IMG/VR virus record: IMGVR_UViG_3300023284_000636
Span: 1-52,874 of that record
Reading direction: 5' to 3' (one strand)
Source of the DNA: a virus
DNA: 52,874 bases
Below are positions 1 to 52,874 of this stretch, piece after piece. The stretch's first letter is position 1. Every line of letters begins with the position of its first letter. A program made the position numbers and the translations under genes. Below the pieces are notes generated by a model. The model made no database searches and had not been told where the DNA came from. It saw only the letters and a program-made list of their open reading frames with translations.

Positions 1-65
1 CTGTTTTTATTGTACTTAGCGGTTGGCACATCATTTGCATATTGAAAGTTGAACCTGCTGAGGAC

Positions 66-257
66 ATGAAAATGAAAATAAAAATTGAAAAAATTGAGTA
101 CGTAATTGAAGAGGCCTTCGCGGTCAAACAAAGAGTCGGACGCCCCAGAAATCGCCAGGCGAAGTTCAGCCTAGTCCTGAGACGGCCACAAGGCTGCAAT
201 CGTTACACGTCGTTCATGTACTGGGATGGTTCATTCTGCAAACCTTTTCTTCATTAA
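66..257 (+). CDS. hypothetical protein
   Basis: Small lysine/arginine-rich protein (about 63 residues) that I do not recognise. The frame also has a TTG at 42, but the ATG at 66 (or the in-frame ATG at 72) follows a TGAGGA-like ribosome binding site at about 58-63 and is the better start. It opens a run of short same-strand genes typical of a phage early region. Confidence 0.5.
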   Translation: MKMKIKIEKIEYVIEEAFAVKQRVGRPRNRQAKFSLVLRRPQGCNRYTSFMYWDGSFCKPFLH

Positions 258-275
258 ACTAGGAGGAATCACTAA

Positions 276-503
276 ATGAAAAAATCAAGTCAAGCTGAAC
301 CGCACTATGCTTTAATTTTATTCAATGATGGTGCGTTTGGTATTGAAACGTTTGGCCAGAAAATCTTTCACAAACAGTATTATCAAAAAGGTTCTCGTCT
401 TTTTGGAGTTCCTCAGCATTTACGAGTCGATCAGATTTCTGAGTGGCTGGCTTGCGGGATGCCAAAACATCCTTTTATTGTAGAATACGCCTATGATAAT
501 TAG
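276..503 (+). CDS. hypothetical protein
   Basis: A 75-residue soluble protein with no recognised domain. It starts 10 bases after a perfect AGGAGG (261-266). It is rich in aromatic residues (several F, Y, W) and ends in TAG. The next gene begins 11 bases later. Confidence 0.65.
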   Translation: MKKSSQAEPHYALILFNDGAFGIETFGQKIFHKQYYQKGSRLFGVPQHLRVDQISEWLACGMPKHPFIVEYAYDN

Positions 504-514
504 GGAATCGAATC

Positions 515-724
515 ATGAAAACAGACTATGAGCTTTTAAAAAGTCCTGCTTTTTGGCGTCCACTTGGATGTAAGCTTGAAGGTATAGAAAAGCAGGGTGA
601 GTTAGAAATAGCACGAGTGACAGATTTGTTTTGTGGAGATTCATTCATTTTGATTATAAAACTTCACACTGTAAACGATGTTTATAAGATGCTTCAGCAA
701 AGAAGAAAGGAGAATCTGCAATGA
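515..724 (+). CDS. hypothetical protein
   Basis: A 69-residue protein, unrecognised. Its stop overlaps the start of the next gene in an ATGA arrangement (721-724), so the two are probably translationally coupled. The overlap and operon context are the main evidence that it is real. Confidence 0.6.
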   Translation: MKTDYELLKSPAFWRPLGCKLEGIEKQGELEIARVTDLFCGDSFILIIKLHTVNDVYKMLQQRRKENLQ

Positions 725-894
725 TCAGAAATTATGAATACAAAATGTCAGGAGCTTATAGTGACATTCAGACTCGCAAGATCGTCACTCTAGAAGAACG
801 TGAGACAGACCAGGGGGACGCTCCTTGTCATAACGTGATTGATCAGATTGACTTCGATTATAAAATGGCTGCAGAGACCTGGAGTCTCTGCTAA
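721..894 (+). CDS. hypothetical small protein (57 aa)
   Basis: An open frame of 57 codons. The ATG at 721 overlaps the preceding TGA, and AGAAAGGAGAA lies just upstream inside the preceding gene. The protein is acidic in the middle and ends in a Trp-Ser-Leu-Cys tail. No family is recognised; the coupling and clear ribosome binding site support it. Confidence 0.6.
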   Translation: MIRNYEYKMSGAYSDIQTRKIVTLEERETDQGDAPCHNVIDQIDFDYKMAAETWSLC

Positions 895-921
895 AGTTCA
901 TCTAAAAAACAGGAGAAAGCT

Positions 922-1209
922 ATGGAAAAAAGTCACATGAGAAACGATAAATTTGATTCAACCGCAATGTTACTTAAAGACATTTGGTTTGCGCAAGACG
1001 CGATTGATTTTGAAAACAAAACAATCGATTGGGATGCTATCGACTCAAAGAAGAACTCTATCGTTCCGTCTTCATCGGAAGAAATTTTAATTGACTTGGC
1101 AACTCAATTATGGACGGGTTATGGCAAAACGATGGATATGTTTTTACACTTAGATTCAAGAAATCAAGTTAAGGTCATTGAGTCCCTGCGAATAAGATTT
1201 GGATATTAA
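922..1209 (+). CDS. hypothetical protein
   Basis: A 95-residue acidic protein with several Asp/Trp pairs, unrecognised. The ATG follows AGGAGAAAGCT, a good ribosome binding site. It shares direction and tight packing with its neighbours. Confidence 0.65.
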   Translation: MEKSHMRNDKFDSTAMLLKDIWFAQDAIDFENKTIDWDAIDSKKNSIVPSSSEEILIDLATQLWTGYGKTMDMFLHLDSRNQVKVIESLRIRFGY

Positions 1210-1234
1210 TAAAACAGAATAAATGGAGGACACC

Positions 1235-1459
1235 ATGAACAACAAAATAACCCAGGGCGATATTGAGTTCTATGTGACAGGGTTCCTGGCAAGCCCTAGG
1301 ACATGCACAGCTTGCACATCGAACACCGAGGCTCAAACCGAACTGACTCATGTCTGCCTCGAGTGCGGGAACGTCTTCCACTTGGACAACCTTCCTCCGA
1401 CACCAGAAGACGAAGCCCTGGAGGACGTCATGAATATGTTCTGCCAGGAAGATTTCTAA
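1235..1459 (+). CDS. zinc-ribbon protein
   Basis: A 74-residue protein with two Cys pairs in the C-terminal half (CTAC about residue 25, CLEC about residue 42), a four-Cys zinc ribbon layout. The ATG at 1223 is in frame, but it lies inside the GGAGG (1225-1229) that serves the ATG at 1235, so 1235 is the start. The junction GGAGGACACCATGA recurs almost exactly at 1477 and 2012. The acidic C-terminus may contact a basic partner; function unknown. Confidence 0.7.
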   Translation: MNNKITQGDIEFYVTGFLASPRTCTACTSNTEAQTELTHVCLECGNVFHLDNLPPTPEDEALEDVMNMFCQEDF

Positions 1460-1486
1460 CTTTCTATTCATTTAATGGAAGACACC

Positions 1487-1768
1487 ATGAGCGAAACAAA
1501 AACACAAGATACCATCTCTTTCACCGGATGCATACATCTTGATTTTTCAGATAACTATAAAGCGAAAAAGAATTTAATTAATCTGGGAGAAACAAAGGTA
1601 TGTTGGGATAGGCCACACATATATGAAGCCGAGCCCCGGCTCGTTCAGTTTTGCAAATTTAGAGGTCGTCTAAATAGTCCAGAAGCATGTCATAATTTTG
1701 AAACAAAAATGTGCTACAAATATGAAGAATTTAAACACCATGTGTCGCTTGACACAATAGATAAATAA
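1487..1768 (+). CDS. hypothetical cysteine-containing protein
   Basis: A 93-residue protein with scattered Cys residues, unrecognised. It starts at 1487 after GGAAGACACC, a near copy of the leader at 1225. The frame extends to an ATG at 1475 that lies within the ribosome binding region. Its TAA overlaps the ATG of the next frame at 1768. Confidence 0.65.
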   Translation: MSETKTQDTISFTGCIHLDFSDNYKAKKNLINLGETKVCWDRPHIYEAEPRLVQFCKFRGRLNSPEACHNFETKMCYKYEEFKHHVSLDTIDK

Positions 1769-1785
1769 TGGAGGTCAAACCATTT

Positions 1786-2004
1786 ATGATTTGTGAAAAA
1801 TGTTGGACGGATTCGGCTTTTGCCGGAAACCATACAGCCGAATACGAGAGACTATTAAAAGAAAGGGAGGGTTCGCCCTGTACACCTGAGCAGCAAGCCG
1901 GGGAATGCGGAACAAGATGTCAAGCATGTAACAGGAGAACTCTTCACCAATATACGCGGATTTGTGTTAACCATGAATGCAAAAAATATGGAGTAGAAAT
2001 ATAA
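1786..2004 (+). CDS. MICEKCW-type zinc-finger phage protein
   Basis: A 72-residue protein starting M-I-C-E-K-C-W, with a central Y-x-x-L-L-K-E-R region, a PCTPEQQAG motif and two further Cys pairs. I know this combination from small phage and prophage proteins of unknown function. GGAGG at 1770-1774 lies 11 bases before the ATG at 1786; an in-frame ATG at 1768 overlaps it and adds six residues. Probably zinc-binding; the role is unknown. Confidence 0.7.
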   Translation: MICEKCWTDSAFAGNHTAEYERLLKEREGSPCTPEQQAGECGTRCQACNRRTLHQYTRICVNHECKKYGVEI

Positions 2005-2021
2005 TAACATAGGAGGACACC

Positions 2022-2372
2022 ATGACACGAGATGAAATACAGGACGACGTAAAGACACGAGATCTCGATTGGCTCGAGAGCCGCTGGTCTGTTCTAAATG
2101 AGGCAATCGAGGCAATTGAGCCTCACCTGGCTGAGGTCGAGGCTGCGTTCGACTACGACTATACAGCACTGGACACCTCAGAATCTCTTGAACAATCTGT
2201 TTGTGACCAGGTTCTCAAGCTGTGCAATGTCGTCACGACTCACGACACCGAGGTAACAATGTCCTGGGGAGAGCTGCTCGAGCTTATTGATCTGGAAATC
2301 AAGAGACGGGAGAAGCTCGCCGCAGCTCGAGTATCTTCCACCACAGAATTTGAAATCTGGGAAGGCAACTAG
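2022..2372 (+). CDS. hypothetical acidic helical protein
   Basis: A 116-residue, strongly acidic, predicted helical protein without a recognised domain. It starts in the third copy of the leader AGGAGGACACCATGA (2011-2025). Composition (Glu, Asp, Leu) and context suggest a small regulatory or host-interaction protein; this is inference only. Confidence 0.65.
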   Translation: MTRDEIQDDVKTRDLDWLESRWSVLNEAIEAIEPHLAEVEAAFDYDYTALDTSESLEQSVCDQVLKLCNVVTTHDTEVTMSWGELLELIDLEIKRREKLAAARVSSTTEFEIWEGN

Positions 2373-2432
2373 TTTTAAATAGCCTGTCCACAAAAAGGAC
2401 ACGGGCAAGGTTGAATTATAAGGTACAATTGC

Positions 2433-2753
2433 ATGATAGTGGACGTGGAGCTAAGGTCAAGGCTAAAGTTGTTGCTTAAAAGTAAGCGTCTGAGAGCCGT
2501 ACAGCGCGAGGATTTCCCCTTTGCTTCTCTGGGAACTATTGCCAGAATACGAGACGGGGTGTTCCCTAAATCTGAACTTCTAAGAAAACAATTTAATTTA
2601 TCACCGATACTCATGGCGCCAGCCTGTCCTCGATGTGGTGGAGTTCATACTCGAAAGTGCAGAGAAAAAAAACCACCAAGAAAACTGCAACTCTCGAGGG
2701 ATTTGGCTAAAATGATCTGGTGGGTAAGATATTTAAAAAGGAGAGAGATATGA
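2433..2753 (+). CDS. hypothetical basic protein with zinc knuckle
   Basis: A 106-residue basic protein (pI high by composition) with a central CPRCGG motif followed by His and Cys (about residues 64-75), resembling a zinc knuckle. The stop overlaps the ATG of the YopX-family gene (ATGA, 2750-2753). No strong ribosome binding site is visible at 2433, so the start is uncertain. Confidence 0.55.
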   Translation: MIVDVELRSRLKLLLKSKRLRAVQREDFPFASLGTIARIRDGVFPKSELLRKQFNLSPILMAPACPRCGGVHTRKCREKKPPRKLQLSRDLAKMIWWVRYLKRREI

Positions 2754-3118
2754 GAGAAATTAAATTCAGGGCATGGACAGGAACAAGAATGATAGAAAAT
2801 TGTGGTGGAATAAGTGAAACCCCGATGGGGTGGTTACACTTCTATGATAACAGGAAACATGGTTCAAAGGCTATCATGCAATTCACCGGCCTATTGGACA
2901 AAAACGGCAAAGAGATTTATGAGGGGGATATGTTGCGCATGGAACCCAATGTTGAAGAAACGTGCATAGGGGTTGTTGATTTTGTGGATGGGTGCTTTGA
3001 TGTTAGATTTGATGAAGAGGGAACAGATACCGAACCGTTGAGAGATTTAAGCCCAAGTGAAATCATCGGCAACATATACAAGAATCAAGAACTCAATCAA
3101 ATCAAACCGGACAAATAA
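2750..3118 (+). CDS. YopX family protein
   Basis: YopX-family phage protein, 122 residues, function unknown. Visible family hallmarks are the N-terminal MREIKFRAW, the central MQFTGLLDKNGKEIYEGD block and the C-terminal EIIGNIYKN block. I chose the ATG at 2750 over 2720 because AAAGGAGAGAG sits just upstream and the family begins at MREIKFRAW. A second, divergent copy lies on the minus strand at 6454-6852. Confidence 0.9.
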   Translation: MREIKFRAWTGTRMIENCGGISETPMGWLHFYDNRKHGSKAIMQFTGLLDKNGKEIYEGDMLRMEPNVEETCIGVVDFVDGCFDVRFDEEGTDTEPLRDLSPSEIIGNIYKNQELNQIKPDK

Positions 3119-3166
3119 CTATAAGAAATCTAAAAGAACACTCTCCTATATATAGGGTGATAAAAA

Positions 3167-3607
3167 ATGTATGATAAGTCTTTAGATCTGGCAATTAAAA
3201 ATTTTAATAATTGTTTTGAAAAGAGTGATGGATGTTGGGAATGGACGGGATCAACAATACCGACTGGTTATGGTCGATTGTGGTATAAAGCCAATATATA
3301 TGCACATCGATTCTCTGCTTTTTTATTTTGGGAATTTGATTTAAATTCAAAAATTCATGTTTTACATCATTGTGACAATCCGCCCTGTGTAAATCCGAAT
3401 CATTTCTTTTTTGGGACACACAAATTAAATATTTTAGATTCTATTGAAAAAAAAAGACATGGTTATGGAAAACCGATTTCACTTGAAGAAAGGAATAAGA
3501 TTTTAAATTTGATTAAAACACATACTGTGCCTGAGATAGCAAGATTGGCTAATCGACGTACAACTACAATATATAGATTTTTGAAAAAAATGAGGGAGGA
3601 ATTTTAA
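3167..3607 (+). CDS. HNH homing endonuclease
   Basis: A 146-residue HNH endonuclease of the phage homing type. The N-terminal half carries the CWEWTGS motif, an AHR, and the metal site HHCDNPPCVNPNH. The C-terminal 50 residues look like a helix-turn-helix DNA-binding tail (PEIARLANRRTTTIYRF). The gene is free-standing between small genes, is more AT-rich than its neighbours, and its stop overlaps the next start. It probably cuts an allelic site in related phages; no intron is evident around it. Confidence 0.9.
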   Translation: MYDKSLDLAIKNFNNCFEKSDGCWEWTGSTIPTGYGRLWYKANIYAHRFSAFLFWEFDLNSKIHVLHHCDNPPCVNPNHFFFGTHKLNILDSIEKKRHGYGKPISLEERNKILNLIKTHTVPEIARLANRRTTTIYRFLKKMREEF

Positions 3608-4008
3608 TGCCCTGGGTTCAAACTACGGATGCGCTTATTCTCTGTGGCAAGTGTGTAAACACGATGGAGAAGTATGCAATCTCGAGACGCCGTGCCGACA
3701 TCGTCTTTATGGCTGATCGCTGTACGACCTGCAGGACCCAGTTCAATTATAAACCGATGCCGACCCATGTTCCATTCGGCACCATCCCGAGGACTGGCGA
3801 CATAAAATGGGAAGTCAAACATGAGAAGGAAAACAAAAAAGACAGACGGCCCAGACGTAAAAACCACCGAGTTCTGGGACAGCATGGCATTCGAGCTCCT
3901 CGAGGTCACGCCGGCAGGGCAAATTCTGGTCAAGGACAAAGTCACCGGAAGCGATATGACATTCAAAACCAGCTGGACTCCACTCCAGATCGCAAAGGCG
4001 ATCTCTAA
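3607..4008 (+). CDS. zinc-ribbon protein, probably extended by a frame change
   Basis: The first 75 residues look genuine, with Cys pairs CGKC (about 13-16) and CTTC (about 39-42). After a run of six A at about 3834 the frame reads a low-complexity Arg-rich tail that looks like a shadow, while the +1 frame (3821-4033) reads a convincing protein. Removing one A would join the two into one product. Either a real +1 frameshift, a one-base error, or two overlapping genes. Confidence 0.5.
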   Translation: MPWVQTTDALILCGKCVNTMEKYAISRRRADIVFMADRCTTCRTQFNYKPMPTHVPFGTIPRTGDIKWEVKHEKENKKDRRPRRKNHRVLGQHGIRAPRGHAGRANSGQGQSHRKRYDIQNQLDSTPDRKGDL

Positions 4009-4033
4009 CGCCAGAGCTCAATGGTTAAAATAA
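3821..4033 (+). CDS. hypothetical protein, overlapping or frameshifted partner of 3607
   Basis: A 70-residue frame with natural composition (segments such as ILVKDKVTGSDMTFKTSW and a helical C-terminus). A weak GGAAG precedes its ATG. It overlaps the previous frame by nearly 190 bases, which is unusual here. It may be a separate gene or the true C-terminus of the 3607 protein. Confidence 0.55.
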   Translation: MRRKTKKTDGPDVKTTEFWDSMAFELLEVTPAGQILVKDKVTGSDMTFKTSWTPLQIAKAISNARAQWLK

Positions 4034-4049
4034 TTCTTGCTTTAAATAA

Positions 4050-4078
4050 TTGACTTTCTTAACTTGATTTTGTTAAAA
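4050..4078 (+). promoter_or_regulatory. possible promoter
   Basis: TTGACTTTCTTAA at 4050 has a sigma70-like -35 box in the gap before the 4095 gene. The -10 region is poor (TTAAAA at 4073). The same 13-base string recurs at 11587 before another plus-strand transcription unit, which is the main reason to list it. Confidence 0.3.
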
Positions 4079-4094
4079 CCAACAGGAGTCCATC

Positions 4095-4910
4095 ATGATC
4101 ATAATAAGAAATTCCGTTGTGTTTCTTTTGTTTTTAGTGTTGATCTCGAATCCCCTATTTTCCCAGGTGATCATCGGAGACAAGACGCCTCAATGGATCG
4201 TCGATAGCAAACACGCCAGTTTTTCTGGGATATTCAAGTTCGGTCACAATCCTGACGTTGACATTGGAACAGATCCCGAAGATATCTGGGAAACGGGACT
4301 TAATTGGCCCGTGTTTGCGGATGATTCAACTATCACAATCGTTTCTACGAGTACAGCAGATGACACAAGCGGAACAGGAGCCTTAACTATCCTTGTTACA
4401 GGGGTTGATTCCAGTTATGTCAGGATTTCAGAAACTATTTCATTGGGAGGTACTGATGCAGTTACTCTCGTTAATTCTTACAGGGTAATCTATAAAGCTG
4501 TCGTTCAAACGGCTGGAAGTGGAAGAACTAATGCTGGAATATTGACTTTCGATAGTCCTGGGTCTGTTACTGTAATGACAATCCCGGCAGATCATGCTCA
4601 GAGTTCAATAGGCATTTATCCGATAGCAGCAAACGAAGATGCTTTTATATATTGCTGGGGATTCAGCAACCTGACCGCCTCGGCTGATGTCAATGGTATT
4701 CTTTATGTGCTTAATGTCGATGGGAATGTCTGGAATCAAATAGATATAATGCATTCTAGGGTTACGGGTACATCGGCAGCCCACAGAGGTCTTTCAATGC
4801 TTCCAATCAAGATTTCAGGTAAGGCGGTAATCAGGGTGGCCGTTGAAACCGATACTGATAACTCGGATATCGTTGGTCATTTTACAGTCCATCACAAAGT
4901 AGTAAGATAA
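4095..4910 (+). CDS. virion-type beta-rich protein with signal peptide
   Basis: A 271-residue protein with an N-terminal signal peptide (hydrophobic residues 8-20, then NPLFSQ). The body has a pattern I know from phage structural proteins: S-T-x-A-D-D-T-S-G-T-G-A, then T-G-V-D-S-S-Y, then E-T-I-S-L-G-G-T, a repeated RIxYKA strand, and G-R-T-N-A-G. It is Gly/Thr/Ser-rich, as in capsid or tail decoration proteins. The Sec signal is odd for a virion protein; it may instead be displayed on the infected cell. It is isolated from the tail cluster and preceded by a possible promoter. Confidence 0.65.
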   Translation: MIIIRNSVVFLLFLVLISNPLFSQVIIGDKTPQWIVDSKHASFSGIFKFGHNPDVDIGTDPEDIWETGLNWPVFADDSTITIVSTSTADDTSGTGALTILVTGVDSSYVRISETISLGGTDAVTLVNSYRVIYKAVVQTAGSGRTNAGILTFDSPGSVTVMTIPADHAQSSIGIYPIAANEDAFIYCWGFSNLTASADVNGILYVLNVDGNVWNQIDIMHSRVTGTSAAHRGLSMLPIKISGKAVIRVAVETDTDNSDIVGHFTVHHKVVR

Positions 4911-4992
4911 AGATTAAAGGTCTGTGTCCATGAGGAAGTCCACTTGCTTGATCAAATCGTCGAAATAATTATAATTGAATTGTCCCATGATT

Positions 4993-5214
4993 TTACTTCC
5001 CGTTTAGAGTTTCTTCAAGTTTTGTTCTCCAGTCTTCGCCATACTTTTCATAGAGTGTTAGCATCCAATGCAATGCAACTGCTTGTTCGTCTTCTGCTTT
5101 TTTGGCAACTTTATATATTCCAAGTTCGTGTAATCTTCTTGCTATTCCAGCCACAACGAAGTTTGGCCTTCCAAGTATAAATCTAACCTCATCGTCTAAT
5201 TTTGGTGTGTTCAT
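4993..5214 (-). CDS. hypothetical protein
   Basis: A 73-residue protein with helical character, unrecognised, last gene of the minus-strand block. Its start lies in the recurring leader AGGAGAAAGAAAGCAAATG and overlaps the stop of the upstream gene by four bases. No clear terminator is seen between it and the convergent gene ending at 4910. Confidence 0.65.
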   Translation of the reverse strand: MNTPKLDDEVRFILGRPNFVVAGIARRLHELGIYKVAKKAEDEQAVALHWMLTLYEKYGEDWRTKLEETLNGK

Positions 5215-5357
5215 TTGCTTTCTTTCTCCTTTAAGGCACGCCTGATTTTACGGGCTGTTTGCACGTCTGTTAAAATTGTCTGTTCGCCCCTACCCTTTTT
5301 ATAGACCGTTATTCTAATTTGTCCATCGTCACGAAAACAGATATATAATTCACTCAT
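5211..5357 (-). CDS. hypothetical small protein ending in LKEKESK
   Basis: A 48-codon frame starting MSELYICFRDDGQIR and ending in LKEKESK. The tail is encoded by the ribosome binding leader of the next gene. Both ends overlap neighbours by four bases (ATGA). Coupled start, ribosome binding site and beta-strand-like composition support it; no family known. Confidence 0.65.
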   Translation of the reverse strand: MSELYICFRDDGQIRITVYKKGRGEQTILTDVQTARKIRRALKEKESK

Positions 5358-5494
5358 TTGCTTTTTTTCTCCTCGTATTTATGTGGGTATAAAATTTTAT
5401 CGTGACACTCTCTACATTCAACCCACAATCCCCGTATTTTATTTGGTAGTCGTTTCGCCAATGTTTTAAAACATACTCCACAAACAAGCGTCAT
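5354..5494 (-). CDS. small zinc-ribbon protein ending in EEKKSK
   Basis: A 46-residue protein with two Cys pairs (CGVC at residues 5-8, CREC at 27-30) and a C-terminus EEKKSK encoded by a variant of the recurring leader. Starts and stops overlap the neighbours. Probably zinc-binding; role unknown. Confidence 0.65.
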   Translation of the reverse strand: MTLVCGVCFKTLAKRLPNKIRGLWVECRECHDKILYPHKYEEKKSK

Positions 5495-5871
5495 TTGCTT
5501 TCTTTATCCTTCTTGTTTTTTGTGCTATCTTGTTTGGCTGCCTCCTGGAGACCTGGAAGAGTGATCCGGCCACTGTCTGCCATGGCCAGGCGTATCGCAG
5601 TGTTTAGAATCACTGTATAATAATCGTCCTCATGGACTTTAGGGAGAAGCCGAGCTTTAACGGCATAGTTTTGTTCGGCGGCGATCAGAGCATACAGAAC
5701 AACCCGATCGAATGGAATTGCTGCCAATATTTTCTCTTGTTTAAGTCGCCGCGCCGTTCTATCTTGAAGGGCTCGCTGCATTGCTTCTTTAGTCTGGGAA
5801 TAGGTGACCACTCCCAAACACAAGAAAAGAATGAGAACCATGATCGGGGTCGCAGTGAGTAGCTTCTTCAT
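5491..5871 (-). CDS. exported hypothetical protein
   Basis: A 126-residue protein with an N-terminal signal sequence (hydrophobic residues 8-24, then TYSQ) and a helical mature part. It ends in KNKKDKESK, the tail specified by the shared leader. The start overlaps the stop of the HNH gene (5868-5871). It could act in the periplasm or be membrane-anchored; no family recognised. Confidence 0.65.
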   Translation of the reverse strand: MKKLLTATPIMVLILFLCLGVVTYSQTKEAMQRALQDRTARRLKQEKILAAIPFDRVVLYALIAAEQNYAVKARLLPKVHEDDYYTVILNTAIRLAMADSGRITLPGLQEAAKQDSTKNKKDKESK

Positions 5872-6452
5872 GTTTCAACCTCCCGGTTAAGTGGTTTATA
5901 TAAGTGGCTATTCTCGTATATGTGCTTCCATTTTCTTGAATTGCAACTTTTACACAACGGTTGAATGTTTTCTATGTAGTCGGTTCCTCCTTCTGATAGA
6001 GGTGAAATGTGGTCTTTTGTAAGAACTGCGCTTTTTCCGCAATCGGAACACCGATAGCCATACGCTTTTTTTAATTCTTGCCATTGTTTTAATGTATGGC
6101 TACCGCTTGCTTCCTTTTCTCTTGCGTATCGTCTTGCTTTAAGATGTGCTATATTTTCCGGGTGATTTTTACAATAATTTCTATGATAAATCTGTTTTGA
6201 TTCTCCCCTTTTTCTCACACCCCTATAGGCGTTTTGATTGTAAAACGGTAGCGTTTTAACATAATCCTTATAGCATTTCATTGAGCAGAAATGAGTTTTA
6301 CTTTTTCTATAATGTGATGGGATTGTTTTTGATTCCTCGCCACAATAATCACAATAAAAATATATCGGTCTTGAATTTGCCAATCCAATTTTTCTTTTTG
6401 TTTCATCCGAATGTTTGTGTCCAGACTGAAATCCTTTTACTCCTTTAGGCAT
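5868..6452 (-). CDS. HNH homing endonuclease with NUMOD3-like N-terminus
   Basis: A 194-residue HNH endonuclease. The N-terminus (MPKGVKGFQSGHKHSDETKRKI) resembles a NUMOD3 DNA-binding module. A Cys-pair region follows (CDYCG, then CSMKC), then the C-terminal HNH core with CSDCGK, DHISPLSEGG, and CKSCNSRK. The ATG at 6452 follows TTGAGGAAAAAT; the upstream extension to 6515 would overlap the YopX gene more and lacks a ribosome binding site. Free-standing homing nuclease inserted between small genes. Confidence 0.88.
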   Translation of the reverse strand: MPKGVKGFQSGHKHSDETKRKIGLANSRPIYFYCDYCGEESKTIPSHYRKSKTHFCSMKCYKDYVKTLPFYNQNAYRGVRKRGESKQIYHRNYCKNHPENIAHLKARRYAREKEASGSHTLKQWQELKKAYGYRCSDCGKSAVLTKDHISPLSEGGTDYIENIQPLCKSCNSRKWKHIYENSHLYKPLNREVET

Positions 6453-6453
6453 T

Positions 6454-6852
6454 CTATTTTTCCTCAATAAGATTGCCATGTTCAAATATGTTGCCGATGA
6501 CTTCATAAGAGTCACACGTTTCAGTTATAGCGTGATGATGATTTTTGCTTCTTGTCCAGTATCCAGCATCCTCGTAAAAAACTTCTCCAATATATTCCCC
6601 ACAAACCACTGCGTCATCTCCACATGGTTTCCAATATTCTTTCACAAGATCCCCCTCATAAATCTCTTTGCCGTTTTTGTCCAATAGGCCGGTGAATTGC
6701 ATTAAATTGAAATCGTCTTCGTGCCATATCCACTTGTGACCTCGAACCGGTCGAGCTAATTCCTGAATTTCAAAATTCTTCAAATCTATTTGGTGAACAT
6801 CTATCATTCTCGATTCACTAACAATCCATGCCCTAAATTTAATTGGTCTCAT
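6454..6852 (-). CDS. YopX family protein, second copy
   Basis: A 132-residue YopX-family protein with MRPIKFRAW at the N-terminus, the MQFTGLLDKNGKEIYEGD block about residue 50, and a C-terminal YEVIGNIFEH. It shares these blocks with the copy at 2750 but differs elsewhere. Function of the family is unknown. Confidence 0.88.
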   Translation of the reverse strand: MRPIKFRAWIVSESRMIDVHQIDLKNFEIQELARPVRGHKWIWHEDDFNLMQFTGLLDKNGKEIYEGDLVKEYWKPCGDDAVVCGEYIGEVFYEDAGYWTRSKNHHHAITETCDSYEVIGNIFEHGNLIEEK

Positions 6853-6878
6853 TGTTTTTATATCCTGTTTTAAATAGT

Positions 6879-7355
6879 TTAAAAAGGGAGTTTCTCTGCA
6901 TATTCTTGAACCGATACTTCTGGTGTTGGCGGATGATCGAGACTCGAATCTTTAGGATCTCGGCCTTCTTTCCCAAAAACTTCTTCATCACATTTAATTT
7001 CCACAACCCTGAGAGCTCTTATAAATTCTTTTCTTTGTTCTTTGCCGAGTATACAAGCCCAAACAATTGCATCATCGACATAAAGCGAAGCGTGCAGCCA
7101 TTCTTTTGGGTAAGTTTCCCTATCCATATTCCTATATCTTACAAATTCTTCATAGTCCTGGAGTAGATTAGGAGTATCCTGGTTTATCCAGTGCCAGCCA
7201 CACAGCCCGGATTCTGGGCCGCGGTCTACGTGTTGGGCAAGCATTTGGCAGCGCCGGCCAGCGGTTCGAAACATACACAAAGATTTCTTGAGGAAGATTG
7301 CGTATTTCTCTGCTTGGGTTGCAGGAGAGTCTGGTTTGTCTTTTTTAAGGCTCAT
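6879..7355 (-). CDS. hypothetical protein with Cys/His cluster
   Basis: A 158-residue protein. The region around residues 27-55 has C-x6-R-R-C and then C-G-W-H-W, a likely metal site seen in small phage proteins. The middle is aromatic and helical, the C-terminus acidic with Pro. It lies two bases from its upstream neighbour. Function not assigned. Confidence 0.65.
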   Translation of the reverse strand: MSLKKDKPDSPATQAEKYAIFLKKSLCMFRTAGRRCQMLAQHVDRGPESGLCGWHWINQDTPNLLQDYEEFVRYRNMDRETYPKEWLHASLYVDDAIVWACILGKEQRKEFIRALRVVEIKCDEEVFGKEGRDPKDSSLDHPPTPEVSVQEYAEKLPF

Positions 7356-7356
7356 T

Positions 7357-7554
7357 TTATTTGATCAAAAATTTAAGCAAATCTTCTTTTTTTATTTCTA
7401 GAGCAACTACGGTTGGATTTGGGTTGTCTGTGTCATTCACTATTTTGACCAAAGATGCCAATTTACTGCCAGAAATAGCGCCAAGCGTAAAGTGATCGTG
7501 TGGAACTTCTGGTTTAAATATAAGCCGATCTTTTTCCACTAATAGCTTCATCAT
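7357..7554 (-). CDS. hypothetical protein
   Basis: A 65-residue protein of mixed alpha/beta composition, unrecognised. Start overlaps the stop of the preceding gene by four bases, so expression is probably coupled. Confidence 0.6.
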   Translation of the reverse strand: MMKLLVEKDRLIFKPEVPHDHFTLGAISGSKLASLVKIVNDTDNPNPTVVALEIKKEDLLKFLIK

Positions 7555-7928
7555 TTCACCAAAAATTTAGATACAGTTTCTAAAGTGAATTTATCGATAT
7601 ATCCGCCATTCGTTCTGAGTGCTTCACTTACTTTTTTCATAGCTTCGCTTATCTGGTCATCGTCAAAATTGGCGAGGTCTGTTGCAGGGGTTACGTTTCG
7701 TTTTAAAAATATATTCCATTGGCCACGAGTCTTGTATTCTCCATTAATTTTTAACTCGTCTGCGTAGTGTCCTATTATTTGAATGTGTCTTTGTTTGCTA
7801 GACCAGCAGCCCTCCTTAAACTGTTTCGCGGTCATGGGTTCGTTAGGGTCTTTCTTGATTAGCCTCCTGGTTGCCGGCGCTTTTTCAAGTTTTACTTTCA
7901 GGTTGTTTCCGCAATGGGGGCAGTGCAT
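7551..7928 (-). CDS. zinc-ribbon protein
   Basis: A 125-residue protein whose N-terminus is a half zinc ribbon (MHCPHCGNN), followed by a basic segment and a helical domain ending in KFLVK. AAGGAGAAAAACCC precedes the ATG. The 124-base gap upstream (7929-8052) holds no convincing gene; a 13-codon frame there starting MVYWAIDN after GGGGG is too short to call. Confidence 0.65.
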   Translation of the reverse strand: MHCPHCGNNLKVKLEKAPATRRLIKKDPNEPMTAKQFKEGCWSSKQRHIQIIGHYADELKINGEYKTRGQWNIFLKRNVTPATDLANFDDDQISEAMKKVSEALRTNGGYIDKFTLETVSKFLVK

Positions 7929-8052
7929 GGGTTTTTCTCCTTTTGTTTTATGTCATCGCATAAATCAAGGTCTAAGTAGCTTTAGGTTATCAATAGCCCA
8001 ATAAACCATTCCACTTTTCCCCCAATTTTTATGACGGTGGTTCTCATTAATT

Positions 8053-8481
8053 CTAAGATAAGACAAACTGTTTCCAAACAGACCTCCCGGGACTATCCTG
8101 AGGACTATCCTTTGCTTGTCCACCATCATGTAAAAAAACAATCCACACCGGCCACGTCGTACTATCGTCTACTTTTAAATAATCATTATAGTGTTTAATA
8201 TCTATTCCTGTGACCCACTTTTGAGTTATTCTGTGCCAGCTAAAAGCTGTTTTGTATTTAGCTTCAATCCAAAGCGTTTTTTCACCTTTAAAGATCAACA
8301 TATCTGGTGCAATTAACATATCGTCTGGTAAAAATAATTGTGGCCCCTTACCAGTATCTATAACTTTTTCATAGATTGGTAAAATGGTGAACCCTTTATC
8401 TTTGAACCATTGTGCTATTTTACCCTCAGCAGTTTGGCCTATTTTTAATTGATCCTTAAAGGAGGTCACAACAAAAACCAT
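8053..8481 (-). CDS. PD-(D/E)XK nuclease-like protein
   Basis: A 142-residue protein with the restriction/Holliday-nuclease core: Glu in QTAEGKIAQWF, then A-P-D-M-L-I-F (Asp about 60) and W-I-E-A-K-Y-K (Glu 73, Lys 75). It is probably a DNA nuclease or structure-specific resolvase. It overlaps the C-terminus of the methylase gene in another frame; the exact start is unclear (ATG at 8481 or 8496, neither with a good ribosome binding site). Being next to a Dam-type methylase, a restriction-like pairing is conceivable but not shown. Confidence 0.7.
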   Translation of the reverse strand: MVFVVTSFKDQLKIGQTAEGKIAQWFKDKGFTILPIYEKVIDTGKGPQLFLPDDMLIAPDMLIFKGEKTLWIEAKYKTAFSWHRITQKWVTGIDIKHYNDYLKVDDSTTWPVWIVFLHDGGQAKDSPQDSPGRSVWKQFVLS

Positions 8482-9355
8482 ATTTTTCAAACTCATTTTC
8501 AAAATTTGTAGAATCACCAAAATATAAAAATGCCTGGCCTTGTAACGGAGTAGAGATTTCTTTGTTTGGAGACCAATATTTTATTCTGGTGTTCGGAAAA
8601 CAAATAGAAGATGCACATTTAGTCATAAATTGAAACCAAGCGGTTTCAGTTGCATTATTCACCAATACTATTCCTTCAGAAATGTCCCTATTATTAAAAT
8701 GCTGGGTGAATTTTTCCGTAAACAATCCAATCAGATCAGATGAATATGGTGGATTCATCCATGCTTTACCAAACCATCCTTCAGTCAACCCATTTGTTTG
8801 TGAAGTAAAATATTTACTAGCCTTGACAATTTCATTTGCTTTTTCTGATGAGGCAGGATCGAGATCGATTTCTCCCAAAACAATCCTAACGGATTCAATA
8901 TACTTTTTTGGTGTATACCATTCATTGTCACCAGAATTGTATGAAACATGCGGTTTTCCTGAAATCTCAAGCCTTAATCTGTTGCGCGACCAGTTGTTTT
9001 CTTCCGCTTTTTGTAAATATTTATCTTGTTTGTTCTCTGGTAAAGCCGCAACTTCATAATGATGACTCCAACTCAAGTTGTCACGCCGGCGTGACATTTC
9101 AATTCTTCCTGATACCCAAGCAGAATTTCTAAGTCCGCCATAACTATGATCTGTTTCGTCCAATGCTTGAGAATATTTCTCACCATATTTATTTTCGCCA
9201 AAATTTAGCCAATCGCCAAGCCACCACAAAACACATTTATTAACTTGCTTTAAGAAATTACCGATCCCCATCCATTCATCAAAATTAATATCGCTTTGTA
9301 TTACAAGAGAGGTTTCAGTTAATTTGCACTTATGCAGTTTTACAAGTTCATTCAT
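8456..9355 (-). CDS. DNA N6-adenine methyltransferase (Dam-type phage family)
   Basis: A 299-residue protein. Residues 140-299 match the phage DNA adenine methylase family: NEWYTPKKYIE, DLDPASSEKAN, the catalytic NPPY at 201-204, and LVNNATETAWFQ. Residues 1-135 form an extra helical domain with GDWLNFGENKYGE and a ParB-like LSWSHHYEVA segment, which I have seen joined to this methylase in phages. It likely methylates adenine to protect phage DNA or alter expression. The GTGAGG ribosome binding site lies at the end of a structured leader (9391-9515). Confidence 0.88.
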   Translation of the reverse strand: MNELVKLHKCKLTETSLVIQSDINFDEWMGIGNFLKQVNKCVLWWLGDWLNFGENKYGEKYSQALDETDHSYGGLRNSAWVSGRIEMSRRRDNLSWSHHYEVAALPENKQDKYLQKAEENNWSRNRLRLEISGKPHVSYNSGDNEWYTPKKYIESVRIVLGEIDLDPASSEKANEIVKASKYFTSQTNGLTEGWFGKAWMNPPYSSDLIGLFTEKFTQHFNNRDISEGIVLVNNATETAWFQFMTKCASSICFPNTRIKYWSPNKEISTPLQGQAFLYFGDSTNFENEFEKYGFCCDLL

Positions 9356-9390
9356 TTAGTTCCTCACGTTGGTGAAGGTTTGAGTCGGAA

Positions 9391-9515
9391 AACCCCCACA
9401 AAGGAGGGTCTCACGTATGGAGCCAGGCCATCGCGTTGTAACCCGCTACTCACAGTTCAAACGGTTGCCAGCCAGTCGCGTTGTTTCAACCTTGCTGCTT
9501 TCGCCAACGGGGGTT
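9391..9515 (-). other. possible structured leader RNA of the methylase gene
   Basis: On the minus strand a 7-pair stem (9509-9515 with 9391-9397, Cs with Gs) encloses about 110 bases and is followed by TTTT. Inside are smaller possible stems and an imperfect direct repeat of about 18 bases (9422-9439 and 9467-9484, sharing TCGCGTTGT). It overlaps the 3' end of the 9446 gene and ends about 35 bases before the methylase start. Could be an attenuator; only weakly supported. Confidence 0.3.
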
Positions 9516-9754
9516 CTTATGTATTTACGCTGGTATATATATGATGGATCGATTTTAATATGGACATTACCGATACCACAAAATGGACACTTCATGCTAT
9601 GATAAGAATGAATCATTTCGAGAGTTGCCCATTTAATTTCTCTTCTCTCGCAATTGGCATTTGTGCAATAAACTTCTCTTTTATTGTCAACAAAACATAA
9701 TTGCCCACCATAGGAATGATGTGCTCCACATTTCCAGCAATATCGTTTTTTCAT
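9446..9754 (-). CDS. zinc-ribbon protein
   Basis: A 102-residue protein with three Cys pairs (CWKC at residues 6-9, C..NANC about 30-35, CPFC about 56-59), so probably binding one or two zinc ions. The last 20 or so residues are Arg/Asn-rich and run into the structured region 9391-9515, so the natural C-terminus may be fortuitous. Weak ribosome binding site. Confidence 0.5.
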   Translation of the reverse strand: MKKRYCWKCGAHHSYGGQLCFVDNKREVYCTNANCERREIKWATLEMIHSYHSMKCPFCGIGNVHIKIDPSYIYQRKYIRTPVGESSKVETTRLAGNRLNCE

Positions 9755-9851
9755 AAATAAACCATCATATTTTTAAAATGTTGCATCCTTTGTTTAGCTG
9801 ATGTGCCTCGGCTTACCGCATCCCCGTGCGTCTGAAACCGAAAACAAAAAA

Positions 9852-9952
9852 TGCCTATTGTAGGGATACTCTCGGCTTTCGGTCTACCTTGGGAGAAATC
9901 CCGAAATATCCGAAAGCACCCAACAATAGGCACTTCGTTTTTTCCCAAGGTA
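9852..9952 (-). ncRNA. pseudoknotted structured RNA, copy A
   Basis: Three perfect helices: P1 9852-9861 with 9923-9932 (10 pairs), P2 9875-9882 with 9910-9917 (8 pairs) and a pseudoknot 9885-9894 with 9943-9952 (10 pairs). Copy B at 10540-10648 has the same three helices in the same order with quite different bases in P1 and the pseudoknot, so pairing is conserved rather than sequence. CCGAAAGCACCCAACA and ACTCTCGGC are shared (plus-strand reading). On the minus strand P1 is followed by six T, like an intrinsic terminator. It sits between the 10024 and 9446 genes. Confidence 0.75.
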
Positions 9953-10023
9953 TAATTTTTACTAACATAACAATGTAAAATTTTATTTTTATAAAAGCAA
10001 CATAAATTTTGTAGACAACAAGC

Positions 10024-10209
10024 TTACCGCTTTTTGTTTGCGTCTGTTACCGAAGACTTTGCTTGTTGTTTGGTATTTTCGAGGCAAGTGTTTTCTATTA
10101 CTCCGTCCCAATATCCAACCAAATAATCAGTTGTGGCACTAAATCCACATTTACACTTATATCCTTTATCGGTTGATTCCATGTCTAAAAGACATTTGGG
10201 ACATTCCAT
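10024..10209 (-). CDS. zinc-ribbon protein
   Basis: A 61-residue protein starting MECPKC with a second half-ribbon CKCG (about 19-22), a helical middle with aromatic residues, and a basic C-terminus. GAGGTGAAACA gives a strong ribosome binding site. It is flanked by structured RNA on both sides. Function unknown. Confidence 0.7.
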   Translation of the reverse strand: MECPKCLLDMESTDKGYKCKCGFSATTDYLVGYWDGVIENTCLENTKQQAKSSVTDANKKR

Positions 10210-10258
10210 TGTTTCACCTCACGTTTTTAGAACAACGGCAAAGAGACCGTAAAAATAT

Positions 10259-10421
10259 GGGCAAGGACAGGGATTTGACGAGAAGGAGAGTCTCATACGC
10301 CGACAAGCTCTCCATTGCGTATTCTGAGTCTTTTTTGTTACTCGTATAGTCACCCTGCATACCTGAGATTTTTTAGTCCCAAGCTCACAAGAAAGCGTCT
10401 ACCTATTCCGCCACCTTGCCC
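10259..10421 (-). ncRNA. tRNA-Leu/Ser-like RNA with a structured insertion in the T-loop
   Basis: Minus-strand RNA with an 8-pair acceptor-like stem (10414-10421 with 10259-10266), a Leu/Ser-type D-arm (10395-10411, GCGGAATAGGTAGACGC) and a T-stem (10353-10358 with 10267-10272, one G-U). The T-loop is interrupted: removing 10279-10351 (73 bases) restores a normal TTCAAAT loop. The inserted bases fold by themselves: a 5-pair closing stem and an H-type pseudoknot (10285-10290 with 10308-10313, crossing 10295-10300 with 10317-10322). The anticodon region is irregular, with no confident anticodon. It may be a decayed tRNA, a processed one, or a tRNA mimic. Confidence 0.45.
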
Positions 10422-10435
10422 ATAAACTAAAAACA

Positions 10436-10524
10436 GGAAGTCTAAGTATCGTGCGCCTACTCAAGATAGAATCTGCTACGGCCTGTCGCACGCAATTCTG
10501 TCCAATCCCATCTTATAGACTACC
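10436..10524 (-). ncRNA. pseudoknotted structured RNA
   Basis: Outer stem 10439-10444 with 10516-10521 (plus two further pairs after a mismatch), inner helix 10463-10472 with 10495-10499 and 10510-10514 (10 pairs around a 10-base bulge), and a pseudoknot 10450-10455 with 10487-10492 (six GC-rich pairs). There is no open frame here. It lies between RNA B and the tRNA-like element and may be part of the same transcript. Confidence 0.45.
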
Positions 10525-10539
10525 CGTTTAAATTGAAAA

Positions 10540-10648
10540 TGCCCGACTTTGTTGGACACTCTCGGCCTTCGGTCGAAAGCTCCCTGGAAGAAGAAAAACC
10601 TCAAACCGAAAGCACCCAACAAAAACGGGCACTTTATATTTCCAGGGA
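10540..10648 (-). ncRNA. pseudoknotted structured RNA, copy B
   Basis: Same architecture as copy A: P1 10540-10545 with 10626-10631 and 10548-10555 with 10616-10623 (14 pairs around a small internal loop), P2 10565-10573 with 10605-10613, and a pseudoknot 10581-10589 with 10640-10648 (9 pairs). One P2 pair is G-U on the minus strand but A-C on the plus strand, which favours minus-strand transcription, as do neighbouring genes. P1 is followed by TTTTCAATTT. Starts about 50 bases after the cupin stop codon. Confidence 0.75.
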
Positions 10649-10698
10649 ATTTTCTAATTTTAACTACATCCATAATATAAAAATATTCGATTAAAATG

Positions 10699-11112
10699 TC
10701 AAGAGAATTTACACGGATGTTTTTTGTGCTCAAAAAAATATTTATTCGCTTTCTTGAATTTTCCATTTACCCAAAAACCCCACTTCCTTTTTTGGGGACC
10801 TGTTAAGAGCAAAGTCCAGACAGGACCGCCAGCACTCACACTCACAAAATGTTTATGTTCTGCTTTTCTGAAAACAATATCACCAGCTACTAAAATTTCA
10901 CCTTTGCTTTGCTCTGTATTTGTTATGTCTGCATACCAGCCCTTTAAGACAAATATGATAAAATTCCATGGATGATCATGCAAGTGCCTATCATCATCTG
11001 AAGCTGTCCATTTATGCAATCGAATTGCGAACAACCCAAAATTAATTACCCAACGTCTCATATACGGACATTCTTGCCGCCCTAAATATTCACCCCATCG
11101 TATAAAATTCAT
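10699..11112 (-). CDS. cupin-fold protein
   Basis: A 137-residue single-domain cupin-like protein. Visible hallmarks: DRHLHDHPWNF (metal-binding His pair about residues 43-46), V-L-K-G-W-Y, the second motif A-G-D-I-V-F-R with H-K-H-F-V, and W-T-L-L-L-T-G-P-Q followed by WGFW. Proteins of this type occur in many phages; the reaction is unknown. It ends just upstream of RNA B and starts just after the tRNA at 11115. Confidence 0.75.
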   Translation of the reverse strand: MNFIRWGEYLGRQECPYMRRWVINFGLFAIRLHKWTASDDDRHLHDHPWNFIIFVLKGWYADITNTEQSKGEILVAGDIVFRKAEHKHFVSVSAGGPVWTLLLTGPQKRKWGFWVNGKFKKANKYFFEHKKHPCKFS

Positions 11113-11114
11113 AG

Positions 11115-11189
11115 TACGGGCGGCGGGATTCGAACCACGCGATCTCTGCTATGTAAAACAGCGCTCTTGACCAACTGAGCTACACCCGT
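11115..11189 (-). tRNA. tRNA, probably Val(TAC), irregular anticodon loop
   Basis: A 75-base cloverleaf: 7-pair acceptor stem (11183-11189 with 11116-11122), D-arm with GCTC/GAGC and AGTTGG loop, T-arm with TTCGAAT loop. The T-stem has a bulged T, and the anticodon arm is 16 rather than 17 bases: best read as a 4-pair stem with an 8-base loop TTTACATA (anticodon TAC, Val), or a 5-pair stem with a 6-base loop. No CCA is encoded. Anticodon assignment is tentative. Confidence 0.75.
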
Positions 11190-11201
11190 GTAGTTTTTTT
11201 G

Positions 11202-11299
11202 TAGCGGTGACGGGATTCGAACCCGCAAGGCCACCAAAATGATTTAAAACAAATCAGGAGTTTTAAATCTGGTAGGTCTGCCGATTGCCTCACACCGCC
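11202..11299 (-). tRNA. tRNA-Leu(TAA)-like, irregular anticodon/variable region
   Basis: A 98-base element with a 7-pair acceptor stem (11293-11299 with 11203-11209, first pair G-U), a Leu-type D-arm (AGG..CAATCGGCAGA..CCT) and a T-arm GCGGG/CCCGT around TTCGAAT. TTTAAAA matches a Leu(TAA) anticodon loop, but the anticodon stem is imperfect and the variable region is about ten bases longer than usual. GATTTAAAAC and GTTTTAAATC form a perfect 10-pair hairpin that competes with the cloverleaf. It may be a damaged or refolded tRNA. Confidence 0.6.
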
Positions 11300-11309
11300 G
11301 ATTCATTTT

Positions 11310-11540
11310 TTAGGTTGATACCGGATCGCCCTGTCCGGCGAGTCGTTTTAAATCTGCGATTCTATAACATTTCCTTAGCCGACCATTGAATGCGGTTTTA
11401 AAACTTTTAATTACATTTCTTTTTTCCCAGCTTATTAACGTAACTTTACATATTTTCAGTATTTCAAGCGCACCATCCATGTCAGTGATCTCTATATTAT
11501 CGTCGCCGTTTTCCCAGTTTTTTATACTAAACTCACTCAT
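11310..11540 (-). CDS. MerR/excisionase-like DNA-binding protein
   Basis: A 76-residue protein with a winged-helix-like region: ALEILKICKVTLISWEK is a plausible helix-turn-helix, followed by a basic wing and R-I-A-D-L-K-R-L-A as in MerR/excisionase-type proteins. The first gene of the minus-strand block, divergent from 11625, it is well placed to regulate the intergenic region. Start uncertain: the frame extends to an ATG at 11570. Confidence 0.6.
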   Translation of the reverse strand: MSEFSIKNWENGDDNIEITDMDGALEILKICKVTLISWEKRNVIKSFKTAFNGRLRKCYRIADLKRLAGQGDPVST

Positions 11541-11586
11541 AATGAACTGAATATAAAACATTCTTTTCAAAAAAGCAAACTTTTTC

Positions 11587-11614
11587 TTGACTTTCTTAAA
11601 AATTATATTATCTT
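11587..11614 (+). promoter_or_regulatory. possible promoter
   Basis: TTGACTTTCTTAA at 11587 repeats the string at 4050. A moderate -10 (TATCTT at 11609) follows after 16 bases. It lies in the 54-base divergent gap between 11570 and 11625 and would give a very short leader for the HNH-AP2 gene. Confidence 0.35.
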
Positions 11615-11624
11615 AAATATTGTC

Positions 11625-12140
11625 ATGAAGAAAATAAAACTTACAAATTCTTCTATAATGGCATTGGTTGATGATTCAGATTTTGATTGTATTAATAATT
11701 TTTATGAATGGAGATTAACTTCACACGGATATGTTTTTTCTTGGCTGGGTAAAGAAAAAAAAGATTTAGGAATGCACGATCTTATTATGTCCACAGCTAG
11801 CGGTTTTATCATCGATCATAAAAACCATATAACTCATGATAATCAAAGAAAAAATCTAAGAATTTGTACTAAACAACAAAATTTATTTAATCGGAAAATA
11901 AATAAACATAGATTTTTTTCTAAATATAAAGGTGTTGTGGCTGGATATAGCAAAAAATTTAGAACACAAATCGGAGTAAATAAAAAAGTAATTTATATCG
12001 GTGAATTTGAAACAGAATTTGAGGCCGCTCTTGCTTATGATGATGCAGCATTGAAATATTATGGAGAGTTTGCCTATTTAAACTATCCAGAACAAGACTA
12101 TATTTTTGAAGTCAACGATGATTTTTTAAGAAGTTACTAA
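11625..12140 (+). CDS. HNH-AP2 homing endonuclease
   Basis: A 171-residue homing endonuclease. Residues 55-85 form the HNH core (M-H, IDHKNHITHDNQRKNLR, then Q-Q-N-L-F-N), and residues 95-155 an AP2 DNA-binding domain (SKYKGVV, RTQIGV, G-E-F-x-T-E-x-E-A-A-L-A-Y-D, G-E-F-A-Y-L-N-Y). It is more AT-rich than its neighbours, as expected for a mobile gene. Confidence 0.92.
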   Translation: MKKIKLTNSSIMALVDDSDFDCINNFYEWRLTSHGYVFSWLGKEKKDLGMHDLIMSTASGFIIDHKNHITHDNQRKNLRICTKQQNLFNRKINKHRFFSKYKGVVAGYSKKFRTQIGVNKKVIYIGEFETEFEAALAYDDAALKYYGEFAYLNYPEQDYIFEVNDDFLRSY

Positions 12141-12181
12141 AAAGCTGAGTAACAAATCCAATGAAAAGAAAATCCTTACAC

Positions 12182-12601
12182 ATGGAAACGACCTCGATTT
12201 CTGTTATTAAGACTTGTGCAGAAATTGAAAGTGTTCTTATTAAACATAATGTAACTGCGATCATGAAAACTATTGATAACGGAAACGTTTCTGGAATGCA
12301 ATTTGTTTATAATGAGAACGGACAATCCATCCCAATTAAAATTCCCTTCCGCTGGCAATCAATTCAAAAGTTGGCTCAATCTGGTAAGACTGGTTATAAT
12401 AAAACCGCTGATGAGGCGCAAGCAAAGAGAGTGGCAGCAAGATTAGAATTGCGGTGGATTCAATCCATGCTTGCAAAAGTTGAGGTTGGCATGGCCGATA
12501 TGATCGAAATATTTATGCCTTACATAATGGTAAATGATGGCCAGTCGTTTTATGAAAAACTATCAAGTGAAAACTTTAAAGGACTTTTAACAAGTGGGTA
12601 A
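12182..12601 (+). CDS. conserved phage protein of recombination loci
   Basis: A 139-residue protein of a type I associate with phage recombination operons: METT start, a Cys/Ile-rich first helix, KIPFRWQSIQKLAQ, a Lys-rich loop, A-K-R-V-A-A-R-L-E-L-R-W and a C-terminal E-I-F-M-P-Y-I. Its function is not established. An upstream in-frame ATG at 12161 exists; neither start has a clear ribosome binding site. Confidence 0.7.
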   Translation: METTSISVIKTCAEIESVLIKHNVTAIMKTIDNGNVSGMQFVYNENGQSIPIKIPFRWQSIQKLAQSGKTGYNKTADEAQAKRVAARLELRWIQSMLAKVEVGMADMIEIFMPYIMVNDGQSFYEKLSSENFKGLLTSG

Positions 12602-12610
12602 AAAAACAAA

Positions 12611-12690
12611 ATCCCCCGACTTGGTCTGTTCTCCCTTCCCGGTTCATGTTACTCAGCAGTTCCATGCGATCGGAGTCGGGGATATTTTTT
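12611..12690 (+). terminator. long-loop hairpin followed by a T-run
   Basis: ATCCCCCGACT (12611-12621) pairs with AGTCGGGGAT (12674-12683) apart from one extra C, closing a 52-base loop with TTTTTT after it. It can work as an intrinsic terminator on the plus strand. The long loop contains no gene and could be a small RNA in its own right, but unlike the 9.9 and 10.6 kb elements I see no pseudoknot. Confidence 0.45.
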
Positions 12691-12708
12691 ATTTGATTAG
12701 GAGAAAAC

Positions 12709-12933
12709 ATGAATAATATGCCGAGATTTATTAAATTACACGATAGGAATGAACACCAATTTATTAGTGATTTGTATATTCAAGTTGATTCTATTGAACG
12801 TTTTTATCATTTAGAAGAAGAAGGTAAACACCGTAATGTTGTTCATATTAAAAATTCTTTAGATGTTCACCATGTTAACGAAACTCCATCAGAAATTAAA
12901 GAATTAATATTAAAAGTAATTCAAGCCTATTAA
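12709..12933 (+). CDS. hypothetical protein, FlbD-like fold
   Basis: A 74-residue protein resembling small phage proteins with an FlbD-like pattern: F-I-K-L, Y-I-Q-V-D-S-I near the start, then a V-V-H-I strand and E-T-P-S-E-I-K-E-L-I helix. Function unknown. TTAGGAGAAAAC gives a good ribosome binding site after the hairpin at 12611. Confidence 0.65.
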   Translation: MNNMPRFIKLHDRNEHQFISDLYIQVDSIERFYHLEEEGKHRNVVHIKNSLDVHHVNETPSEIKELILKVIQAY

Positions 12934-12957
12934 ATATAAAAAGATAGGAGGTAACTC

Positions 12958-13821
12958 ATGACAAAAGACAAAAACCAAGAAGTCGCGGTCGTCGATAAGA
13001 AGACCCCGTCCAGAAGCAAAAAGACACAGCCGACGAAACCAGTGACTATGGAGCAGGTTTTATATCATGCTATCGACATGAATACCGATCCTAACGCCCT
13101 TGAGAAGTTGTTCGAACTTTATGAGCGAGATGAAGCAAGAAAAGCCGAAAAGGCATTTAATGTTGCAATGGCTGCGTTCCGGGCTGAGTGTCCTATCGTA
13201 CAGAAAAAAACGGAAGGTGCCCAAAATCAAGCAAAGACCGAGATTCTCTGGAAATATGCAGACCTCTCAGACATAGAACTCGCGATCAAGCCTCACCTAG
13301 CCAGGAACGGTCTATCTTATACCTGGGACTCCCGAGACATAACCCGCGGGGAGAAACCAGGAAAAGAGACAATTTGCTGGGTCTCTCATATCTTAGGTCA
13401 CAAGTCTTCCGGAACTTTTACCTCATCTATCGATGCCGGTACTAGTGCGATGAACGCAATTCAAAAAGAGGGATCAACGGTCGAATATGGTCGACGTTGG
13501 AGTCTCAAGCTTGCCCTAGGAATCGTGGTTGCAGGTGAAGATGATGACGCCATCTCCGCCATGGTCAAGAAAAATGGCAAAACAGTCGAGACGATCACGA
13601 ATGCCCAAACAAAGCTACTCGAAAAACAGATCGGCACCGCTGACGAAACACTCTATAAAGCAATCTTGACGGAATATAATGTCACCGAGCTCTACAAAAT
13701 CCCGGCCGACAAACTTGCAGACTGCAAGGAACGGATCGCTAATTACAAACGAGCCAAGACGGAACGCCAGAAGACCAAAGCCGCTAAGGACAATCAGACT
13801 AACATGGAGATCGCAACATGA
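12958..13821 (+). CDS. erf: ERF family single-strand annealing protein
   Basis: A 287-residue recombinase that anneals complementary single strands. Residues 55-200 carry the ERF pattern: ARKAEKAFNVAMAAF, KYADLSDIELAIKPHLA, CWVSHILGH, then GTSAMNAIQK and Y-G-R-R-W-S-L-K-L-A-L-G-I. The C-terminal third is charged and helical. AGGAGGTAACTC precedes the start. It pairs functionally with the YqaJ exonuclease two genes downstream, a lambda Red-like system. Confidence 0.95.
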   Translation: MTKDKNQEVAVVDKKTPSRSKKTQPTKPVTMEQVLYHAIDMNTDPNALEKLFELYERDEARKAEKAFNVAMAAFRAECPIVQKKTEGAQNQAKTEILWKYADLSDIELAIKPHLARNGLSYTWDSRDITRGEKPGKETICWVSHILGHKSSGTFTSSIDAGTSAMNAIQKEGSTVEYGRRWSLKLALGIVVAGEDDDAISAMVKKNGKTVETITNAQTKLLEKQIGTADETLYKAILTEYNVTELYKIPADKLADCKERIANYKRAKTERQKTKAAKDNQTNMEIAT

Positions 13822-14045
13822 GTTTTCAACAACACCTTGACGAAGATGTGGAACACGCCATTATTCAGTTGTGTGATGCTTTGTGTCAATGGGAACGGGG
13901 CACTGGTAGGGAGTCTGTTTTGATTGTTAGGGAGCCCGGATTTGCATTTCGTGCGTTGTCTGGCAAACCCATTCCTGATAGTTGTGATGATCTTGATGAC
14001 ACACACTTTTTGAAAAATATTGATGCACAGGAGCAGGGAGAATGA
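13818..14045 (+). CDS. hypothetical protein
   Basis: A 75-residue acidic protein between the annealing protein and the exonuclease, overlapping each by four bases. Its position suggests a recombination accessory, but no domain is visible. Confidence 0.65.
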   Translation: MSFQQHLDEDVEHAIIQLCDALCQWERGTGRESVLIVREPGFAFRALSGKPIPDSCDDLDDTHFLKNIDAQEQGE

Positions 14046-14704
14046 AGCTCGAGCAAACCTTCTACAAAAAGCCGATCTTCTATGATATGGAACAGCAAAG
14101 CCCGGAGTGGTTCCTAGAACACATTGGCCTAATCACGGCATCAAAAATGGCACTAGTCAAATCGTCTGACACTGGCCGCAAGAAATATATGCTGCAGCTG
14201 ATAGGCGAACGATTGAGTGGCCTCCCAAAAAGAGAGAGATGGACTGGTGGTAAAAGTACAGATTATGGAAATGAATATGAAGGGCAAGCCCTGGCTTGCC
14301 ATGAACTCGAACAGGGTCTCTCGATCAAGCGCGTCGGGTTTATTAAGTTTTCCCCGGATTTGGGATTCAGTCCTGATGGACTGATTGACGATGATGGCAT
14401 GGTCGAGGCGAAATCCAGATATCCTCACACTCAACTTGCGACTATACTCAGCGGACAAATGCCGCCTCAAGATAGATGGCAAGTTCAGTTCAGCCTTTGG
14501 GGTCTCGGTCTCAACTGGTGCGATTATGTGAGCTTTTGTCCTGACATTAAGACAAGCGCAAGGTATTGGTATAAAAAAATCCCTCGGGATCCCATTACCA
14601 TAACTACGATCCGGAATGAGGTTACCAGGTTTCTGAACGAGATGACGTCACTCGAGGCCTCTTTAAATGGGAGTGCAATCGCCTCCCGGGAGCTGTTGAA
14701 ATGA
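14042..14704 (+). CDS. YqaJ-type viral exonuclease
   Basis: A 220-residue 5'-3' exonuclease of the lambda exonuclease/YqaJ family. Motifs seen: P-E-W-F about residue 21, ITASKM at 31-36, GNEYEGQ at 76-82, S-P-D-G at 110-113 (Asp 112), and V-E-A-K at 121-124 (the E-x-K of the PD-(D/E)XK core). It would resect double-strand ends to give the substrate of the ERF protein. Confidence 0.93.
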   Translation: MKLEQTFYKKPIFYDMEQQSPEWFLEHIGLITASKMALVKSSDTGRKKYMLQLIGERLSGLPKRERWTGGKSTDYGNEYEGQALACHELEQGLSIKRVGFIKFSPDLGFSPDGLIDDDGMVEAKSRYPHTQLATILSGQMPPQDRWQVQFSLWGLGLNWCDYVSFCPDIKTSARYWYKKIPRDPITITTIRNEVTRFLNEMTSLEASLNGSAIASRELLK

Positions 14705-15012
14705 TAGGACATATAAATATTGATGTAGATAGGGTTAAATGGGAGAAGATTAGGAAGCTTGTGGCGATAGAACATGAACATAGCGACGGAATGAACGAAT
14801 GTTCTATTTGTGATATGCCAATGGTTGATTCCATTATCGATCATATGTCTATAGATGCTTGTTTGATTGTTAAATATTATGAGGCATTAGTTCAAGCTGT
14901 TAAGGTAATTAAGGCGTGGCATGGCGATGAAATGTTTGACATTTATTATAAAAAATCGCCAGAAATGGAACTGATTCAGAATGCATTCGATTTTTCTAAT
15001 GTCAAAAATTAA
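14701..15012 (+). CDS. hypothetical protein
   Basis: A 103-residue protein with a C-S-I-C motif about residues 34-37 and many His/Asp residues, coupled to the exonuclease gene by an ATGA overlap. Unrecognised. Confidence 0.65.
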   Translation: MIGHINIDVDRVKWEKIRKLVAIEHEHSDGMNECSICDMPMVDSIIDHMSIDACLIVKYYEALVQAVKVIKAWHGDEMFDIYYKKSPEMELIQNAFDFSNVKN

Positions 15013-15054
15013 CGTCATAGTCAGACTCGACTGGCTCATGAAGGCCAATTAGAT

Positions 15055-15477
15055 ATGATAAAACGCGGCATTGCTGTTTTAATTAAAAATGGACGAATAG
15101 AAAACTGGCAAGAAGTGAGCGGTTACATTGCTTATAAAAAAGATGGGTGGCAATTCCTCACTATAAAAAAACCGCAAACCGAAATAACCATTCAGCAGCA
15201 CAGATATTATCGCTCCATTGTTTTACAGTCCTGCCAGAAAGCTATTCACGAGTCTGGCGTTGGCATGTTTCCGATTGATGAAATTCACGACGAATTAAAA
15301 AAACGCTATGGAGTCAAAAAATTTGTTTTGGGAGGGAAATCGGAAGTAATAAAATCAATGGCGAACTATGATAAAAATGATTATTCGGTTTATTTAGAAA
15401 AAATACGTGCATGGTTGTATGATAAATTTGAGGTTGTTTTACCAAATCCAAATGAGTATGATTTAGAAAATGCTTGA
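15055..15477 (+). CDS. NinB-like recombination protein
   Basis: A 140-residue protein resembling the NinB group of phage recombination mediators: T-I-Q-Q-H-R-Y-Y-R-S-I-V in the middle, E-I-H-D-E-L-K-K-R-Y-G, then Y-L-E-K-I-R-A-W-L-Y and a C-terminal V-L-P-N-P-N-E-Y. NinB binds single-stranded DNA in lambda-like phages; the assignment is by pattern and by location in the recombination operon. Confidence 0.65.
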   Translation: MIKRGIAVLIKNGRIENWQEVSGYIAYKKDGWQFLTIKKPQTEITIQQHRYYRSIVLQSCQKAIHESGVGMFPIDEIHDELKKRYGVKKFVLGGKSEVIKSMANYDKNDYSVYLEKIRAWLYDKFEVVLPNPNEYDLENA

Positions 15478-15515
15478 AGGAGTTCTAGTAAATTGGCAAA
15501 GGAGAAAGAAACCAA

Positions 15516-15836
15516 ATGAGTGAACCAAGAGTTTTTAAAAGTTTCAACATTCATAAGGCTTACGAAAAACTGTTATGCGAAAGGCGCGACCTTCAAGTTG
15601 AAAACAAAGCCCTCAAAGAAAGGGTAGAATTTGAAGGAAATGTGAATAAACGTCTATTTGTCAAAAACGAAGTCCTCCAAGAAAGCAATAATGAACTTCT
15701 TAATCTGTTGCCCGATTCGGCTACTGACGATGATTGGGACTGGTGCTGGAATGAACTTTTTGATAATAGCCAACAAGCTGTAAAATTGGGTCGGCAAAAA
15801 GCCGAAGCTCTAAAGGAGAAAGAAAGCAATGGGTGA
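15516..15836 (+). CDS. coiled-coil hypothetical protein ending in KEKESNG
   Basis: A 106-residue protein with a strong heptad pattern (residues 20-65, many Leu/Glu/Lys), an acidic Trp-rich stretch (DDDWDWCW about 72) and the leader-encoded KEKESNG tail. It shares the phrase ENKALKE with the 16085 protein, so the two are partial paralogues. Confidence 0.65.
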   Translation: MSEPRVFKSFNIHKAYEKLLCERRDLQVENKALKERVEFEGNVNKRLFVKNEVLQESNNELLNLLPDSATDDDWDWCWNELFDNSQQAVKLGRQKAEALKEKESNG

Positions 15837-15981
15837 ACTAAGCATACTTGAGAAACTGAAGAGTTTTATTGCGGGGATTGCCTTTAAATTGTTTCTTTGG
15901 GGCAACGAAACGACTCAAGAAGTTTATTGGAATTTAATATATGAGCAGGAAGCCTTGTTAAAGGAGAAAGAAAGCAAATGA
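15829..15981 (+). CDS. small protein with hydrophobic helix, ending in KEKESK
   Basis: A 50-codon frame (MGELSILEKLK...) whose residues 12-24 form a hydrophobic segment (FIAGIAFKLFLW), possibly membrane-associated. Both ends lie in the recurring leader. Supported by the ribosome binding site and coupling only. Confidence 0.6.
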   Translation: MGELSILEKLKSFIAGIAFKLFLWGNETTQEVYWNLIYEQEALLKEKESK

Positions 15982-16088
15982 AAACTACAACTTGCAATAA
16001 TTGCGGAACAACTTCAAACACATTAACCCCGGGAAATGGTTGTCATGCTTGTTTGGCTGGTTGGATGGAGGAGAAAGAAACCAAATGA
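15978..16088 (+). CDS. minimal zinc-ribbon protein (36 aa)
   Basis: A 36-residue frame with C-N-N-C-G at residues 6-10 and C-H-A-C at 22-25, a complete four-Cys zinc ribbon in a tiny protein. It starts in one leader copy and ends (EEKETK) in the next. Overlaps both neighbours by four bases. Confidence 0.6.
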   Translation: MKTTTCNNCGTTSNTLTPGNGCHACLAGWMEEKETK

Positions 16089-16315
16089 ATTCAATGTATG
16101 GACTCGAAAGAGAAAATGCAGAGCTTAAAAAGCTTAGGGAATATCAGACTTCAATTATAATTGATTTGAACTCAGAAAACAAAGCTCTCAAAGAAAGCAG
16201 GGATGAATTATTGAGTGCTCTAAGAGTCGCAGCACAAGAAGATGATGGATATGTATTTAATGACACCATCAAAAGAGCTAAGTCCATAAAGGATAAAGAA
16301 AGCAATCACCCTTAA
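16085..16315 (+). CDS. coiled-coil hypothetical protein ending in KDKESNHP
   Basis: A 76-residue helical protein with Glu/Lys/Leu heptads and the phrase SENKALKES, related to the 15516 protein. I chose the ATG at 16085, which overlaps the preceding TGA, over upstream alternatives. Its C-terminus is encoded by a degenerate leader copy. Confidence 0.6.
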   Translation: MNSMYGLERENAELKKLREYQTSIIIDLNSENKALKESRDELLSALRVAAQEDDGYVFNDTIKRAKSIKDKESNHP

Positions 16316-16330
16316 CCAAAGGAGGCAAAA

Positions 16331-16939
16331 ATGCCAAACAAAACACTTGATCTCACAAAGATCAAACTCGGCAAGAGCGTTGTTTTACTCACATATTTGG
16401 ACTTCGTTATTGCTGGCGATGATATCTATGAAAAGGAAGTGACTGAGAAATGCAAGGCGCCGCCGACGGCCGACTTCAAGGCAGCGATCAGGAAGATAAA
16501 AGACTATGTTTACAAACTGCATCCCCTCGAAGCGAAGAAGGTTGAATCTCTCGATGTCACCCAGATCATAATCAAACCAGAGGACGACGGCATGGGGATC
16601 ACCCTCTCGGTGACCGTCCAGTTTAAGGATGTCAGTCGACCATCTAATTTTAACACGCCTTACGCATCGACTCTGGATAACTCGAATCCACTCCCGGATG
16701 CTGTAGTAGAAATCATCGATGTCATAAAAGACCAGGCGAAGCAATATAGCGAAGGCCGCTATGAGCAGGCGAGTTTGGAATTGGACAACATCAAGAATCC
16801 TAACGAGGAAACGAAGACGGAGAATGCAAACGACGCCCCAGAGAAACAGAAACGCGGTCGATCTACCAACTCCATGAAGAAAGCTCGTGAGGAAGCTGAG
16901 CAAGCTGAGGCTGAGGAAGCAGAAACAGCTGAAGCCTAA
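16331..16939 (+). CDS. hypothetical protein with acidic tail, candidate ssDNA-binding protein
   Basis: A 202-residue protein: residues 1-140 are mixed alpha/beta (a strand V-T-Q-I-I-I-K and L-S-V-T-V-Q-F-K suggest a beta sheet), and residues 145-202 are a disordered charged tail ending in repeats of E-A-E. Ordered domain plus acidic tail, beside annealing and exonuclease genes, is reminiscent of SSB-like proteins, but no OB-fold signature is visible and the tail lacks the usual final Phe. AAAGGAGGCAAAA precedes the start. Confidence 0.55.
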   Translation: MPNKTLDLTKIKLGKSVVLLTYLDFVIAGDDIYEKEVTEKCKAPPTADFKAAIRKIKDYVYKLHPLEAKKVESLDVTQIIIKPEDDGMGITLSVTVQFKDVSRPSNFNTPYASTLDNSNPLPDAVVEIIDVIKDQAKQYSEGRYEQASLELDNIKNPNEETKTENANDAPEKQKRGRSTNSMKKAREEAEQAEAEEAETAEA

Positions 16940-16968
16940 ATAAAATTAAAATATAAGGAGGATTTATT

Positions 16969-17127
16969 ATGGGAACTTCAGTATCGGAAGGTAAATACAG
17001 ATCATTTGAATTAGCATCTGCAATACGCGCAAATTCTAATTGTAGAGTTGAACCTTTGATCGAAGATGCCAAAGTTATTTATCAATATATTTTTGAAAAT
17101 ACCAAAGAACCGGATCAAAATAAATGA
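16969..17127 (+). CDS. hypothetical small protein (52 aa)
   Basis: A 52-codon frame with a strong AAGGAGG (16955-16961), ending in an ATGA overlap with the NinG-like gene. Helical, slightly acidic, unrecognised. Confidence 0.6.
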   Translation: MGTSVSEGKYRSFELASAIRANSNCRVEPLIEDAKVIYQYIFENTKEPDQNK

Positions 17128-17612
17128 ATGATCTCGACAAAGCATTGGACGAAGTCTTCAGTCTCTGGATCCGTTGCAGGGGCTCATGGCAATGTATGAC
17201 GTGTCCGAATACTTTCAATCCACCGAAAACGATGCGAGAATTTCCAAGTCCATCGAGTGGAAATTCTGTCAAGTTGCATTGTTCACATTTTTGGGGTAAA
17301 GGATCAAGTGGATTCTGGACGAGGTGGGATGATCGCTGTGCAGAGTCTCTCTGTTTTCTATGTCATCAAATTTGGGAGAAAATGAAGGCTCCGGGTCAAT
17401 CGTATTATGAATATAAGAAGAAGGATCTCGGTGATCATCTCTTTGAATATATGGATTGGCTCTCGAAGCGTATAGATCCCATGCACGCCCAAGTCAAGGA
17501 GTTTAGGCTGTTTGAGCTAATCTCTAACATAGGATCCCGGGGTTATCCGATTGACTGGCTGTTTACAAGGTATGGCTATTTAATAAAAGGACTACCAGGA
17601 GGAACAAAATGA
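17124..17612 (+). CDS. NinG/Rap-like recombination protein
   Basis: A 162-residue zinc-binding protein of the lambda NinG (Rap) type: L-D-K-A-L-D-E-V-F-S-L-W-I-R at the start, C-M-T-C about 24-27, H-C-S-H-F-W-G-K-G-S, T-R-W-D-D, and C-F-L-C-H-Q. NinG proteins cut or bind recombination junctions. It adds to the RuvC-like and YqaJ activities in this operon. Confidence 0.85.
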   Translation: MNDLDKALDEVFSLWIRCRGSWQCMTCPNTFNPPKTMREFPSPSSGNSVKLHCSHFWGKGSSGFWTRWDDRCAESLCFLCHQIWEKMKAPGQSYYEYKKKDLGDHLFEYMDWLSKRIDPMHAQVKEFRLFELISNIGSRGYPIDWLFTRYGYLIKGLPGGTK

Positions 17613-17824
17613 CACCACAACCGACACCTTTCGAGCTGGTCGTCGAAGCATTACTCGATGATGGCCACGATATACACTTCAAAAAGGAGGATGGGACGAT
17701 CTTCATGAAGCTGAACAGTGAGGAGATTGTCGCTGTCAGCGGCGTGACCCTTGAACAGATCGGACAGTTGGCGATCAGTTCAGCGTTATCTCTTGGGTTC
17801 AAACGAATAGACGGGGGAACATAG
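17609..17824 (+). CDS. hypothetical protein
   Basis: A 71-residue acidic protein coupled by overlaps to the NinG-like gene before it and the RuvC-like gene after it (the TAG ends on the G of the next GTG). Unrecognised. Confidence 0.6.
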   Translation: MTPQPTPFELVVEALLDDGHDIHFKKEDGTIFMKLNSEEIVAVSGVTLEQIGQLAISSALSLGFKRIDGGT

Positions 17825-18291
17825 TGAGACGCGTCCTGGCTCTCGACCTGGGAACAAAATGTGGATTTGCAACCAATGCCATTGCTGTCAATAATAGCGG
17901 AACTAAAATCTTTGACGGCGAGATTTCCGGATGGCGTTATCTTGCATTCAAGCAATGGCTTGACGTGGAACTCGAGAGACTCAGAATCGATCATATCATA
18001 TATGAGGAGACCTTCAGTAAGGGTGCTTATGCTGCACGCGTGCTTCATGGATTTCTGGCTATACTACAATTCACTCACGCCCAAAGATACCCGTACGAGC
18101 ACACCAGAATCACGATATCCAAAGTCTATGCCTCCAGTTTAAAGAAGTTCGCGACTGGAAACGGTAGAGCCACAAAGGACGATATGATTCAAGAATATAT
18201 AAAACGCTTTTCATACGCGCCAGTCGACGACAATGAGGGTGATGCACTGTGGCTGTTGGAATATTCAAAACAGAACGGAAGGACAGAATGA
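17824..18291 (+). CDS. RuvC-like Holliday junction resolvase
   Basis: A 155-residue RNase H-fold resolvase starting with GTG. Catalytic acids are visible: Asp 8 in LALDLGTKCGFA, Glu 61/62 in IIYEETF, and Asp 135/136 and 140 in PVDDNEGDALWL. Size and motif spacing fit phage RuvC-like enzymes that resolve branched DNA before packaging. Confidence 0.9.
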   Translation: MRRVLALDLGTKCGFATNAIAVNNSGTKIFDGEISGWRYLAFKQWLDVELERLRIDHIIYEETFSKGAYAARVLHGFLAILQFTHAQRYPYEHTRITISKVYASSLKKFATGNGRATKDDMIQEYIKRFSYAPVDDNEGDALWLLEYSKQNGRTE

Positions 18292-18557
18292 TCAAGACGA
18301 CACTAACGGTTAGGTGTGTACTGGGACACGAGCAGGAAATTGAAGACGACGACGGGGCGATCAGGCTCCAAGGATACACACGCTGTAGTGAGTCCGGATG
18401 CAAGCGGAACGCCTTTACTGTAAACGTGAGAACGGAAGATGATGGACAGCAGGATCTTAAGGCCTGGCGTGTAAAGATTCCAGATAAGACAATCGATGAT
18501 ATGAAACATCTGGATGCCCCAGCTGTCTGTCCTCACTGTGGAGAATCTCTCGAATAA
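18288..18557 (+). CDS. hypothetical protein with zinc ribbon
   Basis: An 89-residue protein with Cys residues at the start (C-V-L-G-H), C-S-E-S-G-C in the middle and C-P-H-C-G-E at the end, so probably a zinc-bound beta structure. I chose the ATG that overlaps the RuvC-like stop. Confidence 0.65.
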   Translation: MIKTTLTVRCVLGHEQEIEDDDGAIRLQGYTRCSESGCKRNAFTVNVRTEDDGQQDLKAWRVKIPDKTIDDMKHLDAPAVCPHCGESLE

Positions 18558-18566
18558 GGAGGTAAT

Positions 18567-18800
18567 ATGAGTAAACCAGCATTTCCTCAGAGCGTCTCTG
18601 ATATTTCCATTGTGCCAAATGATTGTGAAGGCATGTCTCTGCTTGAATACTATGCAGGACAAGCATTAAATGGATTATGGGCTTCTTGTGCACATGAAAA
18701 ATCTGATTGTCCGACACACTGTGATTTTGATATTTTTGCAAAAGCTTGTTTCGATCAAGCCGAAGCTATGATAAAAGAAGCAGAAAAAAGGAGCATATAA
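18567..18800 (+). CDS. conserved phage protein (GMSLLEYYAGQAL type)
   Basis: A 77-residue protein matching a common phage family of unknown function: S-K-P-A-F-P-Q at the start, G-M-S-L-L-E-Y-Y-A-G-Q-A-L-N-G-L in the centre, and a C-terminal A-E-A-M-I helix. AAGGAGGTAAT precedes the start. Confidence 0.75.
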   Translation: MSKPAFPQSVSDISIVPNDCEGMSLLEYYAGQALNGLWASCAHEKSDCPTHCDFDIFAKACFDQAEAMIKEAEKRSI

Positions 18801-19591
18801 TGATCAAAGCATTGAGAGGCAAGAAGGTCGAGAACATTCTGTTCTTCGACATTGAGACGGTTCCACTCTGGGAGGATTGGACAGAAATGCCAGAAGAGAT
18901 TTATGAATGTTGGTGGAACCGGGTGAAGTGGAAGATGGACTCTGGCAACTGGTATAATATATATGAAGATGAAGCGGAAGAAGCGTTCAAGAATGAACAG
19001 TGGGAGAAAATCGGAACCATGGCAGAGTTCGCTCGGGTCGCCTGTATTGCGCAAGGTTACCTAAGAGGAAATAAGCCGACGATTGGCTCTAATTGTATCG
19101 TGGACGAAAAAGAGATGCTTATGAACTTTAAGGGAATCTTGGATCATAACCCAAATGGTGCTGCGGATATCCTCTGCACTCACACCGGGAACTCGTTCGA
19201 CATTCCATTCCTGGCGGCGAGAATGATAATTCATGGGATTCCGATCCCGGCACAGCTGGACGTAATTGGCGTCAAGCCCTGGTTTATTCCACACATTGAC
19301 ACAATGGAATTATGGCCGGCCAGCAAGTTCGTTTCCATGAGAACCCTCGCGCTGGCCATGGGTCTTCCGGATCCGAAGGGTGACATAAGTGGTGCTGACG
19401 TAGCTGAGGCGTTTGCAGCCAAGAAGTATGGCGAGATCGAGAGGTATGCCGAGGGAGACGTCCTGACCCTCATGAATATATTCAGAAACTTCAGAAACGA
19501 GAAGCCGGTAAAGGATCCACCAGATGAGTGTCCTGTCATGGAAGAAGTTGATTGTCCAGACGAAATCCACTCGATAGCGCCGGTCGCGTGA
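18800..19591 (+). CDS. DEDDy 3'-5' exonuclease (PolB-like proofreading domain)
   Basis: A 263-residue stand-alone 3'-5' exonuclease of the predicted PolB-like type. ExoI F-F-D-I-E-T (Asp 17, Glu 19), ExoII HTGNSFDIPFLAARM (Asp 134), H-I-D-T-M-E-L-W, and ExoIII R-Y-A-E-G-D-V (Tyr 216, Asp 220). No polymerase is encoded in the window, so it may trim recombination intermediates. The ATG overlaps the preceding TAA and follows AAAGGAG. Confidence 0.9.
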   Translation: MIKALRGKKVENILFFDIETVPLWEDWTEMPEEIYECWWNRVKWKMDSGNWYNIYEDEAEEAFKNEQWEKIGTMAEFARVACIAQGYLRGNKPTIGSNCIVDEKEMLMNFKGILDHNPNGAADILCTHTGNSFDIPFLAARMIIHGIPIPAQLDVIGVKPWFIPHIDTMELWPASKFVSMRTLALAMGLPDPKGDISGADVAEAFAAKKYGEIERYAEGDVLTLMNIFRNFRNEKPVKDPPDECPVMEEVDCPDEIHSIAPVA

Positions 19592-19740
19592 TACATATCG
19601 ATTTGTTTAGCGGGATTGGGCTTTTCTCCTGTGCTGCGGATCACGTCTGGGACATTGAACACATATTTTGCGAAATCGAAGATTGGCCGTATAGATTTTT
19701 AAAACAGGAATATCCGAATGCGAGAATCGTTATTTATTGA
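19588..19740 (+). pseudogene. truncated C5-cytosine methyltransferase (motif I-II remnant)
   Basis: A 50-codon frame (GTG start overlapping the previous TGA) that reads the N-terminus of a phage cytosine-C5 methylase: IDLFSGIG (motif I) and E-I-E-D-W-P-Y-R-F-L-K-Q-E-Y-P-N-A, then stops. The catalytic P-C motif and target recognition regions are missing. The missing part is not found in other frames here, so this is a deletion remnant rather than a simple frameshift. Confidence 0.75.
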
Positions 19741-19753
19741 AAAAAATATTAAA

Positions 19754-19966
19754 ATGAAAACAATTTCATTGTGGCAACCGTGGGCTTCTGCTGTTGCAGT
19801 TGGTTCAAAAACAATCGAAACAAGACATTGGCCGACTAATTATTTAATCGCCTGTGAAAAAACAAACCGCAAATGCTATAGTCTAGAGATAGATGAACAT
19901 TACGTCGATGTTAGTGTGAAGCGGTGGGAAAATTATACTGGAAATAAGGCGATATTGGATGTCTAA
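19754..19966 (+). CDS. chimeric ASCH-domain/DNA methylase C-terminus fragment
   Basis: A 70-residue frame. Residues 1-28 match the start of ASCH-domain proteins (ISLWQPWASAVAVGSKTIETR), but residues 30-70 match the C-terminus of N6/N4 DNA methylases (A-C-E-K-T-N-R-K-C-Y-S-L-E-I-D, then Y-V-D-V, W-E-N-Y-T-G). It looks like an in-frame deletion that joined two genes. Whether it is functional is unknown. Confidence 0.7.
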   Translation: MKTISLWQPWASAVAVGSKTIETRHWPTNYLIACEKTNRKCYSLEIDEHYVDVSVKRWENYTGNKAILDV

Positions 19967-20537
19967 AGCAATCACCAAAAGACCTAAACAAAAGGTCACA
20001 TTTAAAAGCTCGAATTACCAGATTGTTAAGCGGATCAGTGAAGTTATCGACTTTCTTCTTGATGGATTAACTAAGCACGAAATTGTTCGATACGCATCGG
20101 AGAAATGGCGGGTCGGTGAAAGGCAAACTGAAACCTATCTCGCCCGGGCCAATGTCAAGATTGAGGAGATTGCAACCAAAGCCCAGGAAGGGGCATTCGA
20201 CAAAATACGGGCACGCCTCGAGCGACAATATCGGAGGGCAGTTCAAGCAGGAGATGGTCAACTCGCTAGGCTTCTAATTTTGGATATGCGGAGATTATAT
20301 GCACTTGATAAGGCACCTAAAGCTCCTATTGATGAAGATGGGAACGCGGTCCCTCCAGAACTCAAACAAACGATCAATGTCCTAGCCATATTGAACCGGG
20401 AAGCACCCGAGGCCTTCAACAAGTTCGTTGAGGTGACGACAGTCCCTAGGACAAACGGCAAGACAAAGAAGAGGCGACTCCCAGCGAAAACAAAAACTAA
20501 GATTAGAAAACAAAAAAATGGTACAGAAAAACATTAA
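19959..20537 (+). CDS. probable terminase small subunit (HTH protein)
   Basis: A 192-residue basic protein. Residues 20-60 hold a helix-turn-helix typical of small terminases (F-L-L-D-G-L-T-K-H-E-I-V, then WRVGERQTETYLARA), then a long helical region and a Lys/Arg-rich tail. It lies about 4.4 kb before the large terminase, with methylase genes between, probably acquired by insertion. Confidence 0.65.
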   Translation: MSKAITKRPKQKVTFKSSNYQIVKRISEVIDFLLDGLTKHEIVRYASEKWRVGERQTETYLARANVKIEEIATKAQEGAFDKIRARLERQYRRAVQAGDGQLARLLILDMRRLYALDKAPKAPIDEDGNAVPPELKQTINVLAILNREAPEAFNKFVEVTTVPRTNGKTKKRRLPAKTKTKIRKQKNGTEKH

Positions 20538-20697
20538 TTCGTTTATAGTAAAGCGGTGTCCTAAATGTAAGCGAGCTTGGGAAAAAGGTGCTGGGGGCAA
20601 GGATCGTCATTATGGCACTGATTGGCCGATGATTTCAAAACTACAAGAGAAGGTTTGTTTAACCTGCAGGACAAAGGAGGTGATTTCAGTAAGGTGA
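20518..20697 (+). CDS. small zinc-ribbon protein (59 aa)
   Basis: A 59-codon frame with C-P-K-C (residues 14-17) and C-L-T-C near the end. It overlaps the end of the terminase-like gene and the GTG of the methylase. The ribosome binding site is weak, so translation by coupling is likely. Confidence 0.55.
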   Translation: MVQKNINSFIVKRCPKCKRAWEKGAGGKDRHYGTDWPMISKLQEKVCLTCRTKEVISVR

Positions 20698-20774
20698 TTC
20701 AAGCAAATGCGCTTAACATTCCATTAAAAGACGAATCTGTGCAAACAGTAATTACGAGTCCTCCTTACTGGTAG
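20694..20774 (+). pseudogene. N-terminal fragment of SPPYW DNA methyltransferase, interrupted
   Basis: GTG at 20694 follows AAAGGAGGTGA and reads 26 residues ending in ITSPPYW, the catalytic motif IV, then TAG at 20772. The natural continuation GLRDYGTATW resumes at 20780 in another frame. Eight extra bases (20772-20779, TAGCGTGC) therefore split the gene just after its catalytic motif. Confidence 0.8.
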
Positions 20775-20863
20775 CGTGCGGCCTCAGAGATTACGGCACA
20801 GCAACATGGGAAGGCGGAAAGAATGGGTGTGATCATATTGATGAAGATGCTCTTGCTGAACGT

Positions 20864-23083
20864 ATGCGGCAAAAGAAATCAATGATTGCTTGCGGTGAAC
20901 GGATAGATGGCAGCACCCGCACACGAGTACATGACGAATCTATTGGGAAGCAATGGCAGCATCGCCAAATCTGCAAAAAATGTGGAGCCAAAAGAATAGA
21001 CAATCAGCTCGGCCTTGAAAAAACACCCGAAGAATATATCGAGAATACCGTCACCTGGGCGCGAGAGGTTTGGCGAATACTGAGAAAGGATGGGACTTTT
21101 TGGTTGAATTTGGGGGATTCTTATGCAACGTCATCTCCCCACGGATCTGGATTTGGGGAAATATCAAGAACGGCTGGTGTGGGTAACTCTAAAAACGGAA
21201 TTCAGGCAAGGGCTGGGTGTCCAGATGGTTTAAAGCCTAAAGACCTTTGCGGAATACCTTGGCGTATAGCCTTCGCCCTTCAAGCCGATGGCTGGTATCT
21301 CCGCAGCGCCATGCCTTGGGTAAAGCGATGTCTTTCCGGTGGGACGATGGTTTATGCGCAAACTCAAAAAGGCATAATGCCCACTAATTTGAAAGACATT
21401 TACCGGCTAAAACCTGAAACCGTCAAATTGTGGAACGGTGAGCGATGGACTCAACTAATAGGTATGACAAAACAACCACGAAAGGGGAATGAAATCGAAT
21501 TGTTCTTGAGAAGCGGAGAAAGAATATCTTGCACCCCTGAACACAGGTGGCCGACAAAACAGGGTTTAATATTTGCAAATGATTTAAAGGTTGGTGATGA
21601 ACTTGTAAAGTATAAGCTTCCTACGACTGGATTTGGGTTGTCTGAGTTCCATAAACACCTACCAGACGATCTTATTGGTAGATTTATTGGGCTTTATATT
21701 TCCGAGGGTCACAAAGACAGTGGTATTATTCATATCACTGGCCACAAAAAAGAAATCAATAGGGTTGAATTTTTCAAGGAACTTGCAGCGAAATACGATG
21801 GAACCGCAACCATACAGGATCGCGAAGGAAATTGCCAAAATATAAATTTGTCCGGTAGGGTATTGTTCGGGATATTGGATACCTATGTTGCGGGAAACGG
21901 TTCACATGGAAAGCATCTAACAACTAAGGCATGGCAGAGGGGTTGGTGGTTTTTAAATAGTGTTTTGTTGGGATATCTCGAAGGTGATGGTAGTTATGAG
22001 GAAAAAAATGACCGATGGAGATTGGGGTTTTGTAATAACGACAACTTGGCTTCAGACCTCAGATGTCTTTGTGCTATTTTGTGTGTCTCTTTGAGATTAA
22101 AAAGAGCGACACACAAATGTAATGGCAAAAAATTTAAAGGTTATAAAGGGCAAATTAGATTTGATTTATCAGATAAAAGCGTTAACTCTGGAAATTTCAA
22201 AAAACTGAATGATAACGAAATCGTAAAAATTGGAAAAGCCAGAGCAAGATATTTCTATGATCTCGAAGTAGAGGATGTACCTCACATTTTTTCTTTGGCT
22301 TCAGGGATATTAACCCACAATTCAGCCATGCCAGAAAGTTGCACCGACCGCCCGGCCTCTGCTTTGGAATATATGTTCTTACTTACCAAGAGCCAGAAAT
22401 ATTATTTTGATATGGATGCGATAAGACAACCAAACTCAACGTACAATACAAATAAGCCTGGAAAAGGTGGAGATATAAAAGGAACAGACGGAATCAGTAA
22501 ACCAGATTATTTGAATACACCAGACCGTTATGTGCCTAGCGGCCGCAACTTCCGCAACACAGACCTATTCTATCAGAGCCTCGAAGAACCACATGGGGCA
22601 ATCTTTGCAGGCGAGGAAATGGTTGGGCTTGATGTGAATCCGCAAGCGTATAGCGAAGCCCATTTTGCCACGTTTCCGGATTGGCTCGTCACCCCACTTA
22701 TAAAAGCCGGAACCAGTGAAAAGGGTGCTTGTCCTGAGTGTGGGTCCCCGTGGGAAAGAATTGTTGAGAAAAAGAGATTAAGAAGAAACGAACTACCAAA
22801 AGACGATCCACGATACAGGCCAAATCAATATTCTGGAGCCTATGAAAATATAAACGGCAAGGGTGATGCTGGATATTCAGAATCAAAAACCATCGGCTGG
22901 CAACCAACCTGCTCACACAAAGCCGAACCCGTGCCCTGTATAGTTTTGGATCCGTTCGGAGGTTCAGGAACAACCAAAAACGTAGCTGACCGACTCGGCC
23001 GGCATGGTGTAATGTGTGAATTAAAAATGGAATACATAGAGATAGCAAAGAAACGCTGTTATCAATTACCGAGCTTATTTTAA
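20864..23083 (+). CDS. intein-containing DNA methyltransferase, C-terminal part
   Basis: A 739-codon frame whose reading is open from 20780. The extein parts form a beta-class N4/N6 methylase: zinc-ribbon-like C-K-K-C, F-W-L-N-L-G-D-S-Y, R-S-A-M-P-W-V-K-R joined to SAMPESCTDRPASALEYMF, a second Cys region C-P-E-C-G, and the SAM-binding V-L-D-P-F-G-G-S-G-T-T near the C-terminus. With the 20694 fragment it would make a complete enzyme. As it stands, the catalytic SPPYW is out of frame, so activity needs bypass, a second origin of the N-terminus, or correction of the 8-base insertion. Confidence 0.85.
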   Translation: MRQKKSMIACGERIDGSTRTRVHDESIGKQWQHRQICKKCGAKRIDNQLGLEKTPEEYIENTVTWAREVWRILRKDGTFWLNLGDSYATSSPHGSGFGEISRTAGVGNSKNGIQARAGCPDGLKPKDLCGIPWRIAFALQADGWYLRSAMPWVKRCLSGGTMVYAQTQKGIMPTNLKDIYRLKPETVKLWNGERWTQLIGMTKQPRKGNEIELFLRSGERISCTPEHRWPTKQGLIFANDLKVGDELVKYKLPTTGFGLSEFHKHLPDDLIGRFIGLYISEGHKDSGIIHITGHKKEINRVEFFKELAAKYDGTATIQDREGNCQNINLSGRVLFGILDTYVAGNGSHGKHLTTKAWQRGWWFLNSVLLGYLEGDGSYEEKNDRWRLGFCNNDNLASDLRCLCAILCVSLRLKRATHKCNGKKFKGYKGQIRFDLSDKSVNSGNFKKLNDNEIVKIGKARARYFYDLEVEDVPHIFSLASGILTHNSAMPESCTDRPASALEYMFLLTKSQKYYFDMDAIRQPNSTYNTNKPGKGGDIKGTDGISKPDYLNTPDRYVPSGRNFRNTDLFYQSLEEPHGAIFAGEEMVGLDVNPQAYSEAHFATFPDWLVTPLIKAGTSEKGACPECGSPWERIVEKKRLRRNELPKDDPRYRPNQYSGAYENINGKGDAGYSESKTIGWQPTCSHKAEPVPCIVLDPFGGSGTTKNVADRLGRHGVMCELKMEYIEIAKKRCYQLPSLF
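21329..22321 (+). other. intein with LAGLIDADG homing endonuclease
   Basis: A 331-residue intein inside the methylase. It begins with Cys (C-L-S-G-G-T, block A), has block B C-T-P-E-H-R-W, two LAGLIDADG motifs (IGRFIGLYISEG and LLGYLEGDGSY), block F Y-D-L-E-V-E-D-V-P-H-I-F, and ends G-I-L-T-H-N followed by Ser. Excision would join R-S-A-M-P-W-V-K-R to SAMPESCTDRP, restoring a conserved methylase segment. Confidence 0.92.
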
Positions 23084-23101
23084 AAAACAAAGGAGGTAAT
23101 T

Positions 23102-23503
23102 ATGAAGAAAAAAACAAAATCATTGTTCAGTCTGTTGCTTTGGATATCATCGCTTTTCCTGTGTGGACTTTTACTTTATAATATCCAAGGTTGCACTAAG
23201 AACCAAACAAACGAATTACCTCAATCTGGATTTATACCAGATACCATCGATGTTTATAGCGATGTTGACTCGGTGATTTACATTCCTTTGACTTTTGAGG
23301 AATCAACTTGGATTTATTTCAATTTTAAAACAGGGAAATATGAATACAGGGCTACCGTGAAGACTTGGCGCGATTATATTCCCCAAGAACCGAAGCTGCT
23401 GAACATCTACGATACGTTCATTAGAAACGGTAAGAGTCACTCCGAGGCGGCTCGTCTAGTGTTCGAGTTGTTGCTCGGAGAAAACAAAAGGAAACCTATA
23501 TGA
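23102..23503 (+). CDS. membrane-anchored or lipoprotein hypothetical
   Basis: A 133-residue protein with a positively charged start, a hydrophobic segment (residues 8-27) and I-Q-G-C just after it, which may be a lipobox. The rest is a soluble domain with aromatic and acidic residues. AAAGGAGGTAATT precedes the start. It could be an envelope protein of the infected cell; unrecognised. Confidence 0.65.
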   Translation: MKKKTKSLFSLLLWISSLFLCGLLLYNIQGCTKNQTNELPQSGFIPDTIDVYSDVDSVIYIPLTFEESTWIYFNFKTGKYEYRATVKTWRDYIPQEPKLLNIYDTFIRNGKSHSEAARLVFELLLGENKRKPI

Positions 23504-23805
23504 AGAACACAGCAAAAATATTTCCTGTAATTCTGTTCTTGACATTCGGTTCAGTTCGGGCTGATGTTGCACCAGCTAGTAATCAAGTACAAGTGTATTT
23601 TGGCGAGAAGTACGAACCAATCACTCATTTTGGGATCCATTTTTTAATCGCTACCTGGCGCCCAAAATATTCCTTGATTGCGGCCATTTCAATCGAGACA
23701 GCCGACACCTTGGGAGGGCGTTTTGAGTTGAGGGACTGGACGTTTCGACTGAGTGGTTGCATGGTGGGATATCTGGTCAAGAGATTTATTTTTAAGCGGA
23801 GATAA
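23500..23805 (+). CDS. exported hypothetical protein
   Basis: A 101-residue protein with an N-terminal signal-like segment (residues 5-20, ending V-R-A-D) and a further hydrophobic stretch near residues 45-65 and 85-95. ATGA overlap with the previous gene suggests they act together. Lysis or superinfection roles are possible but unproven. Confidence 0.6.
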   Translation: MKNTAKIFPVILFLTFGSVRADVAPASNQVQVYFGEKYEPITHFGIHFLIATWRPKYSLIAAISIETADTLGGRFELRDWTFRLSGCMVGYLVKRFIFKRR

Positions 23806-23809
23806 TTTA

Positions 23810-24031
23810 ATGGTAAACATCATTCTTTTAACATCGGTTATTTTACTTGTTGTCGTTAGCATAATTTCAATAGTGTTTTTTTCACATGGCGGCAATGTTA
23901 ATGAAATCTCCGAAACTCAATATACCGGAGAAATGATACGTTGGGAAAGGGTTAATGTTTATGCAGATACTATCGTTGTTAAATTCAAGAATTGTATTGT
24001 CCTTTACGATACAACAGAACAATTTTTTTAG
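23810..24031 (+). CDS. small membrane protein
   Basis: A 73-residue protein with one strong N-terminal membrane segment (residues 3-24, Leu/Ile/Val-rich) and a 48-residue soluble part. I chose the ATG at 23810, four bases after the previous stop, preceded by GCGGAGAT. Unrecognised. Confidence 0.65.
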   Translation: MVNIILLTSVILLVVVSIISIVFFSHGGNVNEISETQYTGEMIRWERVNVYADTIVVKFKNCIVLYDTTEQFF

Positions 24032-24042
24032 ATGGAGGTGAA

Positions 24043-24249
24043 ATGCCGATTCCTAAACACTTAATAAAAAACAGAACAAAGTCAAAACGCCGGCACCAAG
24101 TACGCAACCGCTGGCACATTTACAGAAACCAGAGACGGTCTTATCCGAAGTCCAACTTCAGATCCAGGGGGACGGCCGAGGCTTTCTTGCGATCTCTGAA
24201 TCTGAATCCGGCAGGCTTTGACCTGATCAAGGAACGAGTGACGGCGTGA
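24043..24249 (+). CDS. small basic protein
   Basis: A 68-residue Arg/Lys-rich protein (KSKRRHQVRNRWH) starting after GGAGGTGAA. Probably nucleic-acid binding by composition. Its TGA overlaps the next start. Confidence 0.6.
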   Translation: MPIPKHLIKNRTKSKRRHQVRNRWHIYRNQRRSYPKSNFRSRGTAEAFLRSLNLNPAGFDLIKERVTA

Positions 24250-24911
24250 TGCTTGACTTTGGGTTTTATAATCTCGATTGCATGGTAGGAATGAAGGAAT
24301 TTCCTGACAAGTATTTTGATTTGGCGATTGTAGATCCTCCGTATGGCGTGGGACAACATTTTAATTTTAGGTTTGGTGTTGGTGATGCTGTATACGAAAA
24401 CAAAGCACCTAAGCAAGATTTTTTCGATGAACTGTTTAGGATTTCAAAACATTCGATTATTTGGGGTGGAAATTATTTTGAACTTCCCATTGAACGCGGA
24501 TGGATCAGTTGGTACAAGGGGCAACCAATCGATGATTACAGTGATTTTGAATTAGCTTGGACGAATTTCGATAGAACGGCAAAACAATTTAACCTTGAAA
24601 GTTATGGATTTAGGCATGCTGATAAACGGAGGGGAGAAAAGACTATTCATCCAACCCAAAAGCCTGTTCAGCTTTACCAGTGGCTTCTCCAAAACTACGC
24701 CAAGCCAGGAGACAAGATAATTGACACCCACGTAGGAAGCGCATCAAGCCTAATCGCCTTCGAGAAAGAGGGCTTCGACTATGTGGGCTTTGAACTTGAT
24801 GAAGATTATTTTAGAGACGCAAACAAGAGGCTTAAACAGGCCAGAATAACAACCATAGATATGTTCAAAGAACCGAAGATCAGAGGCCTTAAACAAGAGA
24901 ATCTATTCTGA
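24249..24911 (+). CDS. DNA methyltransferase (N6-adenine/N4-cytosine, DPPY type)
   Basis: A 220-residue beta-class methylase. Motif IV V-D-P-P-Y-G follows F-D-L-A-I in the first 35 residues; G-G-N-Y-F, H-P-T-Q-K-P about residue 138 and a C-terminal D-T-H-V-G-S-A-S-S (motif I) complete the core. Size and order fit a stand-alone phage enzyme, complete and likely active. A GTG at 24246 is an alternative start. Confidence 0.9.
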   Translation: MLDFGFYNLDCMVGMKEFPDKYFDLAIVDPPYGVGQHFNFRFGVGDAVYENKAPKQDFFDELFRISKHSIIWGGNYFELPIERGWISWYKGQPIDDYSDFELAWTNFDRTAKQFNLESYGFRHADKRRGEKTIHPTQKPVQLYQWLLQNYAKPGDKIIDTHVGSASSLIAFEKEGFDYVGFELDEDYFRDANKRLKQARITTIDMFKEPKIRGLKQENLF

Positions 24912-24913
24912 AT

Positions 24914-26464
24914 ATGGTAGAAACGAAAACATCCCTCACCCCTCATCTGAAACACCTCAAAGAGAACTGGGACACTCATAACCCCCTCCAACAAGAGTAC
25001 GCCAGATGCGCCGCAAGTCCTCAATACTTCGCGACCCGCTACGTCTATACTTTTGACGAGACCGACAAAAGCTCGAAACTATACCCAGAATATCCATATC
25101 TCATGGAAAAGGTGATTCCCGAAATATTGCAAGAAGGGAATGCCTACTGGCCAAAGAGCCAGCGTATGGTCATCACGATCTCGTTTTGCATGGTCGACCT
25201 CTGGCTCTGGCTATTCAGTGATGGAGAGAACATTTACTGGACCAGCAAGAATGAGAGGGCTGTCGACAATGGCGGTGAGAATAGCGACTGGAATTCGGTC
25301 GCCGGCAAGATGCGTTATATGTATGACCGACTCCCAACCTGGCTCAAGGCCATGGCATTAGGGAAAGCATATCATTCGAAGTTCCTCTGGAAGAAGGGCA
25401 GCATCAGAAATTTGTCAAACAGTAATCTGATCACCCTCGAGGCACCGACTTCCTCGGCTGGAGTCGGGATCGGTGTCACCAGAGCCCGGGTCGATGAGTC
25501 CGCCAGCGTCGTCAATATGGCCACGATCCATGTCAACCTCACAATGAGCTGCAGGAATGACCGACACTATATAAGCTATCCGTTGGGAGGCAACAACTTC
25601 TTTGCGGATCTGCATTTCAAGAAAGGACATTATGATTTCAGGAAAGTCGAGGTCCACTGGCGGGAGAATCCGAACTATGATGACGTCTGGTATCAAGAGC
25701 AGCGGAAACGGTTAACCGCTTTTTTCATCTCGCAGCGACTCGACATTAGTTTCGAGGAGAGTGCGGTCGGGAAGGTCTGGAACAAGTTCAACTATAGAGA
25801 CAACGTCGGCGATGTCGAGTACCTCGAGAACATTCCGATATTCCTCTGGTGGGATTATGGATTCGTGGATTCGACGAGCGTCGGGTTCGTTCAGTTTCTG
25901 AAGGATGGGGGTGAGGATGGCGTCAAGCTTAGGGTATTTGACTGGCTTGAGCTCGATTACTCAGATTATATTGACATCTCAAACGCATTAAAAGAAATGT
26001 TGAGCAAATATGGGGTTCATGAGAAGAACACAAAGGGGATTCAGGGGTTCGGTGATCCGCAAGGAAACACGAGGATCCCAGTGTTAGGTATCACTTTTCA
26101 ACAATTTTATGAATCTGAGGGATTTATGATCGAGCACTGTGACACTCATGAGACGGCTGTGGTTCTCGAGACAATAGACACTTGGCTCGGCAATGGTTGG
26201 ATCAAGATCGATGGGAACCGCTGCGAGCCGTTTATTGATGCAATGCGTTACTGGGAATGGCCAAAGGACCGCCAAGGTCGACCGAAGCCCGGGGCAACCC
26301 AGCCACGACACGACAGATTTTCCCACGCCGGGAAGGCGGCCGAATACGGATTCACGATGACTTGTATGACATCAGACGGTAAGGAGTCTCTGAAGAAGTA
26401 CAAAGAACAGAGCCGAGATGTCAAAGCGGCCGCCAAACCATTTTTTAATCCGAGGGAGTTTTAA
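24914..26464 (+). CDS. terL: terminase large subunit
   Basis: A 516-residue DNA-packaging motor. Residues 79-90 hold a divergent Walker A (WPKSQRMVITIS), 192-196 the Walker B V-D-E-S. The C-terminal nuclease starts at W-W-D-Y-G (Asp 314) and includes G-F-G-D-P-Q-G-N and a late acidic R-H-D-R-F. Translocates and cuts phage DNA together with the small subunit and portal. Starts two bases after the methylase stop. Confidence 0.93.
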   Translation: MVETKTSLTPHLKHLKENWDTHNPLQQEYARCAASPQYFATRYVYTFDETDKSSKLYPEYPYLMEKVIPEILQEGNAYWPKSQRMVITISFCMVDLWLWLFSDGENIYWTSKNERAVDNGGENSDWNSVAGKMRYMYDRLPTWLKAMALGKAYHSKFLWKKGSIRNLSNSNLITLEAPTSSAGVGIGVTRARVDESASVVNMATIHVNLTMSCRNDRHYISYPLGGNNFFADLHFKKGHYDFRKVEVHWRENPNYDDVWYQEQRKRLTAFFISQRLDISFEESAVGKVWNKFNYRDNVGDVEYLENIPIFLWWDYGFVDSTSVGFVQFLKDGGEDGVKLRVFDWLELDYSDYIDISNALKEMLSKYGVHEKNTKGIQGFGDPQGNTRIPVLGITFQQFYESEGFMIEHCDTHETAVVLETIDTWLGNGWIKIDGNRCEPFIDAMRYWEWPKDRQGRPKPGATQPRHDRFSHAGKAAEYGFTMTCMTSDGKESLKKYKEQSRDVKAAAKPFFNPREF

Positions 26465-26465
26465 A

Positions 26466-26699
26466 ATGACCATCGAAATGGAAGAATGGCTGAAGACCAG
26501 GCCGAAAGTGATACAAGAGCTTGCGACAAAATATCCTCCGGGCACCAAGTTCCAGACCGGAGATGGAGATGTTTTTGTCGTAGCCTATAACGAGGACGAC
26601 AGTCTGAGCGTGAGCAGGATAGATCCGAGGGAACACTATGATGCAGCAGTCGCGACCAGGTTTAGAATTTGCATCGACTGCATTGAGAAAATTAACTAG
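26466..26699 (+). CDS. hypothetical protein
   Basis: A 77-residue alpha/beta protein starting right after the terminase gene (GAGGGAG ribosome binding site). The pattern K-F-Q-T-G-D-G-D-V-F-V-V-A-Y suggests a small beta barrel. Unrecognised. Confidence 0.65.
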   Translation: MTIEMEEWLKTRPKVIQELATKYPPGTKFQTGDGDVFVVAYNEDDSLSVSRIDPREHYDAAVATRFRICIDCIEKIN

Positions 26700-26708
26700 G
26701 AGGAAACT

Positions 26709-27065
26709 ATGTCAAATGTTGCTACTCTCAAGATACACTGCGGGACTCCAATGGTCAGGACGTATGCGTTCAGTGGTAAAGAATATTACTGTGTAAAATG
26801 TGGAGAAACTGATGGAATATTCGGGCCTGCCTCCACTGCTCAAGAAACCGACGAACTTATTAGACAGTTGGAAAGAAACTTCAAAATATTTTTTGAAGAC
26901 TCGCTCGCTTGCATACCTATAGGCGCAAGGTTCAATGTTTGTGAACTATGCAAACATGAACAGCACCTTGATCACGCCAGTCAGGAAGAAATAGAAGCGT
27001 CTAGGGAGGCTTACAAACTACTCGCCGGCGGCATACTCGAAGAGGTGACACATGCCACACATTAA
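26709..27065 (+). CDS. zinc-binding hypothetical protein
   Basis: A 118-residue protein with C-G-T-P-M, C-V-K-C-G (residues 28-32) and C-E-L-C-K-H (about 78-83), which fits a zinc site of four Cys. AGGAGGAAACT precedes the start. Unrecognised. Confidence 0.65.
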   Translation: MSNVATLKIHCGTPMVRTYAFSGKEYYCVKCGETDGIFGPASTAQETDELIRQLERNFKIFFEDSLACIPIGARFNVCELCKHEQHLDHASQEEIEASREAYKLLAGGILEEVTHATH

Positions 27066-27258
27066 AGAAAGATACGATGTATTGATCGTAATAGTGATCG
27101 TGATGACAGCATGCGGGCTTTGGTTTTTGTTTAGACCTGAGACTTATTGGCAGCGGGTCTCGACCCTGGTGTTTTGTGCACTTTTTCTTGCATTTGTCGG
27201 GGCTTTTATTGTATATTATACTCGATATTTTAAGGATAAGCCAGATGTGAGTGAATAA
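27052..27258 (+). CDS. two-helix membrane protein, holin candidate
   Basis: A 68-residue protein with two membrane segments (about residues 9-27 and 37-58) and a charged C-terminus. This is the class II holin layout, but many small phage membrane proteins look alike and no endolysin is recognised nearby. Confidence 0.5.
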   Translation: MPHIKERYDVLIVIVIVMTACGLWFLFRPETYWQRVSTLVFCALFLAFVGAFIVYYTRYFKDKPDVSE

Positions 27259-27384
27259 AAGAGCCAATTTATGCAAGAAGAAAGTTTATCTATCACGGTC
27301 GACGACAAATCAGATTTTTCAGGCGGTCTAATAAAAATAGAAGATGAGCTTTTTATTATAAAACCAAAACAACAGGAGGTAATC

Positions 27385-27582
27385 ATGAACAGCAATAACC
27401 CTCTTTTTTTACCCGAAGGTAGCGTCCGTGCTATACTTGCGTTCCTGCTGATCGGCGGGACTGTATACGCGACAATATCTGGAATCAATACCGGAACAGA
27501 GGTGCTCTATACTCTCACCGGCGGCGTCCTTGCTCACTATTTCAACGCACGAGGAAAGATCGGCAACAAAGGAGATGGATAA
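27385..27582 (+). CDS. small membrane protein, holin candidate
   Basis: A 65-residue protein with a hydrophobic segment (ILAFLLIGGTVYATISG) and a second moderately hydrophobic one, ending in a basic tail. CAGGAGGTAATC gives an ideal start at 27385. The same frame is open to an ATG at 27271, which would add 38 charged residues; both forms may be made. Resembles small phage holin-like proteins. Confidence 0.6.
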   Translation: MNSNNPLFLPEGSVRAILAFLLIGGTVYATISGINTGTEVLYTLTGGVLAHYFNARGKIGNKGDG

Positions 27583-27663
27583 TATTTTCCTGGCACTCGG
27601 CAAAGAATGCCTGAGATGGTCTTGAGACGGAAAAAATTAACTTGAAAGGACGGTGAAAATTAT

Positions 27664-27954
27664 ATGCAGGTAGATAATTTACGTAAAACAGATGTAACCG
27701 AATTAGAAAAAACGATTACTGGTCTTCAAGTAGAAAACCCGGCTATCAATTATAAAGTTTTTGATATGGAAGAAAAAAAGGCCGATGATTGGAAGGACAC
27801 CGATAAGCCGATGCGTCAACAACTTGATGAGATGGCAGAAATGATTTGTGAGATTCAAGCGACCCTGGTATCAATTTTTGGGGATCACGTTTTGATAAAA
27901 CGACAATGGCGTAATTTATCGGGGTTAGATAAAAAAATCAAAGGAGATAGATAA
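27664..27954 (+). CDS. hypothetical helical protein
   Basis: A 96-residue helical, charged protein next to the membrane protein genes, unrecognised. AAAGGACGGTGAAAATTAT precedes the start. Confidence 0.6.
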   Translation: MQVDNLRKTDVTELEKTITGLQVENPAINYKVFDMEEKKADDWKDTDKPMRQQLDEMAEMICEIQATLVSIFGDHVLIKRQWRNLSGLDKKIKGDR

Positions 27955-28020
27955 ATGTTTACCTGGAGTTGGCATCAGTGGCCGCTTGTTTGGCCTGAGC
28001 ATGAAGACATCGCAGATTAA
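27955..28020 (+). CDS. tryptophan-rich micropeptide (21 aa)
   Basis: A 21-residue frame with a strong AAAGGAGATAGATAA ribosome binding site, starting one base after the previous stop codon. Four of its first eleven residues are Trp. Too short to be sure from the sequence alone. Confidence 0.4.
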   Translation: MFTWSWHQWPLVWPEHEDIAD

Positions 28021-28051
28021 AAACATAATCTAACCAAAGGAGTAAAATCTT

Positions 28052-28294
28052 ATGAAAAACTTCATCATCAGAATCGCACTATCGTTTGCATTAACTGCGA
28101 GCCTAATCAACCTTTCATTTAATACATACAACCGTACTACCGACAAGCCAATACAGACACATAAAGTTGTTGAAGCACCCTGGTATCCAATCGCGTGGAT
28201 ATTTATTATGGCAAACGGGGTTTGGAAAAAAGTAAACGGTCATCCTGCGGGTCGTCCTGAAGAGAAACCACCTGTACCAAAATCAGGAAATTGA
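28052..28294 (+). CDS. exported or membrane hypothetical protein
   Basis: An 80-residue protein with an N-terminal hydrophobic segment (residues 5-22) and a second W-Y-P-I-A-W-I-F-I-M stretch, ending in a Pro/Lys-rich tail. CAAAGGAGTAAA precedes the start. Unrecognised. Confidence 0.6.
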   Translation: MKNFIIRIALSFALTASLINLSFNTYNRTTDKPIQTHKVVEAPWYPIAWIFIMANGVWKKVNGHPAGRPEEKPPVPKSGN

Positions 28295-28450
28295 TTATTA
28301 TCTACTGGACTATCTTGTTAGTATATATGATAGATGGGAATGTGGAGAAATGGCATAAGTGTGAATTTCCTCACAGTTGGGATGAGGAAACAGAACATAT
28401 CATATATACTAAACAGTTCAGAATTCACTATGGTTAAATGTGTATTGATT

Positions 28451-28636
28451 ATGAAAATTTTATCTAAACTTTTGTTATGTTTGACTTTGTCGATTGGTTT
28501 CTTTGCTTGTGGCAATCAATCGAGTCCAATGTCTATTCAGATCATAGAAAGCGATCAAGCTATTGAGGATATCTCATTGGAGAGAAGAAGGGGTTGCACT
28601 AAACCAAAGTGTAGAAAGCCACCTAAGCCTAGATGA
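28451..28636 (+). CDS. small lipoprotein with cationic tail
   Basis: A 61-residue protein with a lipoprotein signal (hydrophobic residues 5-17 then G-F-F-A-C-G) and an Arg/Lys-rich C-terminus with two Cys (C-T-K-P-K-C-R-K-P). I prefer the ATG at 28451 because the signal peptide starts there; the frame is open from 28334 and no strong ribosome binding site is visible. Small phage lipoproteins can block superinfection; not proven here. Confidence 0.5.
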   Translation: MKILSKLLLCLTLSIGFFACGNQSSPMSIQIIESDQAIEDISLERRRGCTKPKCRKPPKPR

Positions 28637-28658
28637 AACTAAACAATGAGGTGATGAC

Positions 28659-28814
28659 ATGATATGCCATGACTGCCAGGCCGACCTTAGCAAAGCCAGA
28701 AATCTGTCTCTAAACATAATCCTAGGGAGACTGGTAGTCAAGTGCCCACTCTGTGATTGGAATCAATATGTTAAGATCAAAGATGATGGAACAGTCGAGG
28801 AGACGAAAGAATGA
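28659..28814 (+). CDS. small zinc-ribbon protein (51 aa)
   Basis: A 51-codon frame starting M-I-C-H-D-C and carrying C-P-L-C about residues 29-32. GAGGTGATGAC precedes the ATG. It resembles phage zinc ribbons that also occur at 10024 and 34993. Confidence 0.65.
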   Translation: MICHDCQADLSKARNLSLNIILGRLVVKCPLCDWNQYVKIKDDGTVEETKE

Positions 28815-28844
28815 GCGTCAGCTCAAACCGTTTAAAGTGGCGGC

Positions 28845-29225
28845 ATGAATAACTGTTATGGATATGAACTTATTATTGATTTAAAGGACTGTGAAGTTTC
28901 TTTTTTCACTCGCGATCATTTGAAGAATTTCTGTGTTGCACTTTGCAAACTTATTGACATGACACCAGCCGATATATATTTCTGGGATTATGGTTGCGAT
29001 GAAAAAGCTAAAGCAGATGCACCTGCACACTTAGCTGGAACGACAGTCGTTCAATTTATAGAAACAAGTGATATCAGGATTCATACTTTGGATAAACTGC
29101 GGACTGCTTATATTAATATTTTTTCGTGCAAATCGTTTAGTTATGATATTGCCGTGGAATTTTCAGTTAGATATTTCGGTGGCAAAGTAACCAATACTTC
29201 AGTTATTAAACGAGGTGTCAAGTGA
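28845..29225 (+). CDS. SpeD-like (S-adenosylmethionine decarboxylase family) protein
   Basis: A 126-residue protein with the pyruvoyl-dependent decarboxylase pattern: G-Y-E-L-I-I-D-L-x-x-C at the N-terminus, H-L-A-G-T-T, then V-V-Q-F-I-E-T-S-D-I-R-I-H-T with Ser 75 at the expected self-cleavage site and His 80, and N-I-F-S-C-K with the conserved Cys 95. The family makes decarboxylated SAM for polyamines; some phage and bacterial members have instead been shown to be ornithine or arginine decarboxylases, so the substrate is open. It overlaps the DUF3326 gene by four bases. Confidence 0.8.
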   Translation: MNNCYGYELIIDLKDCEVSFFTRDHLKNFCVALCKLIDMTPADIYFWDYGCDEKAKADAPAHLAGTTVVQFIETSDIRIHTLDKLRTAYINIFSCKSFSYDIAVEFSVRYFGGKVTNTSVIKRGVK

Positions 29226-30328
29226 ATGCCGTCTTTATTGTCCCGACTGGCTTAGGTGCTGATATCGGTGGTCACGCTGGGGATGCTGGACCCGCTGTTC
29301 GCCTGATTGCCTCTCTTGTTGATATTCTTATCACCCATCCCAATGCAGTCAACGCATCCGATATAAACGAAATGCCAGATAATGTGTGGTATGTAGAGGG
29401 AATTCTTCTCGACCGTTTTCTGTGGGGAGACGTAAAATTAAAGAGACTAGCATCCCACAACAAAATTCTGGTTGCCACCAATTCTCCGGTCGGCAACAAT
29501 CTAATCAATTCAGTATCAGCTGCGCGATCCACCCTTGGTGCCGAAATAGCAATCGTAGAACTAAAAACTCCCCTGCAATTGGTAGGAAGTATCGACAACA
29601 TGCGGGCTGGTGGGACGGTCAAGGGTTGGAAAGAATTAGTCGTACAGGTTTCTGAGATAGATTTTGATGCTCTGGCCATTGTTTCTGTGATCGAAGTACA
29701 TGAGGATGTGGCATTGGCTTACCTGAGAGGTGAAGGCGGCCCGAATCCCTGGGGTGGAGTCGAGGCCATTGCGTCTAAACTGATATCTGACAAGCTGAAC
29801 AAACCCGTGGCGCATGCTCCTATTGAAAGCGGTGTTCTTAAAACATTTCAGGATATTGTTGATCCACGTATGGCCGCGGAGATGGTTTCGATTAGTTATA
29901 TTCATTCAGTCCTGAAAGGATTACATCGCGCCCCGATTCCCTGTGATGCTGGTCTGGGATCAGACGATATCTCTGTGCTTATCAGCCCAATCGGATGTTT
30001 CGGAGAGCCTCACGAAATTTGCGACGAGTATGGCATCCCCATCATATTTGTTAAAGAGAATGTTCTGGAATCATCAGTCGACGTTCCGCAAAAGTCTACA
30101 CATTTAATAGTTGCTAACTATTGGGAGGCCGCTGGTGTGTTGGCCTGTATGAATGCCTCGGTAAATGTACGATCTGTTAGGCGGCCTTTGAATCCGACCC
30201 TAGTTATTAACTCAGAGTACTACGAGTCTCATGCCGACAGAATTTGGTTTGAGGTTGATAAGGTTTACGAAACGAGATGGGATTGCATAGGCGAACGGGT
30301 GGCGCCCGTGTGGAGGATTGCGGCATGA
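29222..30328 (+). CDS. DUF3326 family protein
   Basis: A 368-residue protein starting with GTG (overlapping the SpeD-like stop). Recognised by V-P-T-G-L-G-A-D-I-G-G-H-A-G-D-A, T-H-P-N-A-V-N-A-S-D-I-N-E-M-P, N-P-W-G-G-V-E-A, and H-A-P-I near residue 198, then L-K-G-L-H-R-A-P. The family is found in bacteria, is mostly uncharacterised and is rare in phages as far as I know. The coupling with a SpeD-like gene suggests a shared metabolic or regulatory pathway. Confidence 0.85.
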   Translation: MNAVFIVPTGLGADIGGHAGDAGPAVRLIASLVDILITHPNAVNASDINEMPDNVWYVEGILLDRFLWGDVKLKRLASHNKILVATNSPVGNNLINSVSAARSTLGAEIAIVELKTPLQLVGSIDNMRAGGTVKGWKELVVQVSEIDFDALAIVSVIEVHEDVALAYLRGEGGPNPWGGVEAIASKLISDKLNKPVAHAPIESGVLKTFQDIVDPRMAAEMVSISYIHSVLKGLHRAPIPCDAGLGSDDISVLISPIGCFGEPHEICDEYGIPIIFVKENVLESSVDVPQKSTHLIVANYWEAAGVLACMNASVNVRSVRRPLNPTLVINSEYYESHADRIWFEVDKVYETRWDCIGERVAPVWRIAA

Positions 30329-30447
30329 AAATAATCATCAAAATACTAAGCTATTTCCTCATATTCAGATGGGGCAGACTTAGGACACTTAGTCAGCGGC
30401 ATTGGTTGAAAAAAGATCATGCGCGCTATAATAGGCCAACCCTATGA
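30325..30447 (+). CDS. hypothetical basic peptide (40 aa)
   Basis: A 40-codon frame with a hydrophobic start (I-I-I-K-I-L-S-Y-F-L-I-F) and a basic end, overlapping both neighbours by four bases. It may be a small membrane-associated peptide. Supported by overlaps only. Confidence 0.5.
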   Translation: MKIIIKILSYFLIFRWGRLRTLSQRHWLKKDHARYNRPTL

Positions 30448-30686
30448 CGTGCAGATGGCATGTATATGGCACAGATGGAACCGTTCAGATGTGTCGGTGT
30501 GATATCGTCGGGGCTGGTAGTTTCTGCAACGATCACCAGATCGAGTTCGATCATAGATGGGATCACAGTGATGCGGATCCAATCGAGGATTTATATGAAG
30601 CGATGAAAGTCTTTTCACCAACCGATGAGGCGAAGAAATACTGGGAGCAGAAAATTTCACAGCATAAAAAACAGAAAACGCAATGA
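30444..30686 (+). CDS. hypothetical protein
   Basis: An 80-residue protein with Cys and His residues near the N-terminus (C-R-W-H, C-R-C-D, C-N-D-H), a likely metal site, and a charged helical tail. Overlaps its neighbours. Unrecognised. Confidence 0.6.
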   Translation: MTCRWHVYGTDGTVQMCRCDIVGAGSFCNDHQIEFDHRWDHSDADPIEDLYEAMKVFSPTDEAKKYWEQKISQHKKQKTQ

Positions 30687-30880
30687 CAGAAATTTATGTA
30701 ATCATCAATGAAAACGAACTTAGGGGAGTCGCTATTTTAGATAAAGAAACCTTGATCAAGTTTAATGAGGAAGGCTCTCTGGAGGGTAGACAAGTTTTGA
30801 TTTGTTCAACAGAAAAGTCTTTTGTTATAAAGGCTGGGCAGCTAAAAGAAAGAGAATATAAATTTGAATTAATGCCATGA
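30683..30880 (+). CDS. hypothetical protein
   Basis: A 65-residue alpha/beta protein coupled to the previous gene by an ATGA overlap, ending 40 bases before the portal gene. Unrecognised. Confidence 0.6.
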   Translation: MTEIYVIINENELRGVAILDKETLIKFNEEGSLEGRQVLICSTEKSFVIKAGQLKEREYKFELMP

Positions 30881-30919
30881 GATTCTAATCTATATAGGAA
30901 GACGAAGGAGGTGGCGACA

Positions 30920-32332
30920 ATGATCATAAATGACCTTATCAATGCCGGTCGAGCCGCTGGAATCACGGATCAAATAAGGGGACGCCGGAATTTCAGGACA
31001 TTAAAGGGGACAACCGGGACCGAAAACTTCTCTGGACAGATCATAAGTGAGGACGAGAATAAAGAATGGGACGACCCATCCAAGTCTGTCGAAAATGTCG
31101 ACATAATGAGGAAGTCCTGCGTCAGAGTTCGTCAGAGCATGATGATCCTCAAAACCCCGATCCTGGGGTCGACTATTAGGATCGAGCCAGCGAGTGAAGA
31201 CAATGTTGACATAAAAATTGCTGAGTTCGTGGAAAAAAATCTATTCGACAGTCCGTTCTTCAGATGGGACGATGTACTCAGCCAGCAATTGACATATCTT
31301 GACTTTGGTCATTCTATTCTCGAAAAAGCATACAAACGGCGTGAAGGCCAAATATGGCTGTCTAATCTTGAGTTCAGAAAACAGAAAACAATCTTCGAGT
31401 GGGATGCCCCTATGGGACAACTTAAAGAAGTGCGTCAGACTGACTTTAGTGTAACCTCTGAACGTGTTCCTCAGCCAATGCCGGCTGAACAGATTGTCCT
31501 TTCTACATACGAGAGGGAAGGAAACAATTTTGCGGGGTTTCCTGCAGTGCGCCCAGCATGGATCAACTGGAAGGCCAAGATGTTTCTGATCAAGGGTGAT
31601 ATGGTTAACTATGAGAGATTTGGAATGGGGATTCCAATGATAAAAAACTTGAAATCAGGAGATATACCTGATGAAGCTATTGATGCTATAAAAGAGTTAA
31701 GATCAAATTCAGAAGGATTTGTTGCTCAGACCAAAGATTGGGAATTAAGCATCTTTGGCGGAGGAGAACAAAGAGGGAATACTGTGATTGATATGGTCAC
31801 TTGGCATGATCATCAAATTGTCTTCAACGTAATGGGGAACTTCATGACTAAGGGTGAAGGTGCGACTGGTAGTTTTGCACTGACCAAGGTCGGTGCCGAT
31901 ATGTTTTTCTGCGGCGTTGAACGAGAAGCAAACCGCATCGAGAACATCTGGAACGAGCCGTCAGGCCTTATGGCGCAAATCCCCCAGCTGGTCGAATTTA
32001 ACTTCCCTGGAGCTAAGTCTCCAAAACTTCGGATTGAGAACCTTAAATTCGACGACCTTGATGGATTCGCATCTAGGCTCGAGAAGTATGTCAGGGCTGG
32101 TGCTTTTGATTCTACCGATGATATAAAGCGGTGGATTAGGGAAAGAGAAAAGGCTCCACTGCTGGGACTCGAAGAGGAGCAGTTAGATGACATGGCCAAT
32201 ATCGCCCCGACCATAAAAAGAATCAATGGCGGCCGGCCTTATATCTTACAATATTCCCGCGGGCGGGGTGGTCGTATACTAAGACTTCAAGGAGTTAAGA
32301 AAACGACACCAAGTATCAGAGTAGCAGCTTGA
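30920..32332 (+). CDS. portal protein (DUF935/Mu gp29-like)
   Basis: A 470-residue portal. Features: the N-terminal C-V-R-V-R-Q-S-M-M-I-L-K-T-P, a helical region with Y-L-D-F-G-H-S-I-L-E-K-A-Y, W-I-N-W-K-A-K stretch, F-G-M-G-I-P, then the long C-terminal wing. The start at 30920 follows GGAGG at 30906-30910; the GTG at 30911 overlaps the ribosome binding site. It forms the ring at the capsid vertex used by the terminase. Confidence 0.88.
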   Translation: MIINDLINAGRAAGITDQIRGRRNFRTLKGTTGTENFSGQIISEDENKEWDDPSKSVENVDIMRKSCVRVRQSMMILKTPILGSTIRIEPASEDNVDIKIAEFVEKNLFDSPFFRWDDVLSQQLTYLDFGHSILEKAYKRREGQIWLSNLEFRKQKTIFEWDAPMGQLKEVRQTDFSVTSERVPQPMPAEQIVLSTYEREGNNFAGFPAVRPAWINWKAKMFLIKGDMVNYERFGMGIPMIKNLKSGDIPDEAIDAIKELRSNSEGFVAQTKDWELSIFGGGEQRGNTVIDMVTWHDHQIVFNVMGNFMTKGEGATGSFALTKVGADMFFCGVEREANRIENIWNEPSGLMAQIPQLVEFNFPGAKSPKLRIENLKFDDLDGFASRLEKYVRAGAFDSTDDIKRWIREREKAPLLGLEEEQLDDMANIAPTIKRINGGRPYILQYSRGRGGRILRLQGVKKTTPSIRVAA

Positions 32333-32802
32333 GACAAGTTACAGACGAGATGGTTAAGACGATAACGAATGGGGGTGGCATTCACTTCGATGGATTCATT
32401 TTTAGTATAGAAGCTGGATATTTCCTTCATCCAAAGAGTCCGCAGAATTTGGAGACCATATTGCAAGCCGTTTCGAGCGACGGGAAAACAATACATACCC
32501 GGGGTGTTGTGTTAGCCAGTAATAATAAGATCAAGATAGCAATTCAGGATATTTTGCAGGACATACATTCCAGCATGCATCTCCCAGAGTCAGTATATAA
32601 TAATATAATTCGCCTCGATACCGAACACAGATGTCAAAATCAAAAGTGTAACCCAGCTGGCAAGCGTCGTCTTCTATTCGTTTCAGCAGGCCCTATGGTG
32701 CAAGCTATACAAATAAAATGCAATGGATGTGGATTGCTTAACACCTTCTGGAAGAACCGGATCGACTTCGATGAGTATGGTGCATTGAGGATGACAAAAT
32801 AA
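32329..32802 (+). CDS. Com-like zinc-binding protein
   Basis: A 157-residue protein whose last 60 residues carry C-Q-N-Q-K-C, L-L-F-V and I-Q-I-K-C-N-G-C-G, a layout like the Mu Com translational regulator. The N-terminal 100 residues are an alpha/beta domain of unknown role. It starts with TTG overlapping the portal stop (an ATG at 32350 is an alternative). Com-like genes often sit near Mu-type portal genes. Confidence 0.6.
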   Translation: MRQVTDEMVKTITNGGGIHFDGFIFSIEAGYFLHPKSPQNLETILQAVSSDGKTIHTRGVVLASNNKIKIAIQDILQDIHSSMHLPESVYNNIIRLDTEHRCQNQKCNPAGKRRLLFVSAGPMVQAIQIKCNGCGLLNTFWKNRIDFDEYGALRMTK

Positions 32803-32822
32803 AATAATTTAGAGGATTGATT

Positions 32823-32954
32823 ATGGGCATTCAATCAGAACATTTCCCTAAAGAATTTAACGAACTTTTCAAACTCTATGATGAACCGGATAGAGACAAA
32901 AAGGATGTTGCATATCGTATTTGGTGTGCTCTAAAGGAGAAAGAAAGCAAATGA
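32823..32954 (+). CDS. small protein ending in LKEKESK
   Basis: A 43-codon frame ending in the tail A-L-K-E-K-E-S-K that is specified by the shared leader (32931-32954). The following ATG at 32951 opens only seven codons (M-K-R-W-R-K-L), and the next gene starts anew at 32971. It belongs to the same family of coupled small genes as at 5.2 and 15.8 kb. Confidence 0.6.
   Translation: MGIQSEHFPKEFNELFKLYDEPDRDKKDVAYRIWCALKEKESK
32931..32954 (+). repeat. recurring RBS leader/C-terminal tail module, isolated copy
   Basis: An exact copy of the leader AGGAGAAAGAAAGCAAATG plus A, about 17 kb from the plus-strand cluster and 27 kb from the minus-strand one. Its ATG now leads only to a seven-codon frame, so this copy looks like a remnant of an insertion or loss event. 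Confidence 0.75.
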
Positions 32955-32970
32955 AACGATGGAGGAAACT

Positions 32971-33915
32971 ATGAGAGAGAAATATTTGATAGTAAACGGC
33001 TGGGGCGGAGGACTGCGCGGCATTCCAGCGATAATGTTTTGGCAGAGGTTGATCAAGATCTTCCCTGGGCTTCGGGAACGAGTAGATCTGTTCGGAGGTG
33101 TGTCGATCGGGGCACTGACTTTCGGAGGGATTGCTCGAGGTTTAAAAATTGAGACTATTTTCGAGCTCATTCACGACCGGGCCGATGTGATATTCAAGAA
33201 AACTCTTTGGGACAAAATCAAGAGCTTAGACGGCTGGATAGCCCCAGAATATAATGTCAGAAATATGTTCTCCGCGATCCAGGATGCAGTTGGTAATACA
33301 ACTAAACTTCAGGACGTTGAGAAGTCTTTGATCGTCACGACATTCGATATGTCCAGATTCAAAATGAAGTTTTATGAAAACCTCACTGGTTTCGATGACA
33401 GCGTGTATCTGTCTCGTGCCTTGACTCAGAGCGCGGTAGCCCCGGTCAAATTCGGAACCTGGAAGGGCGGATATGACGGCGGCGTATACGGCAAGAACTC
33501 TGCCCTCTGGGCTCTGGCACAGGCGCTTGATCCTAGAAATATTGGAAACGAACGTCATCGACACGCTGGTCAAGATGGTAAGAATCCCAGATTGGAGAAT
33601 ATATGGGTTCTAGATTTTGGAACTGGCAATCCGCCAGCTAAAGATCCGGAACATGGCCGAGAGTGGAACTATGGGAAAATACAGTTCGCCGCGAATCTGA
33701 TCCCCGGGATTTTCCTAGATGGGTTGCACGGCGCAATCGAGTTTAGTTTAAAGACGATCCTCGGTGAACGCTATCACCTAGTCAATTTTGACATGGAGCG
33801 TAAGATAGAAATGGACGACCTAAAGGCACGTCCGGAGCTGGTCGAAATAGGCCAGAAGACGGTACTATTGGACACCGTGACCTGGCTCCGCAAATTCGAC
33901 CTGGATATGGAATGA
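32971..33915 (+). CDS. patatin-like phospholipase
   Basis: A 314-residue protein with all patatin landmarks: oxyanion loop G-G-G-L-R-G (residues 12-17), nucleophile elbow G-V-S-I-G (Ser 45) and catalytic D-G-G (Asp 169). The ATG at 32971 with GGAGGAAACT is preferred over 32959. It would hydrolyse acyl esters of membrane lipids. It may help lysis, remodel membranes for entry, or act in defence; placed between the portal and capsid genes. Confidence 0.85.
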   Translation: MREKYLIVNGWGGGLRGIPAIMFWQRLIKIFPGLRERVDLFGGVSIGALTFGGIARGLKIETIFELIHDRADVIFKKTLWDKIKSLDGWIAPEYNVRNMFSAIQDAVGNTTKLQDVEKSLIVTTFDMSRFKMKFYENLTGFDDSVYLSRALTQSAVAPVKFGTWKGGYDGGVYGKNSALWALAQALDPRNIGNERHRHAGQDGKNPRLENIWVLDFGTGNPPAKDPEHGREWNYGKIQFAANLIPGIFLDGLHGAIEFSLKTILGERYHLVNFDMERKIEMDDLKARPELVEIGQKTVLLDTVTWLRKFDLDME

Positions 33916-34184
33916 AATTTAAAGTTGAAATTCGAAGAGATAGTTTTTCCGCTGTAAGACCAGAGGCTGAACAGATTGACGGTAATGTTTATAATTTCGA
34001 ACTAGGCTGGCTAATTGAAAAAAGCGATTCTTCAATATATAAAAACGAGAATGCCATGATTCCGATAGATTTGGATTACCCAAATAATGCACCGTCCTGG
34101 ATTGCTTCAGGTGATTTAATTGAAGTCAAAACAATTAACAATCATGAAATACGAAATAGAATGCAGTTTAATGTTAAGGGATGA
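33912..34184 (+). CDS. hypothetical protein
   Basis: A 90-residue mostly beta protein, starting in an ATGA overlap with the phospholipase stop. Unrecognised. It overlaps the next small gene. Confidence 0.6.
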   Translation: MKFKVEIRRDSFSAVRPEAEQIDGNVYNFELGWLIEKSDSSIYKNENAMIPIDLDYPNNAPSWIASGDLIEVKTINNHEIRNRMQFNVKG

Positions 34185-34353
34185 CTTTGGTTTTCCCGCA
34201 ACCATTGCACGTTCGATGGCTGAAAGATATGCTACTCAAGCGAAAGATTTAGCTGAGTTCCCAACTATGAGTACAGAAAAGTTTCTTGCTGAATTTACAA
34301 AAGACGTTAAGCCCCTTTATGGGGAATTAAATAAAAAAACTGCTAATTTTTAG
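34144..34353 (+). CDS. hypothetical protein
   Basis: A 69-residue helical protein with an unclear start (ATG at 34144; the frame extends to 34120). It overlaps the previous gene by about 40 bases. Unrecognised. Confidence 0.5.
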   Translation: MKYEIECSLMLRDDFGFPATIARSMAERYATQAKDLAEFPTMSTEKFLAEFTKDVKPLYGELNKKTANF

Positions 34354-34373
34354 CAATTCGTGATTAGGTTGAC

Positions 34374-34586
34374 ATGAATGAATTAATTGAGAAAAGAATT
34401 TTTGGGTATATCGACCCCTATCCCCCTGTTCCGGAAAGTTGGAAGGATGAAGTTTTTCGTTTTATTGAAAGGGTTGAGAAGGAATGTCCCGAAATGCTCG
34501 ATTCAGTTATTGACGGATTGTCCAAAACACAGCAAGGTATGTTGCGCGAGATTGAAAAAATGCTTTTTGGAAAAGGTAGACAATAG
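34374..34586 (+). CDS. hypothetical protein
   Basis: A 70-residue acidic, helical protein (E-C-P-E-M-L-D-S-V-I-D). Weak ribosome binding site. Unrecognised. Confidence 0.55.
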   Translation: MNELIEKRIFGYIDPYPPVPESWKDEVFRFIERVEKECPEMLDSVIDGLSKTQQGMLREIEKMLFGKGRQ

Positions 34587-34601
34587 GGAGTATAGCGAAA
34601 C

Positions 34602-34736
34602 ATGAATAACGATACACAAAAACAACTTGACGAATTTCACGATGCTTGCGTTGCCCTATTTGTGGAAATCGCTAAATCGTTAAAGCTGTTTGAAATCTGT
34701 GATTGGTTGACAAAAAAACTTAATAATTTGAAATAA
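34602..34736 (+). CDS. small helical protein (44 aa)
   Basis: A 44-codon frame, amphipathic helical, unrecognised, last gene before the independent RNA unit at 34.8 kb. The ribosome binding site (GGGAG) is about 11 bases upstream. Confidence 0.5.
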   Translation: MNNDTQKQLDEFHDACVALFVEIAKSLKLFEICDWLTKKLNNLK

Positions 34737-34780
34737 TGCCAACCAGTAAAGAAATATAACCAGCTTAGTGTAAAAAACTC

Positions 34781-34810
34781 TTGACATTAACTGATCTTTT
34801 TTCTTATTAT
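34781..34810 (+). promoter_or_regulatory. sigma70-type promoter
   Basis: TTGACA (34781-34786) is a perfect -35 box; TATTAT (34805-34810) is a good -10 at 18 bases (TTATTA at 17 bases is an alternative). It is the best promoter in the window and faces the structured RNA that follows. Predicted start about 34817. Confidence 0.7.
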
Positions 34811-34816
34811 GTGAAA

Positions 34817-34977
34817 CATATACACATCCTGTCTTATTAACTCGAGGATTTCCAGTCAGCGGCTCCCTTCCACGAGGGCCGCTGACAACCTTTTAAAAGA
34901 CAGGCATCGACAACTGCAGAGGCTTCTTGAAAGCCCGATGAGATTGAGTCAACACTCGATCCTATCGGGCTTTTTTT
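34817..34977 (+). ncRNA. candidate small noncoding RNA with two-domain fold
   Basis: About 160 bases from the predicted start to the terminator. Outer stem 34828-34835 with 34897-34904 (8 pairs) encloses a strong hairpin 34855-34863 with 34878-34886 (9 pairs), and the terminator hairpin follows. No open frame of useful length. It has its own promoter and terminator, so it is probably an autonomous transcript. Function unknown. Confidence 0.65.
34930..34977 (+). terminator. intrinsic terminator
   Basis: AAAGCCCGAT (34930-34939) pairs with ATCGGGCTTT (34964-34973), and an inner stem (34942-34949 with 34954-34961, one T-G pair that favours the plus strand) closes on CAAC. Seven T (34971-34977) follow. 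It also separates the upstream genes from the head operon. Confidence 0.85.
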
Positions 34978-34992
34978 GTTTTAGGAGGTATC

Positions 34993-35163
34993 ATGAAAAC
35001 ACCGTTTTGGCAGAGGTTTAAAGAATGGATTTGTGAACATTCAGGCCATAAGATTAAAGGTGAAACCTGGATATGGCTAGGTGTTAAATATTTTAATTGT
35101 GGAAGATGTCGCACAGTATGTGAAGCCTGTGTGACACCGATCACACCTTGGCCTAGAATATAA
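34993..35163 (+). CDS. small zinc-binding protein (56 aa)
   Basis: A 56-codon frame after a perfect AGGAGG (34984-34989), with C-G-R-C (residues 36-39) and C-E-A-C, and a Trp-rich body. Unrecognised. First gene after the terminator. Confidence 0.65.
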   Translation: MKTPFWQRFKEWICEHSGHKIKGETWIWLGVKYFNCGRCRTVCEACVTPITPWPRI

Positions 35164-35242
35164 GAGATTCATGCAAAGCCATGATACAATTTATTGAAGT
35201 CGGAGGATTTCACTCTGCGGAATATTTAGGAGTTAAGCCGAC

Positions 35243-37549
35243 ATGCGAAGACCAGGACAGAATCTCAATTCAGTTGGTGAAGAAATCACACTCGAGGAAG
35301 CAACTGAAATCTCAAATGAGTGGATCGAAAAGTTATCGCCATTCTGCAAAGAAATAAGTGAAGCCGGCACTGTTCGGAGAAAAGACCGTGAAACTACAAA
35401 TGACATTGACATCGTTCTTATTCGGGACTCGGAGAAACAGAAAGAATTTTCCGATCTCGTTGATTCCCTGGAAAAGATAAAAGGTAAATCTGATGGCAAA
35501 TGGTGTCTGCGTAAATTGCCGAATAGTGTCTTACTCGATATTCGAATGTGTTCCGAGGATGATTGGGGTTGGAATTTATTTAGGCACACCGGGCCGACTT
35601 CATTCCATATTTTTGCAATGGAGGAGCTTGAAGGTACAGATAAAGATTTCAAAACTGAGGAAGATGTTTTTGATGCCCTGGGCATTGATTTCATTGAGCC
35701 TGGCGAACGGGCACTTTTAGAAACTAAGGAGACCGATACCATGAACTGGATTGAGCGAATGAAATCTAAAAAACATATTGGCACAGTTTCAGTCAGACAA
35801 ATTGAAGGCAAGAAACATGAAAAACATGCCGAGATTTCTATTCGGGGATCGATTGGTGCCGGATTTTTTGAAGAAGGTGTAACCGACAAAAGCATTGCCA
35901 ACGCTCTGAAGGAGGTTGGTAAAGTCGATGTTCTGGATGTTAGGATAAATTCTGGAGGAGGTAGTGTTTTTGATGCGTTTTCAATTTTCACTCAGTTCAG
36001 AAAATTTGATGCTAAAATAGTTACAATCATTGAGGGTATTGCGGCAAGCGCTGCGGCATTTATTTCGCAAGCAGGAGATGAGCGAGAAATGTCAGGCAAC
36101 GCCCTGTTTATGATTCACGAGTCCAGCGGTGGTGCGGTTGGCAACAAAAAAACAATTGGCAAGTTGCATAGTCTTTTGATGAAAATAGACAAAATTCTTG
36201 AGACCACATTTAACAAGGCTAGCAGTATTAATCTGACCGAAATAAAAAAATTGATGGACGACGAAACATTCCTCACGGCGCAGGAAGCCATTGATAAAGG
36301 ATTTATTGATACAATCACCGATGACAGCGATGTCGAGCCTCACATCTCTCCAGATGATAATCAGAATGAACTTTTTGTGGATATCTACAAACGTCACGCT
36401 AAAGATTTTGAGACGGACGAATCCAGCTTTGACAGTATTTCAAAATTAGTCGAAAACGAGATGACTCCGGATAAGTTTTCGACTGAGCCATATCGTCCAT
36501 CTGGCGATTTTGACAAACTTTCCATTTCAAATCTTCCCTGTATCGATGAAAACGGGGTTGTCAATATAAACGGTCTGAGGTATTTGAAAGCCAGACTTCC
36601 TCTCACTTCTCTGAATGGCGAATCCTATTTTGAAAAACGTGAAGTTATTGAAAATTGGATTAATCTAACAGAGAGTCGGTTTGATGCAGAGAAAAAGCTG
36701 GGCAAATATTCTGATGACAAATTACCCTTCAGGATTGTCCTGGATGTTGACATAGACGGGAAACCACAATCATTTATTCAAACTGAGGAGAATATTCAAA
36801 TGAATGCCTTAATTATGAACGCCCTGGGCGTTAACGACGAAACTGAGGTCTTGGATGCCATTTCTAAACTGAAAGAGTTAAATGCGACCACGAACATTGT
36901 CACCAATGTCACTCCTCCGGTAGCTACCTTGGAACAAACCGTAGGACCCATTCCTGTGGCAACTCTTCCTATTGCCGATCCGGGTGTTATTTCAAACCCA
37001 GATGCAGAGCGATTGGCTAAAATTGAAACTCAGGTTGCTCAAGTTCTTAGCCAAAACACCACTCTCATTGCAGAAAATCATCGTCTCCAAAAGGTGAAAG
37101 ACATTGCAATGGATAAGGTTGAGGAAGTGGTGCAATTCAAGAACACATCACTTATCAATCAGCGCCGGAAATTCATCGACGAGTTGTTCTATACCAAACG
37201 CAAGCTCAATCCAGTGCAATATAAGAAAGCAATTGAAGACTTTGTTAACATTGATCCGAAGGATGTACCGGAAACAGAGAGTCTTTACAATCTCTCGATT
37301 CAACTTTTTGAGACGAACGAGACTAATCCCAAAATGGAAGTCCTGAAAGGTGTTGACGGAGGTGTGATTGTAGCAGAGGACATAGCGGTAAGATATGAAA
37401 AAGCTTTCGATGCCATCATCAAGGAGAATGGCTTAGATCCAGATGATGAGAACGATCTGGCTAAGGCTATGGATATCCTAAACAAAAAGGATCCTAAGCT
37501 TTGCGAGGATTACAATAAAGCTGTTACCGGATCTTCCGAGAAACAGTAA
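35243..37549 (+). CDS. nucleotidyltransferase domain fused to ClpP-type head maturation protease and scaffold
   Basis: A 768-residue fusion. Residues 1-160 resemble the DNA polymerase beta-like nucleotidyltransferase of phages: G-T-V-R-R-K (42-47), D-I-D-I-V-L-I (54-60), L-L-D-I-R and W-G-W-N-L-F-R-H-T-G-P. Residues 190-360 are a ClpP-fold prohead protease: INSGGGSVFDAF, catalytic Ser 269 in IAASAAAF, His 292 in FMIHESS, and an Asp in DDETFLTAQEAIDKGFID. The C-terminal part is coiled-coil/scaffold-like. AAGGAG (35726-35731) precedes Met 167 (35741), so a separate protease can start inside the frame. Confidence 0.85.
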   Translation: MRRPGQNLNSVGEEITLEEATEISNEWIEKLSPFCKEISEAGTVRRKDRETTNDIDIVLIRDSEKQKEFSDLVDSLEKIKGKSDGKWCLRKLPNSVLLDIRMCSEDDWGWNLFRHTGPTSFHIFAMEELEGTDKDFKTEEDVFDALGIDFIEPGERALLETKETDTMNWIERMKSKKHIGTVSVRQIEGKKHEKHAEISIRGSIGAGFFEEGVTDKSIANALKEVGKVDVLDVRINSGGGSVFDAFSIFTQFRKFDAKIVTIIEGIAASAAAFISQAGDEREMSGNALFMIHESSGGAVGNKKTIGKLHSLLMKIDKILETTFNKASSINLTEIKKLMDDETFLTAQEAIDKGFIDTITDDSDVEPHISPDDNQNELFVDIYKRHAKDFETDESSFDSISKLVENEMTPDKFSTEPYRPSGDFDKLSISNLPCIDENGVVNINGLRYLKARLPLTSLNGESYFEKREVIENWINLTESRFDAEKKLGKYSDDKLPFRIVLDVDIDGKPQSFIQTEENIQMNALIMNALGVNDETEVLDAISKLKELNATTNIVTNVTPPVATLEQTVGPIPVATLPIADPGVISNPDAERLAKIETQVAQVLSQNTTLIAENHRLQKVKDIAMDKVEEVVQFKNTSLINQRRKFIDELFYTKRKLNPVQYKKAIEDFVNIDPKDVPETESLYNLSIQLFETNETNPKMEVLKGVDGGVIVAEDIAVRYEKAFDAIIKENGLDPDDENDLAKAMDILNKKDPKLCEDYNKAVTGSSEKQ

Positions 37550-37619
37550 AAAGACGCAACTATTTTTTTATTAACCTATAACCTAAATTTTTAATTTCTA
37601 AACTAAGGAGAAATTTATT

Positions 37620-38006
37620 ATGGCTTTCGCAGCGTCTAGTCAAGTTCCAGACGAATCTTATCAGATCAGCGAAGACCTGTCGGCCAAACAATACCATGTG
37701 ATGAAACAAGGCACGACCTTGAAGTCTGCCCTGATTGCTGATACGGCTGGAGAAGTCGTAATCGGCATCCTTCAGGACACCGGCTTAAATGGGTCGTCAG
37801 ATGTGGAGCATGGTTTGGTTAGGATCGTAGGTGAGAGCTTGTGTAAGATTGGCGGTACGATATCCATTGATGACCCGCTTCAAGCAGATACAGATGGTAT
37901 GGCTATTGTCGGCACGACAGCCGATCATATCTTTGCCCGTGCGCTTGAGGATGGTGTTGATGGGGATTTAATCCGTTGTATTATTTCGTCTGAAGGAATC
38001 TTTTAA
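37620..38006 (+). CDS. head decoration protein
   Basis: A 128-residue beta-rich protein (A-G-E-V-V-I-G-I-L-Q-D-T-G, then D-P-L-Q-A-D-T-D-G-M-A-I-V) of the DUF2190/capsid cement type, directly before the major capsid gene. It likely stabilises the expanded capsid. Confidence 0.75.
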   Translation: MAFAASSQVPDESYQISEDLSAKQYHVMKQGTTLKSALIADTAGEVVIGILQDTGLNGSSDVEHGLVRIVGESLCKIGGTISIDDPLQADTDGMAIVGTTADHIFARALEDGVDGDLIRCIISSEGIF

Positions 38007-38025
38007 CTAAGCGGAGGTATGAATT

Positions 38026-38976
38026 ATGTCTAGCAAATTTGGACGAGCGAATCCGCTTTTGACAAGGCTTTCCTTAGCAAGGCGGAATAGTGCAGATAGT
38101 TATGTCGCTGAACACGTTGCTCCATCTATCAAGGTGGGTCCGACGAGTTTTGGCGAATATTATGAGTTTAACGAAAAGAACAACATGCAACTCCCGGAGA
38201 ACCAAAAAGCTTCTGGCGGTGTTTCCCGTGAACTGACTATGGATGCGGCTCTCCTGACATTTAAAACTGTCGGATATGGTTCGCGGATGGGTTATACCCA
38301 AAAGGAACTCGATGATTTTGGCGGTCCGGAGCTGGCGCTTCAAAGAGTCAAGATGAATATCGTCACCGATTCCGACATGAACGCCCACGAGAAGCGTGTT
38401 GGAGATTTGGTCACCACGGCTGCTAGTTATGCTACGGCCAACAAGGCTACCCTTGCAGGTGCTAATCAATGGAGTGATATATCAAGCGATCCATTTGGAG
38501 ATATTGTTACTGCAAAGATTGCAATAAATAACGATTCCAATGTAGAGCCGAATGCGATGGTTGTTTCTTATTCTAACTTCTGGACGGGGTTAGCGACACA
38601 CCCGGATATTCTTTCACGAGTCCAGGCACAGCAAAAAGATTCTGGATTGAAATCTGTTACCCCTGCTCTAGTTGGTTCTCTTTTCGATCTTGATTTGAGA
38701 GTAGCAAGAGCCCGGTTTATCAGTTCGAATCCTGGTCAAGCCACTGTGACCAAAGCGAGTATTTGGGGAAACTTCGCACTTATTTTTCATAAAACACCAA
38801 CTCCTGCTAAGGAGATTATCAGTTTGGCTTACACGTTTGCATTGCAGAATTTCATCATGCGCACTTACTTTGACGAGCCGAGTAAGAAGACGTTTGTTGA
38901 CAACGACCACGATGTACAGACCAAACTGATCGCTGCAGGTGTTGGATTTTTAATAACCAACCCAACTGCAACCTAA
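38026..38976 (+). CDS. major capsid protein
   Basis: A 316-residue protein in the capsid position after protease and decoration genes. The middle (Y-G-S-R-M-G-Y-T-Q-K-E-L-D-D-F-G-G) and the C-terminus (F-I-M-R-T-Y-F-D-E-P) fit HK97-fold capsid proteins of the Mu-like major-head type. GCGGAGGTATGAATT precedes the start. Confidence 0.88.
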   Translation: MSSKFGRANPLLTRLSLARRNSADSYVAEHVAPSIKVGPTSFGEYYEFNEKNNMQLPENQKASGGVSRELTMDAALLTFKTVGYGSRMGYTQKELDDFGGPELALQRVKMNIVTDSDMNAHEKRVGDLVTTAASYATANKATLAGANQWSDISSDPFGDIVTAKIAINNDSNVEPNAMVVSYSNFWTGLATHPDILSRVQAQQKDSGLKSVTPALVGSLFDLDLRVARARFISSNPGQATVTKASIWGNFALIFHKTPTPAKEIISLAYTFALQNFIMRTYFDEPSKKTFVDNDHDVQTKLIAAGVGFLITNPTAT

Positions 38977-38977
38977 A

Positions 38978-39295
38978 ATGAAACCGACTAAACAAGGCGG
39001 TGAAATCCTGGCCATCTATAAGGTGGTCAGGAATTTAAAGTTTAAGCATCTCGGTTGGATTATGAGTGGGAGATTTGTTTGGTGTCGAGCGATATTTGCT
39101 AAGAACTATGTGATCCGCCGTGAACTTGTTAGATGTTTTTCAAAAGGAACTGCGAAGCAAGACGCAGTCAAAGTAAATGCTATTTGGATTGACACAGAGC
39201 CGGAGCCGGGTAAAAAGAAGACTAACGGGAAAATCAACAAAACAAAGGGTCAAAAACAAATCCAAACTTCGAAAAATAAAGCGAGGAAATTATGA
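38978..39295 (+). CDS. small basic protein
   Basis: A 105-residue basic protein with a Lys-rich tail. It starts two bases after the capsid stop without a ribosome binding site, so expression probably depends on coupling. Its stop overlaps the next start. Possibly DNA- or capsid-binding. Confidence 0.6.
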   Translation: MKPTKQGGEILAIYKVVRNLKFKHLGWIMSGRFVWCRAIFAKNYVIRRELVRCFSKGTAKQDAVKVNAIWIDTEPEPGKKKTNGKINKTKGQKQIQTSKNKARKL

Positions 39296-40419
39296 AGTCT
39301 AAACTATTAAACACTTTTATCATTCTGTGCATTTCTACTGTTGCCCTGCTTTTCGCTCATGCGAATATGGCTAAATTGACAGTGGGATTTCTACAGGTTA
39401 CAGGCATTTCGACGTTTACTGGTGCTCAGACTTTTACCGGTCTCACCACGCATGGCGGCAATGTTGTGTCAGATACCGATGGCACAGATGATATTGGAAC
39501 CTCATCGGTAAGATGGAACGCTGGATATTTTGATGAGGTTTTTTGGAATAAAGGTGCCGATGTTGCCAGTGCAGCCGATGGCATGACACTCGGTTCTGAT
39601 GGAAATTATTACGACATAACCGGAACCACAGCTATTGACTCGATTGCCGCACAGACTGTTGGCAAATATGTACTTTTGCAATTTGACGGCGTTTTGACAA
39701 TGACTGACGGCGGAAATCTGAAACTTGAAGGTAATTTTGTTTCCGCAGCCGGTGCAACTTTGACTTTGCAGAGCGATGGAGTTGATTGGTATGAAGCATC
39801 AAGAGCTGGCGCGAATTACAATGTAGCAGGCGCCTTTGATGTCGTAGGTGCAACCACCCTAGCCGCTACAACCATCTCCACTACTTTGGGAGTTACTGGC
39901 GTTTCAACTCTGACTGGGGGTGTGGCATACGCCACGAACGCGCCATTTAACTGGTCAGCTGGGGGTGCGGTTGCCCTAGCGACTGCAGGAACAAATTCAA
40001 CGCCAACAGATGGCCCGAGAATGTGGGTCGAAATATTCATTCCCAGTAACGTGACGCTCACCGGAATCGGCTATTTGGTCGGAACGGTAGGGGGCACTGA
40101 TAGCGTCGTGGTGGAACTTTTCGATTCTGCCGGTGCTGTAGTTGCCAGATCAATTGCCACTGACACTGAGGCCGCTGATTTGGTTGCCACTCTTGCAGAG
40201 TTCCAGAAGGTTAATTTTTCCAGCACCGTTAACGTCACAGCCGGCACTCATTATATATCCGTTCAGTTTAACGGTGGGACTGCTCGAGTAAGAACTTTTG
40301 GAATACCGAACAGCGGATTTGTGGCCAACACTGCGGCCGGCACGTTTAAGACCGCAGCATCGATAACACCAACGACGACCTTTGTCGCTGGTGAGGGGCC
40401 TATCAGCTGGGTCTTTTAG
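39292..40419 (+). CDS. exported Thr/Gly-rich fibre-like protein
   Basis: A 375-residue protein with an N-terminal signal peptide (residues 6-24, ending A-H-A-N) followed by repeats such as T-G-I-S-T-F-T-G-A-Q-T-F-T-G-L-T and G-T-D-D-I-G-T-S-S-V-R-W. The C-terminal half is a beta domain. It sits between capsid and neck genes, so it may be a head fibre, yet it carries a Sec signal. Confidence 0.6.
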   Translation: MKSKLLNTFIILCISTVALLFAHANMAKLTVGFLQVTGISTFTGAQTFTGLTTHGGNVVSDTDGTDDIGTSSVRWNAGYFDEVFWNKGADVASAADGMTLGSDGNYYDITGTTAIDSIAAQTVGKYVLLQFDGVLTMTDGGNLKLEGNFVSAAGATLTLQSDGVDWYEASRAGANYNVAGAFDVVGATTLAATTISTTLGVTGVSTLTGGVAYATNAPFNWSAGGAVALATAGTNSTPTDGPRMWVEIFIPSNVTLTGIGYLVGTVGGTDSVVVELFDSAGAVVARSIATDTEAADLVATLAEFQKVNFSSTVNVTAGTHYISVQFNGGTARVRTFGIPNSGFVANTAAGTFKTAASITPTTTFVAGEGPISWVF

Positions 40420-40434
40420 AGGGGAGTAAAATTA

Positions 40435-41442
40435 ATGGGAACACGCCAAGAATGGACTTTCATCGGTGTGATTCTGACCTCGGAAACCCAGATCTTCACC
40501 TGGGCTTCGTTGCAGACAACCCCTGGACCTGACGAAGGGGGCACGATCCCAACGACGTTTGCGAAGGCTCCAGATGTCGAGATCACTAGGTACTTCGGTG
40601 ATGCCAAGTTCTTCATTGAGTCGGGTGCTATAACCACCACCCAAGTCACGATCAAGAATAGTGGATTCAGTGATCCTCTCCCTCAAACATTCACCCTCAA
40701 AGTCGTCTCGAGAGAGACAACGGCACCAGCAGCTGGAGCGCCGGGGACTGCCGTCACCTGGCCATTTTACGCAACTCTCGAAGACGTTAAGGATAAATTA
40801 GTCAGCATTGACAAGTTATTTGATACAAGTGGCAAGCTAACGGACACGGTGCTTCTCAATCAGATTTCGTTAGCCTATGCTGATATCCATGCCGCCGCTG
40901 CTATTGGAGGATATAGCGTCCCTCTTGTTAATTCTGACGTGACTACGCTGAGTGCAGGATCATCGGCGAGTACAGTACCTGTAGCACTAGGAATCACTGA
41001 TATCACGAAGATCGCGGCCGGAGATATCGCGTTCATACACGGCGCAAGCGGTACGGCATACCTGGCTGAGTTCGTGGGCGTGGTCAACGTCGATACAACG
41101 GCCAAGACGGCGGTGGTTATGTTCCTGAGAAACGCCTATGATTCGGGCGTAACTATTGAAAAATGTACAGAGGCATTTAAGACTTTCAGGCAATGCAATG
41201 CGATTGCAGCTGCCATGGGTGCTCTAAACTCGACGACAGTCGGGCAGTCGATCGGGATAAATGCGAAAGTAGCCACCTTTGAGGGATTCCTTGCCAAATG
41301 CCTCAAGGGGCTCATGGAAGGAACTATAGCTATATCCGGCCTGACCAAGAAGACCGGTGCGATCAAGACGTTCCAGACTGAGAACCCGAACGAGATAGAT
41401 GTCAAAGATGGACCTGTCTGGCGTCTGGACATGGCCTCATGA
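40435..41442 (+). CDS. head-tail connector/neck protein
   Basis: A 335-residue protein. The N-terminal 95 residues are a beta domain; about residue 110 begins A-T-L-E-D-V-K-D-K-L-V-S-I-D, a pattern of head-completion (gp36/DUF1320-like) proteins, with a helical region after it. Position after the capsid supports this role. Confidence 0.65.
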   Translation: MGTRQEWTFIGVILTSETQIFTWASLQTTPGPDEGGTIPTTFAKAPDVEITRYFGDAKFFIESGAITTTQVTIKNSGFSDPLPQTFTLKVVSRETTAPAAGAPGTAVTWPFYATLEDVKDKLVSIDKLFDTSGKLTDTVLLNQISLAYADIHAAAAIGGYSVPLVNSDVTTLSAGSSASTVPVALGITDITKIAAGDIAFIHGASGTAYLAEFVGVVNVDTTAKTAVVMFLRNAYDSGVTIEKCTEAFKTFRQCNAIAAAMGALNSTTVGQSIGINAKVATFEGFLAKCLKGLMEGTIAISGLTKKTGAIKTFQTENPNEIDVKDGPVWRLDMAS

Positions 41443-41627
41443 CGACTGATGGAAAAAGGATCGAATATGCCCCTGACGGACTCAATGACCCGAGAACAAC
41501 CGGAGTCATGAGTGTCGCATTGAGTGAAAATGAAGAGGTGGAATGGCATTGGACTCATGGTAATATGTGTAGTTACGTTTCAGGATATACGATTAAAATT
41601 AAGCCTTTAAGATGCCAGCAGGAATAG
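41439..41627 (+). CDS. hypothetical protein
   Basis: A 62-residue protein in the head-tail junction region, overlapping the previous stop. Unrecognised. Confidence 0.55.
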   Translation: MTTDGKRIEYAPDGLNDPRTTGVMSVALSENEEVEWHWTHGNMCSYVSGYTIKIKPLRCQQE

Positions 41628-42166
41628 TCATAAAATCAAATATTAAACAATGGCAGAAACAGGCCGAACAAGCCGCTGATCAGACCAGTGGTGGAGTTCT
41701 AACCAGAAGAATATCAATTAAAATTTCTAAAAGAATGAGAGATTTCTCAAAACAAGAATTTGTTCTTGGACAGACAGGTGGATGGGAACCGCTGAGTCCA
41801 GAATACGCAAAGCGGAAAGGGACAACTGGAGCCGGAATACTCAGATTGACGGATAGGCTTTTCAAGTCCGTCACGGAAAGAGGAGGAGAGAACATCGCGG
41901 CTATGAGACGCAAGGTAGCTGGTTATGTCTATCGATTCGGTACTAGGGTTCCTTACGGTGAATTTCACCAAGAAGGAGCTGGTAACTTGCCCAAAAGGGA
42001 ATTTCTTAAAGTAGATGAGGGTAGAGAGTTGGTCATTCAGAAGGACATCGGCGAGCTGACTGTTCAACATCTCGCTCGCTTGCCATTTTTTGATAAGCTT
42101 CGAGGCGCTGGGTTCCGGATCTCGGGTTCGATGCCAGGCCAGGCTGTGGGAGTTGCACGTGGCTGA
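41612..42166 (+). CDS. virion morphogenesis protein (Mu gpG/tail completion-like)
   Basis: A 184-residue protein with family features: F-V-L-G-Q-T-G-G-W-E-P-L-S-P-E-Y-A-K-R-K-G, I-L-R-L-T-D-R-L-F-K-S-V, Y-G-E-F-H-Q-E-G, and L-P-K-R-E-F-L near the C-terminus. Needed for joining heads and tails. Confidence 0.82.
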   Translation: MPAGIVIKSNIKQWQKQAEQAADQTSGGVLTRRISIKISKRMRDFSKQEFVLGQTGGWEPLSPEYAKRKGTTGAGILRLTDRLFKSVTERGGENIAAMRRKVAGYVYRFGTRVPYGEFHQEGAGNLPKREFLKVDEGRELVIQKDIGELTVQHLARLPFFDKLRGAGFRISGSMPGQAVGVARG

Positions 42167-42650
42167 TGATTTTCTGACACCGATCATCGACGAGATTGTG
42201 ACCATATTACAGGCCAATCTTCCGGGAGAGATCGACGACCTGGACATCGCCCTCGAGGATGTGCCAAATGAATTTATGCACAAGGCTTTTATGCAAACTA
42301 GATTACAGTTTCCCTCTATGGAGATTTTCCCATCGGGTCAGAGCACATTTGATCCGAACTTCACACACGGGACGATTGACTTCGATTGGAGAATCGCAAC
42401 CGTAATAAATTTGACAGCCAAAGACGAAGAGACAGGTGAACTTGACTCGCGTAAATATATGACGGCCGTCATTAAGAGTATCGAAAAGGGAACCGTAGCA
42501 AATACTCAGACGAGGCTAAACGGAAAAGCAAGATTCGCAGGACCTATAGGAGCTGATTTCGTCAATGGAGGCGTGGCTGGAAATATTCTTTTTTCCATTA
42601 TTATTATTTGGCAAATTGTAAAATCTGAGGATACGCTGGCGGGAGTATGA
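42159..42650 (+). CDS. tail completion/neck protein
   Basis: A 163-residue protein. The GTG at 42159, with GGGAG upstream, is preferred over the ATG at 42090 that would overlap the previous gene by 77 bases. The beta/alpha pattern (I-D-F-D-W-R-I-A-T-V-I-N-L-T-A) fits minor tail or connector proteins. Confidence 0.65.
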   Translation: MADDFLTPIIDEIVTILQANLPGEIDDLDIALEDVPNEFMHKAFMQTRLQFPSMEIFPSGQSTFDPNFTHGTIDFDWRIATVINLTAKDEETGELDSRKYMTAVIKSIEKGTVANTQTRLNGKARFAGPIGADFVNGGVAGNILFSIIIIWQIVKSEDTLAGV

Positions 42651-42772
42651 AACAGGACGACAAAAAAAATGACAAACAGATCGATCCTAAGGTTATGGAA
42701 ATGTTTATGGAGGCTAGGCGGACAGCCCTTCAGGCCCTCAATGATCGATTGAGCAAGGAGGACAACAAATGA
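42647..42772 (+). CDS. hypothetical protein (41 aa)
   Basis: A 41-codon frame with two ATGA overlaps, highly charged and helical. AAGGAGGAC for the next gene lies in its end. Unrecognised. Confidence 0.55.
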   Translation: MKQDDKKNDKQIDPKVMEMFMEARRTALQALNDRLSKEDNK

Positions 42773-43113
42773 ATGAAAAGATTGACAAGACGACCGTATT
42801 CAAACCAGGTGATAAAGTTATCGCCCGGGGCACATTCGGTGTGCCGGCTTCACCGAGGCTGTTCAAACCCCTCAAGGATGCCGCTAAAGAATACGAAGAT
42901 TATGCAAAACTTGTTGAGTCTAAAGATGATGGGCTCTCTAAATTTATGTCTAATATGGTATTCTTGCCCTCAGAGGGTGCAGGTCGTTACCGGATAGTTA
43001 AGGGCGAACAGTATGGGATCCTGGTAGAGGGAAAATATGGCGAACTCTTTCATAAACCAAAATCAAAAAAGCAAAATGAGCCAACAGCAGAAACCCAGGC
43101 TGCCACTGCCTAG
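42769..43113 (+). CDS. hypothetical tail-region protein
   Basis: A 114-residue protein with an early S-R-x-F-K-P-L segment, an F-L-P-S-E-G turn and a charged C-terminus. Unrecognised; it lies between neck and tail-tube genes. Confidence 0.6.
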   Translation: MNEKIDKTTVFKPGDKVIARGTFGVPASPRLFKPLKDAAKEYEDYAKLVESKDDGLSKFMSNMVFLPSEGAGRYRIVKGEQYGILVEGKYGELFHKPKSKKQNEPTAETQAATA

Positions 43114-43312
43114 CTACATCGTGGTCCAGAAAATGAAGCGCAACGGGAAAAAATTCTGGCCGCCCAGGCTGAACGATCACGGTGAATTAGAATACGACAC
43201 AATCCAAATGCCGGCAGCTGAGGCGCAGATCTGGAACCATGTTGGGTGCATAACTGACGAGGAGAAGTTCCTGAATGGGACGCTCGTTCATCCAGACAGT
43301 ATTAGAATATAA
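43076..43312 (+). CDS. hypothetical protein
   Basis: A 78-residue protein (M-S-Q-Q-Q-K-P-R-L-P) overlapping the end of the previous gene. The frame extends to 43037; I chose the internal ATG at 43076, which overlaps the previous gene less. Unrecognised. Confidence 0.55.
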   Translation: MSQQQKPRLPLPSYIVVQKMKRNGKKFWPPRLNDHGELEYDTIQMPAAEAQIWNHVGCITDEEKFLNGTLVHPDSIRI

Positions 43313-43330
43313 AAAAAAGGAGGTAGAACG

Positions 43331-44386
43331 ATGCCGACGACAGTCGCAATTCAGCCGGACGGAGCGGGAACATGGAGAACCGGGGTCGTGTTCGGTGCGA
43401 CCGATGGGATCCTTCCTGAAACAATTTCACCTATTACCTTGCAGGGAGACAAGATACCAATAGAGTCGATTGGTATTAGCGATGTTGAGTTCATGAAGAT
43501 TCTTGCGGTAAACGCTAATCCGACTCTCACGTTTATTATGCGATGGTCTGGCATGTTCTGGGCTTTTCTAGCTCATTGGATGGGAGACGACACGCTGATC
43601 TTTGCGGGCTCGATCGCGACGCACGACATGAACTATCAGACACGAAGCACCCTGAATGCGATTACCATGGGAGCGAGAATCGACGATAACAACAGCAAGA
43701 TTCTCGAGTGGCCTTCGCTCAAACCGCAACAGATAATCATGGCACCAAACTCCGATGGGTTCTGGGAAATGCAAATCGTCTGCATGGGAAACACCATCGA
43801 GGCAAACGCCGACGCGGCAAACGGCTCGACTGAATTTGATGCAGTGACCTATATAACCAAGGCACGAGAATTGTGTGTACGAGCTAACCTCTTTAGAATT
43901 AACACTGGAGCAGGCGGACTCGCATCGCCGACTGACGACAGGAATGTCCAGGACTTAACGATCACGCTCGAGCGTCCCTTGGTGAATGACAGGCCCACCG
44001 AGGGCACTGTGGCCAAAGGCGGCGCCCAGGTACAGATTCCAGAGCCAGTCCAGGATGGGCCGACAATCGTAACGGTAGGGTTTAATGAGCCGGATTTTAT
44101 TGACTTCGCATCCCTTGTTGATGAGTTCAAGGACGATACAGAATTTAAAGCCGATCTGAAATATGCTGAGACGGTGAACTCACTCGCCTATCAGTCCCTT
44201 ATGGAGTTCGCCCTCATGGAATACATGCCACCGGAGGCGAACCTCGATCGTCAGGCTAGAGTGCCATTACAACGTGAGTTTAGATGTATCACGGCACAGG
44301 CCACTCCGACTGGGATGCAGACTGCGAACCCGATTCATGTCGAACTGAAGAATGAAGATAACCTGACTTATGAGACAGGCGTTTAA
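43331..44386 (+). CDS. major tail tube protein
   Basis: A 351-residue protein preceding the chaperone and tape-measure genes, as tail tube genes do. Alternating beta strands, G-A-T-D-G-I-L-P, F-I-M-R-W-S-G-M-F-W-A-F. AAAAAAGGAGGTAGAACG is a strong ribosome binding site. Confidence 0.75.
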   Translation: MPTTVAIQPDGAGTWRTGVVFGATDGILPETISPITLQGDKIPIESIGISDVEFMKILAVNANPTLTFIMRWSGMFWAFLAHWMGDDTLIFAGSIATHDMNYQTRSTLNAITMGARIDDNNSKILEWPSLKPQQIIMAPNSDGFWEMQIVCMGNTIEANADAANGSTEFDAVTYITKARELCVRANLFRINTGAGGLASPTDDRNVQDLTITLERPLVNDRPTEGTVAKGGAQVQIPEPVQDGPTIVTVGFNEPDFIDFASLVDEFKDDTEFKADLKYAETVNSLAYQSLMEFALMEYMPPEANLDRQARVPLQREFRCITAQATPTGMQTANPIHVELKNEDNLTYETGV

Positions 44387-44425
44387 AACGTAAAGGAAAA
44401 CTCAAAAAAAAAAGGAGGAAACAAA

Positions 44426-44902
44426 ATGTCTTTTCAACTAGAAAAAGATATTGATTTTGCCTGGGTTTCTGCTGATTTCGGTTCAGGACTTGAAACATAC
44501 AAAATCACACATTACACCATTCCTTTTGTAATCCAACTTTTTAAAAAACATGGTCATCGGAAAAAGAGCAAAAAATATACTAAGAATCAATATGATTTGA
44601 CAGATATCAATGCCCTTGCTATGCGAAAAGAGGCGGTTTGCACAGTACTTCTGGACTGGAAGGAAGGCGTTATATTGGATAAGCACGGCAAACCAGTAAA
44701 GTGCGGGCAAAAAGAAAAAGAGCAACTCATTTTAGATTCCCCGCGTCGTGTTCATTGGATTCTTAAACAAGGTGGAAATCTTGATACATTACTTCCCAAC
44801 CTGGAGCAAGAAGCAAAAAACTCAGGGAGGCCATTGAATACAGAGAACGAAGCATCCGCAACAAAAAGCAATTCCCGAATTGCGGAGAGTGTCTCAAAGT
44901 AA
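44426..44902 (+). CDS. tail assembly chaperone G
   Basis: A 158-residue protein between tail tube and tape measure. The ribosome can shift -1 at A-AAA-AAC (44815-44821) to make the longer GT product. Such G/GT pairs guide tape-measure protein folding and tail-length assembly. Confidence 0.8.
   Translation: MSFQLEKDIDFAWVSADFGSGLETYKITHYTIPFVIQLFKKHGHRKKSKKYTKNQYDLTDINALAMRKEAVCTVLLDWKEGVILDKHGKPVKCGQKEKEQLILDSPRRVHWILKQGGNLDTLLPNLEQEAKNSGRPLNTENEASATKSNSRIAESVSK
44815..44821 (+). promoter_or_regulatory. -1 ribosomal frameshift site
   Basis: The heptamer A-AAA-AAC is in the right register with the G frame (GCA AAA AAC TCA). The -1 frame is open without interruption from here through 45243, giving coding-like sequence. 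A classical slippery signal at the usual place for tail chaperones. Confidence 0.82.
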
Positions 44903-45243
44903 ACGAAAGGAGAGGCATCAAGGTGGAGAGTGTCGACCATGACATCTGCCCGATGCCCGACCTGGTTCGATGGCCACAATTTCGACAGAATTTAATATCG
45001 GAATCAGAGCAGAAAATATTCGATCTAGTCTACGTCGTCGATAGCCATTCAGTCGTCAGTCGGGGGTTACAGGAACTGGCGCTCGATGCGTTTTCCAGTT
45101 CACTCACCCAGGCGGAGGCGAGAATGCTGATCGCGATGTTAGTTCATAAGGATATACTCGCAAACAAAAACCGTCAGACGCAGGCAGATAAGAAAAGCGA
45201 TACCCTGCGCCTGGACAATGATTGGGATTTGAAAGAGGAGTAG
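44821..45243 (+). CDS. tail assembly chaperone T extension (GT by -1 frameshift)
   Basis: Continuation of G in the -1 frame: about 140 residues, starting L-R-E-A-I-E-Y-R-E-R, with a Cys cluster (C-G-E-C). The full product is join(44426..44821, 44821..45243), about 272 residues. A GTG at 44923 could also be used alone, but the open frame reaches back to the slippery site. Confidence 0.78.
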   Translation, partial: LREAIEYRERSIRNKKQFPNCGECLKVNERRGIKVESVDHDICPMPDLVRWPQFRQNLISESEQKIFDLVYVVDSHSVVSRGLQELALDAFSSSLTQAEARMLIAMLVHKDILANKNRQTQADKKSDTLRLDNDWDLKEE

Positions 45244-45250
45244 TAATACA

Positions 45251-46906
45251 ATGCCCTTAATAATGCAGCTTGATGCGGACACCAAGAAGGCCACATCAAA
45301 AATCAAAGCAGCATCCAAGTCTGCGGGGGCAAGTATTAAAAAACTCGAAAAAGATTCCGTTAATTCAACTAATAGAATGAGGCAATCATTTGGTGGATTA
45401 ACTGGAAGTATCGGAGCACTTCGAAACAAACTTCTTGTTTTTGGATTTGCAACGGCAGGAACAATAAAATTATTTAAAACTCTTATTGGGGAGAGTTCAG
45501 ATTTAGAAGAATCTATAAATGCTGTAAATGTTGTATTTAAAAATGGCGCTGGTATAATTTTAGATTTCGGGGAAAAGGCAGCTGAATCTGTTGGTCTCGC
45601 GAATTCCGAATTCAATCAACTCGCCACAGAAACGGGCGCACTCCTTGTCAATACCGGAATACCTCTTTCCGAAGTTTCCGATCTTACTATCAAATTAACA
45701 AAAAGAGCAGCAGATTTGGCGTCCGTTTTCAATACAGATGTTAAGCTTGCTTTCTCGGCTATCAATCAAGCTATACGCGGTGAAACTGAAGCAATCAGAA
45801 AATTCTCCGGCGATGTTACAGATGCATCATTGCAAACATTTTTATTTTCAAAGGGGATTAACACGTTGGTTTCTTCTCTGTCCCAAGAAGAAAAACGGCT
45901 TCTTCGTGTTGACTTGCTTTTAGAACAAACCAAAGATACATCGGGAGATTTTTTAAACACTCAAGATTCTTTAGCGAATGCGACAAGGATTCTCGGGGCA
46001 CGAATGTTGGATTTGGCTGCTGATATTGGTGATGGATTTGTTCCTGCAGCTTCTAATGCTGTTGCTATCTTTGGGAAGTTTGTTACTCTTGCTGAAAATT
46101 TTTTAAAATTACAAGAAAAACTTGACAAATTTGCCGGTGGTCCTTTATCAAGTGAAGCTATTGCAAGATTCAAGTTAGTGGAAGAAGGATTTAAGGGGAT
46201 CAGTAATGCTACTCAAGAATTTCTCGATTTAATCAAGGAAGTAGATGCAGCGCAAGCACAATCTCTGACAGAGGCAGGATTGCGTGCTGCTGCATTGAAT
46301 GATGTTACAGAAAATCTACTAAAACTTACGGAGGCGAATAAATTTACGGATTTTATTGATGGTATCGGTCGTTCGTTTGAAGATGATATTTTGCCACCAA
46401 TGGAAGAAACCGTTTCCGCCATAGACAGCATAGGAGATGCTTCTGAAAAATGGGCAAAGAATCAAGCAGCACTTGCTCAAACGATACCAGATCTTCCGGA
46501 TGATATTCAAATAGTAGATGTCGCAATGGAAGCCGCAGCGGATGCTGCTGGGCAGTTTGCACAAAACCTCGCACGCGCACTTGTCACCGGACAGAATCTA
46601 GGAGACGTGATAAAGAGTTTCATTATCAGTCTGGGATTGTCATTCCTTCCAGGTGGAAGTCTCTTTGAAAGATTTGAGCATGGCGGTATCGCGCCTGGCA
46701 ATTTTGTCCCATCAATCGCCGGAGAGGGCGGAGGCGCACCGGAGATCATACAATCGGCGAGCCCGATAAGGGTGACGCCCCTAACCACGAACAACGACAA
46801 TTCCAGGAGAATAATAAACATCAATGTCACGACCACGGATCTGAGCGACTTCGCGCTGAAGAATGACATCATTCCCAGAATAAAAAGACTCGAGCAGGAG
46901 TTCTAA
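45251..46906 (+). CDS. tail tape measure protein
   Basis: A 551-residue protein: Lys/Ala/Ser-rich N-terminal coiled coil, hydrophobic segment L-L-V-F-G-F-A-T-A-G-T (about 61-71), helical middle, G-G-I-A-P-G-N-F near the C-terminus. At about 1.5 Angstrom per residue it would give a tail near 80 nm. Order G/GT, tape measure, tip fits. Confidence 0.88.
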   Translation: MPLIMQLDADTKKATSKIKAASKSAGASIKKLEKDSVNSTNRMRQSFGGLTGSIGALRNKLLVFGFATAGTIKLFKTLIGESSDLEESINAVNVVFKNGAGIILDFGEKAAESVGLANSEFNQLATETGALLVNTGIPLSEVSDLTIKLTKRAADLASVFNTDVKLAFSAINQAIRGETEAIRKFSGDVTDASLQTFLFSKGINTLVSSLSQEEKRLLRVDLLLEQTKDTSGDFLNTQDSLANATRILGARMLDLAADIGDGFVPAASNAVAIFGKFVTLAENFLKLQEKLDKFAGGPLSSEAIARFKLVEEGFKGISNATQEFLDLIKEVDAAQAQSLTEAGLRAAALNDVTENLLKLTEANKFTDFIDGIGRSFEDDILPPMEETVSAIDSIGDASEKWAKNQAALAQTIPDLPDDIQIVDVAMEAAADAAGQFAQNLARALVTGQNLGDVIKSFIISLGLSFLPGGSLFERFEHGGIAPGNFVPSIAGEGGGAPEIIQSASPIRVTPLTTNNDNSRRIININVTTTDLSDFALKNDIIPRIKRLEQEF

Positions 46907-48940
46907 ATGAGGACGTTGAGCGCAAATCTTACAACCGAGAACAACAAGGATGCTAATCTGCCGGTCATTGAAGTACAGATAAATGGAGTTACAAATAGAT
47001 ATTCATCCGGGACATTCAGTTCCATAAGTGCAAACCACAAAAAATTAATAAAAGATTTTATCTATACGATGCCACCAGTAGACTTGTTGGACGGACTGCA
47101 ATCGAATCCGCAGTTTAGAGTGGATATAACAGATAAGGATAGAGATCTGACTGGGGATATAAACGCGAACAGCTTTTTCGACCGTCAGGTCACCGCCAGG
47201 TTCGGAGATCAGAATATCGTGATCGGAGACTTCTTCGACTTCCCTAGTTTTAATATCAAGGGAAAACTCGAACTCAGCGAGAAATTCCAGTCATGGATTT
47301 TGACAGGCGTATCAGCTTTTAAATTTCTCAAGCAGGATATATTCAGGGATATCCCTAAGACGACGCTCAGTGGGGACTTTCTCAAGGGCGCTGGCGGCCC
47401 TATCAGCGTGGCATCGTTCACGAGCTTTGTGGACGTTACAAATATGCCGTCGAAAATTGGTGGTATTAGTTTCCTCAAGATCGATAGTGAGATTGTCAAA
47501 TATCTTACTATGACTGGAGGCGAGGCGGATACTATCACCCGAGGCGTGTTTGGGACAGACGATACAGACCACTTTGATGGTGCAGAGGTGTTGCAGTTTT
47601 TTGCTTTTCCTGAACTTTATCCGACTGATTTTTTATTATTTTTGTTGCTTACAACTACAGACGGATCCGGGCATGCCTATTATGATTTGACATCATTCGA
47701 TACGGCGTTTGCCGGTTTCGGTCTTGGGCTTTCGTCGACGGAAGTGAACATAACCTCAATCGAGAGGCTAGGCTATCAATGGTTCTTCCAGGAGGAGGCC
47801 TGTCACTTCCTCGGTAGCTTCAGAACCGAGCAGTCGAAATCCTGGATCAAACGCGAACTCTTGGAGATCGCCAACTTGATCCTATATGTCGATTCCGGCA
47901 ACCAACTGAATGTCGGGATCGTGGACTATCACCAGATGCTCGAGTTCGACGCGACCGGGAACACACTGACGCAGGCCGATATAAAAATAACCAATTACAA
48001 TATAATCCTCGACAGGCTCATAAACGAAATCCGATATGAATATGCGATTGACCCGATCTCTGGGAAGAACGGCCGCTCTATAGAGCTAGAATACGACTCG
48101 AGTACGGCTACGCACGGCGCGGCTGATAAGAGGCATGTTGTCAAGAGCAGACTGTTGGACGATATGGATCCGGCTATAGCTACAAATCCACCCCGAATTG
48201 TCTGGAACACGGCCCGCAGGCTTTTCTTTATGTTCGGGAATCCTGTTGCGGAGATAGAGTTCGAATCTCAGCCGCCAAACTGGCTGTTCGAGCCGATTGC
48301 AGATTCAGTTACGGTAAGCAATACTAAGATCCCAGATATAGAAAACGATGGCGAAGGAATATCGAATCAATATGTGATCACCGGGCAGACTATAAAACCG
48401 ATATCCGATCCGCGTAGTTTCAAATACAATGCTCTGAGCCCAGAACCCTACAATATCGCCGTAGCTATTGCCAGAACTTTTACAGTAGTCACAGAAGGAA
48501 GCATTACTGACACATCAATTGTTTTTCGCAGTGGGGCGGATCTGCTTCAGAACGCTAGCGATGGCAACCACACCTTTGCAGGGGACGTAACGGCGCCTCT
48601 GCTTTACTATGATATCAAGGTGACGCCTCCAAACACAGGAACAACAGAACATTGGATTTCCCTAAGATTTAAACTGTTTACCTCTTTTCCTCTTTTTACG
48701 GGTGCTGTAGTTGATAAAGTAAAAATTCTTAGATACAATTCTGGTGATAGTGCAGCTTTTACAGCTAGAATTATGGCTATAAACAATGATACAACCTTTT
48801 TGGGATTAAGCATTTTTAGAAGCGCTTATGTGCAATGGTTTTTCGCAAACGCATCGGCGGGTTCGGGAGAGAGGCCATCTAGTGTTGAATTAGTAGAATT
48901 TGGATTTGTGAATATACTTGCAACTTTCAGCGAGGTTTAA
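46907..48940 (+). CDS. tail tip/baseplate hub protein
   Basis: A 677-residue protein beginning right after the tape measure. N-terminal P-V-I-E-V-Q-I-N-G-V and repeated beta strands, a middle domain with E-Y-D-S-S-T-A-T, and a C-terminal domain. Its position suggests a DUF2163-like tip protein, but motifs are weak. Confidence 0.65.
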   Translation: MRTLSANLTTENNKDANLPVIEVQINGVTNRYSSGTFSSISANHKKLIKDFIYTMPPVDLLDGLQSNPQFRVDITDKDRDLTGDINANSFFDRQVTARFGDQNIVIGDFFDFPSFNIKGKLELSEKFQSWILTGVSAFKFLKQDIFRDIPKTTLSGDFLKGAGGPISVASFTSFVDVTNMPSKIGGISFLKIDSEIVKYLTMTGGEADTITRGVFGTDDTDHFDGAEVLQFFAFPELYPTDFLLFLLLTTTDGSGHAYYDLTSFDTAFAGFGLGLSSTEVNITSIERLGYQWFFQEEACHFLGSFRTEQSKSWIKRELLEIANLILYVDSGNQLNVGIVDYHQMLEFDATGNTLTQADIKITNYNIILDRLINEIRYEYAIDPISGKNGRSIELEYDSSTATHGAADKRHVVKSRLLDDMDPAIATNPPRIVWNTARRLFFMFGNPVAEIEFESQPPNWLFEPIADSVTVSNTKIPDIENDGEGISNQYVITGQTIKPISDPRSFKYNALSPEPYNIAVAIARTFTVVTEGSITDTSIVFRSGADLLQNASDGNHTFAGDVTAPLLYYDIKVTPPNTGTTEHWISLRFKLFTSFPLFTGAVVDKVKILRYNSGDSAAFTARIMAINNDTTFLGLSIFRSAYVQWFFANASAGSGERPSSVELVEFGFVNILATFSEV

Positions 48941-48946
48941 TTTATA

Positions 48947-50527
48947 ATGGCATTCGGATTTGGTAGAATAGAGTACGACGGCAATGTGATCGACCTGCAA
49001 AGGCCATGGACATCGTTCCAGCCGAGAAAGCCCGTCAGTTCTGACACCAGACAGGCCCAATCCGGAATAGAACAGACGGCGAAGTTCTTTAGCCAGCACT
49101 TCATAGATACAAGATTGAATCTCTTATCGCCCCAGGAAAAATCTGAGTTGCTGCGTCTATTTGAATTTGCCGAAGGCGGAGATTCTTTCACATTGATTCG
49201 GGACCGGAACCTCGGTGCCTATATAAATTTTGAGGGCGGCATAAACCCGACAGCGGCGCCCAGGGGGTTAAAGACTAATGATGATGTTGATGGGACATTC
49301 ACCAGGGCACTGACGACCGATTCGGCCTGGTATTTGGATGAAGGCACAGGATTGCTGACGGTTCGCGATGTGGTAGATCAGCCCAGGTTTCCGGCAGGCA
49401 AATTCGGCGCAGGGATTCAGATGGATGGGGCAGCGGTAAACTTGATTACTAATCGGATAAGTAATGCTGCGTGGATTAAAACAACAATGACGGCAGCCAC
49501 AACAACTGAAACTCTTGACCCAGCAGGTAATAATTCTAATGTTGATAAACTAACAGCAACTGCCGCGAGTGCAACGGCCAAGTTTACCACGGGAACACCA
49601 AAAGGCAACGAAGCTGCTGGGAAATTTTGGATTAAATCTTCAAGTGGAAATGTCTCTTTAAATTTAACAATTGAAACTACAACGGTGATTACAAATGCTG
49701 TAACGGCAACTCCAGTATGGACTGAACTTAAAGTACAGGGGGATACTTCTGCCCTGGCTGCTGGAAATTTAAAACTCGGTATTGAAATTGTAACAAACGG
49801 AGAAATTGTTTATGTCTGGCACACACCACAACTTTTCGATAGTGCTGAATTTGACCTCGGAACAGTTGGACCTTTATCTACGAGCAGCATCACAAGAAAT
49901 TTAGAAAAACTTAATTTTGCCTCTTCTAATATTATGAATAGGGACAAAGGAACTATTTTAATGTGGGTTAAGCCAAGATGGGCATCAAACAAGAAACCTG
50001 CGACTGTATTTTTTGATTCCGGTGATTCTGCTGGTGCAACTGCAAATCGACACGTTGTTTTTTATCACTTGCAAGCAGACGGTTTACACTTAGAGACAAA
50101 CAAGAATAATGGCGCAACTGCGGCTTTTGCTTTTTCTGCTGCTGCATCGCTTACACAGGATTCCTACAATTTTATTGGTGGAACATGGGATGCTACGATT
50201 TCAAACGGACACAAACTTTATCTAGGTGGCTCCCTAATAGGAACGAGTATCAATAGTCCTTACAATATTAGTGAAACGGGGGACACGTTTGCTATAGGTT
50301 CAGAGATAGATGGAGATAATCCTGATTTCTGCGCAATAGATGAAGTTTTAATCACAAGAAATGTTCTAACTGCTGCCGATTTTGCTGGAATTTTTAATCT
50401 CGGTATCGGTCTTGGGGTGCCGAGAAACAGGTGGACGGTCAAACTCGCGGATCAGACTTGGAATCCTAGATGGCTGAATTCAGATGTTTATGATATACCC
50501 CTACTTCTTAAGGAGGTTTTGACATGA
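48947..50527 (+). CDS. tail protein with LamG-like domain
   Basis: A 526-residue protein. Residues 1-85 resemble a tail attachment region; from about residue 320 a LamG/concanavalin-type jelly roll is visible (G-T-I-L-M-W-V-K-P-R-W, H-L-Q-A-D-G-L-H, L-Y-L-G-G-S-L-I-G, A-I-D-E-V-L-I-T-R-N-V-L-T). Such domains bind glycans, so it likely helps recognise the cell surface. Confidence 0.8.
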   Translation: MAFGFGRIEYDGNVIDLQRPWTSFQPRKPVSSDTRQAQSGIEQTAKFFSQHFIDTRLNLLSPQEKSELLRLFEFAEGGDSFTLIRDRNLGAYINFEGGINPTAAPRGLKTNDDVDGTFTRALTTDSAWYLDEGTGLLTVRDVVDQPRFPAGKFGAGIQMDGAAVNLITNRISNAAWIKTTMTAATTTETLDPAGNNSNVDKLTATAASATAKFTTGTPKGNEAAGKFWIKSSSGNVSLNLTIETTTVITNAVTATPVWTELKVQGDTSALAAGNLKLGIEIVTNGEIVYVWHTPQLFDSAEFDLGTVGPLSTSSITRNLEKLNFASSNIMNRDKGTILMWVKPRWASNKKPATVFFDSGDSAGATANRHVVFYHLQADGLHLETNKNNGATAAFAFSAAASLTQDSYNFIGGTWDATISNGHKLYLGGSLIGTSINSPYNISETGDTFAIGSEIDGDNPDFCAIDEVLITRNVLTAADFAGIFNLGIGLGVPRNRWTVKLADQTWNPRWLNSDVYDIPLLLKEVLT

Positions 50528-52874
50528 AAAAAATGACAGGGGCGTTCCTAGCCCTCCTTCTGCTCTTCTGTACTTCTGAGGCGTTCTCTCAAAGACAGAT
50601 AAAAGGGGCTAATGGTCGATTGGATATTATAGATTCAACTACGGCCGACACGGTAAAAATCGACGTTACGGGTCCCATATTTGAAATAAATACAAATTTA
50701 GAGCTTCTTGATGATAAAGATTTGGTTTGGGGAACCAATAATGATTGGCTTGCACAATACAATGAGAGTGTAGATAATCAGCTTTTATTTATTACAGCAA
50801 ACACTTCGGCGGTAGCTACAACCGATCCGATGTTTGAAATTCTTGTGGGAACCACCCCGCCCGCAGACCAGCAAATTTTTGGAATAGGTAAGGGCATACA
50901 GGCAAGCAACACGGCATTATTTACAGTTGATGAAGATGGGGACGGTGTGCTTCTAGGAACCATTACCGCAAGTAATTTGAGTGGAACCAATACAGGCGAC
51001 GTAACTCTTTCTGGAACCCCGGATTATATTACAATATCAGGTCAGATAATTACTCGAAATAGGCTTGATATTGCAGATGACTTAAACACTTTTACATCCG
51101 CACAATTATCTGGAAGGCTAACGAATGAAACCGGAAGCGTATCGGGAAGCCCGCTTGCGGTGTTTAATGTCAACCCTGTTTTGACGGGTGCGACTTTAGC
51201 GGGTATCTTGGCTGATAACGACGATATGGTTTTTGAGATAGATGTCAATAATGACGGTTCAAATAAATACAGTTTCACGGATGGGTTAAGTGCAGAGATA
51301 TTCAGCATTACCGAAGCTGGGGTGGTTGCTGCAAGCTCGACTATTACGGCTGTCGGTTCTTTCATTATCGGCTCAGCCGACATGAATGAGACAGATTTGG
51401 AGAAGCTCGATGGAATTACAAATGGTGCAGGTGCTGCCAATAAAGCTCTCGTTCTTGATGGAAGCACGAACATAGCATCGGGTGTTGGTAGCTTCACAGC
51501 AACCACTTTTGTCGGAGCTTTAACAGGCGAAGCAAGTGGAAACTTAGTCAACAATGCTGCCGACGAAATGTTGTTAGCGGACGCAACTACTAACGTCGTA
51601 ACAGATATTCTCGACTTGAGCCATACGGGTGGAACTGTAGCAGCCGGATTTGGAACTGGTCTCCGTTTCGACATAGAAGATGCAGGAGGGATTGAGGAAC
51701 AGGCCAGCATCGACGTTTCGCTTGACGTGGTGACAGATTTGGCCGAGGAAGCGAGTATTATTTTCCGCCACAACGTAGCTGGAACTATGCAGGAGAGCAT
51801 GAGAATTGACGGAACTGCCGGTTTTGTTGCTATTGGTGGAACAACCACCCCAAGCGTACCCTTGCACGTAGTTGGAACAGTCAATGAGGGTGATGTAATG
51901 AGGGTTGAGGATGAAGATGGAAATTTCTTTTTGGTGGGAAATAATGGAGAGGTTACCTTTCAAGGCAATGCGTCCAATATCTTCGAGCTTGTTGGCACAG
52001 CCGGAAGCAGCAACGTAAGATTTAGAATTAATAATAATACCGGAACCGACGACACTCAAGTCACTTTTGCAAACAATAACTCATCAAGATGGACACTGGG
52101 AAACGATGCTGGCACCAATAATTTTATCATACGTGAAGGTAGCGGTGTGTTTGGTACAAATGACCGTGTAGCCATAATACAGGGCGGCAATTTTGGCATA
52201 GGCACCATCACCCCAGACCAAATTCTTCAAGTAGAGAACTTAACAGGTGATTCAAAAATAGCCATAACATCAGATAACGCGAGCATATCTGAAATCGAGT
52301 TAGGGAATGAGGACGACCCTAATATATTCTCGATAAAGGCTCATCAAGGTGGAGACTCGCTTGAGGTAATAGTCAATAATGCGACAGCCATGATGTTTGA
52401 TAGTGGTGGTAATGTATTTATACCAGCTGGCACCTTAGACATTACTCAAGGCACAAACAGTTCCTTTTTCAGACGAGACAGTGATCAATTTCTGCAAATC
52501 GAAGTGAACGCATCAGCAACCTTTCTGCGGTCATTTTCTAACGATGCCGCACCGAAGGATATGCAGTTCCAATCCGATGAGGGATTTTTTATGGTTGGGA
52601 ATACGGGTGTAACAGTAGATTTGGATAATGATAACGATGGTACTACAGACGTTTTTGTAGTTCGTGATGGAATAAATAATGTTTTATTTCAAGTAAATGA
52701 GAACGATGGCAATGTAACCATAGGCAACGATATTCTATTGGCTGATGGCTCGGTAATAGGGATAACGGGGAACGAGGTTATTACGTTTGCAGCCGCGGGA
52801 ACAATAAATATTACGGGTGCATCGCATGATGTAGATGGAGCGTTTACGGCTTCAACCATTACAAGTGACGGAGA
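50524..52874 (+). CDS. tail fibre-like protein with signal peptide (partial)
   Basis: At least 783 residues, cut by the window end. Signal peptide at residues 4-22 ending E-A-F-S-Q. The body is Gly/Thr/Asn-rich with repeated G-T/T-G-D-V/A-D-N-D turns, typical of beta-helical fibres that may end in a chaperone domain. It overlaps the LamG gene by four bases. Host recognition is the likely role. Confidence 0.75.
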   Translation, partial: MKKMTGAFLALLLLFCTSEAFSQRQIKGANGRLDIIDSTTADTVKIDVTGPIFEINTNLELLDDKDLVWGTNNDWLAQYNESVDNQLLFITANTSAVATTDPMFEILVGTTPPADQQIFGIGKGIQASNTALFTVDEDGDGVLLGTITASNLSGTNTGDVTLSGTPDYITISGQIITRNRLDIADDLNTFTSAQLSGRLTNETGSVSGSPLAVFNVNPVLTGATLAGILADNDDMVFEIDVNNDGSNKYSFTDGLSAEIFSITEAGVVAASSTITAVGSFIIGSADMNETDLEKLDGITNGAGAANKALVLDGSTNIASGVGSFTATTFVGALTGEASGNLVNNAADEMLLADATTNVVTDILDLSHTGGTVAAGFGTGLRFDIEDAGGIEEQASIDVSLDVVTDLAEEASIIFRHNVAGTMQESMRIDGTAGFVAIGGTTTPSVPLHVVGTVNEGDVMRVEDEDGNFFLVGNNGEVTFQGNASNIFELVGTAGSSNVRFRINNNTGTDDTQVTFANNNSSRWTLGNDAGTNNFIIREGSGVFGTNDRVAIIQGGNFGIGTITPDQILQVENLTGDSKIAITSDNASISEIELGNEDDPNIFSIKAHQGGDSLEVIVNNATAMMFDSGGNVFIPAGTLDITQGTNSSFFRRDSDQFLQIEVNASATFLRSFSNDAAPKDMQFQSDEGFFMVGNTGVTVDLDNDNDGTTDVFVVRDGINNVLFQVNENDGNVTIGNDILLADGSVIGITGNEVITFAAAGTINITGASHDVDGAFTASTITSDG

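Follow-up and report, generated by a model that had tools for sequence, protein, structure and literature searches.

Two diverged copies of a structured minus-strand RNA in a tailed-phage contig, and their possible role as a duplicated attenuator

Introduction

In transcription attenuators of the trp-leader type, the antiterminator and terminator hairpins are mutually exclusive: an early 5′ fold shares bases with a later rod and U-run, and the element directly follows its promoter. Interlocking strands are also familiar from HDV-like ribozymes, whose P1 and P2 follow the strand order a, b, a′, b′. Among phages, the put RNAs of HK022 are approximately 70 nt in length, fold into two stem-loops, lie in two divergent operons and are proposed to act on the transcribing polymerase (PMC9378689). 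The leader of T4 gene 32 contains a pseudoknot that constitutes the translational operator for gp32 and is situated upstream of an A+U-rich ribosome site (PMC3014915).

The locus described here lies in a virus record of 52,874 bases, the whole of which is referred to below as the window. Its portal protein and ClpP-like head maturation protease, along with a weak terminase match, identify it as a tailed phage. Between approximately 9,355 and 11,570 the likely genes lie on the minus strand, and two tRNAs are recognised there. Two of the gaps separating these minus-strand genes are occupied by the elements A (9845-9955) and B (10533-10654), two versions of a single minus-strand RNA that have diverged from each other. 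Each is about 110 nt long, and they lie on the same strand, 690 nt apart, with small phage genes and Dam as neighbours. The most stable fold of either copy is a continuous rod of 24-28 bp that contains a mismatch or bulge and ends in a U-run, while a long-range helix (helix a) can pair the 5′ flank with the apical loop of the rod.

As with the put RNAs, a single phage genome carries A and B as a related pair, of which one member lies just downstream of a promoter (PMC9378689). They differ from put in their length of ~110 nt, in joining a single rod to a long-range helix and in their arrangement on one strand 690 nt apart, and the two-stem-loop architecture of ~70 nt is not found in them. With the T4 gene 32 leader they share a probable setting in the 5′ leader of a phage mRNA and the strand order of a pseudoknot (PMC3014915), whereas the long rod, the U-run, the presence of two copies and the lack of an adjoining ribosome site set them apart. 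The resemblance to trp-leader-type attenuators lies in the bases common to the early fold and the later rod and, for B, in the position directly after a promoter; in contrast, helix a spans about 40 nt and could coexist with the rod, and the loop is very large. Neither a ligand, nor a leader peptide with a Shine-Dalgarno sequence, nor a known aptamer was found for A or B by Rfam or by reading upstream. The literature searched, mostly outside subscription journals, yielded no closer published case.

Two diverged copies of one RNA

A and B align over 84 nt at 71% identity (blastn, E about 1e-5 within the window) and have several blocks of 17-21 nt in common. At gathering score, Rfam 15 matched only tRNAs in the window and no family over A or B, where the best sub-threshold matches had E values of 0.8-1.4, far below gathering scores. 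A first-pass annotation made from the DNA letters had described two copies of an unnamed structured RNA, and this description is borne out: A and B are a real, unnamed structured RNA present twice within one contig. Of the blocks that it took to be constant, CCGAAAGCACCCAACAA is identical in the two copies and the GGAYACTCTCGGCYTTCGGTC block is 90% identical. Variation falls in helix a and the lower stem; the upper rod is nearly invariant.

Helix a is perfect in both copies, as had been noticed at first pass, its length being 10 bp (A) and 9 bp (B) (Table 1). Watson-Crick runs of this length between the 5′ flank and the loop are expected by chance, on the evidence of dinucleotide shuffles, at 0.003 for A and 0.049 for B. 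Three of the nine aligned pairs are changed on both sides (A-U to U-A, U-A to C-G and G-C to A-U, by direct reading), and two further two-sided changes are found in the outer stem of the RNAalifold consensus. Helix a has different sequences in A and B, each matching only within its own copy, so the pairing has been maintained copy by copy, which agrees with the earlier claim that pairing is kept while sequence changes.

The minus-strand assignment, likewise proposed at first pass, also stands. G-U pairs of the long stem are conserved in both copies; on the plus strand they would become C-A mismatches, which identifies the minus strand as the one that is read. Folding is also stronger there, with minimum free energy z-scores against shuffles of -7.8 (A) and -7.1 (B) on the minus strand versus -5.8 and -3.5 on the plus strand.

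Table 1. Positions of the paired strands, promoter-like sequences and U-rich tails of A and B in the window
Feature	Position	Strand	Basis or remark
B promoter, sigma70-like, TTGACA-17-TATATT, 11/12	10674..10702	minus	start expected near 10667
B helix a, 5′ strand UCCCUGGAA (plus-strand letters TTCCAGGGA)	10640..10648	minus	complementarity and shuffle test
B rod 5′ arm; the same bases form hairpin e, AAGUGCCC../..GGGUGCUU	10606..10635	minus	constrained and prefix folding
B helix a, 3′ strand UUCCAGGGA (plus-strand letters TCCCTGGAA), in rod apical loop	10581..10589	minus	complementarity, shuffle test, constrained folds
B site 1 CCGAAGGC, able to pair with GCUUUCGG in place of site 2, one G-U pair	10565..10572	minus	constrained folds
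B rod 3′ arm, including site 2 CCGAGAGU at 10558-10565	10540..10565	minus	RNAalifold and constrained folds
B U-rich tail UUUUCAAUUU, moderate, interrupted, after rod	10530..10539	minus	score 3.10; 1.1% of window positions score as high
A promoter-like sequence, weak, TTGCTT-17-TACATT, 7/12 consensus	9972..10000	minus	aligns with the place of the B promoter
A helix a, 5′ strand UACCUUGGGA (plus-strand letters TCCCAAGGTA)	9943..9952	minus	complementarity and shuffle test
A rod 5′ arm; the same bases form hairpin e, GAAGUGCCUA/UGGGUGCUUU	9910..9936	minus	constrained and prefix folding
A helix a, 3′ strand UCCCAAGGUA (plus-strand letters TACCTTGGGA), in rod apical loop	9885..9894	minus	complementarity, shuffle test, constrained folds
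A site 1 CCGAAAGC, able to pair with GCUUUCGG in place of site 2	9875..9882	minus	constrained folds
A rod 3′ arm, including site 2 CCGAGAGU at 9868-9875	9851..9875	minus	RNAalifold and constrained folds
A U-rich tail UUUUUUGUUUU, strong, after rod	9841..9851	minus	score 4.72; 0.02% of window positions score as high

Competing folds of the element

The middle strand GCUUUCGG has two possible partners, CCGAARGC and the adjoining CCGAGAGU. With helix a reserved, pairing with CCGAGAGU is favoured by 13.0 kcal/mol in A and 6.0 kcal/mol in B. As a correction to the first-pass description, this more stable pairing replaces that with CCGAARGC as the final fold. The resulting rod carries an apical loop of ~34-41 nt.

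A different fold precedes the rod when growing 3′ ends are folded in a pseudoknot-free model. In A and B alike, the 5′ half, which is transcribed first, folds alone with helix a closing around a local hairpin (hairpin e), at energies of -25.2 and -27.2 kcal/mol; the rod lies at about -45 to -53. Within this pseudoknot-free model, the rod of either copy supplants helix a and hairpin e only once the outer 3′ arm appears. None of 1000 dinucleotide shuffles matched the early fold of A, and that of B has p 0.002. Hairpin e alone gives p 0.003 in each copy, two values that are not independent since A and B have most of its sequence in common. Hairpin e and the rod are built from the same bases and are therefore mutually exclusive, so that two exclusive folds, both beyond chance, are found as an attenuator would have them, in two related copies only.

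The strand order does permit helix a and the rod to form in one molecule as an H-type pseudoknot. Of the pseudoknot described at first pass, helix a is confirmed, and its relation to the rod allows two possibilities: the two may form together, as a true pseudoknot, or helix a may belong to the other state. In the latter case, as the folding model suggests, the apparent pseudoknot may represent one state of a two-state switch between an antiterminator and a terminator-like rod.

Promoters and U-rich tails

The near-consensus promoter of B ends about 20 nt before the element. Sites of its quality number three in the whole window against 0-4 in shuffles; the argument for a promoter therefore rests on its place next to B. 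Upstream of A the corresponding sequence is weak, and the alignment of the two upstream regions has p 0.023; the promoter-like sequence of A is perhaps related to that of B and may be inactive. An attenuator would have a GC-containing stem base with a U-run behind it; this is seen in A, and to a moderate degree in B (Table 1), but the loop is far above the usual size. Promoter, RNA and U-run may have been duplicated together, after which the promoter of A would have decayed.

Searches for relatives

Further homologues, whose absence the first-pass annotation would have counted against its proposal, were found in none of the Rfam, viral, phage and plasmid collections, nor among the prokaryote matches listed. 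Two-part and one-part DNA patterns retrieved no true homologue from the 2.9 million viral contigs of IMG/VR. In GTDB (84,980 prokaryote genomes) no homologue was present among the matches listed, and the retained loci had no model match at E <1. Pattern hits read individually either lacked the second half or lay in unrelated sequence. Queried by blastn, 50,697 phages and 72,556 plasmids yielded no matches other than tRNAs or short stretches of low score.

Phage relatives were also sought through the cysteine-dioxygenase-like protein, portal, Dam and ERF. The closest of these (portal 61-81%) are short contigs without this region, so the absence of the element from them shows little. A model of A and B found nothing in 16 related records, an empty answer that is weak in that the only positive control of the model is A and B themselves. 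In the window it matches A and B alone, together with plus-strand mirror images that arise because the rod is nearly palindromic. With no homologues found, two sequences are all that the covariation can draw on, fewer than R-scape needs.

A proposed duplicated attenuator and its alternatives

Computation shows the two copies and their strand, compensatory changes within both helix a and the outer stem, two folds that each exceed chance, a U-run in A and a near-consensus promoter at B; from these we infer termination, switching, a trigger and a working promoter for A. Judged from two copies, A and B are probably a small on/off switch of transcription. The specific reading that we favour, tentatively and at rather less than an even chance, is that of a duplicated, possibly promoter-proximal attenuator, in which A and B are each a leader or intergenic RNA with two states. 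While the 5′ half is being transcribed, helix a and hairpin e would form, keeping the 5′ arm of the rod engaged. Should the 3′ arm fail to displace this early fold, transcription would read through, from B into the tRNA-like and small genes and from A into the genes for a cysteine-rich ORF and the Dam methyltransferase. Should the 3′ arm instead capture the 5′ arm, the long rod and U-run would stop transcription and might release a structured RNA of ~125-140 nt. The overlapping CCGAARGC and CCGAGAGU sites would then offer two starting places for strand exchange by the 3′ arm. An attenuator is favoured because it explains most of the features, namely the competing folds and their order of synthesis, the U-run, the B promoter and the copy-specific helix a. 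Counted against it are the interrupted U-run of B, the weak promoter of A and an apical loop unlike that of common terminators. Additionally, the rod lies at least 20 kcal/mol below the early fold, so read-through would need a strong kinetic trap or a ligand.

The main rival to the attenuator, unlikely in our estimation but still the nearest to it, is that A and B are two versions of a stand-alone, trans-acting small RNA with its own promoter, a pseudoknotted rod and a U-run terminator, in which the conserved upper rod and the GACCGAARGCCGAGAGU strand would bind a host or phage protein or RNA, and helix a would only stabilise the fold. The promoter before B and the U-runs after both copies are consistent with such a transcript, and an almost invariant upper rod above a varying helix a and lower stem is what a protein-binding site would show. 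However, the promoter-like sequence of A and the tail of B are both weak, and a purely structural helix a leaves hairpin e unexplained. An element of mRNA processing or stability within the operon is less probable again. Rods lying between the early genes of T7 are cut by RNase III, for which 24-28 bp is long enough, and the rods of A and B, placed in gaps between minus-strand genes, could likewise be cut by an RNase III-like enzyme or shield RNA ends from exonucleases; helix a, hairpin e, the U-runs and the strict conservation of the upper rod would be unaccounted for. Slightly less probable than processing is the duplication of a simple palindromic repeat or bidirectional terminator, in which case the long-range helix would be a by-product. 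A does combine its rod with both an A-run and a U-run, and the element is palindromic enough for the model to score the plus strand too, but a by-product would hardly retain helix a through three two-sided changes at a low chance expectation in both copies, nor would it account for an early fold beyond shuffles or for the preference for the minus strand.

That the copies are a coding repeat appears very improbable. Both do lie in open frames with an upstream ATG (MLVKIIPWEK.. in A and MDVVKIRKFP.. in B), and the indels upstream of the last block, of 6, 3 and 6 nt, are all multiples of three. Against this, neither ATG is preceded by a Shine-Dalgarno-like sequence, which most of the phage genes have, the A frame stops within the element, the last indel is of 2 nt, and the complementarity is left unexplained; tblastn gave nothing or chance matches, the best of which (E 0.04) sits inside an unrelated longer frame. 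Least credible of all is a small self-cleaving double-pseudoknot ribozyme of the HDV or glmS type, an analogy drawn at first pass. The strand order partly resembles that of P1 and P2, but membership is unsupported: with the E limit raised to 10 the Rfam ribozyme models still give no match; reading and constrained folds reveal no P3 hairpin between b and a′ and, between a′ and b′, neither a P4 nor a remnant of one; pairing within the rod takes up the conserved blocks; and the neighbouring genes do not include glmS.

Beyond the attenuator reading itself, there is a small chance that A and B are the first members of a new class of noncoding RNA in phages, namely a compact promoter-RNA-terminator cassette in which a bistable long-range fold controls transcription with no dedicated protein, acting in the manner of put with another architecture. 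If the two-state reading is true, this locus would contain a small, duplicated RNA switch within a phage operon, without relatives in the collections searched, and would be a ready case for testing the refolding of nascent RNA. It would also be a sign that paralogous copies in one genome can reveal orphan phage RNAs whose rarity defeats comparative discovery.

Other features of the surrounding region

Several further candidate structured stretches surround A and B. A 19-nt repeat, 84% identical, flanks A on both sides (9827-9845 and 10039-10057; minus-strand CAGACGC..GCGGUAAGC hairpins), its upstream copy lying inside the end of a small ORF (10024-10209) with a CPKC..CKC motif. At 9360-9525 on the minus strand, another putatively structured stretch extends to the Dam ribosome site and partly overlaps the end of an ORF. 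Its strands follow the order a-b-c-a′-c′-b′ (AACCCCC/GGGGGUU, GUUGG/CCAAC and AAGGUUGA/UCAAACCUU), the order seen in A and B at first pass, and it has an internal repeat, ACAACGCGA..UGGC. Between B and the tRNA-Leu-like gene (10435-10520, minus), interlocking complementary strands were found by reading (AGUCUA/UUAGACU, AAGAU/AUCUU and GCGUGC/GCGCACG), a stretch with no Rfam match.

This RNA-rich region is also flanked by a pair of HNH homing-endonuclease-like genes, at 5868-6515 (minus) and 11625-12140 (plus), one with a NUMOD3 match and the other with an AP2 match. Directly upstream of B, a cysteine-dioxygenase-like protein (PHROG 4786) is encoded at 10699-11112 on the minus strand; its relatives occur in 15 viral loci, some of them on contigs of >290 kb.

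The tRNA genes nearby are unusual. Two odd tRNAs lie on the minus strand at 11201-11299 and 11114-11189; in the first, a tRNA-Val(TAC)-like gene, the anticodon loop carries a 22-nt insertion, and in the second the anticodon loop is 6 nt long and the anticodon unreadable. At 10259-10419 (minus), a class II tRNA-Leu(GAG) has its T arm interrupted by a 73-nt insertion (10279-10351), and deletion of precisely this insertion is the only one of 4191 trial deletions that restores a tRNA for ARAGORN. By reading, the insertion may itself form an H-type pseudoknot, with AUACGC/GCGUAU and GGAGAG/CUCUCC as its helices.
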